Source of the DNA: Candidatus Omnitrophota bacterium
GTDB lineage: Bacteria; Omnitrophota; Gorgyraeia; Gygaellales; Profunditerraquicolaceae
Direction of reading: 5' to 3'
NCBI GenBank assembly: GCA_029561735.1
Contig: JAKQWZ010000064.1
Span: 67,583-111,553 of the forward strand
Length of the DNA stretch: 43,971 bases
Of the stretch, positions 1-43,971 are shown in pieces. The notes below the pieces were generated by a model. That model made no database searches and was not told the origin of the DNA. It worked only from the letters and a program-made list of their open reading frames with translations. A program made the translations under genes and the position numbers. Each line of letters opens with the position of its first letter. Within the stretch, counting starts at the first letter, position 1.

Positions 1-1292
1 CTGCGGTTCTCAACTGCCCGGAATACCGAACCTTGAAGATGCTGGAACGGGCTGGAAGTATCTTTAAACCAGGCATCATTGGTCATATTCACTAAAAAAC
101 CGGCTCCGGCATTGACAAATCCGCGCGAAATATCAGGAAACATATCTTCAAAACAAATCAAAACCGAAAATTTTGCGTCTTTGACCTTAAATACAGTATA
201 ATCTTTGCCTGCGGAAAAATCACCTATAGGCACAATGGTCTCTAAGAATGTAAACGTATTTCTTAAGGGAATAAATTCCCCGAAAGGCACAAGATGTAAC
301 TTATCGTACTGCCGGATAGAACTTTCTCTGGGAGCAATTAACAGTGCGCTATTATAGAAATTCCCGCCCCTTAAAGTCACCGCTCCGAATAACAAAGGTA
401 TCCTGTTTTCTTTAACCGAATGTTTTATTTTTTCCAGGACATCCGGAGATTGTTCCAGGACTGCCGGCATAGTCGCCTCAGGCATAATAATCAAATCCGG
501 ATTCTCCTTAGCTGCGTGCCCGGCAATATCCAGATATTTATCAATTATATAATCTTTGGCTGCGGGGTCCCATTTAAGTTCCTGTGGAATATTACCTTGG
601 ACTACAGAGGCTTTAAGAGGCGGTGTCCGAGGGGCAAGGGGCAATGGGCAATAAAGGCAAAAATAACCATAAACTAAAACCCCTGCTAAACATACAACCG
701 GCAACCAGCATTTTCTTACTATGTTTGCAAGTTGCAAGTTGCAACTTGCAACTTGATATACCGCTACGTTGGCCATCATCACTACAAATGACACTCCCCA
801 CGCCCCGGTAATATCAGCAATCTGAATAACCGGCAAATTTGTTGACTGAGAATATCCCAGTAACGCCCAGGGAAATCCGGTCATCAGATACGAGCGGATA
901 TATTCCAGAATAACCCAGATAGATGAAATATAGAGCGGCGCGAATGGCCGGGGGGGAATAGATAAGGACGATACTATAGTGCCGAATAAGCCGAAATATA
1001 AAGCCAGATAAAGCGACATTAGAAACATGCCAATCAATGTCACATGCATCAGCCAATAAATCGTCCCCAGCCAGAATATCAGGCCGGTAAAATATGCAAG
1101 AAGGAATGCCTGCGTCTTGGATTTATTTTGGAGTGCAAAAAATAAAGGTACAAATCCAAACCAGGCAAAAACCCAAAGGTTTATCCTTAAAAAAGGAAAA
1201 GATAATAAAACTCCGGAAAAGGCACAAAGCAACAAATCTTTAAAGACTGGCGACTGGCGACTGGCGACTGGCGACTTTATTTGCCGCAGCAT
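1..1292 (-). CDS. lnt: Apolipoprotein N-acyltransferase (C-terminus cut by window edge)
   Basis: Lnt transfers an acyl chain to the N-terminal cysteine of lipoproteins in the inner membrane. I translated this frame by hand, because the ORF track missed it (it has no stop inside the window). It is open from ATG 1292 to base 1, about 430 codons of roughly 500 expected. Hydrophobic N-terminal segments come first, then the nitrilase domain with PEAT (catalytic Glu), [14 protein letters not shown] (Lys) and ICFEDMFPD (Cys). The ATG lies inside the last codons of secA, overlapping by 16 bases. Codons 7-16 are written by a 7-base tandem repeat, and two more repeats are read in frame in the middle of the protein. 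A TTG after the first repeat is an alternative start. Identity is secure; the exact start is less so. Confidence 0.9.
631..660. repeat. Short GGGGCAA-type repeat inside lnt
   Basis: Two copies of GGGGCAA are followed by degenerate units (TGGGCAATAAAGGCAA). The block lies in the lnt frame and reads as part of [14 protein letters not shown], just before the nitrilase domain. Confidence 0.6.
728..755. repeat. Perfect 28-bp palindrome of period-7 units inside lnt
   Basis: The block has two TTGCAAG units and two TTGCAAC units, and is its own reverse complement over 28 bases. It is read through in frame in lnt as VASCNLQLA, near the last membrane segment before the nitrilase domain. Confidence 0.8.
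1245..1276. repeat. GACTGGC tandem repeat, 4.6 copies, at the secA-lnt junction
   Basis: Four exact GACTGGC units plus GACT lie directly after the secA stop codon. On the minus strand they encode the N-terminal [10 protein letters not shown] of Lnt. Confidence 0.9.
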
Positions 1293-4213
1293 TTTTTGTA
1301 TTTTTTTCCTGAACCGCAAGGGCAGGAATCGTTTCTGCCCACCTTGGGTCCGGCGTGGGCCTGGGCAACAGGAGTTGATTCATCATTTGCCTGCGGCATA
1401 TCCGCAAGGCCTGCTTCTTCCTGCACAACAGGAGCATTTCCGAATTGCTCCACCTCGTTGTGGACTAAATTCTTGGAAACTTCGCTAAAGACCCCTTTTA
1501 CTCTTTCAGGCCTGGCAGGCTGCATCTTATAGGCGGTCTCAACAACTTCTCTCTCTATGCTGTACATCATATCGCTGAACATCTGAAACCCTTCACGCTT
1601 ATATTCTACCAAAGGATCCCTCTGCCCGTAAGCGCGCAGCCCTATGCCTTCGCGCAGATTATCCATAGAATAAAGATGTTCTTTCCATTTGCTGTCAATT
1701 ATCTGCAGGAACGCGGCATGCTCTAAAAAACGCATCAGGTCTTTACCCACTGCTGACTCTTTGGCTTCATAGGCTTTTATCATTGCTTCTGAAACCGCTG
1801 CGATAGTAGCCTCTTTATCTACTTCATCAATTAATTCCGCCGCGACCTCTACGCCAAAGGCCAGTTTAAACGCATTAATTAGCCCGGCTTTATCTAATTC
1901 TGCCCCTTTGGAAATATCTACATAATAACCCGAAACTATATCGGTAATCGTTGCCCCGGCAAATTCCATGATTTCTTCTCTTAAAGATACACCCTCAAGG
2001 ATCTCCCTGCGGCGGGCATAAATGACTTCCCTCTGCTTATTCATGACATTATCATATTCAAGAAGTTGTTTTCTTATTTCAAAATTATGCTGTTCCACGC
2101 GCTTCTGGGCTATCTCTATTGACCGGGTGACCCAGGGATGTTCAATAACCTGCCCTTCTTCCAATCCTAATTTATCCATCAGGGTGATCAATTTATTTGA
2201 ACCAAAAAGCCGCATCAGGTTATCTTCCAGAGAGACACTGAATCTTGATGACCCCGGATCCCCCTGCCTGCCGCAGCGGCCGCGCAACTGATTATCTATA
2301 CGCCGGGCATCGTGGCGCTCTGTGCCTAAAACATGCAAGCCTCCGCAGGCAACCACCTTATTATGCTCTTCCTGCGCTTCTTTCTTATATTGATCAAGAA
2401 TCGCTTTATACTCCTCTGCAAAATTCGGGTCATCGGATTTTATTTTTTGTTTGGCAATGCTGCGCGCCACAAATTCCGGGTTGCCTCCTAAAATAATGTC
2501 TGTTCCCCTGCCGGCCATGTTAGTGGCGATAGTCACTGCCTTGTATCTTCCGGCCTGAGCAATTATCTGGGCTTCTGTCTCGTGATATTTTGCGTTAAGC
2601 ACCTGATGCTGTATGCCGCGCCTTTTAAGCATCTCGGAAAGCAGCTCTGATTTTTCAATAGAGATAGTGCCCACCAGAACCGGAGTGCCTGTCTTATATA
2701 ATTCGGCTATTTCTTCCACAACCGCATTGAATTTTTCTTTTTCCGTCTTATAAATGCGGTCGGAATAATTATTTCTGACCAACGGCCGGTTCGTAGGCAC
2801 TACCACCACATCAAGCTGATAGATAGCCTTAAATTCATTGGCTTCGGTAAAAGCGGTTCCGGTCATTCCGGACAATTTTTCATACATCCTGAAATAATTC
2901 TGGAACGTCACAGTGGCTAAAGTCTGGTTTTCGCGCTCAATCTTTAACCCTTCCTTGGCCTCCACTGCCTGATGCAGGCCGTCAGACCAGCGCCTGCCCG
3001 GCATAAGCCTGCCGGTAAATTCATCAACAATCAGGACCTGGCCTTCTTTAACCACATATTCTACGTCTTTACGGTAAAGATTATGAGCCCTGAGCGCCTG
3101 CAATACATGGTGGCGCCATTCCATAGTCTCCAAATCATGGAGATTGGCGATATTAAGCATGGCACAGACTTTGGCCTCTCCCTGCTCAGTCAGGCTGGCA
3201 GTATGCGCTTTTTCATCAATCATATAATCAAACCCTAGAGAAAGGTCAACGCCCTTGAACTTAGCATCAATTTCATCTTTTTCCAGGATGACCCGGCCTT
3301 TTAATTTGGGGACTATCTTATCAACAATATAGTATTTTTCCGTGGATTCTTCAGCCGGCCCGGAAATTATCAGCGGCGTGCGCGCCTCGTCAATCAAAAT
3401 AGAATCAACCTCATCAACAATAGCATAATAAAAAGGCCTCTGCACCATATCGGCGACGGAATATTTCATATTGTCGCGCAGGTAGTCAAAACCGAATTCG
3501 TTATTTGTGCCGTAGGTTATATCACAGCCGTAGGAATGCCTTCTCTGCTCATCGGACAAGTCATGCTGAATAACCCCTACGCTCAAACCCAGAAATTCAT
3601 AAATCGGCCCCATCCATTCCCGGTCTCTCCTTGCCAGGTAATCGTTGACAGTCACTACGTGTACGCCTTTGCCCAACAGCGCATTTAAATAAGCCGGCAA
3701 AGTAGCCACAAGGGTTTTGCCTTCTCCGGTGGCCATTTCCGCAATTCTGCCCTCATGTAAAACCATACCCCCGGCCAACTGTACGTCAAAATGCCTTAAG
3801 CCTATGGTACGCTTTGATACCTCCCGCACAACAGCAAACGCTTCAGGCAGGATCTCTTCAAACACCTTATTGCGCGTATCCCTTAACCTTCCTTTTACCT
3901 TGGCTTTTTCTTCAGGAATAGCTACGGCAAAGAGTTCTTCTTCTATCTGGGCGATCTGGGGAGCCAGCTCTTTTGAGCGGGCGGCAATTTTCTGCCTGAA
4001 CTCACCGGTTTTACTTTTTAACTGCCCGTCGCTAAGCGCGCTTATTTTGGGCTCGAGCAGATTTATCTGATTGACTACGCGGGCCAGCTCAACGATCTTG
4101 CTTTGCGAGGGGGCCGGCATATCCTGATGCAGAGTAATATGTAAATCCGGAAAACGCGAACTGATCGCATTCTGCCTGTTGCTTAAAATAGCCTTTTTAA
4201 TTGCTCCGAACAT
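1277..4213 (-). CDS. secA: Protein translocase subunit SecA
   Basis: SecA is the ATPase motor that drives preproteins through SecYEG. The Walker A region is [14 protein letters not shown] (around residue 160) and the Walker B/DEAD region is [16 protein letters not shown] (around 265). Helicase-type motifs such as [12 protein letters not shown] follow. The C-terminal zinc-binding SEC-C motif is [13 protein letters not shown]. At 978 aa it is somewhat longer than the usual ~900. About 25 extra residues precede the expected N-terminus (the family-like part begins near [12 protein letters not shown]), so a later start is possible. It follows prfB by 2 bases and overlaps the start of lnt, so the genes are co-transcribed. 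Confidence 0.98.
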
Positions 4214-4215
4214 AT

Positions 4216-5332
4216 CTACCTTTTCCCTGCTGTTTTATTTGCCTGTGATTTAAGGTACACTTCAATAAAATCGTCTATTTTGCCGTCTAAAACACGGGTG
4301 GCATCTCCTGTTTCATGAGCTGTGCGGTGGTCTTTAACCAGATTATACGGATGCAGGACATAGGAACGAATCTGGCTGCCCCATTCAATCTTTTTCTTAT
4401 CGCCGTCATACTGCTTAGAGAGTTCTTCTTCTTTTTTACGCAATTCTAATTCGTAAATGCGCGATTTTAAAATCTTAAGCGCGGTATCTTTATTCTGGTG
4501 CTGAGAGCGTTCATTCTGGCACTGGGCCACTATACCCGTAGGAATATGCGTAATGCGCACTGCTGAATCCGTGGTATTTACGCTCTGGCCTCCTGCGCCT
4601 TTAGACCGGTACACATCCACACGCAGATCCTTTTCATCAAGTTTAATATCAGCATCTTCTTCGATCTGCGGAATGACGTCTACGGACGCAAACGAAGTAT
4701 GCCTGCGTTTGTTGGCGTCAAAAGGCGAGATGCGCACCAAGCGGTGTACTCCTCGTTCAGCCTTAAGATAACCATAGGCGTATTCGCCTTCAATTAAGGC
4801 TGTAACATTTTTTATTCCTGCTTCTTCACCGAAAAGCACATCTAAAATCTTAACGTTGAATCCGTGCATGTCAGCCCAATGCTGATACATACGCAAAAGC
4901 ATTTGCACCCAATCGCAGGATTCGGTTCCGCCGGCGCCGGCATTGATGCTTAGAATAGCCGGGCATTCGTCAAATTTTGCGCCAAGTAAAACTTTAAATT
5001 CAAGCTTTTCTAATTCAATTTCCAGTTCAGATAGGTTCTTCAGGGAATTGCGCAGCAGTTCTTCGTCGCCTGAATTTAAAATAGCGCTTAATTCCAGCAA
5101 TTCATTATACCTGGCAAAGCTCATTTGCCAGGGCTCGGTAATTGATTTTAAGTGTTTTAATTGTTTGACGACTTTCGTGGATTCTTCCGCAGCATCCCAG
5201 AAACCCGGCAGAGACATATTGTTATTAAGTTCCTGAATAAGCTTGTTTCTGTTATCGATGTCAAAGATAACCTCGTAACTGTTCGAGGCGTATGCGGACA
5301 TTCTCCAGTTTCGTTCTGATCTCTTCTAACAT
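4216..5332 (-). CDS. prfB: Peptide chain release factor 2 with programmed +1 frameshift
   Basis: RF2 ends translation at UGA and UAA. The tracked ORF (361 aa) has a false start. The true gene begins at ATG 5332 after GGGGAT and reads [23 protein letters not shown], then meets an in-frame TGA as codon 24 within CTT TGA C. A +1 shift there joins it to [12 protein letters not shown], giving 371 aa. The GGQ peptidyl-hydrolysis motif is present in [20 protein letters not shown] stop-recognition tripeptide was not located by eye. Expression should be autoregulated: low RF2 slows UGA reading and favours the shift. The ribosome-binding site lies inside the end of pilT, and secA follows after 2 bases. 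Confidence 0.96.
5261..5275 (-). promoter_or_regulatory. prfB +1 frameshift site
   Basis: The minus strand reads CGAGGTTATCTTTGAC. It has an internal Shine-Dalgarno-like GAGG, the slippery CTT and the stop TGA followed by C, which matches the conserved RF2 recoding site. Confidence 0.92.
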
Positions 5333-5339
5333 AAATTTT

Positions 5340-6413
5340 TTATCCCCTTCTAATGCCCCGCAAAGCCAGGGCAAACTCATCTTTATCGTCGGAGAAATTC
5401 AAGGCTTCTTCCTCGGTAATTTTACCTTCTTTAAGCAGCTTTATCAGGGACTGATTAAAAGACTGCATGCCGAAAACAGCGCCTTCTTCAATGAACTTCT
5501 GTATCTCCCAGCTCTTGCCTTCTCTGATCAACCTGCTTATAGTCGGAGTCAGAAGCATGACTTCTTCCGCCGGTATTCTGCCTGCGCCTTCTTTGCGGGG
5601 CAAGAGCCTCAATGAAATCACCCCTTTTAATAAATAAGAAAGCTGGACACGCAGCTGTTGATGTTGATGCGGCGGAAAAAGATTTATTATCCTCTCTACG
5701 GTTTGCGCGGCATTTACCGTATGCAATGTGCTCAAAACCAGGACGCCGGTTTCTGCGGCGGTAAGAGCGGCGGTCATGGTCTCCGTATCCCTGATATTGC
5801 CTATATAAATAACATCCGGGCTCTGCAAAGTGAACGAACGCAGCGCCGTAGAATAACTGGAAACGTCCAGCCCCAGTTCCCTCTGATTGATAACTGACTG
5901 CTTGTCTTTAAAAGTAAATTCTATCGGCTCTTCAACGGTAAGCACATGCTTGGAAGCATTATTGTTGATATACTCTATCATGCTGGCTATGGTGGTGGAT
6001 TTTCCGCTTCCTGCAGAACCGGTCAGAAGCACAAGGCCTCTTGGCTCCAGGCACAGCTTTTTAAGGGTATCAGCAGGCAGATTCAACTCATCAAATGAAG
6101 AAAAATAATTACGCACATTTCTTATAACAATGGACGGCCAGTTGCGCTGCATAAACACGCTGACGCGGAAACGCTGGTTGAATTCTTCCAGGTAAAGGGC
6201 AAAGTCAATGTCCATAGACTTCTTTAACTCCTCCCTTTGTTCGGCAGTGGTGATCTCCTCGGTTGCCTTAACTACATCATCAAGGCTGAGCTCGCCGTCT
6301 CCTCTGGTTACAATCTTGCCGTCTAACCTTAATCGCGCCGGGCCGCCTGCACGATAAAAAAGATCTGAAGCCTGAGTATCAACCATCTCTTTAATTAATT
6401 GTTTTATATTCAT
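5340..6413 (-). CDS. pilT: PilT-like twitching/retraction ATPase with altered Walker B
   Basis: Hexameric GspE-superfamily ATPase of the PilT branch, which normally powers type IV pilus retraction. I chose ATG 6413 (MNIKQLIKEM, 357 aa) because a GAGG motif precedes it; the tracked ORF has 17 extra residues. Walker A is GSAGSGKSTT and the Asp box is TVEEPIEF. The Walker B region is DVIYIGNIRDTET, where PilT and PilU normally have GE(M/I)RD; the usual glutamate is Asn here. The His box STLHTVNAAQTVERII is intact. It sits between ogt and prfB, away from the T2SS genes. The Asn may mean weak or no ATP hydrolysis, perhaps as a partner of another PilT; this is inference. Confidence 0.88.
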   Translation of the reverse strand: MNIKQLIKEMVDTQASDLFYRAGGPARLRLDGKIVTRGDGELSLDDVVKATEEITTAEQREELKKSMDIDFALYLEEFNQRFRVSVFMQRNWPSIVIRNVRNYFSSFDELNLPADTLKKLCLEPRGLVLLTGSAGSGKSTTIASMIEYINNNASKHVLTVEEPIEFTFKDKQSVINQRELGLDVSSYSTALRSFTLQSPDVIYIGNIRDTETMTAALTAAETGVLVLSTLHTVNAAQTVERIINLFPPHQHQQLRVQLSYLLKGVISLRLLPRKEGAGRIPAEEVMLLTPTISRLIREGKSWEIQKFIEEGAVFGMQSFNQSLIKLLKEGKITEEEALNFSDDKDEFALALRGIRRG

Positions 6414-6478
6414 ATTTACCTCGTTATTAGTGCTGCCGCGGCCATCAAACAACCGGATAGCCATGATTAAAGTATAAT

Positions 6479-6754
6479 TTAGTATATCACGAACTTGGCA
6501 ATTTGTCTTTCAAGTTCTATCAATTTCTTTTTAGCCGCCGGGCCGCCTGCGGAATATCCCCCAATCCGGCCGCTTGATTTTATTACCCTGTGGCATGGTA
6601 TGATCAAAGGGTACGGATTTCTTTTCAGTACCTGCCCGACTGCCCGGAATGCTTTGGGCTTATTGCATTTCCTAGCCACCCATTTATAGGTGCGTACCTG
6701 GCCAAGGGGTATGCTTAAAGTTGCCTTGTAGACCTTCTTAGTAAAATCAGTCAT
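6479..6754 (-). CDS. ogt: Methylated-DNA--cysteine S-methyltransferase, single-domain form
   Basis: Removes alkyl groups from O6-alkylguanine by suicide transfer to a cysteine. This 91-aa protein is only the C-terminal DNA-binding and active-site domain. IPLGQVRTYKWVA is the helix-turn-helix part, and IPCHRVIKSSGRIGGYSAG has the acceptor Cys in PCHRV. Alkyltransferase-like proteins have Trp at that position, so the enzyme is probably active. The N-terminal domain of Ada or MGMT is absent. It overlaps the end of uvrC by 4 bases, so two DNA-repair genes are translationally coupled. Confidence 0.88.
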   Translation of the reverse strand: MTDFTKKVYKATLSIPLGQVRTYKWVARKCNKPKAFRAVGQVLKRNPYPLIIPCHRVIKSSGRIGGYSAGGPAAKKKLIELERQIAKFVIY

Positions 6755-8010
6755 TTTCCTATGATTTTTTTCTTGCGCAATAAATGATGGTATTTTAGCG
6801 CAAACCGGTGAGCTTCATCCCTCACCCTTCTGATAAGATTAAGCGCCGGAGAATCTATCCGGGCTTTTAGAGGCCCGGCTTTATCCGGAATGAATATCTG
6901 CTCTTTTTCTTTAGCAATAGATATAACTGCGGTATCCAGGCCCAAGGCATCTAAAATCTGTTTACCTGCGCCAAGATGGCCTTTTCCTCCGTCTATCAAT
7001 ATGAGGTCAGGCAAAGCCCTGCCCTCATTCTTTAGCCTTGAGTAACGCCTTGAGATAACTTCGCGCAGCATGGCATAATCATCTATGCCGCACCCGGATT
7101 TTATCCGGAACCGCCGGTAATTATCCTTATCCGGCAGGCCGTTATAAAAGCTGACCATTGACCCGGTTGCCTGCCTGCCTGAAATATTTGAAATGTCAAA
7201 ACCTTCAATCCTTTCAGGGATTTTTTTTAATTTAAGCAGTAATTTAAGGTCTTCAAGCTCATTCAGGCCGGTAGAATGTATTCGCCCCTGCGCAAAGATG
7301 CTTAGAGCATTTATTTGATCGCGCAGGCGGGCTGCCTCTTCAAATTTTTTTTCCGTTGAAAATTGCCGCATCTTCCCGGACAGTTTATGCAAAAGTTCTT
7401 CATAGCGGGAAGATAGAAACAGCTTTATTTGCTCTATTGTGTCATTATAATCTTTTTTGCTTATCCTTGCCTCGCAAGGCCCGGGGCAAAGTTTCAACCG
7501 GTAATAAAGGCAGGCTTTTTTAGGCATTATTCTGCAGGAACGGAAACCGAATATCCTGCGCATAGCTTTAAGCGCCTGGCGTAAATCCGCCGCGCTGGTA
7601 TACGGTCCGTAATAGGATGCCTTGCCTTTTTTGGAATATTTCTTGCGGCAAACCGAAACTATTGGAAAATCTTCCCTGCTGATGCCAACCAGAGGAAAAG
7701 ATTTATCGTCTTTCAAGCTGATATTGTAATGCGGCTGCTTTTCTTTAATCAAGGCCGATTCCAGCAGCTGCGCCTGCGCTTCCGAAGGGGTAACTATATA
7801 CTCTATATCCTCCGTCCTTGAGATAAGCGCCTGGGTCTTATCCGAAAGAAGCCGGCTAAAGTATGAATTAACCCTTTTCTTTAAACACTTGGCTTTCCCG
7901 ACATAAATTATATTGCCGCGGTCATCTTTAAATAAATATACTCCGGCGCAAACCGGTAATTCCCGCACTTTTTGTTTTAAGATATTTTTCTTTTTGTCAA
8001 CCAGGCCCAT
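6751..8010 (-). CDS. uvrC: UvrC-type excinuclease subunit lacking the C-terminal HhH domain
   Basis: UvrC makes both incisions in nucleotide excision repair. The N-terminal GIY-YIG nuclease reads GVYLFKDDRGNIIYVGKAK. The UVR motif is EKKFEEAARLRDQINAL. The RNase H-like 3' half includes LILIDGGKGHLG and RRVRDEAHRFALKYH, so likely catalytic Asp and His are present. The protein ends right after this domain (KKKIIGK). It is 419 aa against the usual ~600 and lacks the tandem helix-hairpin-helix DNA-binding tail. I prefer ATG 8010 (MGLVDKKKN) over the tracked 8046; it overlaps murJ by 34 bases. Confidence 0.92.
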   Translation of the reverse strand: MGLVDKKKNILKQKVRELPVCAGVYLFKDDRGNIIYVGKAKCLKKRVNSYFSRLLSDKTQALISRTEDIEYIVTPSEAQAQLLESALIKEKQPHYNISLKDDKSFPLVGISREDFPIVSVCRKKYSKKGKASYYGPYTSAADLRQALKAMRRIFGFRSCRIMPKKACLYYRLKLCPGPCEARISKKDYNDTIEQIKLFLSSRYEELLHKLSGKMRQFSTEKKFEEAARLRDQINALSIFAQGRIHSTGLNELEDLKLLLKLKKIPERIEGFDISNISGRQATGSMVSFYNGLPDKDNYRRFRIKSGCGIDDYAMLREVISRRYSRLKNEGRALPDLILIDGGKGHLGAGKQILDALGLDTAVISIAKEKEQIFIPDKAGPLKARIDSPALNLIRRVRDEAHRFALKYHHLLRKKKIIGK

Positions 8011-9542
8011 AGCTCTTTTATCTCGCGAACCTTCAAAAATATACAAAGCGCAGCAAAAACTGCAACAGAAACTGCTAAAATAACAAACAAAGCGATAATC
8101 TGGGCGCCTTTACCGGAAGCTGTAAAGGCGTAATTACAATAAATCAACCAGCTAATCAAGCCCATGCATAAGCCGGATAAAGATATCCTTAAAAAAGAAG
8201 ACACAACTTCTTTAAAATCATACGGGCTTAGCCGCTTATTGAGCTTTATAAAAAGCAAAGCTGTCGTTACAATAGCCGATATAGAAGTAGCTAAGGCAAT
8301 CCCGGCGATCTTCAGCGGGAACATCAATACGGCATTTAGTATTACGTTTAAAACCAGCCCGACAAAAGCGATTTTTGCCGGCGTATAAGTATCCTTCAGC
8401 GCGAAAAAACACGACTGCAATATTTTGGACATACCGTATGCAACAAGCCCAAGGCTATAGAATTTCAATGCAGCAGAAGTATTTATTACAGAGTATGCAT
8501 CAAACCTTCCTCCGCCAAAAAGGGCCTGAATCAGCGGCCGGGAAAACAAAAAGAACATGACAGAACTCGGCAGGAGCACAAAGTATGTCGCACGCAGGCC
8601 GAAAGAAAGTGTTTGTTTAAGGCTATCATGGCCGGGTTCAAGCGCCTGATGCGATAATGTAGGCAATATCGCCTGCGATAGCGCCGTGGAAAAAACCCCT
8701 AAAGGGAACTGGATCAGCCGGTAAGAAAAATACAGTATAGCCACGCCGCCTTCTCCGACAATAAAGGCAAGTGAGCCGAATATGGTATCAACAAAATTAT
8801 TCAGCTGGTAAATCGAAGAACTGGCCAGGCGCGGCAGCAGGAGCCTGCCGATATGCCGTGCCCCGGGATGATCAAATCTTTTGAATAAGTTAAGCCTGAA
8901 ACCTTTTTTATATAAAACCGGCATCTGAATAGCTAATTGAAGCGCTCCTCCGGCCAATACCCCTGTGGCAAGCCCGGTGATCCCTTCCCCGAATATCATG
9001 GCAAATACTATAATTGAGATATTTAAAAGGCAGGGCGCAAAAGCCGGCACAGCAAAATGCTTCAGCGAATTTAGCAGGCCCATTGAATAAGCGGCCAGGC
9101 ATATCAGTAATAAATACGGAAATATTATTCTATTCAGGGCGATTGTAGCCTGTAATTTGGCCGGGTCAGCGATAAAACCGGGGGCTATCAAACGCACGAT
9201 TACCGGAGAAAATATTATGCCCAGAATCGTAATAGACGCCAGAATCACAAGCAGTAGGTTTAATACGACATTTGCCAGCTCCCAGAATTCTTTTTCCGTA
9301 TGCTTAACATGGTATTCGGTAAACACCGGCACAAATGCCGCATTTGCAGCGCCTTCTCCGAGAAGATCACGGAATAGATTCGGTATCCGGAACGCAATCA
9401 CAAAAGCCTGCGCATAGATATATACGCCGAAAATCCTGGCAATAACAACATCCCTGGCAAAACCGAGTATGCGGGAAATCAGCGTAGCAAAACCGATAAT
9501 ACCGGCGGATTTGGCGACTTGACGGTTAGAATGATTTTCCAT
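7977..9542 (-). CDS. murJ: Lipid II flippase MurJ (MviN)
   Basis: Moves the peptidoglycan precursor lipid II across the inner membrane. The N-terminus has the MurJ signature SRILGFARDVVIARIFG, with PNLFRDLLGEGAANAAFVPVF after it. Many hydrophobic helices follow across 521 aa, in the normal size range with about 14 membrane segments. It is the first gene of a minus-strand operon running through uvrC, ogt, pilT, prfB and secA to lnt. It is divergent from rpsT, with 127 bases between the two start codons. Confidence 0.96.
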   Translation of the reverse strand: MENHSNRQVAKSAGIIGFATLISRILGFARDVVIARIFGVYIYAQAFVIAFRIPNLFRDLLGEGAANAAFVPVFTEYHVKHTEKEFWELANVVLNLLLVILASITILGIIFSPVIVRLIAPGFIADPAKLQATIALNRIIFPYLLLICLAAYSMGLLNSLKHFAVPAFAPCLLNISIIVFAMIFGEGITGLATGVLAGGALQLAIQMPVLYKKGFRLNLFKRFDHPGARHIGRLLLPRLASSSIYQLNNFVDTIFGSLAFIVGEGGVAILYFSYRLIQFPLGVFSTALSQAILPTLSHQALEPGHDSLKQTLSFGLRATYFVLLPSSVMFFLFSRPLIQALFGGGRFDAYSVINTSAALKFYSLGLVAYGMSKILQSCFFALKDTYTPAKIAFVGLVLNVILNAVLMFPLKIAGIALATSISAIVTTALLFIKLNKRLSPYDFKEVVSSFLRISLSGLCMGLISWLIYCNYAFTASGKGAQIIALFVILAVSVAVFAALCIFLKVREIKELWAWLTKRKIS

Positions 9543-9551
9543 AATTGCCTG

Positions 9552-9579
9552 TTGACCCCACCCTTGTTTTGTGTATAAT
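9552..9579 (+). promoter_or_regulatory. Sigma70-type promoter of rpsT
   Basis: TTGACC, a 16-base spacer and TATAAT point toward rpsT. The predicted start is near 9586, giving a leader of about 84 bases. A consensus AAGGAG lies 5 bases before the rpsT ATG. Confidence 0.8.
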
Positions 9580-9609
9580 ATAACAGTAAATTAAGGGCAG
9601 GATTAAAAT

Positions 9610-9660
9610 ATGAATTTTTGTATTATAAATATAAAATTAACAATGCCCGCTAAATACTAA
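9610..9660 (+). CDS. Possible 16-residue leader ORF before rpsT
   Basis: ATG 9610 opens a 16-codon frame (MNFCIINIKLTMPAKY) whose stop overlaps the rpsT Shine-Dalgarno sequence. A weak AGGA precedes it. This arrangement would allow translational coupling, but AT-rich leaders often hold such frames by chance. Confidence 0.2.
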   Translation: MNFCIINIKLTMPAKY

Positions 9661-9669
9661 GGAGACCAA

Positions 9670-9933
9670 ATGCCCAGACGCAGAACTTCAATAAAAAAGA
9701 CGAGAGTCGATAAAAAAAGGCATCTTCGCAACCTGAAGATCAAAAGAGAGCTGAAGAAGACTTTAAAAAATTTCCAGGAACTCCTCCAGGCTAAAAATAC
9801 CGCTGAAGCAAAAAAGATTTTGGCAAAACTGTTTTCTCAGCTGGATAAAGCCGCAAAAAAACAAATCATCCATCAACGGCTGGCCAACCGCAAAAAATCC
9901 CGTTTAGCTAAAAGCCTATCTAAGGCTGCATAG
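9670..9933 (+). CDS. rpsT: 30S ribosomal protein S20
   Basis: S20 binds 16S rRNA early in small-subunit assembly. The 87-aa Lys/Arg-rich protein has the typical PRRRTSIKKTRVDKKRHLRN start, helical middle and HQRLANRKKSRLAK end. AAGGAG lies just before the ATG, and a consensus promoter lies upstream. It is the only plus-strand gene in the first 29 kb. Its last 18 bases overlap the 3' end of holA on the other strand, and no terminator separates the two convergent genes. Confidence 0.97.
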   Translation: MPRRRTSIKKTRVDKKRHLRNLKIKRELKKTLKNFQELLQAKNTAEAKKILAKLFSQLDKAAKKQIIHQRLANRKKSRLAKSLSKAA

Positions 9934-10572
9934 GCTGACTACCAGCTTTTCCAAGGCAAACGCGGGCTTCAACCTGCTGGATTTTATATCCAGGTCACAA
10001 CTCAAAAGCAGCTTTAACCTTTTCTTTTTTAGCAAGGCAGCCGCGCTTTGCCTTTCCCAGGCATATCTAAGCCCCCCAAGTATAAACTCCGGCTTTTCTC
10101 CGTTTTCAAGCAACCTGTTTAAGACCTTAAGCGCAGGCTCTAAATGTTTTGACTCTATCTGCCGGCTGAGAGTAAAAGCGTCAATTTGTTCTTGTTCATC
10201 AAAAGAAACTATCTCTGCGAGAGGAGATATCTTTTTAATAAATTCGTCTTTTTTATCACAAATTAGCATATCCAGGACAAGGACTGTCTGGGCAGGGGCT
10301 TTTTTGGCAAAATCAAGAATAAATTTTTTTACATCCGGTTTTAAAAGATGGGCCAGCCGTATGGTTATTACGCGTTTTTTGGCCCTTAAAGGCAGGGAGA
10401 GTATTTTTTCCTGGAGGTCTTGCAGGTTAAGGTCTTTTGCGTAAAATAAATCGCAATTAAACTGGTCAAGCTCTGCGTTAAAGAATTCTCTTTTTAATTC
10501 TTTAAGCCTGTTATCTTTGGAGGCGGAGTCTGTGCCGGTAAATAAAAATACGGGAATTTCTTTTTTTACCAT
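9916..10572 (-). CDS. holA: Short DNA polymerase III delta-subunit-like protein
   Basis: HolA (delta) is the wrench of the clamp loader that opens the sliding clamp. The start VFLFTGTDSASKDNRLKELK and the later PEFILGGLRYAWERQSAAALL match the delta-family pattern. The position right after lptE is also typical. At 218 aa it is much shorter than the usual ~340, with the nucleotide-fold part compressed. It may be a reduced delta or a paralogue. It overlaps lptE by 7 bases and the end of rpsT by 18. Fold assignment is fair; function is inferred. Confidence 0.7.
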   Translation of the reverse strand: MVKKEIPVFLFTGTDSASKDNRLKELKREFFNAELDQFNCDLFYAKDLNLQDLQEKILSLPLRAKKRVITIRLAHLLKPDVKKFILDFAKKAPAQTVLVLDMLICDKKDEFIKKISPLAEIVSFDEQEQIDAFTLSRQIESKHLEPALKVLNRLLENGEKPEFILGGLRYAWERQSAAALLKKKRLKLLLSCDLDIKSSRLKPAFALEKLVVSLCSLR

Positions 10573-11129
10573 GCTTCAACTGTGCGCTCCACTATGCGGC
10601 GGGCCAGATCTGTAATCGCATCCTGTGTAGCCTGGTCATCGGATTTGGCACTGGATCCGGAGGTAAAATAGGTGCTGTCTCCGGTAAACCCATTCTCCTC
10701 CCAGAGTATTTTATCCTCCTGAACATCCCTCAGGCTCATATTAACCACAATATTTATTCTGTATTCGGCTACTGTTTCATTGTCGCTTTGATACCTCAAA
10801 GGATCCCTGCGAAACTGTGTAACCTCCCCCTTCAGTATCAACCGGGCGTTTTCCATTGGCACAGGCTTAAGGTTGCCATCAAATAAATAACGGTCAACTA
10901 CCGCCCGGGTAACGTCAGTCTCCAGCAAGGGCTTATAAGTGCGGTACTTATTGGCAATATATTTTTCCTGCGTAAAATCAACTTTATTGATAAAAGGTTC
11001 CACATAAATAGTGCGGTACTGGCTGACAAATGCCGAATGCGTAGAATATCCGCAGCCGCCAAGCAAGGCCAGAGAAGCTGACAAAAGGGCAAATGATAAA
11101 ACTGCAAGCTTATTTTTTCTTTTTAGCAT
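10566..11129 (-). CDS. lptE: LPS-assembly lipoprotein LptE
   Basis: LptE plugs LptD and helps place lipopolysaccharide in the outer membrane. A hydrophobic signal leads to the lipobox LLGGC at about residue 26, then GYSTHS. The family pattern TIYVEPFINK and AVVDRYLFDGNLKPV follows, then beta-rich LILKGEVTQFRRDPLRY. The 187-aa size fits. It overlaps the upstream TPR gene by 20 bases and holA by 7. Its presence supports an LPS-bearing outer membrane. Confidence 0.85.
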   Translation of the reverse strand: MLKRKNKLAVLSFALLSASLALLGGCGYSTHSAFVSQYRTIYVEPFINKVDFTQEKYIANKYRTYKPLLETDVTRAVVDRYLFDGNLKPVPMENARLILKGEVTQFRRDPLRYQSDNETVAEYRINIVVNMSLRDVQEDKILWEENGFTGDSTYFTSGSSAKSDDQATQDAITDLARRIVERTVEAW

Positions 11130-12108
11130 TTTTCTTCTCCGCTTTTTTATCCAGTAATTTTTCTAAAGCCTGCAGCTTCTCAGCAGACTTGGCAGCCCAT
11201 GCAGTATCAGAGTAGGTATTGATGACTTCCTGATAATAGATCTTTGCCGCATCATAGGCCTTCTGCTTCTCATAGAATACCGCGATATTAAAGCTGGCCT
11301 GGGCTTCTTTATCCTGTATTTGGGCTATACTTTTCTCTGCTTCAACAGAGAGCACCGCATCCGGGTGTTCCCGGACAAATTCTGCAAATTTCTGCTTAGC
11401 TTCTTCTGCAGCGCCCTGGTCATACGAAGGGCCGCGCGAAAGAGCAGCGCGGCAGCTGGCTATCTGGAATTTAGACGGTTCAGCCCATTCGCTGGTAGGA
11501 TAATTTGAGATGACTTTGCCAAAAGCCTCCTCTGCTTCATAATAACGCAACAGGCTTTTTAAAACCAGGCCCAATTTATACTGCGCCCTTGGCGCAAACG
11601 GGCCATAAGTGGAATTCTCAATCACCTTATTAAAAATTTCTATGGAAGGGTTCTCAACCGGCAGCACAACACCCATAGCCTTGCGTTTCTCTCCCTGCAT
11701 AAAGGCCTCGCCGATCTTATATTCCCTCTCGATTATTTCCTGAATGCGTTCGGAAAACGGGTATTTATCTATAACCTTCTGGTACTCAAGATAGGCCCAG
11801 TAAAGATTGCCCCGGTCTTCTTCTATCCTGCCCAGATAATACTGGCTTTCCGCTGCCTCAGCTGTCTTGCCGTATGCCTTAAGTAATTTATGGAATTCTT
11901 TTTTCGCATCATCGTATTTTTTTATTTCATAAAAACCTAGCGCGTATTCAAACTGCTCTTTGGGCGTAGGTTTAGGCATATTCTTAGGGTTCACCCATTT
12001 CCCGGATTTAGGCGTCCAAATCCAATAGGGATAAGCCTGGCCTAACCCCAGCCAGAAGAATATAATCAAGCACAAAAATACTTGTCTCATAATCAGTAAC
12101 TTTAACAT
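11110..12108 (-). CDS. BamD-like TPR outer-membrane assembly protein
   Basis: A 332-aa exported protein with a signal peptide ending near LGLGQAYPYW. A short WIWTPKSGKWVNP segment follows, then TPR units such as FEYALGFYEIKKYDDAKKEFHKLL and AQYKLGLVLKSLLRYYEAEEAFGKVI. This is the BamD/YfiO arrangement: TPR scaffold of outer-membrane protein insertion. No lipobox cysteine follows the signal peptide, unlike canonical BamD. An internal ATG at 12090 (MRQVFLCLI) is an equally good start. It lies between the secretin gspD and lptE, so it may also help secretin assembly. The C-terminus is Lys-rich. Confidence 0.75.
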   Translation of the reverse strand: MLKLLIMRQVFLCLIIFFWLGLGQAYPYWIWTPKSGKWVNPKNMPKPTPKEQFEYALGFYEIKKYDDAKKEFHKLLKAYGKTAEAAESQYYLGRIEEDRGNLYWAYLEYQKVIDKYPFSERIQEIIEREYKIGEAFMQGEKRKAMGVVLPVENPSIEIFNKVIENSTYGPFAPRAQYKLGLVLKSLLRYYEAEEAFGKVISNYPTSEWAEPSKFQIASCRAALSRGPSYDQGAAEEAKQKFAEFVREHPDAVLSVEAEKSIAQIQDKEAQASFNIAVFYEKQKAYDAAKIYYQEVINTYSDTAWAAKSAEKLQALEKLLDKKAEKKNAKKKK

Positions 12109-12165
12109 ACCGGGCAGGCTTTGTCAATCCTTCGACACGCCTTGGATCAGAAGAAAACCGGCCCT

Positions 12166-14166
12166 TTATTTATAGACCAGGCTAATCCGGAAATTCTGCT
12201 CTTCTTTAGACATGCCGGGAGGAAAAGCAGGAAAAGGAGCAGCATTTTTAACTGATTTTATGGCTAAAACGTTCAATTTCTGGTTACTTGAAGCGGTAAC
12301 CTTTGGTTCATGCTTAAGCCTGCCGTCGGGAGCAAGAGAAAATGATACTTCCACCTCTCCCTGCTGGCCTTTTGCCCGCTCAAAAGCAGTTAAAGCAGAT
12401 AATTTTTCCGTTATTGCTTTGTAATAAGCCTTATTGGAAGTGGCGCTGGAGGCAGGCAGTAAAGAAGAATTTACTTTTTCAATTATAACTTCTCCCTGTT
12501 CCATCTTTGCCCTGGCCCCGTCATCCGGTTTTATTTCAGAGAAGACCGAGAAGGCACGGTCGCCGGTAATAATATGGGGGGTTAATAAAATAACCAGGTC
12601 TTTTGTTGTCAATTCATCCGAAATATTCCGGAAAAGGTTCCTGATGTAAGGAATATCCCCTAAGAAAGGTATCTTATTTACGGTTTTAGTCCTTTGTTCC
12701 TTCTTAAGCCCTCCTATTATAACAGTAATTCCGTCTTTAATCATAATAGTAGTCTCGGCTTCCGAGGTAGTGACTATTGGCACGGTCGTATCCTGATCCT
12801 GTGATTTTAATGTTTTGTCCTCGGAAGAGCTTATTTCAGGCTTTATCTTCATTGTCACAAAACCATCGCGATTAATAGTCGGGGTGACTGACAGGGATAT
12901 ACCGGTATCCACAAAATTTACGCTTTGGGCAGTGACTTCTGTACCGGTTCCGGCTTGAGAAGTCGTAGACGTTATATATGCCTGTTTGGTGCCTACGTGG
13001 ATCTTCGCCTCTTGATTATTTAAAGCAATAATCCGCGGGCTGGCCAATACCTTTGTATCTCCCACAGTCTGCAGGAGGTCAAGTATGGCTTTATATTCTC
13101 CGGGTTCAGTTACCGAAGCTGTTGAAGAAGTGCCTAAGAAAAGCTGGCTGGCCCCGGACATCGGCATCGCGGCACTGATCCTGAAATATTTGCGTATCCA
13201 ATAATCCCAATTAACGCCCATAACAAACTTATCAGATGGGGTAAGCTCAATTATCTGTGCGTCAATAAGCACCTGCGGAGTCTTATCATCAAAAGCAGTA
13301 ATAATCTTGGCGATCTCATCCAGCCGGAATACGTAATCCGTAATCGCGATCTTATTTGTACGCTCGTCTATTTTTATGGAACCTACGCCTTTGGTTATTG
13401 CATCGGTTAATTTAGCGCTTAGCTTATCAACAGGGGCATAATCCAGATTAAATATCCGGGTCTGAATAGGCAAATCCGTACTCGTGATAAACTCCATCAT
13501 CTCCCTGATTTTATCCGAGGAGTCAATTAAGACTATGGTATTTGACCCCTCATCCACTACTACCCTGCCTAAATTACTTTTAATTTGAGCCAAAGATTTG
13601 GCCAGGTCCGCTGCCCGGGCGTATTTGAGGTTAACGGTCTTGACGATTTTTTTATCCTGAAAACGGCTGCCATAAATAAGCTCATAATCTCGCTGGGTCA
13701 TTACATTGATTATGTTGCCGGTCTTTTCATAAGCCAAATCATTGGAAAAAAGAATAATCTCAAAAGCGTCCCAAACATCCACATCTTTTAAAAACAAAGT
13801 CACCCTGCCGACTACATTTTTACCGACTACGATATTTATTGAGGCGCGGTTGGCCAACATTTTCAGCACATCTACAATGTCCATACCTTTGATATCAAGG
13901 GTAATTTTATTTTTATTTACAAAACTGCCGGCCGCCGGCTCTTTACTAACCACCGGGACAAGAATATTCTGCCGCGCTTGCGGCTGCAGGCCCTGTTCAA
14001 TAGAAATTGCCTCAACCAGCTGCCCCGCGTCGTCATAGCGGACCACTTCAGTCTGCACCTGTTCTTCTTCAGGGAAAAACTCTGCCTGATCCTGTTCATC
14101 CTGGGCAAAAATAAGCCCGCAGAATAAAACAAAAAAGATTATTGCAAAATATAATTTTATTTTCAT
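12166..14166 (-). CDS. gspD: Type II secretion secretin GspD with TonB_C-like tail
   Basis: Secretins form the outer-membrane channel of the T2SS. A signal peptide is followed by an N0/STN-like domain (VTLFLKDVDVWDAFEIILFSNDL, ~110-150). N-domains follow (VNLKYARAADLAKSLAQI; IFNLDYAPVDKLSAKLTDAI), then the secretin core with VPFLGDIPYIRNLFR (~515). The C-terminal ~80 residues (GEVEVSFSLAPDGRLK ... AAPFPAFPPGM) look like a TonB/TolA C-terminal domain rather than the usual pilotin-binding S-domain. Preceded by a structured leader and a GAGGAGG ribosome-binding site, it can be tuned separately from gspC. Confidence 0.92.
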   Translation of the reverse strand: MKIKLYFAIIFFVLFCGLIFAQDEQDQAEFFPEEEQVQTEVVRYDDAGQLVEAISIEQGLQPQARQNILVPVVSKEPAAGSFVNKNKITLDIKGMDIVDVLKMLANRASINIVVGKNVVGRVTLFLKDVDVWDAFEIILFSNDLAYEKTGNIINVMTQRDYELIYGSRFQDKKIVKTVNLKYARAADLAKSLAQIKSNLGRVVVDEGSNTIVLIDSSDKIREMMEFITSTDLPIQTRIFNLDYAPVDKLSAKLTDAITKGVGSIKIDERTNKIAITDYVFRLDEIAKIITAFDDKTPQVLIDAQIIELTPSDKFVMGVNWDYWIRKYFRISAAMPMSGASQLFLGTSSTASVTEPGEYKAILDLLQTVGDTKVLASPRIIALNNQEAKIHVGTKQAYITSTTSQAGTGTEVTAQSVNFVDTGISLSVTPTINRDGFVTMKIKPEISSSEDKTLKSQDQDTTVPIVTTSEAETTIMIKDGITVIIGGLKKEQRTKTVNKIPFLGDIPYIRNLFRNISDELTTKDLVILLTPHIITGDRAFSVFSEIKPDDGARAKMEQGEVIIEKVNSSLLPASSATSNKAYYKAITEKLSALTAFERAKGQQGEVEVSFSLAPDGRLKHEPKVTASSNQKLNVLAIKSVKNAAPFPAFPPGMSKEEQNFRISLVYK

Positions 14167-14265
14167 ATATCCTCCTCGCGCTAGATACGCGCACCCCGGC
14201 TTATTTGCCCCGAAAAGGGCACCTTGACATAAATGATTGCAGGGTGCCTTTAGCGCCAGCCGCCC
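14167..14265 (-). promoter_or_regulatory. Structured leader between gspC and gspD
   Basis: This 99-base gap can fold on the minus strand. GCGCTA near the gspC stop pairs with TAGCGC next to the gspD ribosome-binding site. GGCACC pairs with GGTGCC, and TGCCC with GGGCA. CGCG...CGCG beside the ribosome-binding site offers a competing hairpin. It does not match the c-di-GMP GEMM riboswitch pattern I checked. Confidence 0.4.
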
Positions 14266-14886
14266 TTAAAGATAAAGTTCATATCGCTGGCCGCGGTAAT
14301 TTAGTATAATCTTGCCTTCCTGTATATCTTCAACCTGAAATTCTCCGATAAACTGCCCCTTAACCACATAGGAAGTCCTCTGGGTCCTCTTATCCTCGAT
14401 AATTGCCTGAGGGTTTTCTCCGGCCATGATCCCGACCAGATTCATATCTTTGATCAGATTAGAATTTATCGCGGCAGAAGCTGCACCTTCCGGGCCTGCC
14501 TGACCAAATATCTGCTTACCTGATATTGATTGTCCGTAATAGTCAAACGGCTCAATTTTCTGCCTTATACTTTCTTTTTCCGAAACCTGGCTTTGAGGCT
14601 GAATTCCAGGCGGAGTGATTTTCTTCGGCGCCACAAACGGATAAACAAATGAAATCAATAAGTAAAGGCAAGCTAGGGCTAATCCGGCAATTAAAAGTTT
14701 TTCGATATTTATTAAAGTAACGAATTTACCGATCCTGAAATACGTTTTTTTGTCAAATTCAGCCTTAAAATCCGGGGCCCTTGAGCGGCCATTAACTGAT
14801 GCAGCCGGCTTAGGTTCAGCCTTGCCCTTGCCCCTGATCAATCTTAAGAGTTTTTCTTCCGGGGTCATATTGTCTCTGGCACTCAT
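14266..14886 (-). CDS. gspC: GspC-like T2SS inner-membrane linker
   Basis: GspC links the inner-membrane platform to the secretin. A ~55-residue cytoplasmic N-terminus is followed by one membrane segment (LLIAGLALACLYLLISFVYPF, ~65-85). The periplasmic homology-region domain follows (LVGIMAGENPQAIIEDKRTQRTSYVVKGQFI ... ILNYRGQRYELYL). There is no PDZ domain, so at 206 aa it is the short form. It overlaps the ExeA-like ATPase by 4 bases and precedes gspD, which fits the T2SS role. Confidence 0.8.
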   Translation of the reverse strand: MSARDNMTPEEKLLRLIRGKGKAEPKPAASVNGRSRAPDFKAEFDKKTYFRIGKFVTLINIEKLLIAGLALACLYLLISFVYPFVAPKKITPPGIQPQSQVSEKESIRQKIEPFDYYGQSISGKQIFGQAGPEGAASAAINSNLIKDMNLVGIMAGENPQAIIEDKRTQRTSYVVKGQFIGEFQVEDIQEGKIILNYRGQRYELYL

Positions 14887-15701
14887 ACTTTCGCCTCTTC
14901 GCGGATAAGCCCGTTTATTATCTGGGCATCAACCAGCGGGCTGTCATTCATCACTGCGGATTCCAGCGCGTCATGACAGAGCATGGCAATACGCCGCGGA
15001 TACCCTTGAGTATGTTGGTAAATAAGCCTGACTGCCTCATCGGTAAATAAGGCATTCTGATTATCATAGCCGGCGGCTTTAAGCCTAAACTGGATCAATT
15101 CATTTGTTTCGCTGTCATCAAGAGGATTAATCGTATATTTTAAGGCGACCCGGTCCATAAAATTACGGATACGTTTTACCCGCGGCAATAATTCTACCTG
15201 CGCCATTATGACTAACTGCAATAATTTATATTCATTGGTCTCAAAATTAAGCAGGGTGCGCAAAACCTCAAGGTTTTCCTGGGTAATCTTCTGGGCCTCG
15301 TCAATAAGAAGAACTATGGTTTTATTTTCCTCCACGCCTTTTTGAAAAAGATATTTTTCAAGGGCCTCTTTAAAATCCATAGTAGATTTAAATTCCGGCA
15401 CAATATCAAACATCTTTACCAGGCTGTACAGAAATTGGAATTCTGATTTAAAACTGGGGTCAAGTATCAGGTGGAAGATGAAATCCGGTTCATCTTTGAA
15501 GGTCTGCAAAAGCGTGCGCGAAAGCGTAGTTTTCCCGGTACCCACATCTCCGAGTACTAAACAAAGCCCGCGGCGCAAGCGTATAGCGATCTCTAAACGT
15601 TTAAGCGCAGTATTATGGCTGGTAGAATGATAAAAAAATTCCGGGTCAGGGCTGGTAGAAAACGGCTCCTTGTTCAGGCCCAAAACTTTATAATAACTCA
15701 T
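14883..15701 (-). CDS. ExeA/GspA-like AAA ATPase
   Basis: ExeA-family ATPases help secretins assemble or cross peptidoglycan. The 272-aa protein starts MSYYKVLGLNKEPFSTSPDPEFFY, the standard start of this family. It has Walker A GDVGTGKTTLSR (~50), Walker B IVLLIDEAQKI (~130) and the arginine-finger/sensor part QGYPRRIAMLC (~245). The peptidoglycan-binding C-terminal domain of Aeromonas ExeA is missing, as in many short homologues. It overlaps both the MerR-like gene upstream and gspC downstream, so it belongs to the secretin half of the T2SS. Confidence 0.88.
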   Translation of the reverse strand: MSYYKVLGLNKEPFSTSPDPEFFYHSTSHNTALKRLEIAIRLRRGLCLVLGDVGTGKTTLSRTLLQTFKDEPDFIFHLILDPSFKSEFQFLYSLVKMFDIVPEFKSTMDFKEALEKYLFQKGVEENKTIVLLIDEAQKITQENLEVLRTLLNFETNEYKLLQLVIMAQVELLPRVKRIRNFMDRVALKYTINPLDDSETNELIQFRLKAAGYDNQNALFTDEAVRLIYQHTQGYPRRIAMLCHDALESAVMNDSPLVDAQIINGLIREEAKV

Positions 15702-15909
15702 CCTTAATTTCCTTTAAAGATTTGGATTGTTTTCTTAATTTCCGGATTTTCTCTAAAAATAATAAGGAAGAATCATCAAAATAACGATAACGTGTTTCAA
15801 GGCTGCGGCTTTTTTCTTTAAGCAGGCCGATTTTAAGGTAGAACTTAAGCGTATGAATAGAATAGCCGCTTAATCGAGCTAAGTCTTTGATAAGATATAT
15901 GTTAGAAAT
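15688..15909 (-). CDS. MerR-family DNA-binding regulator with non-canonical start
   Basis: Not in the ORF track because there is no ATG, GTG or TTG. The frame reads IYLIKDLARLSGYSIHTLKFY and then LKEKSRSLETRYRYFDD, a classic MerR winged HTH (about 73 aa, DNA-binding part only). TAG lies upstream in frame. GGGGAGG is 4 bases before ATT 15909 and 13 before ATA 15900, so ATT is the best candidate start. It overlaps the ExeA-like gene by 14 bases. A strong promoter lies about 30 bases upstream. Likely the regulator of the secretin half of the T2SS. Confidence 0.75.
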   Translation of the reverse strand: MSNIYLIKDLARLSGYSIHTLKFYLKIGLLKEKSRSLETRYRYFDDSSLLFLEKIRKLRKQSKSLKEIKDELL

Positions 15910-15937
15910 ATTTCCTCCCCTTGCTCTCTAACTAGGG

Positions 15938-15966
15938 AGTGTATCAACTTTCTACCCCTTTGTCAA
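15938..15966 (-). promoter_or_regulatory. Sigma70-type promoter of the merR-gspA-C-D operon
   Basis: On the minus strand, TTGACA, a 17-base spacer and TACACT. The predicted start near 15931 leaves a leader of about 22 bases before the MerR-like frame. The promoter separates this operon from the upstream gspE-M genes. Confidence 0.82.
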
Positions 15967-15973
15967 GAACAAA

Positions 15974-16513
15974 TTAATCTGCTGCTGAAAACTGGGAGAT
16001 TATAAAGATACCTTCTAATGCAGTTGAACCGGAGCGGGAGTTGAGCTGGAATTTTTTTATCTTGAGCACGGAAAGAGAATTTTCTATTTCGTAAATAAAC
16101 CTTAGAAAACTTTCCAAGTTGGCCTCTGCCCTGACATCAATATAAAGGGCAGATCCGCCTTTCTGACTCTGCGGCCTGATATCAATAATGTGCACGCGGC
16201 TGGCTTTGGCCAGATTTTCTATCTCTGATAAAGACGACACTATGCCGCTTTCGTTGTCTTGCGGAAGTTTTAACTGCGGAGCAAAAGTATTATATCTATG
16301 CATTATATAATCCTTTTGCGATAATAGGCGGGCATAGTTTTTGAGTTTCGAACGGGCCAGATTAATCTCCCTGTTTAAAGTATCATTCCTCTGTAAAAGC
16401 GGATAAAGTAGCAAGTTGAATACCGCGGCAAAGGCCATAACGCCGATAGCCAAATAAAGCATAAGCTGTTCTCTTTTATTCAAGAATTTTTGCATAATCA
16501 TCTTTTTTGGCAA
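15974..16513 (-). CDS. gspM: GspM/PilO-like T2SS inner-membrane protein
   Basis: GspM partners GspL in the inner-membrane platform. The 179-aa protein has a short cytoplasmic start and one membrane helix (LMLYLAIGVMAFAAVFNLLLYPLL, ~17-40). A coiled coil (NDTLNREINLARSKLKNYARLL) and a ferredoxin-like periplasmic domain (VHIIDIRPQ ... LYIDVRAEANLESFLRFIYEIE) follow. This is the PilO/GspM layout. It overlaps gspL by 16 bases and is the last gene before the next promoter. Confidence 0.82.
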   Translation of the reverse strand: MPKKMIMQKFLNKREQLMLYLAIGVMAFAAVFNLLLYPLLQRNDTLNREINLARSKLKNYARLLSQKDYIMHRYNTFAPQLKLPQDNESGIVSSLSEIENLAKASRVHIIDIRPQSQKGGSALYIDVRAEANLESFLRFIYEIENSLSVLKIKKFQLNSRSGSTALEGIFIISQFSAAD

Positions 16514-17937
16514 ATAATCTCAAAATCAACCTCTTCGCCCTGGCCGGTATTTTTTTTAGTAGCATACCTTACTTTTACTCCAAACCTTGAGAGGGCCGCA
16601 GACTGTTCCAGCTGCGGCACCAGATTAAATACGGAATTCAAATCTGCCGCATTACCGCGCAATACGATTTGTCCGTCGCTGTCAAAACTTAAAGATACCA
16701 GCTGAATTCCGGAAGGCAGCGACTGGAATACCCCGCGGATCATATCCATGGTGGAAGGTTTTTTTGAAGAGCGCCTTTCCAATATTTTGAGCCGTTTATC
16801 CATTTCCTCCAGCGGCCTGGCTTCTTTATTTATTTTGTTTATCTCCTGCTTAATTTTTTTTAGATATAACGATTTATTGCGGAGGCTTTGAGACAGGCCT
16901 AAAACAAACAATAGAATTATTGCCGCGCTTAATGCGCCAAGGCGGAATATTTCTTTTTTCTGCAGGGACCTTTTACTCACGTCTTTCAAGCCCGGCGGCA
17001 GCATATTAAGCGATTCAGGCAGCTCTTCCAACGCCAAGCCAAAAAGCGCCGCAAAAGACAGGTTAGTTGCGTTAATTTTATTTAATATCTGCGGCGAGAT
17101 CTTTAGCTTCTCTTCATAAGCCAAAGGCTCTGCGGCCAGGCCAGCGGTGCTAGTTAAATACTGCGCTAACTGGCTGGATAATCCGCTTTGGCCGAAAATC
17201 AGGATCTTCTGCGGCAATACTTTAGAAACCTCTTTTGCATAAGCCTCACGGGTCCTTTTGATCTCATCCGCAAAATGCTCCTGCCACACAGGGTCATCCC
17301 TGTTAAAACGGAATGACCGGCTGAATAAAGACTTACGGGCGCTGATAATGGCTAATTCTGCCTGTTGCTGATCCAGGTCCGCCAGCATAACAACAGACTG
17401 GTCATGCGGATACAGGTATGCATAAAGGTTAACCAGGCCGTAAGAACTCAAACCGACAGTAATCCCGGTGGCTTTTAAAGACTGGATGATTTTAATAAAA
17501 CGCTCTATTATATCCCTGTGTACTATTGATAAATTCACATGGGAATAACCGTCTCGTAAAGTTGTAATAATCTGATAAGCAGTGATTAATTCATCCTGCT
17601 GATAGGGGATATAGCGCGGGGCCTGCAAATTGGCTATGCGCTCTATCTCTGCCGGCTGAGTGCTGGGGATCTTTATGTAACGGCAGGTAGATTTATTGCG
17701 GTTCAGGGCTATGATCACCGGCTCATTATTATAGCCGAGGCGCTTGAATACCTGAGCTATTCTTTCAGCCAGCATTTTATCGTCGAGATTTACAGGAAAC
17801 TGCTCAAATTCAATGCCGGAAAATTCTTTCCGGCCCAAACTGCCCAAAGAGCACTTAACGGCCTTTAAGGCGCCTTCGCTAATCTGGCAGGCATATATAG
17901 CAGTCTTATTTTTTGAGCTTAGCAGTCGCTTAAACAT
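16498..17937 (-). CDS. gspL: GspL-like platform protein (PilM-PilN fusion)
   Basis: GspL anchors the GspE ATPase to the platform. The first ~300 residues form an actin-like cytoplasmic domain (TAIYACQISEGALKAVK ... IKIPSTQPAEIERI). A membrane helix follows (LGALSAAIILLFVLGLSQSL, ~335-355). Next come a coiled coil and a PilN-like periplasmic domain (LPSGIQLVSLSFDSDGQIVLRGNA). In type IV pili these are separate PilM and PilN proteins; the single chain of 479 aa is the T2SS arrangement. It follows gspK after 42 bases. Confidence 0.86.
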   Translation of the reverse strand: MFKRLLSSKNKTAIYACQISEGALKAVKCSLGSLGRKEFSGIEFEQFPVNLDDKMLAERIAQVFKRLGYNNEPVIIALNRNKSTCRYIKIPSTQPAEIERIANLQAPRYIPYQQDELITAYQIITTLRDGYSHVNLSIVHRDIIERFIKIIQSLKATGITVGLSSYGLVNLYAYLYPHDQSVVMLADLDQQQAELAIISARKSLFSRSFRFNRDDPVWQEHFADEIKRTREAYAKEVSKVLPQKILIFGQSGLSSQLAQYLTSTAGLAAEPLAYEEKLKISPQILNKINATNLSFAALFGLALEELPESLNMLPPGLKDVSKRSLQKKEIFRLGALSAAIILLFVLGLSQSLRNKSLYLKKIKQEINKINKEARPLEEMDKRLKILERRSSKKPSTMDMIRGVFQSLPSGIQLVSLSFDSDGQIVLRGNAADLNSVFNLVPQLEQSAALSRFGVKVRYATKKNTGQGEEVDFEIICQKR

Positions 17938-17979
17938 TTAATATATTTTATCTTACTATAAAATAGGCTGAATTCAAAG

Positions 17980-18981
17980 CTAATCTTGATGCCAAAACTT
18001 AATCGCTTTCTCCGACCTGTCATAGACGCATTCCAGGCGTAGCCTGTGGGAACGGTTTTTAATAATACCGACGGCGCTGATGTAAAAAAAGTCTGATTGC
18101 ACATCAATAAATTGCTGCAGGGAATTAAAAATATTATTTTCTTCGCTATCCTCCGGTAAGTTTAACTTCGCCGATAAATCGGCAATGCTCAAGAACGGAT
18201 CGGCTTTGCGCTTTTCAATAATAGCATCTAATAACCCGGCAATAGCTTCTTTGCTGCCGGAACCGTTCTGAAATACAGCATATTTAATTAACACGGAGAT
18301 AAGCTCACGGCTGGCGGTATTAATATTAACATTAACCCGGTCCTGCTGAATTCCCCAAACCGTAATAAAATCTTTTATGTCCTCAAATATCGCAGGCGTC
18401 ATGCCTTTGACCAAAAGAAGTTCTTCTATATTAACAAGCGGCGCAGCCTTGCAAGGATAACCCTGCAATGAATAATCCCTGCTTTCGTCGTCAGGGGGGA
18501 TATTTGAATCACCGCGCCAGGCCATTATATTCCGGGAAATTTTCCCTGCGTCAGAAACCTTAAGCTCCTCAAATAACATCCGCAGTAAATCCTCGTCTGC
18601 CAAGTTAATATTAAGCTTTCTTTCTTCGTCAATAACCCCGAATATGGTTGATGGTTTTAGGCTTTCATCAGGCCTGGTATACTCTATTGAATATACTTCG
18701 TTATCAACAGAATCAACTAACCTTACCTCTTTAAAGCTCTCCCGGCTATCCGCCCAAAACTCTTTTAGGCTGTCATAACTGTTATTATCAGCATCAAGCT
18801 GAATAATGGTCCTGTTGATCCCGGAAACAGCCAAAGCCCGGGCTTTCAGCCTGTCCGTTGCAAACCTGGATAAACGCAGTCCCAGAGAAACCCGGTTGGC
18901 CACGCTTACAGCCAAGAGGCTCAGGATAATCAATATCCAAAGAGTAATAATTATTACTTGGGCCTTATTGTTTTTGTTCAT
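17980..18981 (-). CDS. gspK: T2SS minor pseudopilin GspK
   Basis: GspK caps the pseudopilus with GspI and GspJ. The prepilin-like start is NNKAQVIIITLWILIILSLLAVSVANR. It lacks the +5 glutamate, as GspK does. A large domain follows with LNINLADEDLLRMLFEEL and a NINTASRELISVL helix-hairpin-helix-like stretch, typical of T2SSK. Its 333 aa fits. It overlaps gspJ by 17 bases. Confidence 0.9.
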   Translation of the reverse strand: MNKNNKAQVIIITLWILIILSLLAVSVANRVSLGLRLSRFATDRLKARALAVSGINRTIIQLDADNNSYDSLKEFWADSRESFKEVRLVDSVDNEVYSIEYTRPDESLKPSTIFGVIDEERKLNINLADEDLLRMLFEELKVSDAGKISRNIMAWRGDSNIPPDDESRDYSLQGYPCKAAPLVNIEELLLVKGMTPAIFEDIKDFITVWGIQQDRVNVNINTASRELISVLIKYAVFQNGSGSKEAIAGLLDAIIEKRKADPFLSIADLSAKLNLPEDSEENNIFNSLQQFIDVQSDFFYISAVGIIKNRSHRLRLECVYDRSEKAIKFWHQD

Positions 18982-19561
18982 TTATCGCAGTCAGGTATAT
19001 TGTGCGTTCAAAAACTTTGCGCGCCTTAGCCTCGCTGCCGGCGGATAGAGTTACCTTCACACAGGACGGAAGGTTCTTTTTATCAGTCCATGAATTCCGG
19101 TAAACCACAACCCTGCCGGATTGAACATAGCCGTATTCAAATTTTATCCCGGAATTTTCAACCATCTCTTCGGGAGAAATTGCCGAATCCGCATTAAGCG
19201 CAGCGCTGCCTGTCCTGCATAGGCGGATTAGTTTATTATCTTTAACCGAGTATGAAACAAAAGCAAAACTCTTTTTTATCCTATTCGCTTCATAGATATT
19301 GGCCAATGTCAGAAAACTTATATTACCGCTATCCCCGCTAAATTTATTATCATCAGAGCTAAAGCTGAAACAATTACGTATATCGGTATCCATCCGGTCT
19401 AAAGAGGAAAACGCTGCCTGATTTAAATCAAGCGCGTCTTCAATGTTGCGGTATCCGAAAATACCGGATTGAAACGCCGAATATATTGAAACAACTATCA
19501 CCGCGAAGATCGTCACGGCAATAAGCATCTCCATCAATGTAAAAGCCCTGGGCTTTCTCAT
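18965..19561 (-). CDS. gspJ: T2SS minor pseudopilin GspJ
   Basis: The prepilin signal KPRAFTLMEMLIAVTIFAVIVV has Glu at +5 and Ala instead of Gly before the cleavage point. The 198-aa length and the IYSAFQSGIFGYRNIEDALDLNQAAFSSLDRMDTDIRN stretch fit GspJ. It sits between gspI (4-base overlap) and gspK (17-base overlap), the usual tip-complex order. Confidence 0.87.
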   Translation of the reverse strand: MRKPRAFTLMEMLIAVTIFAVIVVSIYSAFQSGIFGYRNIEDALDLNQAAFSSLDRMDTDIRNCFSFSSDDNKFSGDSGNISFLTLANIYEANRIKKSFAFVSYSVKDNKLIRLCRTGSAALNADSAISPEEMVENSGIKFEYGYVQSGRVVVYRNSWTDKKNLPSCVKVTLSAGSEAKARKVFERTIYLTAINEQKQ

Positions 19562-19941
19562 GGTTGATAATTTTTTAAATTTGCCGAAAAACGTATGTCC
19601 CGAAGCTGATTCATCCTGCCCCAGTAAATCTCGAAATCGGCTTTGAAAATCTGTGTTTGGGCATCCAATTCGGACAAATTATAATTCCAGGAAAATTTCC
19701 CCCTTGTTCCGGTGGACATCCCGGGAAGCAGCAACCCCCGGCCCTGAGCAAACTCCAGCTCCTGCATTTTGTCTTTAGCAAGCAATACAGCCTCGCCTAT
19801 ATCAAAACTCAAGCCCGTTATGCGTGCGGAATAAGAAAGTGACTGTAGGATAACTACTAGTGCTATAGCCAAAACCCCTACCGAAATAATTACTTCAAGC
19901 AGGGAGAATCCGCGGCTATTTCTGCATCTTAACTTTGCCAA
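19558..19941 (-). CDS. gspI: T2SS minor pseudopilin GspI
   Basis: Prepilin signal SRGFSLLEVIISVGVLAIALVVI with the usual Gly and +5 Glu. At 127 aa it is the size of GspI, the starter of the pseudopilus tip. KDKMQELEFAQG after the helix is typical of the family. Overlaps gspH by 26 and gspJ by 4 bases. Confidence 0.87.
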   Translation of the reverse strand: MAKLRCRNSRGFSLLEVIISVGVLAIALVVILQSLSYSARITGLSFDIGEAVLLAKDKMQELEFAQGRGLLLPGMSTGTRGKFSWNYNLSELDAQTQIFKADFEIYWGRMNQLRDIRFSANLKNYQP

Positions 19942-20368
19942 AGGAGCCCTCCGTAGTCAGCGTAATCCTGCGGTTTCCGGAAAGTACCGTTATGGAAGCC
20001 GCATCAATCCTGCCATCAGGATAGAAATAAATTTCCTGATTATTAATATTTGAATTTTTGGATATCTCTATACTGACCTCTTCCGGTATAGGATAGGCCT
20101 TAAATGGAATGTTTTCCAGCTGCCGCCATGCGTTGAACCGGCTCTTATCAGCACTAATATCCAAGTATAATACTTTTTGCTCAACAATACTTTGGCCTCT
20201 GAGATTATTCATATATGATTGCAGCTGGCGGGAAAAACTTTCTGCCCGGGCTGAACTGAATGTAGAACGGAAATTAGGAACTGCTAAACCAACAAGTACG
20301 CCTGTAATAATAACAACGATAAGCAACTCAATAAATGTCAAAGCCCTGGGCATAGACTTCATAATCAT
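19916..20368 (-). CDS. gspH: T2SS minor pseudopilin GspH
   Basis: Prepilin signal MPRALTFIELLIVVIITGVLVGLAVPNF: Glu at +5 is kept and Ala replaces Gly before cleavage. The 150-aa length and the beta-rich C-terminus (NNQEIYFYPDGRIDAASITVLSG) fit GspH. It overlaps gspG by 4 bases and gspI by 26. Confidence 0.85.
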   Translation of the reverse strand: MIMKSMPRALTFIELLIVVIITGVLVGLAVPNFRSTFSSARAESFSRQLQSYMNNLRGQSIVEQKVLYLDISADKSRFNAWRQLENIPFKAYPIPEEVSIEISKNSNINNQEIYFYPDGRIDAASITVLSGNRRITLTTEGSFGKVKMQK

Positions 20369-20769
20369 TTTTGAGCGCTATCATTACAAATCCTGCTGCC
20401 CTCTTGGCCGTCTTTACCCGGGCCATTAGAACAAAGAATATAATTCCCGCTGTCCACTCTGGTATAAGAGTAGTCATTGCCCCACGGGTCTTTAGGAGCC
20501 CTTTTAAGATACGGGCCTTTCCCATTATCGGTTTTCTGCAGCAATTCATCCAGCGAAGCAGGATAAGCCCCGTTATCCATTTCATAAAGATCAAGGGCAA
20601 GCGCAATATTAGCATTGATATCCGCCTTGGCTGCGGTAACCCGGGCCTGTTCAGAACGGCCAACCAGTTTTGGCATAACCATAGCCGCCAATACGCCGAT
20701 TATAATGACCACTAACATGAGTTCAATAAGAGTAAATCCTTTTTTCTTGTAACAATATTTGTTATCCAT
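20365..20769 (-). CDS. gspG: T2SS major pseudopilin GspG
   Basis: Forms the pseudopilus shaft. Prepilin signal KKKGFTLIELMLVVIIIGVLAAMVMPKLVG and the GspG C-terminal signature RAPKDPWGNDYSY (the calcium-site region). I chose ATG 20769 (MDNKYCYKKKG, 134 aa) because AAGGAG lies 6 bases before it; the tracked start adds 9 residues. It follows gspF by 54 bases, the largest gap in this gene block, which could allow extra expression of the most abundant subunit. Confidence 0.95.
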   Translation of the reverse strand: MDNKYCYKKKGFTLIELMLVVIIIGVLAAMVMPKLVGRSEQARVTAAKADINANIALALDLYEMDNGAYPASLDELLQKTDNGKGPYLKRAPKDPWGNDYSYTRVDSGNYILCSNGPGKDGQEGSRICNDSAQK

Positions 20770-20823
20770 GTTCTTCTCCTTGCGCAGAAAGTGCACACCA
20801 GCCTCATCCTTTAGGGCCGGGGG

Positions 20824-22032
20824 TTATTTGACTAATAAATTTATCTGGAAAATCGGCAGCAACATAGACATCACGATAAAACCGACAACCAAACCGACAA
20901 AAAGTATGACTATAGGCTCAATCATCCGGGCTAAACCCTTTAGCAGCGCATCTACTTCTTTTTCATAATCATCGGCGATCCTTCCCAGCGCCTTATCAAG
21001 AGAACCTGTCTCTTCCCCGATACTGACGATATTAGTCATAAATTCAGGGAATAATTTTGAATTCTTAAGCGATGCGGACAGGCTTGAGCCGCTAATAATC
21101 TGTTCTTTAAACTTCCTGATCTCAGCCTTAAGCAGTTGATTGCCCATAACAGAATATGCTACGTCCAGCGAAGGAATTATCCCTATGCCGCTGGAAAGCT
21201 GCAGCGACAGCGTCCGGCTTAAACGGCTGACTTCTGTTTTAAGCGTAACCGCTCCGATCAGCGGCAGCTTTAATTTTGCCGCATCCCAATTAAGCCTGCC
21301 TTGAGGGTCCTGATAAATCCGGCGCAGTAAAAATACGGCTGCAATTATCAACGCCAGCAACAACCACCAATAACTGCTTAGAAAACCGGATATACTGATA
21401 AGTATTTTTGTCGGTAAAGGCAAGGCCTGGCCCATATCTTCAAACATTCTTACCAAGCGGGGGATCACAAAAAGAAGCAGGACAATTACCGTGCATGCGC
21501 CGATCACAAAAACAAAAATCGGGTAAGTAAGCGCAGAGCGGATAGAATTTTTGAATTCTTCTTCTTTTTCCATGAAGTCCGCCAAACGGCCAAACGATTT
21601 ATTCAGGGTGCCGCTTACCTCTCCGGAGCGGATCATAGAAGTATACAGCGGCGCAAATACATACTGATGAACGCCCATACTTTCCGACAGAGAGTGCCCG
21701 TCTTTAATCCGGGAGCAAACATCATTAAGTATGCTTTTCAGATAATTATTAGGGGTCTGCCCGGAAACAATATTTAAAGCATTTACAATATTGACTCCGG
21801 AATCAATAAGGCTGGATAATTGCCGAGTAAATATAACCACGTCCCGGTTAGGGATCCTGTTGAGGCTGAAGATGTCTTTTTTATCCGGGGCAAGGCCGCG
21901 GGCTTGAACAGAAACCGGAAACAATCCTTTCTGGCTGATCTTATTAATCGCCTCTTGCTCTGTTTCGGCTTCAATCTCACCCTGTACTTTGCGCGCGGGC
22001 GAACTCTTTGCAGTATAGGAATATATAGGCAT
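20824..22032 (-). CDS. gspF: T2SS platform protein GspF
   Basis: Polytopic inner-membrane platform protein. The start MPIYSYTAKSSPARKVQGEIEA is typical. Two T2SF repeats follow (FTRQLSSLIDSGVNIVNALNIV, ~70, and LSRTLSLQLSSGIGIIPSLDVA, ~270). Three hydrophobic helices (~170, ~220, ~375) complete the 402 aa. The start ATG shares a base with the gspE stop codon. Confidence 0.94.
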   Translation of the reverse strand: MPIYSYTAKSSPARKVQGEIEAETEQEAINKISQKGLFPVSVQARGLAPDKKDIFSLNRIPNRDVVIFTRQLSSLIDSGVNIVNALNIVSGQTPNNYLKSILNDVCSRIKDGHSLSESMGVHQYVFAPLYTSMIRSGEVSGTLNKSFGRLADFMEKEEEFKNSIRSALTYPIFVFVIGACTVIVLLLFVIPRLVRMFEDMGQALPLPTKILISISGFLSSYWWLLLALIIAAVFLLRRIYQDPQGRLNWDAAKLKLPLIGAVTLKTEVSRLSRTLSLQLSSGIGIIPSLDVAYSVMGNQLLKAEIRKFKEQIISGSSLSASLKNSKLFPEFMTNIVSIGEETGSLDKALGRIADDYEKEVDALLKGLARMIEPIVILFVGLVVGFIVMSMLLPIFQINLLVK

Positions 22033-23744
22033 TAATCTTCCGGCAGTTCTTCCTGCTGGGTAACGCGCACGACCTCGGTAAAAGTAGTCAGGCCGGAAAG
22101 GACTTTTTGCAGGCCATCCTGGCGCAAAGTGCGCATTCCCAAAAGAACAGCTTTTTGCTTAATCTGCTGGCTGGAGGCGCGCTCAAGGATCATCTCTCTA
22201 ATTGCATCCTGCATCACGATAATCTCATGGATGCCTGTCCTGCCGCGGTATCCGGTAAACCTGCAGGCCTCACAGCCTTTACCTTCAAAAATTTCCGCCT
22301 TATTTGCATCAAATTTTATATCCCTGCTCATCTCTCTTAGAATCTCTTCTTTATTTTTTACGGGCGTTTTACATTTTTCACAAATAAGCCTGACCAACCT
22401 TTGCGCAATCAGGCATTCAAGAGAAGAAGAAACCAGAAATGGCTCCACGCCCATATCCAACAAGCGGGTAACCGCGCCTGCGGCATCATTGGTATGCAGA
22501 GTGGAAAAAACTAGATGTCCCGTAAGCGCTGACCTGATGGCGATCTCAGCGGTCTCATAATCCCTGACCTCTCCGACCATTATCACATCCGGATCATGCC
22601 TTAATATGTGCCTGAGGGCATTGGCAAAAGTAAAACCTATCTGAGGATTAACCTGCAGCTGATTCACGCCTCTTAACTGATATTCTACAGGGTCTTCAAT
22701 GGTAATAATTTTTATTCCCGCTGAATTTATTTTGGCAAGAGCCGCATAAAGCGTGGTGGATTTGCCTGACCCCGTAGGCCCGGTTACAAATATAACCCCG
22801 TGCGGCTTTTTAATAACCTCACCGATAATTTTCAGCTCATCAGGCATCAGACCTATCTTCTCCAGATCAAGGAAAAACCGCGAACTCAATATCCTGATAT
22901 GCACACCTTCGCCGAAAGCCGTCGGCAAGGTTGATACGCGCAAATCAATCTCCTCCTCATTAATCTTGATTTTAATCCTGCCATCCTGCGGCAGCCGGCG
23001 CTCGGCGATATTTAGCTGCGCCATAATCTTAATACGCGAGACTATCGCCGGATGAAAATATTTTATTGTCTCCGGGATATTGATATCATACAGCACACCG
23101 TCTATCCTGTACCTGGTGCGCAGCTCGTCCTTGAAAGGCTCAATATGAATATCAGTAGCCCGGTCTCTCACTGCTTCGGACAATATCTGATTGACGAATT
23201 TAATTATAGATGCATCTTCGGCCATGCTATCGATATCTTCAGCCCGGTCTTTTTGCTGCTGGGCCTGAGTATCCTGCTGGTCTATTATCTTTTCTAATGT
23301 CTCGGCCCCGACTCCGTAGTATTTACGTATTGCATCGCGGATATCTGATTCGCTGCTTAATACGGATTTCACCTCAACGCCCAGCAATAACCGGATATCG
23401 TCAAGGGTGCGCACATCAAGCGGGTCAGTCATTGCTATAGTAAGCGTATTATCTGCAAACTCTATCGGTATGACCTTATAATGGCTGGCATATTTTGCCG
23501 GAACCTTCATGATTATCCCGGAGGCGATATTTAAAGAAGCCAATTTGACGTAAGGAATGTTTAACTGGCGGGAAAGCGTGCTATAAAGCTTGTCTTCAGG
23601 GGCGAATTTCAGCTTAACAAGGGCTGCACAGATAAAATCATTGGTTTTTCTCTGCTCTTTTAAACCGGCATCCAGCTGTTCAGGTGTGATCAACTTCTGG
23701 TCAATCAGCATCTGGCCGATTAAAATATTATCTTTATCTGGCAT
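22032..23744 (-). CDS. gspE: T2SS/pseudopilus assembly ATPase GspE
   Basis: Cytoplasmic hexameric ATPase that drives pseudopilus assembly. The N-terminal MshEN-like domain starts LIGQMLIDQKLITPEQLDAGL. Walker A is GPTGSGKSTT (~330), the Asp box is TIEDPVEYQL, Walker B is DVIMVGEVRDYET and the His box is STLHTND. The zinc-binding CEKC...CEACRFTGYRGR lies near ~455-490. The catalytic glutamate in GEVRD is intact, in contrast to PilT in this window. Its 570 aa is normal. It follows comEC after 56 bases. Confidence 0.95.
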   Translation of the reverse strand: MPDKDNILIGQMLIDQKLITPEQLDAGLKEQRKTNDFICAALVKLKFAPEDKLYSTLSRQLNIPYVKLASLNIASGIIMKVPAKYASHYKVIPIEFADNTLTIAMTDPLDVRTLDDIRLLLGVEVKSVLSSESDIRDAIRKYYGVGAETLEKIIDQQDTQAQQQKDRAEDIDSMAEDASIIKFVNQILSEAVRDRATDIHIEPFKDELRTRYRIDGVLYDINIPETIKYFHPAIVSRIKIMAQLNIAERRLPQDGRIKIKINEEEIDLRVSTLPTAFGEGVHIRILSSRFFLDLEKIGLMPDELKIIGEVIKKPHGVIFVTGPTGSGKSTTLYAALAKINSAGIKIITIEDPVEYQLRGVNQLQVNPQIGFTFANALRHILRHDPDVIMVGEVRDYETAEIAIRSALTGHLVFSTLHTNDAAGAVTRLLDMGVEPFLVSSSLECLIAQRLVRLICEKCKTPVKNKEEILREMSRDIKFDANKAEIFEGKGCEACRFTGYRGRTGIHEIIVMQDAIREMILERASSQQIKQKAVLLGMRTLRQDGLQKVLSGLTTFTEVVRVTQQEELPED

Positions 23745-23800
23745 ATTTTCCCTCTTGAGAAATTATAGCCCAATACACCCTAAATGTAAAGATATTTGGC

Positions 23801-25210
23801 TTACGGCTTATTCAGGCTCAAATAAGCGAAAGGGATCTTAAGAAAAGCGGCATTTAAGGCCAGCAATATTACTACTGCGAGTTCGCTGACAGGCGCAAAG
23901 CACCTTGCCAGACAAGGGTTTATAGAGCCGAGGATAGCCAAGGCAAAACCATTTAAAGTAATAAAGGATGCCAGGGGTACAATAAAGATGTTCGCAAGCA
24001 CAGCAACAGGCGAAATTGACCTGAAATAATAGAAGATCAGCCCGGACGTGCCTAACCAGGCAGCTAATGATACCAGAAAGCCTTCTGCGGTTATTCTTGC
24101 CGGTTTGCATGTGATCTTTTCAACAAAAAGCCTGCCTTTCATTTTAGGGTACAAAAAAACTATCGCTAATACGCTTGCAAACGACAGCTGGAATCCGACA
24201 TCAAATACCTGCTGCGGATTAACCAGCAAAATAAGTATCGCGGCCAATCCGAGCGAATTATAAATATCCGCCTCTCTTTTTATAAATACAGCTGCCAGAA
24301 ATACCGTAGCCATTATTGTTGCGCGGACCACCGGGTTGGACGCTCCGGTAATCAGGCAGTAACAAAATAATACCGCGGTTATCAGGATCACCCTGAACCT
24401 GCGCTTAAAACGCAGGGCCTTAAGAACCATATCCGCCAAAACTGCCACAAGCCCGACATTAAATCCGCTAACCACTAATATATGCACTGTCCCGGATTTC
24501 ATCATTGACTTATAAACTATAAAAGGGATATTCTTTTTATTTCCTAAAAGCATGGCGTCGGTTATTCCGGCGCAAAGCGGAGAAAGCAAACTGTATAATT
24601 GTTTTTGAATCTTATCCTTAATATAAAAACTGAAGCGCTTGAATATAAATCCGCTGTTTCTATTTAATCTGGTTATTCCCGCAGCATCGGGTACGCTCAT
24701 TAATAGCCGGATACCCTGTTTATCCAGATAAGCCGCATAACCGCTTTTGCCAAAAGCCCGGCATGCCTTACCCCGCAGGATTAGTTCTTCTCCGTAGTTA
24801 AAACTGGCTTTTGAATGCACTGTAACCAGAATATTGCCCCGGCATATAAAAGTTTTATTCAACGGCTGGATTGCCCGGGCATTAAACAAAAAGGAGAGCT
24901 TTCCTTGATTTTGCTGCGGCTGACTGATAACCCGGCCTTTAATTAAACAGGTTTCTTTGCCTGCATAATAGGCAAATTTTCCTACATAATCATTAGGGCG
25001 GGTATTTTGGTTTACCGCCCAGACAATACCAAGCATAAATACGGAGACAAAAGCAAACAAATGAAATAATTTCTTTGCCCGTAAGAAAAAACACAAAGCT
25101 AATATTATCAAAGCCCCGGCATAGGCTGCGATAAAACTAAAAAACAGGAAATGGGAAAAAATAATGCCGCAGGAAAAGACAATGGCCAGTATAAATATAA
25201 AGTGCTTCAT
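23801..25210 (-). CDS. comEC: ComEC/Rec2 DNA-uptake channel, no metallo-beta-lactamase domain
   Basis: ComEC carries single-stranded DNA across the inner membrane. The N-terminus has a DUF4131-type region with two or more helices and an OB-like part (CLIKGRVISQPQQNQGKLSFLFNA). The Competence domain follows, with MKSGTVHILVVSGFNVGLVA (~235), SNPVVRATIMATVFL and FDVGFQLSFASVLAIVFLYP. It ends after the membrane part at 469 aa, whereas full ComEC (~750 aa) has a C-terminal metallo-beta-lactamase domain. It shares one base with comEA. Confidence 0.9.
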   Translation of the reverse strand: MKHFIFILAIVFSCGIIFSHFLFFSFIAAYAGALIILALCFFLRAKKLFHLFAFVSVFMLGIVWAVNQNTRPNDYVGKFAYYAGKETCLIKGRVISQPQQNQGKLSFLFNARAIQPLNKTFICRGNILVTVHSKASFNYGEELILRGKACRAFGKSGYAAYLDKQGIRLLMSVPDAAGITRLNRNSGFIFKRFSFYIKDKIQKQLYSLLSPLCAGITDAMLLGNKKNIPFIVYKSMMKSGTVHILVVSGFNVGLVAVLADMVLKALRFKRRFRVILITAVLFCYCLITGASNPVVRATIMATVFLAAVFIKREADIYNSLGLAAILILLVNPQQVFDVGFQLSFASVLAIVFLYPKMKGRLFVEKITCKPARITAEGFLVSLAAWLGTSGLIFYYFRSISPVAVLANIFIVPLASFITLNGFALAILGSINPCLARCFAPVSELAVVILLALNAAFLKIPFAYLSLNKP

Positions 25211-25539
25211 CAGCGGACAATAAAATAATCTTTGATCTTTTCAAATCTGGCTTCAGTCACGCCCTTAATGTTTTTGAGATCTTCACTGTGCTGAAAGCTG
25301 CATCCGGAGCGCCTGTATTCAATTATCCTGTCAGCTAATTTTTCTCCGATACCGGAAACACTCATTAACGTATCTTTATCTGCGCTGTTTAAATCAATTT
25401 TGTAAATCTGTTGGCTAAGAGAAAATGTTTCTTTAATGCGGGGATTTTTCTTAAGCAAGAAATCAATCCCTGCGCCCAACAAAGAAACGCCAAGAAGAAA
25501 TAAAATAACTTTCCTTTCTTGCGCGGTTAAATTAAGCAT
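25210..25539 (-). CDS. comEA: ComEA-like helix-hairpin-helix DNA receptor
   Basis: ComEA binds double-stranded DNA in the periplasm and hands it to ComEC. One membrane anchor (VILFLLGVSLLGAGIDFLL) is followed by the HhH pair IDLNSADKDTLMSVSGIGEKLADRIIEYRRS and FQHSEDLKNIKGVTEARFEKIKDYF. The 109-aa size is typical. A GGGGGAT ribosome-binding site precedes the ATG. It sits directly before comEC and upstream of gspE. Confidence 0.93.
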   Translation of the reverse strand: MLNLTAQERKVILFLLGVSLLGAGIDFLLKKNPRIKETFSLSQQIYKIDLNSADKDTLMSVSGIGEKLADRIIEYRRSGCSFQHSEDLKNIKGVTEARFEKIKDYFIVR

Positions 25540-25554
25540 AGATCCCCCTTTTTT

Positions 25555-25608
25555 TGTTTTCTATACTTATAAGACGCTAGACAGGGATAAATCTAACAAA
25601 GATTTTTT
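25555..25608 (-). repeat. Copy A of a ~50-bp intergenic element (upstream of comEA)
   Basis: On the minus strand it begins AAAATCTTTGTTAGATTTA, an inverted repeat, then continues with CCCTG..GCGTCTTATA..AGAAAA. A near copy lies at 29186-29238 on the plus strand, also just before a ribosome-binding site. Confidence 0.6.
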
Positions 25609-25622
25609 ACTGCGGGCTTGGG

Positions 25623-26174
25623 TTATTCGGATTTGTCCAGATCAATCATGCGGGAGTTTCCGCTGATAACAGTGGAAACCGGTTTGGATAAAGAAGACAG
25701 CTTGCCGGTAGCTTGCATTATTCTGGCGCACTGGGTTTTCATGGTATTCAGGCGCTTGACCAGGCTCTCAATAGACGGTTTTTCTTTACAATCGCCTTCC
25801 ATTAATTCCAGATTGCCCTGTATGGCCAATAACGGGTTATTGATCTCATGGCCTACGGCAAGGACAGTCTCGGTTATGGCGGCTAAACGGTTTTTCTCAA
25901 TAAGCTCTTCCTGCATTTGAATTATCTGATTATTAGAAATTATCAATTTCTCGATTATCTTCCATACGGCTTTCCTGCCGGTGATTATACCTAATAAAAC
26001 CACTGTCAAAACAATGGACATCACCTTACCGAACCTTCCTGAAAGCATATCAAAACTGCCGAATTCCCAGACAGCCAGATACATAAAGACTAGAAACGGG
26101 ATTATACTCATCAAGCAGACCGCGTTATTAAAATCCCTTCTTGCGCTTTCAGTATCCATTTTTATAGCAGCCAT
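25623..26174 (-). CDS. Truncated sensor histidine kinase (dimerisation domain only)
   Basis: The 183-aa protein has two membrane helices (LMSIIPFLVFMYLAVWEF, ~22-40; VMSIVLTVVLLGIITG, ~51-66). A coiled coil and a HisKA domain with the phospho-acceptor box ETVLAVGHEINNPLLAIQGNLELM (His ~108) follow. It stops at MIDLDKSE, before any N/G-box ATPase domain, so it cannot phosphorylate itself. It could be a relay target, a dimerising sensor or a true truncation. It sits between leuS (16-base gap) and comEA. Confidence 0.8.
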   Translation of the reverse strand: MAAIKMDTESARRDFNNAVCLMSIIPFLVFMYLAVWEFGSFDMLSGRFGKVMSIVLTVVLLGIITGRKAVWKIIEKLIISNNQIIQMQEELIEKNRLAAITETVLAVGHEINNPLLAIQGNLELMEGDCKEKPSIESLVKRLNTMKTQCARIMQATGKLSSLSKPVSTVISGNSRMIDLDKSE

Positions 26175-26190
26175 AATCCACCCCCGCAGG

Positions 26191-28587
26191 TCAAATCACT
26201 ATGCTTAAAAGCTTTTTAGGAACGAAGATAATATTTTTTATTGCCTTGCCTTCTATCCACGGTTTGACTTTATCATCGCAAAGAGCCATTTCCCTTACTT
26301 TTTTTTCGCTGATATCCTGCGGCACGTCTAATTTCGAGCGGACTTTACCGTTAACCTGAATAATTATTGTCACCGTATCGTCAATAAGCATCTTTGGGTC
26401 ATATTGCGGCCAGCCGGACTTGGAAATCGAGCCTTTATTACCCATCTGCTGCCATAGCTCTTCGCAGAAATGCGGGGCAATCGGGGCTAATAATAAAATA
26501 AGAATAGAGAAAGTGTTTCTATCGGCTCCGTACTGATAAATCGCATTAACCAGCTCCATTAGCCCGGCAATCGCGGTGTTGAATTTAAAACCCGCATAAT
26601 CATCGCTGACTTTTTTAATTGTTTTATGTAAGATACGCAAAAGCTGCGGATCGGCAATACTTTTAAGATTTTCCTGGATCCTCCAGACACGGTTAAGAAA
26701 TCTGTGTGCTCCCTCCATTCCTTTCTCATCCCAATCCAGTTCTGTTTCAGGAGGAGCGGCAAAAAGAATAAAAAGCCTTAAAGTGTCTGCTCCGTATTTA
26801 GAGATGATCGAATCCGGATCAACGATATTTCCGCGCGATTTAGACATTACTTCGCCGTCTTTGAGCACCATGCCCTGGGTAAGTAATTGTAAAAACGGCT
26901 CATCAAAATCAATCAGCCCTAAGTCCTTAAAAAATTTGGTAAAGAAACGCGAATATAAAAGATGCAGGATAGCATGTTCTATGCCGCCGATATACTGATC
27001 AACCGGCATCCAGTATCGGGCTTCTTTTTGATCAAAAGGCGCTTTTTTAAAATCAGGGCTGGCAAAACGCAGAAAATACCACGAAGAATCAAAAAAAGTA
27101 GCCATGGTATCGGTTTCCCGCCGGGCCAAAGATTTACATTTCGGGCATTTTACGTCAGTGAATTCTTTTACTTTTCCTAAAGGACTGCCGCCTTCTCCGG
27201 TAAACGGAGCATCATTTGGGAGTTTAACCGGCAGGTCTTCGTAAGGCACAGGTACTGTGCCGCACTTGGGGCAATTTATCATCGGAATAGGCGTGCCCCA
27301 GAAACGCTGACGTGAAATCAACCAGTCACGCAAGCGCCAATGCGTCTGGATTTTGCCGATCTTCTCTTTTTCCATCCACTCAGCTATCTTTATCTTCGCT
27401 TCTGAGTTAGATAATCCGTCAAACTTCCCGGAATTAACCTGAATACCGTCATCTTCATAAGCCTCAACAAGCTCATCCGGATTATTGCTTTCGGATCCCG
27501 GATTTTTTATAACAATCCTCATCGGTAACTTATGTTCTTTGGCAAACAAAAAGTCTCTTTGATCATGCGTAGGAACCGCCATGATCGCGCCGGTGCCGTA
27601 TTCCATTAAAACATAATCCGCAGTCCAGATAGGGATTTTTTCATTATTCACCGGATTGATACAGAAACAGCCGGTAAAAACGCCTTCTTTTTTAACGTCA
27701 TCCTTGGAGCGCACCTGTTTAGTCTCTTTGGATACTTTTTCAATGAACTTAAGCACTTCTTTTTCCTGCGGTTTTCCTTTGACGATTTCTTTGACCAGGG
27801 GATGCTCAGGGGCCAGAACGATATAAGTTGCGCCGAAAATCGTATCTACGCGCGTGGTAAAAACCGGGATAATCTTATCGCTGTTATCAAGGCGAAAATA
27901 TATTTCCACGCCCAAGCTCTTGCCTATCCAGTTATTCTGCATGGCAATAACCCGTTCAGGCCAGTTTTTAAGCTGCTTTAGATCCTCTAAAAGCCTTTCC
28001 CTGTATTCGGTGATCTTTAAATACCACTGCTCAAGGTCTTTTTGCTCGACCTGAGTGTGACAACGCCAACAACCACCGTCGATGACTTCTTCGTTAGCCA
28101 GAGTTGTGGAGCATGACGGACACCAATTGACTCCGGCCTTTCCTTTATAAGCCAGGCCGCGCTCATACATTTTTAAAAATATCCACTGGTTCCATTTATA
28201 ATAACCGCTTTCGCAGGTGGAAAGTTCGCGCGACCAGTCATAAGAAAAGCCCATTTTTTTGAGCTCTATCTTCATCCAATCTATGCATTTATGAGTCCAG
28301 ATGTCGGGTTTAGAGTTATTCTTGATTGCGGCGTTTTCTGCGGGCTGGCCAAAGGCGTCAAAACCCATCGGATGCAGGACATTAAAACCCTGCATCATCT
28401 TAAAACGGGCGGCGACATCGGCAATGGTGTAATTACGCACATGGCCCATGTGGATCTTCCCCGACGGATAGGGGAACATTTCCAGCACGTAATATTTTTT
28501 CTTCTTTGGATCGATCGCGGCCTCAAATACCTTATGATCCTGCCAGTATTTCTGCCATTTTTCTTCTATAAGTTTAAATTCGTACAT
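26191..28587 (-). CDS. leuS: Leucyl-tRNA synthetase
   Basis: Charges tRNA-Leu. The HIGH motif is PYPSGKIHMGHVRNYT (~37-52). Zinc ligands are CPSC...CWRC (~155-175). A CP1 editing domain with TTRVDTIFGATYIVLAPEHP (~243-262) and a second CPKC cluster follow. KMSKS appears as LKDGEVMSKSRGNIVDP, then the anticodon-binding and C-terminal IIQVNGKVRSKLDVP domains. Its 798 aa is normal. The ATG is only 6 bases after a consensus -10, so the mRNA should be leaderless. First gene of the operon that runs into com and gsp genes. Confidence 0.98.
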   Translation of the reverse strand: MYEFKLIEEKWQKYWQDHKVFEAAIDPKKKKYYVLEMFPYPSGKIHMGHVRNYTIADVAARFKMMQGFNVLHPMGFDAFGQPAENAAIKNNSKPDIWTHKCIDWMKIELKKMGFSYDWSRELSTCESGYYKWNQWIFLKMYERGLAYKGKAGVNWCPSCSTTLANEEVIDGGCWRCHTQVEQKDLEQWYLKITEYRERLLEDLKQLKNWPERVIAMQNNWIGKSLGVEIYFRLDNSDKIIPVFTTRVDTIFGATYIVLAPEHPLVKEIVKGKPQEKEVLKFIEKVSKETKQVRSKDDVKKEGVFTGCFCINPVNNEKIPIWTADYVLMEYGTGAIMAVPTHDQRDFLFAKEHKLPMRIVIKNPGSESNNPDELVEAYEDDGIQVNSGKFDGLSNSEAKIKIAEWMEKEKIGKIQTHWRLRDWLISRQRFWGTPIPMINCPKCGTVPVPYEDLPVKLPNDAPFTGEGGSPLGKVKEFTDVKCPKCKSLARRETDTMATFFDSSWYFLRFASPDFKKAPFDQKEARYWMPVDQYIGGIEHAILHLLYSRFFTKFFKDLGLIDFDEPFLQLLTQGMVLKDGEVMSKSRGNIVDPDSIISKYGADTLRLFILFAAPPETELDWDEKGMEGAHRFLNRVWRIQENLKSIADPQLLRILHKTIKKVSDDYAGFKFNTAIAGLMELVNAIYQYGADRNTFSILILLLAPIAPHFCEELWQQMGNKGSISKSGWPQYDPKMLIDDTVTIIIQVNGKVRSKLDVPQDISEKKVREMALCDDKVKPWIEGKAIKNIIFVPKKLLSIVI

Positions 28588-28593
28588 GGTCTG

Positions 28594-28622
28594 ATTATAT
28601 CCCAGTCGCAGATTTCGGTCAA
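28594..28622 (-). promoter_or_regulatory. Consensus promoter of leuS, predicting a leaderless mRNA
   Basis: TTGACC, exactly 17 bases, TATAAT on the minus strand. Only CAGACC separates the -10 box from the leuS ATG, so transcription should begin at or within a base or two of the start codon. No Shine-Dalgarno or T-box structure can fit. Confidence 0.82.
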
Positions 28623-28635
28623 GGTCAAAGAAAAC

Positions 28636-28675
28636 GGGGCCAGATCTATTTATTTATAAAATAGCCCTGACCCCC
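28636..28675. repeat. REP-like imperfect inverted repeat
   Basis: GGGGCCAGATCTATTT and AAATAGCCCTGACCCC form opposite arms around a short AT loop, just upstream of the leuS promoter. It looks like a REP or small transposon-derived palindrome, but no transposase lies nearby. Confidence 0.55.
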
Positions 28676-28699
28676 ACGGCATTAAATTGACAATCGCAG

Positions 28700-28775
28700 C
28701 TATTGAAAATCGACAATAGAGAATAGAACGCAATCGAAAAGTTCCTGTCGAATTTCTATTTTCTATTTTCGATTG
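28700..28775. repeat. Degenerate AATAGA/TTCTATTT repeat block with terminal inverted repeat
   Basis: Repeated GAAAAT / AATAGA units on the left and TTCTATTTTCTATTTTCG on the right. CAATCGAAAA and TTTTCGATTG form a perfect 10-bp inverted repeat inside it. No coding signal is seen. Confidence 0.55.
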
Positions 28776-28779
28776 CTCT

Positions 28780-28807
28780 GATTTTTGCCGCTAAAGCGGC
28801 AAAAATC
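28780..28807 (-). terminator. Perfect 12-bp hairpin directly after tRNA-Ala
   Basis: GATTTTTGCCGC, a 4-base loop and the exact complement GCGGCAAAAATC. It abuts the encoded CCA end of tRNA-Ala, so it is a likely processing or termination hairpin. There is no separate T-run after it. Confidence 0.6.
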
Positions 28808-28883
28808 TGGTGGAGCTGAGGGGGATTGAACCCCTGACCTCATGCATGCCATGCACGCGCTCTCCCAGCTGAGCTACAGCCCC
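28808..28883 (-). tRNA. tRNA-Ala (GGC)
   Basis: The 76-base cloverleaf on the minus strand starts GGGGCTGTAGCTCAGCTGGG. It has the D-arm, the anticodon loop ATGGCAT (anticodon GGC), the T-arm with GTTCAATCC and an encoded CCA. A TATAAT box sits 6 bases upstream at 28890-28895. Confidence 0.96.
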
Positions 28884-28911
28884 GAAAATATTATAAAATT
28901 ACACGGGTCGC

Positions 28912-28987
28912 CATGTCACAATGACACCAAGTCACACGTAAGACTTTACGACGAGTTGTGACTTGGTAACCTTGAGACTTTGTGACT
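28912..28987. repeat. Inverted-repeat block between the divergent tRNA genes
   Basis: GTCACAATGACACCAAGTCACA is mirrored by TTGTGACTTGG...TTTGTGAC. The core CCAAGTCACA / TGTGACTTGG is a perfect 10-bp inverted repeat around an inner CGTAAGACTTTACG. It covers the upstream regions of both tRNA promoters. Confidence 0.55.
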
Positions 28988-29007
28988 ACCGCTATTAACA
29001 TTATCTA

Positions 29008-29036
29008 TTGACCGAAGCTATTTTAGAATATAAAAT
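29008..29036 (+). promoter_or_regulatory. Promoter of tRNA-Leu
   Basis: TTGACC, a 17-base spacer and TAAAAT. The tRNA starts 21 bases after the -10 box. Confidence 0.75.
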
Positions 29037-29057
29037 AGTCTGCGTCAACAGATTATT

Positions 29058-29140
29058 GCCGGGGTGTCGGAATGGCAGACGGGCCGGTCTCAAAAACCGG
29101 TGACCTCACGGTCATGAGGGTTCAAGTCCCTCCCCCGGCA
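29058..29140 (+). tRNA. tRNA-Leu (CAA)
   Basis: 83-base class II tRNA. The acceptor stem GCCGGGG pairs with CCCCGGC. The anticodon loop CTCAAAA gives CAA. The long variable arm is TGACCTCACGGTCA and the T-loop is GTTCAAGTCC. CCA is not encoded, unlike in the neighbouring tRNA-Ala. Confidence 0.96.
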
Positions 29141-29185
29141 TTTTCTCTTTTGTATGCCTACCTGCTTCAATTCTCAATAAAATAG

Positions 29186-29238
29186 AAAATCTTTGTTAGA
29201 TTTTACCTCCTGCCGCGTCTGTTATAGCAGAAAGGAGG
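29186..29238 (+). repeat. Copy B of the ~50-bp intergenic element (upstream of the ORF6N gene)
   Basis: AAAATCTTTGTTAGATTTT followed by ACCTCCTG..GCGTCTGTTATA..AGAAAGG. It closely matches 25555-25608 on the other strand and ends in the ribosome-binding site of the next gene. Confidence 0.6.
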
Positions 29239-29244
29239 TTCAAA

Positions 29245-29610
29245 ATGCCTAATTTAATCCCTACGGAAACAATAGCTACAAAAATCTTAGTCATTAGAGG
29301 CAAACAAGTTATGCTGGATAGCGATTTAGCTATACTCTATGAGGTAAGAACAAAACGTCTGAATGAACAGGTGGCAAGAAATAGGAAAAGATTTCCCGAA
29401 GATTTTATGTTTCAGCTTACAGAAGAAGAGACTAATTTTTTGAGGTCGCAAAATGCGACCTCAAATCGAGGCGGCAGAAGGTATCTTCCTTATGTCTTTA
29501 CTCAAGAAGGCATAGCCATGCTTTCAAGCGTACTAAATAGTGAGCGAGCAATTATGGTGAATATCCAGATAATGCGGGCATTTGCGCAGTTAAGTATAAA
29601 TTTGGAATAA
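29245..29610 (+). CDS. ORF6N-domain protein, short
   Basis: ORF6N is a DNA-binding domain found in phage and mobile-element regulators. The start [26 protein letters not shown] and the later [18 protein letters not shown] and [20 protein letters not shown] are the family hallmarks. It ends soon after ([10 protein letters not shown]) at 121 aa; relatives often continue with a coiled-coil C-terminus, so it is minimal or truncated. A strong AAAGGAGG lies before the ATG. No other phage genes are visible; it sits just after tRNA-Leu, a common place for integrated DNA. Confidence 0.88.
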
Positions 29611-29619
29611 TGTTTTACC

Positions 29620-29812
29620 CTAATTAACCTTTACAAACTGCGCTACGTCGCTAACCGAGCCATCGGCATTTATTTGCTGCAACCAGTCAACATTATCATA
29701 CTATCCACAGCCAACAACCCCAATAGTCAATAGAAATTCCGTAATATTTTGGCTGCCAAGAGTTGCGGTGTCATATCAGCTCAATTTCGTTCCCTAAACT
29801 TAGAACCATCAT
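29620..29812 (-). pseudogene. Decayed reading frame sharing a C-terminal motif with the lipoprotein at 30282-30926
   Basis: On the minus strand, an ATG overlaps the stop of the preceding lipoprotein gene and reads MMVLSLGNEIELI. A one-base shift leads to YDTATLGSQNITEFLL and, after an in-frame TAG, VDWLQQINADGSVSDVAQF. The last part matches VWLQQINADGSVIDVAQF at the end of the intact lipoprotein gene 1 kb away. It looks like a broken relative in the same operon. Confidence 0.5.
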
Positions 29813-30249
29813 GGCTTAAATTTGATCTCTTTTAAAAGGAATTTGCCGAAGTCGGGCGTCTTCCCTGCGCCAGTTTGTTGGGGGTTATCTCCCTCAAATA
29901 CTAAATCGCATACGTCTCGCCCGCCGATGCCAACGGTCATACTCAAAGCCACTTTCCCCGATAGTACCTCCATCCCCATACCGCCAAAATCCACATCCCA
30001 TGATCCAACCGTTATATCGTTCATGCACTGCTTTTGAGTGGTCACGCCGATCTTATAGCCGCGCAGAACTTCGCGCATTTTGGCCTCCGGCGAAGCCTTG
30101 TCTGTCAATGATGACGTAAGCTGCGGCTTAAGCTTAGAAGATGAAGCCATCGAAATGTCATTCGAGTCTGCGCAAGAAGCTAGCCCATAAAAGAACGTTA
30201 CTAATAAACAAACTGTAATAATCACAATGCTTATTTTGGTATTCTTCAT
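29809..30249 (-). CDS. Putative lipoprotein of unknown function
   Basis: I do not recognise a family. From ATG 30249 (GGAGG 8 bases before it) the product is 146 aa; the tracked start adds 12 residues. A signal peptide (ISIVIITVCLLVTFFYGLASC) ends in the lipobox LASC. A Ser-rich linker follows, then a Gly-rich beta-like domain (VGSWDVDFGGMGMEVLSGKVALSMTVGIGG). It follows the lipoprotein at 30282 after 32 bases, so the two are probably co-expressed at the cell envelope. Confidence 0.65.
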   Translation of the reverse strand: MKNTKISIVIITVCLLVTFFYGLASCADSNDISMASSSKLKPQLTSSLTDKASPEAKMREVLRGYKIGVTTQKQCMNDITVGSWDVDFGGMGMEVLSGKVALSMTVGIGGRDVCDLVFEGDNPQQTGAGKTPDFGKFLLKEIKFKP

Positions 30250-30281
30250 AGAAATATCCTCCACTGGTTCTTCTCGCAAAT

Positions 30282-30926
30282 TCATCCGGAATAGTCCGAA
30301 CCGATCTTTTTAAACTGCGCTACGTCAATAACCGAACCATCGGCATTTATTTGTTGCAGCCATACTGTGTATGTATACAAAATCTGCGGTTGAACCGCTT
30401 TCATGATTATTTTAATCGTTGTAAAATGGCCCCCTATCCGGTACCGGCACCCTTTTTTGAAATCATAGGTAATACTATGCTTTGTCGATACGAACTTAGA
30501 GGGGCCATAGCTACCGCCATAATTTATCCACGCGTTATGACCGATATAAGTAAGAATAGTATGGACACCCGGCTTAAGGTGATAATCAACATTTTTTCCC
30601 GGTTCATCAAATGGAGGTCGACGTTTTTCATCTTCCCAAGAGTAATTAAGATAATTAGGGATTGCTTCGCCGTCAGCATATTTACCGTCAACTTTAGCTG
30701 TTGTGTTCGACATATAATACTCTATGTCGCAGCCTTCATATTGCGCCGCCTTTTCTTGTTGCTCGTATCCGGAGGATATTCCCCGAAGCACGCTGATCTC
30801 GCTGTCTGGCAGCGGGGTGCCCTCATACAACTTTACATTACCTAGTATTTTATTGCCAACGCTATTAGTAGTGCTACAACCGGCCAACAGTAATAAAATA
30901 AGGCTGAAACTGATAAATCGCTTCAT
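30282..30926 (-). CDS. Putative lipoprotein of unknown function
   Basis: The 214-aa protein has a signal peptide and lipobox (SLILLLLAGCSTT). A mostly beta region follows (NVKLYEGTPLPDSEISVLRG ... GVHTILTYIGHNAWINYGGSYGP). The GTPLPDSEISVL and LKPGVHTI phrases recall small envelope lipoproteins with an Ig-like fold, but I cannot name a family. The C-terminal motif WLQQINADGSVIDVAQF reappears in the decayed frame at 29620. First gene of a small lipoprotein operon. Confidence 0.65.
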   Translation of the reverse strand: MKRFISFSLILLLLAGCSTTNSVGNKILGNVKLYEGTPLPDSEISVLRGISSGYEQQEKAAQYEGCDIEYYMSNTTAKVDGKYADGEAIPNYLNYSWEDEKRRPPFDEPGKNVDYHLKPGVHTILTYIGHNAWINYGGSYGPSKFVSTKHSITYDFKKGCRYRIGGHFTTIKIIMKAVQPQILYTYTVWLQQINADGSVIDVAQFKKIGSDYSG

Positions 30927-30961
30927 CTGTCATCCCCCCCCACGCTTTCTAATTTAAAAAA

Positions 30962-31190
30962 CTATTGCTGCTTTTCCTGCGGAACCTTAGAGTAGGCTGA
31001 ATAATAAACTCCATGACCATCCTTACTATAATGAAATTGCTACCATCAATCTTAACTATTGTATTGTAGCAAGGCACTTGAACTACTGCAAGTATTTTCC
31101 CCGGTGCCCTATCCTCTGGTTGGCTTATAATTATTGTTGTAGTAATCTGAAAGGCGGTAAGATATTTGACAAATGGCCTTTTGGGTATTC
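30962..31190 (-). pseudogene. Remnant of a small coding region with one frameshift
   Basis: The 343-base gap between the lipoprotein and the dehydrogenase is not empty. On the minus strand one frame reads KILAVVQVPCYNTIVKIDGSNF; after a one-base shift another reads HYSKDGHGVYYSAYSKVPQEKQQ and a stop. The composition looks like protein and the two parts join naturally. There is no start codon. Family unknown. Confidence 0.35.
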
Positions 31191-31222
31191 CTTAGAGGAA
31201 GAGCAGTCTTTCATAAATAGAG

Positions 31223-31266
31223 ACGGCACTCTTGAAATCTGCGTAACTCTTGAGAACCGTCCCTGC
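31223..31266. repeat. REP-like palindrome next to the dehydrogenase gene
   Basis: GACGG and CCGTC arms flank two ACTCTTGA direct repeats. This resembles small REP-type elements; it sits 3-4 bases from the stop codon of the next gene. Confidence 0.4.
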
Positions 31267-31269
31267 TTT

Positions 31270-32541
31270 TTAACTCAAAATATCGGCTTTATCCGACCTG
31301 ACCCGCGCGCTTGGCCGCAGCGGCGTAGGATTATCTTCGATCACCGTAGGCAGGCCCATCTTATCCAGCAAAGCGATAAAAGGATCCGGGTCAAGTTCTT
31401 CCACATTGACCATAGCCTTGACATCCCAATCGCCTCGAGCAATAAGCATTGCCGCGGCAACCGGCGGAACACCTGCGGTATAGCTTATTGCCTGCGATTC
31501 GACTTCCTTGTAGCATTCGGCATGGTCGCAGACATTATAAATAAAGATCTCTTTTCTCTTGCCGTCTTTCTTGCCTTTAAAATAATCTCCGATACAGGTC
31601 TTTCCGGTATAATTAGGCGCCAGGCTTGAAGGATCCGGCAAAAGCGCTTTTAATACTTTTAAAGGCACAACCTCTACTCCCTCGGCAGTCTTGATCGGCT
31701 TTTCCGAAGTCAGGCCCAGATTAGTCAAGACCGTAAATACATTAATATAGTGGTCGCCAAACCCCATCCAGAAACGGATACTGTTGGCTTCGATATTCTT
31801 GGACAAAGAATGCAGCTCGTCATGGCCGTTAAGATAGATCGGCTGTTTGCCTACAACCGGAAAATCATATTTCATCTTTATAGAATGGACTTTTTCTTCC
31901 ACCCATTTGCGGTCGATCCATGTCCAGACCTTTTTGAACTCACGGAAATTTATTTCCGGGTCAAAATTAGTGGCAAAATATTTTCCGTGGTTGCCCACAT
32001 TGACATCCATAATATCTATTGTATCAATCTTATCAAAATAATGTTTTACTGCCAGAGCGCAATAAGCATTGACCACGCCCGGGTCAAATCCACAACCTAA
32101 AATCGCAGTAATTCCTTTTTCTTTGCAAAGATCTTTGCGTTTCCACTCATAATTGGCATACCATGGCGGGTCTTCGCAGACTTTAGCCGGATCCTCGTGG
32201 ATGGCGGTATCCATATAAGCCACACCGGCTTTGATACAAGCCTCTAAGAGGGACATATTTACATAGGCCTGGGCCAGGTTGATAACTATTTCGGACTTCG
32301 TGTCCTTAATAAGCTTGACTGTAGCAGGTACATCCAAGGCATCTATCTGGCGGGAATATATTTTTTTGGACTTATCTTTTATATTATTTTTTCTTTTAAC
32401 ACTCTCAATTATCGCATCGCATTTTGCCTGTTTTCTGGAGGCAATACAGATATCGCCTAAAATGTCATTATTCTGCGCGCATTTATGCGCTGCCACATGC
32501 GCCACGCCGCCTGCGCCGACAATCAAAACATTCTTCTTCAT
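31270..32541 (-). CDS. Saccharopine-dehydrogenase-family carboxy(nor)spermidine synthase
   Basis: Carboxyspermidine dehydrogenase condenses a diamine such as putrescine with aspartate semialdehyde, using NAD(P)H. The Rossmann start is KKNVLIVGAGGVAHVAAHKCAQ. Family features include INLAQAYVNMSLLEACIKAGVAYMDTA and GCGFDPGVVNAYCALA. Immediate neighbourhood with nspC makes polyamine synthesis far more likely than lysine metabolism. The 423 aa include a ~20-residue tail. AGGAGAG precedes the ATG. nspC lies 24 bases upstream. Confidence 0.88.
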   Translation of the reverse strand: MKKNVLIVGAGGVAHVAAHKCAQNNDILGDICIASRKQAKCDAIIESVKRKNNIKDKSKKIYSRQIDALDVPATVKLIKDTKSEIVINLAQAYVNMSLLEACIKAGVAYMDTAIHEDPAKVCEDPPWYANYEWKRKDLCKEKGITAILGCGFDPGVVNAYCALAVKHYFDKIDTIDIMDVNVGNHGKYFATNFDPEINFREFKKVWTWIDRKWVEEKVHSIKMKYDFPVVGKQPIYLNGHDELHSLSKNIEANSIRFWMGFGDHYINVFTVLTNLGLTSEKPIKTAEGVEVVPLKVLKALLPDPSSLAPNYTGKTCIGDYFKGKKDGKRKEIFIYNVCDHAECYKEVESQAISYTAGVPPVAAAMLIARGDWDVKAMVNVEELDPDPFIALLDKMGLPTVIEDNPTPLRPSARVRSDKADILS

Positions 32542-32565
32542 TTCTTATTCTCTCCTGTTGGATTT

Positions 32566-33669
32566 TTATGACAAACTGCCCACAAAATCTTTATAAGTGA
32601 ATTTGCGTTCCAAATCAATCCGGCCATTCAGCCTTTTTACGGCTATTGAAGGCATCTGCAGCCCGTTAAACCAGTTCTTTTTAACCATGGTATATCCGGC
32701 TGCGTCGGAAAACCTGATGATACTGCCGGATTTTAACGGATGCCTGAAATTATAGGTCCCAAACACATCGCCGGCTAAACACGAGCGCCCGGCAACCATA
32801 TATTTATATTTACCCTTACCGCTATCGTTTATTTTGGCGTTTAAACGGTAAATCAGCAAATCCAACATATGGGCTTCGGCTGAAGCGTCAACAATAGCTA
32901 TATTAATCCGGTTGCGTACAATATCAAGCACTTTTGTCACCAGTTCGCAAGACTGGGTTATACTGCTTTCTCCGGGTTCAAGGTAAACCTGAACTTTAAA
33001 CCTGCGGCTGAATTCTTTGAGCCTGCGGCAGAGCTTATCCACAGGATAACCGGACCGGGAAAAATAGATTCCTCCCCCCAGGCTGACCCATTCCAAAGAA
33101 TCCAAAACATCTGCGTAATTACAGCTGATATAATCCAGATTTGCTGAAAGATTTTCAAAATCGCAGTTCTCACAGTTAAAATGGAACATGATACCGCTGA
33201 TCAAAGGCAGCACTTTTTGCATTTCTCTTTTATCTATGACTCCTAAACGCGAAAACTTACGCGCAGGATCTGCCAGATCAAAATACGAATAACTCACGCC
33301 CGGATTGACCCTCAGGCCTATCTCTTTGCCTTTAGCCAGCGGATAAAATTGCTTTAATTGCGATACGGAATTAAAGATCAGCTTATCAGATATCCTGCTG
33401 GCTGAGCTGATTTCGCTTTTTGAAAATGCCACGCAATAGCTATGGGTTTCTTTGCCGAATTTCTCATAGCCAAGGCGGGTTTCATAATATGAGCTTGAGG
33501 TAGTCCCGTCCATGTATTTTCTCATCAAAGGAAAAACGCTCCACGCCGAGAAACATTTCAAGGCCAGCAGAGATTTCGCTCCCGAACTCTCCCGGATATA
33601 CCGGATTATTTCAAGGTTTTTTAAGAGTTTTCTCTCGTCAATCAGGTAATAAGGCGTGTCTATATTCAT
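32566..33669 (-). CDS. nspC: Carboxynorspermidine/carboxyspermidine decarboxylase
   Basis: A PLP-dependent alanine-racemase-fold decarboxylase that makes (nor)spermidine from the carboxy-polyamine. The start is DTPYYLIDERKLLKNL. The PLP lysine lies in LLALKCFSAWSVFPLMRKYMDG. LGGGIYFSRSGYPVDKL, VYLEPGESSI and the cofactor-site GRSCLAGDVFGTYNF complete it. I prefer ATG 33669 (367 aa); the tracked ATG 33717 adds 16 residues and neither has a good ribosome-binding site. It is divergent from the speD homologue. Confidence 0.9.
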   Translation of the reverse strand: MNIDTPYYLIDERKLLKNLEIIRYIRESSGAKSLLALKCFSAWSVFPLMRKYMDGTTSSSYYETRLGYEKFGKETHSYCVAFSKSEISSASRISDKLIFNSVSQLKQFYPLAKGKEIGLRVNPGVSYSYFDLADPARKFSRLGVIDKREMQKVLPLISGIMFHFNCENCDFENLSANLDYISCNYADVLDSLEWVSLGGGIYFSRSGYPVDKLCRRLKEFSRRFKVQVYLEPGESSITQSCELVTKVLDIVRNRINIAIVDASAEAHMLDLLIYRLNAKINDSGKGKYKYMVAGRSCLAGDVFGTYNFRHPLKSGSIIRFSDAAGYTMVKKNWFNGLQMPSIAVKRLNGRIDLERKFTYKDFVGSLS

Positions 33670-33746
33670 GGCGGATTTATTATAATCAGGATTGGGCTGA
33701 TAAGCAAGAAAATTCATTTTGCCGGATAAAAAATTAAAAAAAATTA

Positions 33747-33779
33747 TTGACTTCCCTGAAAAAAGTTATACTATATATT
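33747..33779 (+). promoter_or_regulatory. Promoter region of the speD homologue
   Basis: TTGACT is followed after 16 bases by TACTAT, with an overlapping TATATT. Transcription would begin around 33781-33786. The leader is about 155 bases and contains a terminator-like hairpin. Confidence 0.6.
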
Positions 33780-33787
33780 CAGAATAG

Positions 33788-33859
33788 ATGAGCGAAAACA
33801 GAGGAAAAAAAGCTAATTTTGCCGGCCAGTATTTTATTTCGGGGCCGGTTTTTTACTAA
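33788..33859 (+). CDS. Possible 23-residue leader peptide spanning the terminator
   Basis: ATG 33788 opens a frame MSENRGKKANFAGQYFISGP... of 23 codons that runs through both arms of the downstream hairpin and stops at TAA 33857. There is no ribosome-binding site, but the ATG is within a few bases of the predicted transcript start, so leaderless translation is possible. Low certainty. Confidence 0.3.
   Translation: MSENRGKKANFAGQYFISGPVFY
33822..33854 (+). terminator. Intrinsic terminator (attenuator) in the speD leader
   Basis: CCGGCC, a 15-base loop, GGCCGG and six T's. It lies between the promoter and the gene, which is an attenuation layout. A second small hairpin, CCGTTT/AAACGG, lies just before the coding region. 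Confidence 0.65.
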
Positions 33860-33940
33860 ACAAAATAATAAAAGCAACATTAGGCGCCGTTTTAAATGAT
33901 AAACGGGCCTACACCTTCTGCGTTAGGAGAGAAAAACGAA

Positions 33941-34306
33941 ATGGATAAAGGTAAGCTATACGGATATGAGCTTGTTCTTGACCTCTATGATTGCAATCCA
34001 AATACTATCAGCTCAAAGAAAAAACTGCAGCAATATGTGGACAAACTATGCAAAGTCATAGATATGAAGAAATACGGCAAGACGTTCCTGCCTTATTTCG
34101 GCTTGAATGAGCCGCAGACTAAAGGTTATTCGCTGGTACAGCTGATCGAAACCAGCTCAATTACCGGGCATTTTTCGGAGTTATGGTGCGCAGCGCACTT
34201 GAATATATTCTCCTGTAAGACATTTGATAAGAAATTGGCTGAAAATTTCAGCAGGAAATTTTTCGGAGCAAAAAAAGTGGTCAGCCGCTGGCTAATAAGA
34301 AGGTAA
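33941..34306 (+). CDS. speD: SpeD homologue: pyruvoyl-dependent decarboxylase
   Basis: A small AdoMet-decarboxylase-fold protein of 121 aa from ATG 33941 (AGGAG 10 bases before). LYGYELVLDLYDCNP is the family start, and LIETSSITGHFSE aligns with the self-cleavage region (canonical ESH(L/I)(S/T)IHTWPE). The serine before SITGH is the likely pyruvoyl source, and NIFSCKTFD holds the conserved Cys. The processing motif is not canonical. The neighbouring carboxyspermidine genes do not need decarboxylated AdoMet. Family members are known to have become ornithine or arginine decarboxylases, which would supply the diamine here; that assignment is inference. Confidence 0.8.
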   Translation: MDKGKLYGYELVLDLYDCNPNTISSKKKLQQYVDKLCKVIDMKKYGKTFLPYFGLNEPQTKGYSLVQLIETSSITGHFSELWCAAHLNIFSCKTFDKKLAENFSRKFFGAKKVVSRWLIRR

Positions 34307-34323
34307 TTGAAGGGTTTTTACAG

Positions 34324-34366
34324 AAAACTGCTGTTCTTTCCGGAAGAAAGGGCAGCGGTTTTTTAT
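34324..34366 (+). terminator. Terminator between speD and the convergent esterase gene
   Basis: AAAACTGCTG..CTTTC and GAAAG..CAGCGGTTTTTT form a long stem with a T-run. It lies between two convergent genes. The A-run on the other arm would let it act for both. Confidence 0.8.
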
Positions 34367-35037
34367 TTCCTGACTAATTTGTATTTTTTATCAATATAAG
34401 GCGAGATTGTGCGGTAAATACGCATAGCCACGATCTTATAGCCGTCGCGGTTAGGATGGAGAAAATCACTCTTTAAACGCGGATTGGTTATAATGCCGCT
34501 GAGGATATTAGGGATAAATATCGCCCCCTTCTGCCTGGCAAGCTCTTTATAGGCTTTACGGTAATTTTTCATAAGCATACCGGCGCTAATATCGGCTATT
34601 GCCACCATGGAGCCCCTGGCCTGGATCTTATCAACCATATCGCTGATATTCTTTAAAGTTTTTTCTTCCGGGACCTTTCGTAAAAAATCATTTCCGCCCA
34701 ATTCTATTATGACCAGTAACGGGTCGCGGCTTAAGACATCGGATTCCAGCCTTTGTAAAGCTTCGGTAGACGTATCCCCGTCTATCCCTTCGTTGATCAC
34801 CGGGATATTTACCATTTCAGCCAAGGCGGTGGGATAACTCTCCTGTTTGGTAACGCCGTAGCCAAAAGTAATACTGTCCCCGAAACAGACAATTGTCTTT
34901 CCTTTTGAGCCGGTATTGCGTACTTCTTTCTTCCCGCAGCCGCTTAAGAAGGTAAAACTAAAAATACAAAACGTAAAACTACAGCCTAAAACTAAAAACT
35001 TTATAAATTTTCTTGCTTTTGAATTTTTAATTGTCAT
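34363..35037 (-). CDS. TesA-like GDSL esterase/lipase, lipoprotein
   Basis: SGNH hydrolase with block I IVCFGDSITFGYG (Ser ~54), block II Gly in INEGIDGDTS, block III IELGGNDFLR and block V DFLHPNRDGY (Asp/His). This set matches arylesterase/TesA-type enzymes. The signal peptide ends in LSGCGKK, so it is a lipoprotein. The FLVLGCSFTFCIFSFTFL core is written by an AT-rich short repeat. 224 aa. It is the last gene of the salvage operon, 9 bases after rlmN, with no clear ribosome-binding site. Substrate unknown. Confidence 0.85.
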   Translation of the reverse strand: MTIKNSKARKFIKFLVLGCSFTFCIFSFTFLSGCGKKEVRNTGSKGKTIVCFGDSITFGYGVTKQESYPTALAEMVNIPVINEGIDGDTSTEALQRLESDVLSRDPLLVIIELGGNDFLRKVPEEKTLKNISDMVDKIQARGSMVAIADISAGMLMKNYRKAYKELARQKGAIFIPNILSGIITNPRLKSDFLHPNRDGYKIVAMRIYRTISPYIDKKYKLVRK

Positions 35038-35063
35038 TTTGACTTTTTACTTTTGACTTTCTC
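34951..35063. repeat. AT-rich short repeats across the rlmN-esterase junction
   Basis: Units of the AAAACTA/AAACTAAAAA type (34951-35000) encode the esterase signal peptide. AAAAGTC/AAAAGTA units (35036-35061) encode the last residues of RlmN and the space before the esterase ATG. Confidence 0.6.
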
Positions 35064-36082
35064 TTAATCTGAGTTGCCCGCATGCCGCCTCAATATCCTG
35101 TCCGCGGCTTGAGCGTAAAGTCACATTTACATCAGACTTTATCAGCATGTCCCTGAACATCAGTATATCCACTTTTCCCGGGGGTTCAAGCCCTAATTCT
35201 TTTATAGGGTTGCACGGTATCAGGTTAACTTTAGCCTCCAGGCCGGCTATAAGCTTAACCAGATTCTTTGCGCTTTGCAGGTCTGAATTCAGCCCCTTGA
35301 TCATAGTATATTCAAAAGTGACCTGCCTATTGGTATCTTTGATGTATTCTCTTAATGCCCCTATCAGTTCTTTTAATGGATATTTTTTTATTTATCGGCA
35401 TGATTCTGGAACGGGTTAAATCGTCTGCCGCGTGCAAAGAAACGGATAATTCCACTTGCAGGCCTTCCTTGGCTAATTTTCTGATTTGAGGAACCAGGCC
35501 GCAGGTTGAGATGGTAATCCTGCGCTGGCCTATATTCAGGGACTCCTTGGAATTAATAATACGGATTACCTTTAATACGTTGTCATAATTATCCAGCGGC
35601 TCACCCGTACCCATAAAAACTATATGGGTTAATTTATTGCCCTCTGAATTGCATTTAATCAACAATACCTGCTCCATCATTTCACCGCAGGTGAGATTTC
35701 TTTTAAAACCCGAAGCGCCGCTGGCGCAAAACCCGCAGGCGTATTTACAGCCTGCCTGGCTGGAGACACATCCGGTAACCCGGTCATCTGCAGGAATTAT
35801 AACCGATTCTATTAAGTTTCCGTCGTCCAGGCCCATAAGCAGCTTTTGAGTCTGGTCGCGCGAAATGGATTTTTTGACCAGTTTAAAGCCAATAATGAAG
35901 AACTTATCTTTAAGCTTATTACGTAATTCAGCCGGCAGATTGGTCATCCGGTCAAAATCAAACACGCCTTTCTGGTATATCCAGGAGAATATCTGTTTAG
36001 CGCGGAATTTTTCAGCCGAAATCTGCGGCAATTCGCGCTCTAATTCAGACAGGCTGAAATCTTTGAGGTCTACCATAGCCAT
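35047..36082 (-). CDS. rlmN: 23S rRNA/tRNA adenine-C2 methyltransferase RlmN, frameshifted
   Basis: A radical-SAM enzyme that methylates A2503 of 23S rRNA and A37 of tRNA; the reaction gives 5'-deoxyadenosine. It has the [4Fe-4S] motif CKYACGFCASG (~117-124), FMGTGEPLDNYDNV and QVELSVSLHAADD. The frame breaks at a seven-T run (35383-35389). Removing one base restores MPINKKYPLKELIGALREYI through to the C-terminal ACGQLRLRES with the catalytic Cys, giving 344 aa. The track shows the halves as 35327-36082 and 35047-35304. Sequencing error, recent mutation or slippage are all possible. It follows the acyl-CoA synthetase by 2 bases. Confidence 0.9.
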
Positions 36083-36084
36083 AT

Positions 36085-37581
36085 TTATTTACGAAGCAAT
36101 TCTTTGTCTATTTTTCCGGTGCGGTTCTTCGGCAATGCGGGTTTAAACTCAAAGTAATGCGGAATCTTGAAATGTGCCAGGTGCTGGCGCAGAAAATAGC
36201 GCAAATCTTCTTCCTCCAGGTTCTTATTATCCTTTAAGACTACAAATGCCTTAGGGACTTCGCCTCTTAAATTATCATTCACACCCACAACCGCAGTTTC
36301 AGCAACATCCGGATGTTTTTGTATGGCTGCCTCTACTTCAGGCTCAAAAACTATCTCTCCCCCCACCTTAATCATCTCTTTCTTGCGGCCGACAATATAC
36401 AAATGTCCCTCTTCATCAAACCTCCCCAGGTCGCCGGTATGAAACCAGCCATTGCGGATTGCCTCTTTAGTGGTCTCGGGGTCCTTAAAATACCCGTCGG
36501 TAACCACCCATCCGCGGCAGACAATTTCTCCTACCCGGCCCTGCGCAACTTCTTTTCCTGCGTCATCAAATATTTTTATATCAACCCAGGGCAAAGGTCT
36601 GCCTACGCTCTCTATTTTTGTTGAGCCCATAGGCAAAACCACTGTAGGGGCATTAGTTTCAGTCATGCCCCAGCCGTTTAACAGGTGCGCATCAGGGCAA
36701 TATTTATGGAATCTCTTCAAAGCATCTGGCGAATTTGAAGCCCCGAATGTGACCATCCAACGCAGAGAAGAAAGGTCAAAGCTTTCAAATTCTTTCAACT
36801 GCAAAAACGCATAATACATTGACGGCACGATCCAGAAACAAGTCACCCTGTAAGCCTGAATATTCCTGATAAATTCCAGCGGTATAAAACGCTCCATTAT
36901 AACTATGGTTATGCCGAAAGATACGCAGTTCTGAATATGGATCAGGCCCCCTGAATGCGAAAAAGGCAATGCGCAAAGCACAATATCTTTTTCGTTTAAA
37001 TCCACAAAGAAGCCCATGGATTTTGGCGCGGCTCCCAGCTGCAAATAATTAATTAAAACACCTTTGGGTTTTCCGGTAGTGCCCGAAGTATAAAAAATTA
37101 TGGCATAGTCCTTATCATTGACAGCGGCCTTAGGAGCGGCATTCTTTCCCCGGGCAATCAGCTCTTCAAGGCCAAAGCAGCCTTCTTTTTTTTCAAAACA
37201 GGTAATAATATTTTTCAGCGACGGACAGGCAGATTTTAATTTGTCCAAGGAAATATTTGCTTTTGTTTTTAGTATCAGCGTCTTGGCCTCACAATGGCTT
37301 ATGCAGGAAATAAGCTCATCTTCGGTAAGCATAAAATCTAAAGGCACGGCTGTTGCGCCCAAGGACCAGATAGCCAAATACGCATAGAAATACTGGGGGC
37401 AGCTGGGCAAATAGATAGCTACCTTGTCCGATTTATTAACCCCCAGCCCAAACAGGCTGTCGGCTAATCTAAACGAATTATCCTTCAGCTGTAAAAAGCT
37501 GATATTCTGGTCTTTAAAAATTACTGCTGTTTTTTCGGGCGTTCTTTTTGCCCTTGATTCCAAAAGGTTTATCACGTCCAT
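36085..37581 (-). CDS. Class I acyl-CoA synthetase (AMP-forming)
   Basis: Activates a carboxylic acid to its acyl-CoA through an acyl-AMP. Motifs: IIFYTSGTTGKPKGVLI (P-loop, ~155), GWGMTETNAP (~300), FHTGDLGRFDEEGHLYIVGRKKEMIKVGGE (~375-405) and the catalytic Lys in LPKNRTGKIDKELL at the C-terminus. At 498 aa it is a medium-size ligase; the acid cannot be read from motifs. In the operon it follows the aldehyde dehydrogenase by 2 bases, so its acid is probably the dehydrogenase product (acetate or methylthioacetate). Confidence 0.92.
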   Translation of the reverse strand: MDVINLLESRAKRTPEKTAVIFKDQNISFLQLKDNSFRLADSLFGLGVNKSDKVAIYLPSCPQYFYAYLAIWSLGATAVPLDFMLTEDELISCISHCEAKTLILKTKANISLDKLKSACPSLKNIITCFEKKEGCFGLEELIARGKNAAPKAAVNDKDYAIIFYTSGTTGKPKGVLINYLQLGAAPKSMGFFVDLNEKDIVLCALPFSHSGGLIHIQNCVSFGITIVIMERFIPLEFIRNIQAYRVTCFWIVPSMYYAFLQLKEFESFDLSSLRWMVTFGASNSPDALKRFHKYCPDAHLLNGWGMTETNAPTVVLPMGSTKIESVGRPLPWVDIKIFDDAGKEVAQGRVGEIVCRGWVVTDGYFKDPETTKEAIRNGWFHTGDLGRFDEEGHLYIVGRKKEMIKVGGEIVFEPEVEAAIQKHPDVAETAVVGVNDNLRGEVPKAFVVLKDNKNLEEEDLRYFLRQHLAHFKIPHYFEFKPALPKNRTGKIDKELLRK

Positions 37582-37583
37582 AT

Positions 37584-39020
37584 TTACACCCCGTACCAGT
37601 AGTTGACTATCGGTTTTGCGCCTTTGGTTTCATCAATAAATATATTTTTTAATTTTGTATACTCCAGCATCCCCTCCCGGCCCAGCTCCTTGCCAAAACC
37701 ACTCTGCTTAAATCCGCCGTAAGGCAACTCATTGTAAAACATCCCGTAAGTATTAACCCAGACTGTGCCGGCATTAACCTGCGCGGCTATTTCTCTGGCT
37801 TTACTGACATCCGCGCTCCAAACACATGCGGCCAGGCCAAAATCCGAATCATTAGCCAACTTTAACGCTTCTTCGGTATTAATAAATTTATTCACGCATA
37901 CAACCGGGCCAAAGACTTCCTGTTGAAATATCGTATTTCCCGGATCCACCTGGGCGAACACAGTAGGTTCAAAGAAATATCCGTCTTTAAATTCTTCGCC
38001 CCTGGGGATATTGCCGCCGCAAAGCAGCTGCGCCCCTTCTTTTTTGGCTTTCTCAACAAAAGCCTGCACCTTCTTTTGCTGGCTTTCTGATATTAACGGC
38101 CCGATCTGCGTTTCGTGGTCCAGGCTATTGCCTAATTTAAGCTTTTTAACTTTGTCTAAAAACGCCTCAATAAATATCTCATAGATTTCTTCATCCACCA
38201 GAATACGCGACATCTGCGTGCACATCTGGCCCTGGTTCAAGAACACGGAACACAGCGAGGCATTAACAACAAGCTCCATATCCGCATCTTTTAGAATTAT
38301 TGAGGCTGATTTGCCGCCTAATTCCATAAGCAGTTTCTTAACGTTTGATGAGGTATATTTTAATATCTCTTTGCCCACTTCATTGCTGCCGGTAAAAGAG
38401 ATCATATCCACGCGCTTATCCGAACAAAGCTTTTCTCCTAATAACGGGCCGCTTCCCACAACCAGATTAACTGTCCCTTCAGGCAGGCCGGCATCATCCA
38501 TTATTTTGATCAGCTCCAGTGCGGTTAACGGGGTCAGGCTCGAAGGCTTCAAAATAACCGTATTGCCGGCAGCCAAGGCCGAAGCTAATTTCCAGGATGC
38601 GATTAACAACGGGTAATTCCAGGGAATTATCAATAAAACTACCCCTTGCGGCTGGCGTACTAATAAGCTTTTTGCGTTCTCAACTTCCAGCCCTTCGGGT
38701 TTCAGATATTCCTCCATGGCCTGTGCGGCATGTTCAAAGGCCTTAGCGCTGGAAGGGATGTCCATAAAAGTTGTTTCTTTAATGGGCTTACCGGAATTCA
38801 TTGACTCTAATTTCGCTAATTCAGCGGCATTTTCCAAAATCCCCTTAGAGATCTTAAGCAAAATATCCCTTCGCTCGCTTAAAGGCATAAGCGGCCATCT
38901 GCCGTTATCAAAGGAATTGCGGGCCTTGGCAATAGCGCTTTCAATGCGCTCCTGGCTGTCAGGCTCCAAATGAGTGATAATTTCAGAGGTGCAAGGATTG
39001 ATTATTTCTAGATTTCTCAT
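37584..39020 (-). CDS. NAD(P)-dependent aldehyde dehydrogenase
   Basis: Oxidises an aldehyde to its acid. Motifs: IIPWNYPLLIASWKLASALAAGNTVILKPS (~130-160), SFTGSNEVGKEI, general-base Glu in MELGGKSASI (~250) and nucleophile Cys in NQGQMCTQMSR (~283). QEVFGPVVCV and NELPYGGFKQSGFGKELG complete it. At 478 aa it is a complete betaine-aldehyde-dehydrogenase-like enzyme. It overlaps the aldolase by 4 bases. Position between an aldolase that should release a small aldehyde and a CoA ligase suggests acetaldehyde or methylthioacetaldehyde as substrate; this is inference. Confidence 0.94.
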   Translation of the reverse strand: MRNLEIINPCTSEIITHLEPDSQERIESAIAKARNSFDNGRWPLMPLSERRDILLKISKGILENAAELAKLESMNSGKPIKETTFMDIPSSAKAFEHAAQAMEEYLKPEGLEVENAKSLLVRQPQGVVLLIIPWNYPLLIASWKLASALAAGNTVILKPSSLTPLTALELIKIMDDAGLPEGTVNLVVGSGPLLGEKLCSDKRVDMISFTGSNEVGKEILKYTSSNVKKLLMELGGKSASIILKDADMELVVNASLCSVFLNQGQMCTQMSRILVDEEIYEIFIEAFLDKVKKLKLGNSLDHETQIGPLISESQQKKVQAFVEKAKKEGAQLLCGGNIPRGEEFKDGYFFEPTVFAQVDPGNTIFQQEVFGPVVCVNKFINTEEALKLANDSDFGLAACVWSADVSKAREIAAQVNAGTVWVNTYGMFYNELPYGGFKQSGFGKELGREGMLEYTKLKNIFIDETKGAKPIVNYWYGV

Positions 39021-40018
39021 TTAATTTTGACCATCCTGAATTTCTCAAAAACCTTTGTAAACGGCACATACCAGCGGGAAAGCTTGCCGAATTCTCCTTT
39101 TAATTTCATCTTGCCCTGCATTGTAGCCACAAATGGGTCGATCTTGCCGTAAAATATCATTTCCCAGACATCGGTTGGCGCTGAAATTATAAAAGGCGCG
39201 TCTTCTTCAGAATCAAGTTTTGTAATCACGCCTTTTTCAAAATTGAACCTGAAAGGCTTGCCTGCGCCGTCCATTTTAATCACCAACTTAACAGTGAGAT
39301 CCAGCTCCCCGCCTTTTTTGCGGATAACTTCATCTTTGTTTACAAGGTCAACTATTGCCTGGATATGCTCCTGGCTAAACATAAGAAAGCTCTTATCGCT
39401 TTCAAGGTCGGCCTTTATACCCTTATCCAGCTCATCAAAAATATCTTTCTTAAATATTCGCGCCACTGCCGCAACTTTTATCGCTTCTTCCAGCGTTTCT
39501 ATAATATAAAGCGCATCGCTGAATTTATCGGCGATTGAAATGACCCCGTGGTTTTTAATCACTACTATGCTGCTTTCTTTGAGGGCATTGATCACTAATT
39601 CCGGCTTGGTAATCGTCGGGGTATCCTGCTCTACCACCGGAATATTGCCCAGATAAAGCTTAGTCTCAAAAGTAATCGGTTTAAGATCCGGATAAACCGC
39701 AAAATAAGCATTGATCAGCGTCGGATGGCAATGGATAACAACTTTACTGGGAAAATTCTTATAAACTAACGAGTGTAATGGAAATTCCGAAGTCAGGCGC
39801 TCCTTCTTGATGTCCATGGGGCTAGAAAGGTCGACTTTTATGATATCTTCGTGCGTCAGGCTGCCTAAAGATGTGCCGGTAGCAGTAACCAGTATAGAAT
39901 TTTGGTCTATCCGCTGGCTGATGTTTCCGGAACGGGCAACTACTAAACGCAAATCGTAAAGCTTTTTGCCTAACGCAATTATTTCGTCTCTGTATTTGTT
40001 TTCTTTATTAAAGATCAT
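39017..40018 (-). CDS. Class II aldolase fused to an SCP2-like domain
   Basis: Residues ~1-200 are a zinc class II (fuculose-phosphate type) aldolase. The catalytic Glu and first His lie in SEFPLHSLVY, the metal ligands in VVIHCHPTLINAY, and a third His in VVIKNHGVIS. Residues ~215-333 resemble a sterol-carrier (SCP2) domain (VKLVIKMDGAGKPFRFNFEKG ... TMQGKMKLKGEFGKL). Such aldolases can split 5-deoxyribulose- or methylthioribulose-1-phosphate to DHAP plus an aldehyde. It overlaps mtnA and the dehydrogenase by 4 bases each. The SCP2 part has no obvious role in this step. Confidence 0.85.
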   Translation of the reverse strand: MIFNKENKYRDEIIALGKKLYDLRLVVARSGNISQRIDQNSILVTATGTSLGSLTHEDIIKVDLSSPMDIKKERLTSEFPLHSLVYKNFPSKVVIHCHPTLINAYFAVYPDLKPITFETKLYLGNIPVVEQDTPTITKPELVINALKESSIVVIKNHGVISIADKFSDALYIIETLEEAIKVAAVARIFKKDIFDELDKGIKADLESDKSFLMFSQEHIQAIVDLVNKDEVIRKKGGELDLTVKLVIKMDGAGKPFRFNFEKGVITKLDSEEDAPFIISAPTDVWEMIFYGKIDPFVATMQGKMKLKGEFGKLSRWYVPFTKVFEKFRMVKIK

Positions 40019-40956
40019 TTACCCACTCCTAAATGTATGTGTTTGGTGATCAGCTCGCTGGGGGTCACGTCAAAAGCCGGATAATATCCTTTTACGCCTT
40101 TGGGCGCCAAACGAACCTTGCAAAACTCCAAGAGCTCCTCTTCGGGCCTGATCTCAATCTTAATATCTTTGCCGCTGGCAAAAGACGACGGCGGCGGGCA
40201 GATAACATAAAAAGGAATAGCGAAATGTTTTGCCAAAAGAGCAATCTGATATGTGCCGATTTTGTTGGCAATATCTCCGTTCTTAGTCAAATGGTCTGCT
40301 CCGACAATCACTTTGCTAACTTTGCCTTCGCCTAGGACATGCGCCACCATATTATCGGCGATAACCGTTACATCAAACCCTCCCTTTTTCAATTCCCAGG
40401 CAGTCAAACGCGCGCCCTGTAAATAAGGCCGGGTCTCGGTAACAATAAATTTAATTTTCTTCTTCTGCCTACGGCAGAATTCTGCGATTAAAGGCATTAG
40501 CCCGCTGATATTGCAATGGGTCAGGATCGTATCGCCGTCTAAAATAAGCTTGCTCGCCTCTTCCGCCTGCTTTATGCGCCTGCCTTTTAACATTTCCAGA
40601 AATCCGAGAATACTCTGCTCTAAAGGTTTTCCTGTTGCGACCCAGCCCAAAACCATATCAGTCATAAACTTAAAAGACAGCGTCGGACGCGTCGCGTTTA
40701 TAGCCTTGGCTACTTTCTGTAACACCGGCAGGATATTTTTGTTACGCTTAATCTTTTTTGCCTCCAGAAGAAAAGTATAGAATACCAGAAGCACCTGCCC
40801 TACTGCCCGAGTCTTCATCTCTTTTATCGCGCGGCAAGAGCCTTTATAATCCCTTACCTTTATATAGGAGACTTTGGACGGCAGCTTAGTCTCATCCAAT
40901 ATTGAGATGAACTTGCCTTTTAATTCAATCGGCCAGAAAAGGGGCGAGAACTTCAT
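40015..40956 (-). CDS. mtnA: MtnA-like sugar-1-phosphate isomerase (eIF2B family)
   Basis: MtnA converts methylthioribose-1-phosphate (and, in dual-use pathways, 5-deoxyribose-1-phosphate) to the ribulose form. The catalytic Cys lies in ILTHCNISG and the Asp in VIVGADHLTKNGDIANKIGTYQIALLAK. TETRPYLQGARLTAWELKK is diagnostic. The usual N-terminal RGAPAIG loop has changed to TRAVGQ, and 313 aa is shorter than the typical ~345. The altered loop suggests a shifted substrate. It lies 2 bases after the phosphorylase and overlaps the aldolase by 4. Confidence 0.88.
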   Translation of the reverse strand: MKFSPLFWPIELKGKFISILDETKLPSKVSYIKVRDYKGSCRAIKEMKTRAVGQVLLVFYTFLLEAKKIKRNKNILPVLQKVAKAINATRPTLSFKFMTDMVLGWVATGKPLEQSILGFLEMLKGRRIKQAEEASKLILDGDTILTHCNISGLMPLIAEFCRRQKKKIKFIVTETRPYLQGARLTAWELKKGGFDVTVIADNMVAHVLGEGKVSKVIVGADHLTKNGDIANKIGTYQIALLAKHFAIPFYVICPPPSSFASGKDIKIEIRPEEELLEFCKVRLAPKGVKGYYPAFDVTPSELITKHIHLGVGK

Positions 40957-40958
40957 GA

Positions 40959-41707
40959 TTATTTTCCTTCCAGTTTTTTCACTGTTTCCAAAGCGATTTT
41001 TATCATATTGGCCTCAGCCATATAATAAAGCGGGTTCATAAAACCCATTTCGCCGGTAATTACGTTATCACTGACAGCCAGAATCGAAGCGGCTTTAACG
41101 TTATATTTCTGGGCAATGGTCAGGAGTGTTGAAGAAACCATATCCACTGCCGTAGCGCCTTCTTTGCGCTTTGCCTCGACTATTTCTCTAGTCTCGCGCA
41201 AAAGCGCATCTGTGGTCCAGGTGGTGCAGCGATGCACATTACAGCCCATTTCTTTGGCTATATTAAACATCAAATCCGATATCTTCTTATCTGCAACTGT
41301 CACAAAATCTTTATCCACATAATAAGGCGTTACTCCGTCACCGCGGATAACTTTATCTACGATAACCAGATCGCCAACTTTAATATTTTCGTCAAGTGAT
41401 CCACAGGTGCCGATACGGATAATATTCTGAATTCCGGCATTGCACATAACTTCTGATGTGATTGCAGTATCAGTTGAAAACCTCCCACCGTTAATAGTAG
41501 TCAGTTTTATACCTTCAAACATTCCGGTATACATAGTATATTCCATAAACGAGAAATTCTTTACCGGATTTTCTATCTTCTTCATCAATACTTCCATCCT
41601 GTCACGCGGCCCCGGCACTATCGCGTATTACCCACATCCTGCGGCCTCAGCTGCACCATTGCGGTCAAATCCTTGCCAGTTAAGTGTACGTCTTTCTGCA
41701 TTTGCAT
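40959..41707 (-). CDS. PNP/uridine-phosphorylase-family nucleoside phosphorylase, frameshifted
   Basis: Phosphorolysis of a nucleoside to base plus sugar-1-phosphate. The tracked ORF (41618) starts too late. ATG 41707 (AGGAG 8 bases before) gives MQMQKDVHLTGKDLTAMVQL and hits a stop after DVGNTR. One missing base near 41624 restores AIVPGPRDRMEVLMKK, so the full protein is ~249 aa. IIRIGTCGSLDENIKVGDLVIV is the phosphate/ribose signature. The usual (D/E)ME motif is DMV, so the Glu that binds the ribose 2'/3'-OH is missing. First gene of the salvage operon, with a hairpin in its 5' leader. Confidence 0.86.
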
Positions 41708-41731
41708 ATCTATTTCTCCTTAAATGAGCAG

Positions 41732-41766
41732 ACAACTTATGGAGCATGAAATGCGACATAAGTTGT
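41732..41766 (-). promoter_or_regulatory. Nested hairpin in the 5' leader of the salvage operon
   Basis: ACAACTTATG and CATAAGTTGT form a perfect 10-bp stem. Inside it GCAT/ATGC forms a second stem, with symmetrical TC/TC bulges. It ends about 10 bases before the AGGAG of the phosphorylase gene. I cannot match it to a known riboswitch. Confidence 0.55.
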
Positions 41767-41961
41767 AGCTGCTGCTATTGATAATATACAGCGTCTGCGA
41801 ATTTACGTCGCCCTATTTTTAGGTACGAGCGACGCTAAAAATCAATTCCCCAATTTTGCTGAGGGTTAAAAACGCCCCCCCGCTGGGCCAGAAATTTGCT
41901 GCGAACAAAACTCGCAACAAAATTAAAAAAGAGCTTTCTAAGGGGACTGCCCCCTCAATCC
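41767..41961 (-). other. Non-coding gap with palindromes between amidohydrolase and phosphorylase
   Basis: No convincing reading frame. It holds GGGGGCAGTCCCC followed by AGCTCTTTTTT (a possible terminator of the amidohydrolase operon), a TGCGAGTTTTGTTCGCA inverted repeat and a CGTCGC/GCGACG pair. A TATATT box near 41788-41793 could be a -10 for the salvage operon, but its -35 is weak. Confidence 0.4.
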
Positions 41962-42864
41962 CTAGCTAAGCATTAATTCTAAATTCCCGCCTAAGATTGA
42001 CTGCTTGTCGCTGGCGGGAATGGATAACTTATTTACTGCTTCAATTGAGGCCGCGATGTCTTTTTTTGCCGGCCAGTCGCTTCCCCAGACTACGTGAGAT
42101 GCTCCGAAAAACGATACCGCTATCTCAATATTCAATTTATTCCTATCTCCTCCGGTATCAACGTATATTTTTCTAAGAAACTGCGACGGCTGGCCGCCGA
42201 TATCTTTGACAAAATTCATTCCGCGCAGCATCTGATATGTAGCGTCAAAACGATGCTCTAAAAACGGCATTGCCCCGCCGAAATATCCAAAGACCAGAGG
42301 TGCATCCAAATCCTTGAGCTTACCTGACATCATCAGTTTTCCGATACACATGGCAGTATCAAAGATATATTCAATAACCGGAGTAAGCAAAGGGTCTTTT
42401 ACGCGCTCAACTCCGATCGGCTCGATAATCTGGGAATGCACAAAGACCGGAATACGCCTTTTTTGAGCTTCTTCCAGCAAAGGGTCAAATTTAGGGTCAT
42501 CCAGATAAATACCTGAATAACTAGTAGCTAAAGAAATCGCTTTAAACCCAAGCTCTTCGATTGCGCGCTTTAACTCATCCAACATCAATTTACGATCATC
42601 AACCGGCAGTATTGCCGCGCCGATGAATTTATCCGGAAAACGCTTAAGTATTTTGGCGACGTTGTTGTTAAAGATTGCAGCGGTTTCTTTAGCGCCCAGT
42701 TTTAAATGCGCGTCAGATGTGGGATAACTCAAAACTGCTTTATCAATCCCGGCATCCTGCATTGCCTTGGCATGCGCCTCAATATCTCCCCAGCCTTTGT
42801 GAAAAAAATGGGCATTGGATATGATTTCATCAGGTAACCAGTGAGAGTGGCTGTCAATTATCAT
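41962..42864 (-). CDS. Amidohydrolase family 2 (ACMSD-like) protein
   Basis: TIM-barrel metal enzyme of the PF04909 type. Metal ligands: HSH at the N-terminus (MIIDSHSHWLP), His in VFVHSQ (~147), Asp in VVWGSDWP (~268). The usual H(G/F)G(G) motif reads VFGYFGGAMPFLEHR, so the catalytic His is Tyr. Members are decarboxylases or hydrolases of aromatic or small acids; substrate unknown, and activity may be altered. It overlaps the 131-aa gene by 4 bases and is 254 bases from the phosphorylase. Confidence 0.84.
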   Translation of the reverse strand: MIIDSHSHWLPDEIISNAHFFHKGWGDIEAHAKAMQDAGIDKAVLSYPTSDAHLKLGAKETAAIFNNNVAKILKRFPDKFIGAAILPVDDRKLMLDELKRAIEELGFKAISLATSYSGIYLDDPKFDPLLEEAQKRRIPVFVHSQIIEPIGVERVKDPLLTPVIEYIFDTAMCIGKLMMSGKLKDLDAPLVFGYFGGAMPFLEHRFDATYQMLRGMNFVKDIGGQPSQFLRKIYVDTGGDRNKLNIEIAVSFFGASHVVWGSDWPAKKDIAASIEAVNKLSIPASDKQSILGGNLELMLS

Positions 42865-43256
42865 TTATGCTCAGTGCTCTTTAAGATGCGCTTAATCATC
42901 TCTTTTTCGTAAGAGGCTTTTATCCCGGCCAGTTCTCTTGGGCCGAATTCTTTCCTGATTGCCTTCTCTATGGCCAGAAGCTTTATGCTCAGGAAATAGT
43001 ATTCGGGCTTCAGGTCTTTCCCTTCGTATTTGAGCGCAAGGCCATCTTTTTCTTTACTGGCAATATAGTCTTCAAATTCCTTGATCTTGCCGGCCGCATG
43101 GCCTGCCTTGTCCAATGACTTTAGCTCTTTCAAGATAAAACGGTCCAGCCCGGCTTGAGTAAATTTACGCTCAATCCTGTCCAGCTCATCCTTGGTCACT
43201 TTATAGAACCAGATAAGATAGCGCTTTTTAAGGTTTTTTAAGTCTTTCTCAATCAT
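42861..43256 (-). CDS. Helical protein of unknown function
   Basis: I do not recognise this 131-aa protein. It is highly charged and all-helical (LDRIERKFTQAGLDRFILKELKSL; AIEKAIRKEFGPRELAGIKASYEKE) with no signal peptide or membrane segment. It overlaps the amidohydrolase by 4 bases and touches the CBM-like gene, so it is probably co-translated with both. Confidence 0.7.
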   Translation of the reverse strand: MIEKDLKNLKKRYLIWFYKVTKDELDRIERKFTQAGLDRFILKELKSLDKAGHAAGKIKEFEDYIASKEKDGLALKYEGKDLKPEYYFLSIKLLAIEKAIRKEFGPRELAGIKASYEKEMIKRILKSTEHK

Positions 43257-43867
43257 TATTTTTCGATTAATTGAACTGTATCAAAATATAATACGCCTTT
43301 GGATTCCGGGAGCGGCTCAACCTGATAATTCTTCAGGGGAAAATCTATGGTTATATTCTTTTCCGCATTATCCGGCTGCCAGTCAGAACGGGCAACAAAC
43401 TGGTCAAACGGGCAGGCTACCTGTTTCCAGCCTTTGAAATCATCGGTTACCATATAACGCCAGATCTCATTTCCGCTGTCTTTAAAATCAAAGGCAATCT
43501 GGCCCTTAGAATCATTGCCATACATATGAAAAGCGATTGCTTTGTATTTATTCCAGTCTATCTTGTCCGGCTTGATATCCCAACCGGCATTTTTAGCATC
43601 CAGGCCTTCTCCCCTGGCCACATAAATATATCCGCCGGCAACAGCATCATAGGTAATCTTCAAAGCTAATTTTCCCCCATGAAAGCTTTCCGAAGCAGAC
43701 GAAACTTCAACTGATGAGCCGTTTCCCGCGCCGAAATCAACCGTGCCATCAGGTCCGCCGATCACTCCGATTTCCAGGTCATCGATCACCAGAGGCGTAT
43801 TTTCAGCAAAACAGCAGGTTAAAATGGTAAAAACGCACGCTAAAAACAGAAAAAATACTTTATTCAT
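43256..43867 (-). CDS. Secreted CBM11/CIA30-like beta-sandwich protein
   Basis: 203 aa with a signal peptide (VFFLFLACVFTILTCCFA). A galactose-binding-like fold follows (LVIDDLEIG ... GGKLALKITYDAVAGGYIYVARG ... YKAIAFHMYGNDSKGQIAFDFKDSGNEIWRYMV ... GWKQVACPFDQF). Such domains bind glycans or act as standalone envelope proteins. No catalytic domain is attached. AGGAGA lies before the ATG. A candidate substrate of the T2SS in this window, but this is only a guess. Confidence 0.72.
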   Translation of the reverse strand: MNKVFFLFLACVFTILTCCFAENTPLVIDDLEIGVIGGPDGTVDFGAGNGSSVEVSSASESFHGGKLALKITYDAVAGGYIYVARGEGLDAKNAGWDIKPDKIDWNKYKAIAFHMYGNDSKGQIAFDFKDSGNEIWRYMVTDDFKGWKQVACPFDQFVARSDWQPDNAEKNITIDFPLKNYQVEPLPESKGVLYFDTVQLIEK

Positions 43868-43880
43868 CTGGCTCTCCTCT

Positions 43881-43971
43881 CTATTTATTTGGATGATCCT
43901 GTTTATAGGGTATAACCGGTTTAGTCCATGGCGTCTGCTGATTGATCACCGCAATTTCAAGCGGACAGACA
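43881..43971 (-). CDS. 3' end of an unidentified gene (cut by window edge)
   Basis: The minus-strand frame entering at the window edge reads CPLEIAVINQQTPWTKPV and stops at TAG 43881. Only ~29 codons are visible, too few to name. The stop is 13 bases before the ATG of the CBM-like gene, so it is likely in the same operon. Confidence 0.55.
   Translation of the reverse strand, partial: VCPLEIAVINQQTPWTKPVIPYKQDHPNK

Follow-up and report, generated by a model that had tools for sequence, protein, structure and literature searches.

In the genome of an uncultured Omnitrophota bacterium, a probable speDC gene is preceded by a hairpin with a U-run (positions 33821–33854, plus strand) that plausibly acts as a lineage-specific attenuator of transcription. 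Whether this hairpin is a promoter-proximal intrinsic terminator that limits expression of the speDC-like gene is, in our estimate from the sequence, evenly balanced. The window analysed is a 44-kb stretch of this genome, whose sequence comprises 1.23 Mb and is 82% complete. Within the window, a 223-bp intergenic gap separates two divergent genes, an nspC-like gene on the minus strand and an AdoMetDC-family gene on the plus strand, and contains, from 5' to 3', a promoter-like site, a 23-codon ATG frame, the hairpin with its U-run, a second hairpin, and a Shine-Dalgarno sequence. The first three of these elements had been described in an earlier note, and all are present upstream of the speD-family gene; the span that the note covered, 33747–33940, also encloses the second hairpin (33881–33911), which it did not include. 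The note had read the arrangement as an attenuator with a leader peptide. From that reading we retain an intrinsic terminator that follows a promoter-like site and precedes the gene, but no sign of translation of the frame was found.

The hairpin has a 7-bp stem (GCCGGCC and GGCCGGU, 33821–33849) closed by a 15-nt loop, with a predicted energy of −12.2 kcal/mol, and the U-run extends up to 33854; the entire element lies inside the 23-codon frame. The loop is longer than usual. A comparable site, defined as a dG of −10 or lower with a tail score of at least 3.5, was found in 1 of 1000 dinucleotide shuffles of the gap. Both strands of the 44-kb window were also scanned strictly for a GC-containing stem followed by a U-run, and five terminator-like sites resulted: this hairpin, one site at the 3' end of the decarboxylase gene, one downstream of a tRNA gene, and two weaker ones inside genes. 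By its rarity the hairpin is a credible intrinsic terminator. Three of the five sites stand out, namely 33821–33854, the terminator that follows the decarboxylase gene, and the site behind the tRNA. Judging from the strength of the second of these (34326–34365, plus strand, −20.7 kcal/mol), intrinsic terminators are likely in use at the decarboxylase locus. Because the gap is divergent, no upstream gene needs the hairpin as its 3' end; it is positioned between the predicted promoter of the decarboxylase gene and the start of that gene, as in an attenuator, and is not the 3' end of another gene.

The predicted promoter is a sigma-70-like site (TTGACT-16-TACTAT, 33747–33774, plus strand) with 9 of 12 matches to the consensus; an alternative −10 element, TATACT, would leave a 14-nt spacer. 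Taken alone the score is weak and not above chance, as a scan of 2 kb returned seven sites of 9/12 quality compared to 4.2 expected. This site is the sole plus-strand promoter match inside the 223-bp gap, and no plausible second promoter was recognised between the hairpin and the gene, either in the promoter scan or when 33855–33925 was read by eye. At 33747–33775, the plus-strand −10 element overlaps a possible minus-strand −10 element (TATAGT or TATAAC) for nspC, and a divergent control region may be common to both halves of the polyamine pathway.

In the proposed mechanism, transcription would start at the 33747–33774 promoter, a share of the transcripts would end at the terminator after approximately 70–75 nt with the remainder reading through, and expression of the speDC-like (ornithine decarboxylase) gene further along would be limited by this early termination. 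When folding is compared with shuffles (z = −0.19), the 77-nt leader that runs to the terminator has no significant structure beyond the terminator itself, and the 40 nt ahead of the hairpin fold into nothing able to act as an antiterminator. A riboswitch-like antiterminator is unlikely because the 77-nt leader folds no better than shuffles, and, with no antiterminator fold ahead of the hairpin, a signal could act only through a protein, a pausing polymerase, or a coupled ribosome. Alternatively, there would be no sensor and termination would be constitutive. No Rfam family matched the window at gathering scores, and with E-values of up to 10 allowed for the leader, nothing above chance level appeared. 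The proposal that polyamine or amino-acid levels control read-through found nothing in its support. We count in favour of the terminator its rarity among shuffles (1/1000), the divergent gap, the unstructured leader, the lack of a second promoter, and a parallel in the Velamenicoccus clade described below; counted against it are the lack of conservation, the long 15-nt loop, and a promoter score at chance level. The same two elements could instead delimit a small noncoding RNA (approximately 33781–33856), in which case the SpeDC-like gene would be expressed by read-through or from an unrecognised promoter. The promoter-like site and terminator do make a compact 75-nt unit, but the absence of an Rfam match, of conservation, and of a recognised second promoter before the gene renders a small RNA rather improbable.

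The gene downstream of the gap (33941–34306, plus strand) encodes a 121-amino acid pyruvoyl decarboxylase of the AdoMetDC family that matches the Pfam AdoMet_dc model at 61.8 bits. Its earlier designation as speD is replaced here, as the protein falls below the cut-off for canonical SpeD (AdoMetDC; TIGR03330, 24.5 bits versus 75.65) and the SpeDC ornithine decarboxylases fit better. According to the paper on SpeDC (PMC10407285), these proteins are pyruvoyl ornithine decarboxylases with the diagnostic residues Gln, Thr, Phe, and Tyr, their gene clusters are linked with CASDH/CASDC, and one Omnitrophota member is placed among the group. In our own alignment with the residues named there, Ser72, His77, and Cys92 align with the catalytic S63, H68, and C83 of the Thermotoga maritima (T. 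maritima) protein, and three of the four SpeDC-diagnostic residues are present (Gln67, Thr71, and Phe78). The fourth position (Tyr) maps to His86, with His also found in the nearest relatives (L026 and L027), and variation in substrate with this apparent Tyr-to-His replacement is possible.

The genomic context is one of polyamine biosynthesis. Diverging from the SpeDC-like gene are an nspC-like gene for a carboxynorspermidine/carboxyspermidine decarboxylase (32566–33717, minus strand; TIGR01047, 408.6 bits with a cut-off of 409.05) and a carboxynorspermidine/carboxyspermidine dehydrogenase-like (CANSDH-like) gene (31270–32541, minus strand; NF043000, 496.6 bits with a cut-off of 800) encoding Pfam saccharopine dehydrogenase domains. 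The nspC frame as annotated probably starts too early, and its true start seems to be the internal ATG located 16 codons further on (MNIDTPYYLIDERK...). In many Omnitrophota, nspC and a dehydrogenase gene precede the SpeDC gene, matching the clusters described in PMC10407285. No spermidine synthase was identified, as judged by the lack of a PF01564 match in the 82%-complete genome. Based on the catalytic residues, the agreement at three of the four diagnostic positions, the lack of a detected spermidine synthase, and the nspC and CANSDH-like neighbours, the gene is probably speDC, encoding an ornithine decarboxylase, rather than speD. One divergent arginase-family protein is encoded elsewhere in the genome, so an arginine route is formally conceivable.

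The 23-codon ATG frame (33788–33859, plus strand; hypothetical translation MSENRGKKANFAGQYFISGPVFY) begins approximately 7 nt from the inferred transcription start, spans the whole hairpin, and ends 3 nt past the U-run. If it were translated, a ribosome on the frame could melt the hairpin in the manner of pyrBI, and translation or its pace would set read-through. In favour of this explanation, the frame covers the entire hairpin, only 3% of shuffles contain an ATG frame of 23 codons or more if the start is confined to the 20-nt segment by the start site, and the codon score is gene-like. However, a frame of this length is ordinary across the gap as a whole (17% of shuffles), and with only about 7 nt of 5' UTR the frame start has no Shine-Dalgarno sequence (duplex energy +0.2 kcal/mol); for comparison, −4 kcal/mol or better is reached by 53% of gene starts across the window and by 15% of random positions. 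Initiation directly at the 5' end of the transcript is nevertheless conceivable. The codon score is strong against mononucleotide shuffles (p = 0.0005), but 17% of dinucleotide shuffles equalled it, and it was nearly reached in the +1 frame and in one reverse frame. As dinucleotide shuffles and other frames score alike, the codon score reflects composition, and it was rejected as evidence for a translated frame. A search for homologues of the 23-amino acid peptide in 641 kb of related loci gave chance-level matches only, and the frame holds one Arg codon and no run of codons for one amino acid.

Timing also argues against a coupled ribosome. The frame has reached only nucleotide 34 where the hairpin stem begins, and its first 70 nt contain the terminator. 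In Escherichia coli (E. coli), ribosomes rarely catch up with RNA polymerase within the first 100 bp, and terminators in this part of a coding region for the most part escape ribosomal repression unless the polymerase pauses (PMC4824070). The suggestion that translation disrupts the hairpin is allowed by the geometry, but going by these E. coli data a terminator that starts 33 nt into the frame would usually come too early. In the Velamenicoccus clade, moreover, the 5' hairpin is kept while the ATG frame at the same place breaks. The leader-peptide part of the attenuator is not supported by these sequence comparisons, and we regard control of read-through by translation of the frame as improbable.

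The second hairpin (33881–33911, plus strand; UAGGC-G-CCGUUU paired with AAACGG-GCCUA) has 11 bp with one bulge and an 8-nt loop, and at −14.2 kcal/mol is more stable than the hairpin at 33821–33854. It lies 14 nt upstream of the Shine-Dalgarno sequence of the decarboxylase gene (AGGAGA, 33925–33930, plus strand, duplex energy −7.3), for which folding predicts a weak pairing of approximately 4 bp with CUUC at 33917–33920. An in-frame ATG (33896) sits in its loop. For the segment 33858–33943, z = −3.16 and 0 of 200 shuffles were equally stable. By these folding predictions the second hairpin could outrank the first in importance: together with the Shine-Dalgarno pairing it might be the real control, acting on translation, on mRNA stability, or at the DNA level as a palindrome recognised by a regulator, with the first hairpin secondary. 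Its greater stability and its position 25 nt ahead of the start region of the gene are consistent with such a role, but it belongs to no Rfam family, has no second copy in the genome, has no counterpart in the loci of relatives, and pairs with the Shine-Dalgarno sequence over only about 4 bp; overall we consider this explanation unlikely. Two further roles were considered for the second hairpin and rejected. As a repeated operator it would be expected in more than its single copy in its own genome, and as a minus-strand terminator towards nspC it is not canonical, since the U-rich stretch begins 7 nt past the main stem.

Conservation of the frame and the hairpin had been put forward as a check of the attenuator, and neither was found in any relative examined. 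The leader DNA gave only chance matches of 24–26 nt in 128 genomes of the order, and in 641 kb of related loci it gave no nhmmer match and only short chance blastn matches; the only Rfam families in 20 related loci were tRNAs. The closest relative (G029, 67% protein identity) shares the downstream neighbours of the SpeDC-like gene, a GDSL lipase gene and rlmN, and has a canonical speD-speE pair directly before its speDC copy, with a 5-nt gap after speE and no leader. This organisation, along with the lack of anything conserved, would fit an explanation in which neither hairpin is regulatory and the gap is neutral and recently rearranged, in a lineage that lost the speD-speE operon before speDC. 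A terminator-quality hairpin that arises in 1 of 1000 shuffles and is placed to interrupt the transcript is not readily reconciled with a neutral gap, which we hold to be quite improbable.

Returning to the terminator as the preferred explanation, we surveyed the leaders of approximately 38 non-operonic SpeDC genes, each preceded by a gap of at least 60 nt. A promoter-like site followed by a terminator was found only for the present gene, for L077 and L078 of the Velamenicoccus clade, and weakly for L106, which rules out this architecture as a general trait of SpeDC leaders. L077 and L078 have a comparable order of promoter, terminator, and speDC. The SpeDC leaders of this clade (L073:2764–3020, L077:642–945, and L078:2716–3020) have a conserved promoter, and in an alignment read by eye their 5' hairpin is kept with paired changes (GUCCCUGG/CCAGGGAC). 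Two of the three leaders contain further hairpins, the last of which forms a U6 terminator at a distance of 64 nt from the gene start. The ATG frame over the 5' hairpin varies across the three genomes, comprising 17 codons in one, more in another, and 4 codons in L077. The leader of this clade is best described as a candidate independent attenuator, an analogue and not a homologue of the one proposed here.

Other features were observed upstream of SpeDC genes in this set. In L039, L040, L042, L043, L056, and L028, the frame is open for approximately 50–87 codons upstream of the usual SpeDC start, which suggests an N-terminal extension or a fused leader frame in several Omnitrophota; a short S-[VI]-TDE-like motif common to L042, L039, and L056 was noted by eye. 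Short G-rich leaders (GGGGUGGGA...CCC) occur in L029, L030, L034, and L052, located 40–110 nt upstream of the SpeDC start; they may pair with the start region and match no Rfam family.

Premature termination as a means of control is well known in kind, and the present case is seen in one genome only, so its general weight is small. If the terminator works, it would offer an initial indication of how putrescine synthesis through a SpeDC-type enzyme is limited in an Omnitrophota bacterium; how SpeDC enzymes are controlled is not addressed in the available portion of PMC10407285. The practical value lies in a corrected gene name and in telling a credible hairpin apart from an unsupported leader peptide.

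Among known systems, the pyrBI leader (pyrL) of E. coli is similar in having its terminator inside a short leader frame, such that a coupled ribosome could suppress it. However, pyrL is a 135-bp gene that is genuinely translated and at which the polymerase pauses (PMC4824070, PMC5021804), whereas the present frame is 72 nt long with no recognised ribosome-binding site, no known pause, and no link to pyrimidines. Leaders of the trp/his type also combine a short frame with an intrinsic terminator upstream of a metabolic gene. Their leader frame ends more than 20 bp before the terminator (PMC4824070), whereas the frame described here runs through the terminator and is accompanied by neither a run of codons for a single amino acid nor an alternative antiterminator. 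The speF leader of Salmonella and E. coli (orf34/speFL) resembles the present locus in that a short frame precedes an ornithine decarboxylase gene, here a probable one. In the orf34 system, the frame has consecutive Arg codons, termination depends on Rho, and the ribosome-binding site of speF is masked by a structure (PMC6386406), in contrast to the intrinsic terminator, single Arg codon, unrelated sequence, and non-homologous decarboxylase found here; no conserved leader peptide with consecutive Arg codons was identified. We assign very little probability to the speculation that a peptide whose frame spans its own terminator links the progress of the ribosome to SpeDC read-through in Omnitrophota, which would parallel the speF leader independently and for a non-homologous ornithine decarboxylase. 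With the SpeDC enzymes themselves, as characterised in PMC10407285, the encoded protein shares, by our alignment, the catalytic Ser, His, and Cys and the diagnostic Gln, Thr, and Phe, and also the linkage to CASDH/CASDC; the residue that we map to the diagnostic Tyr is His86.
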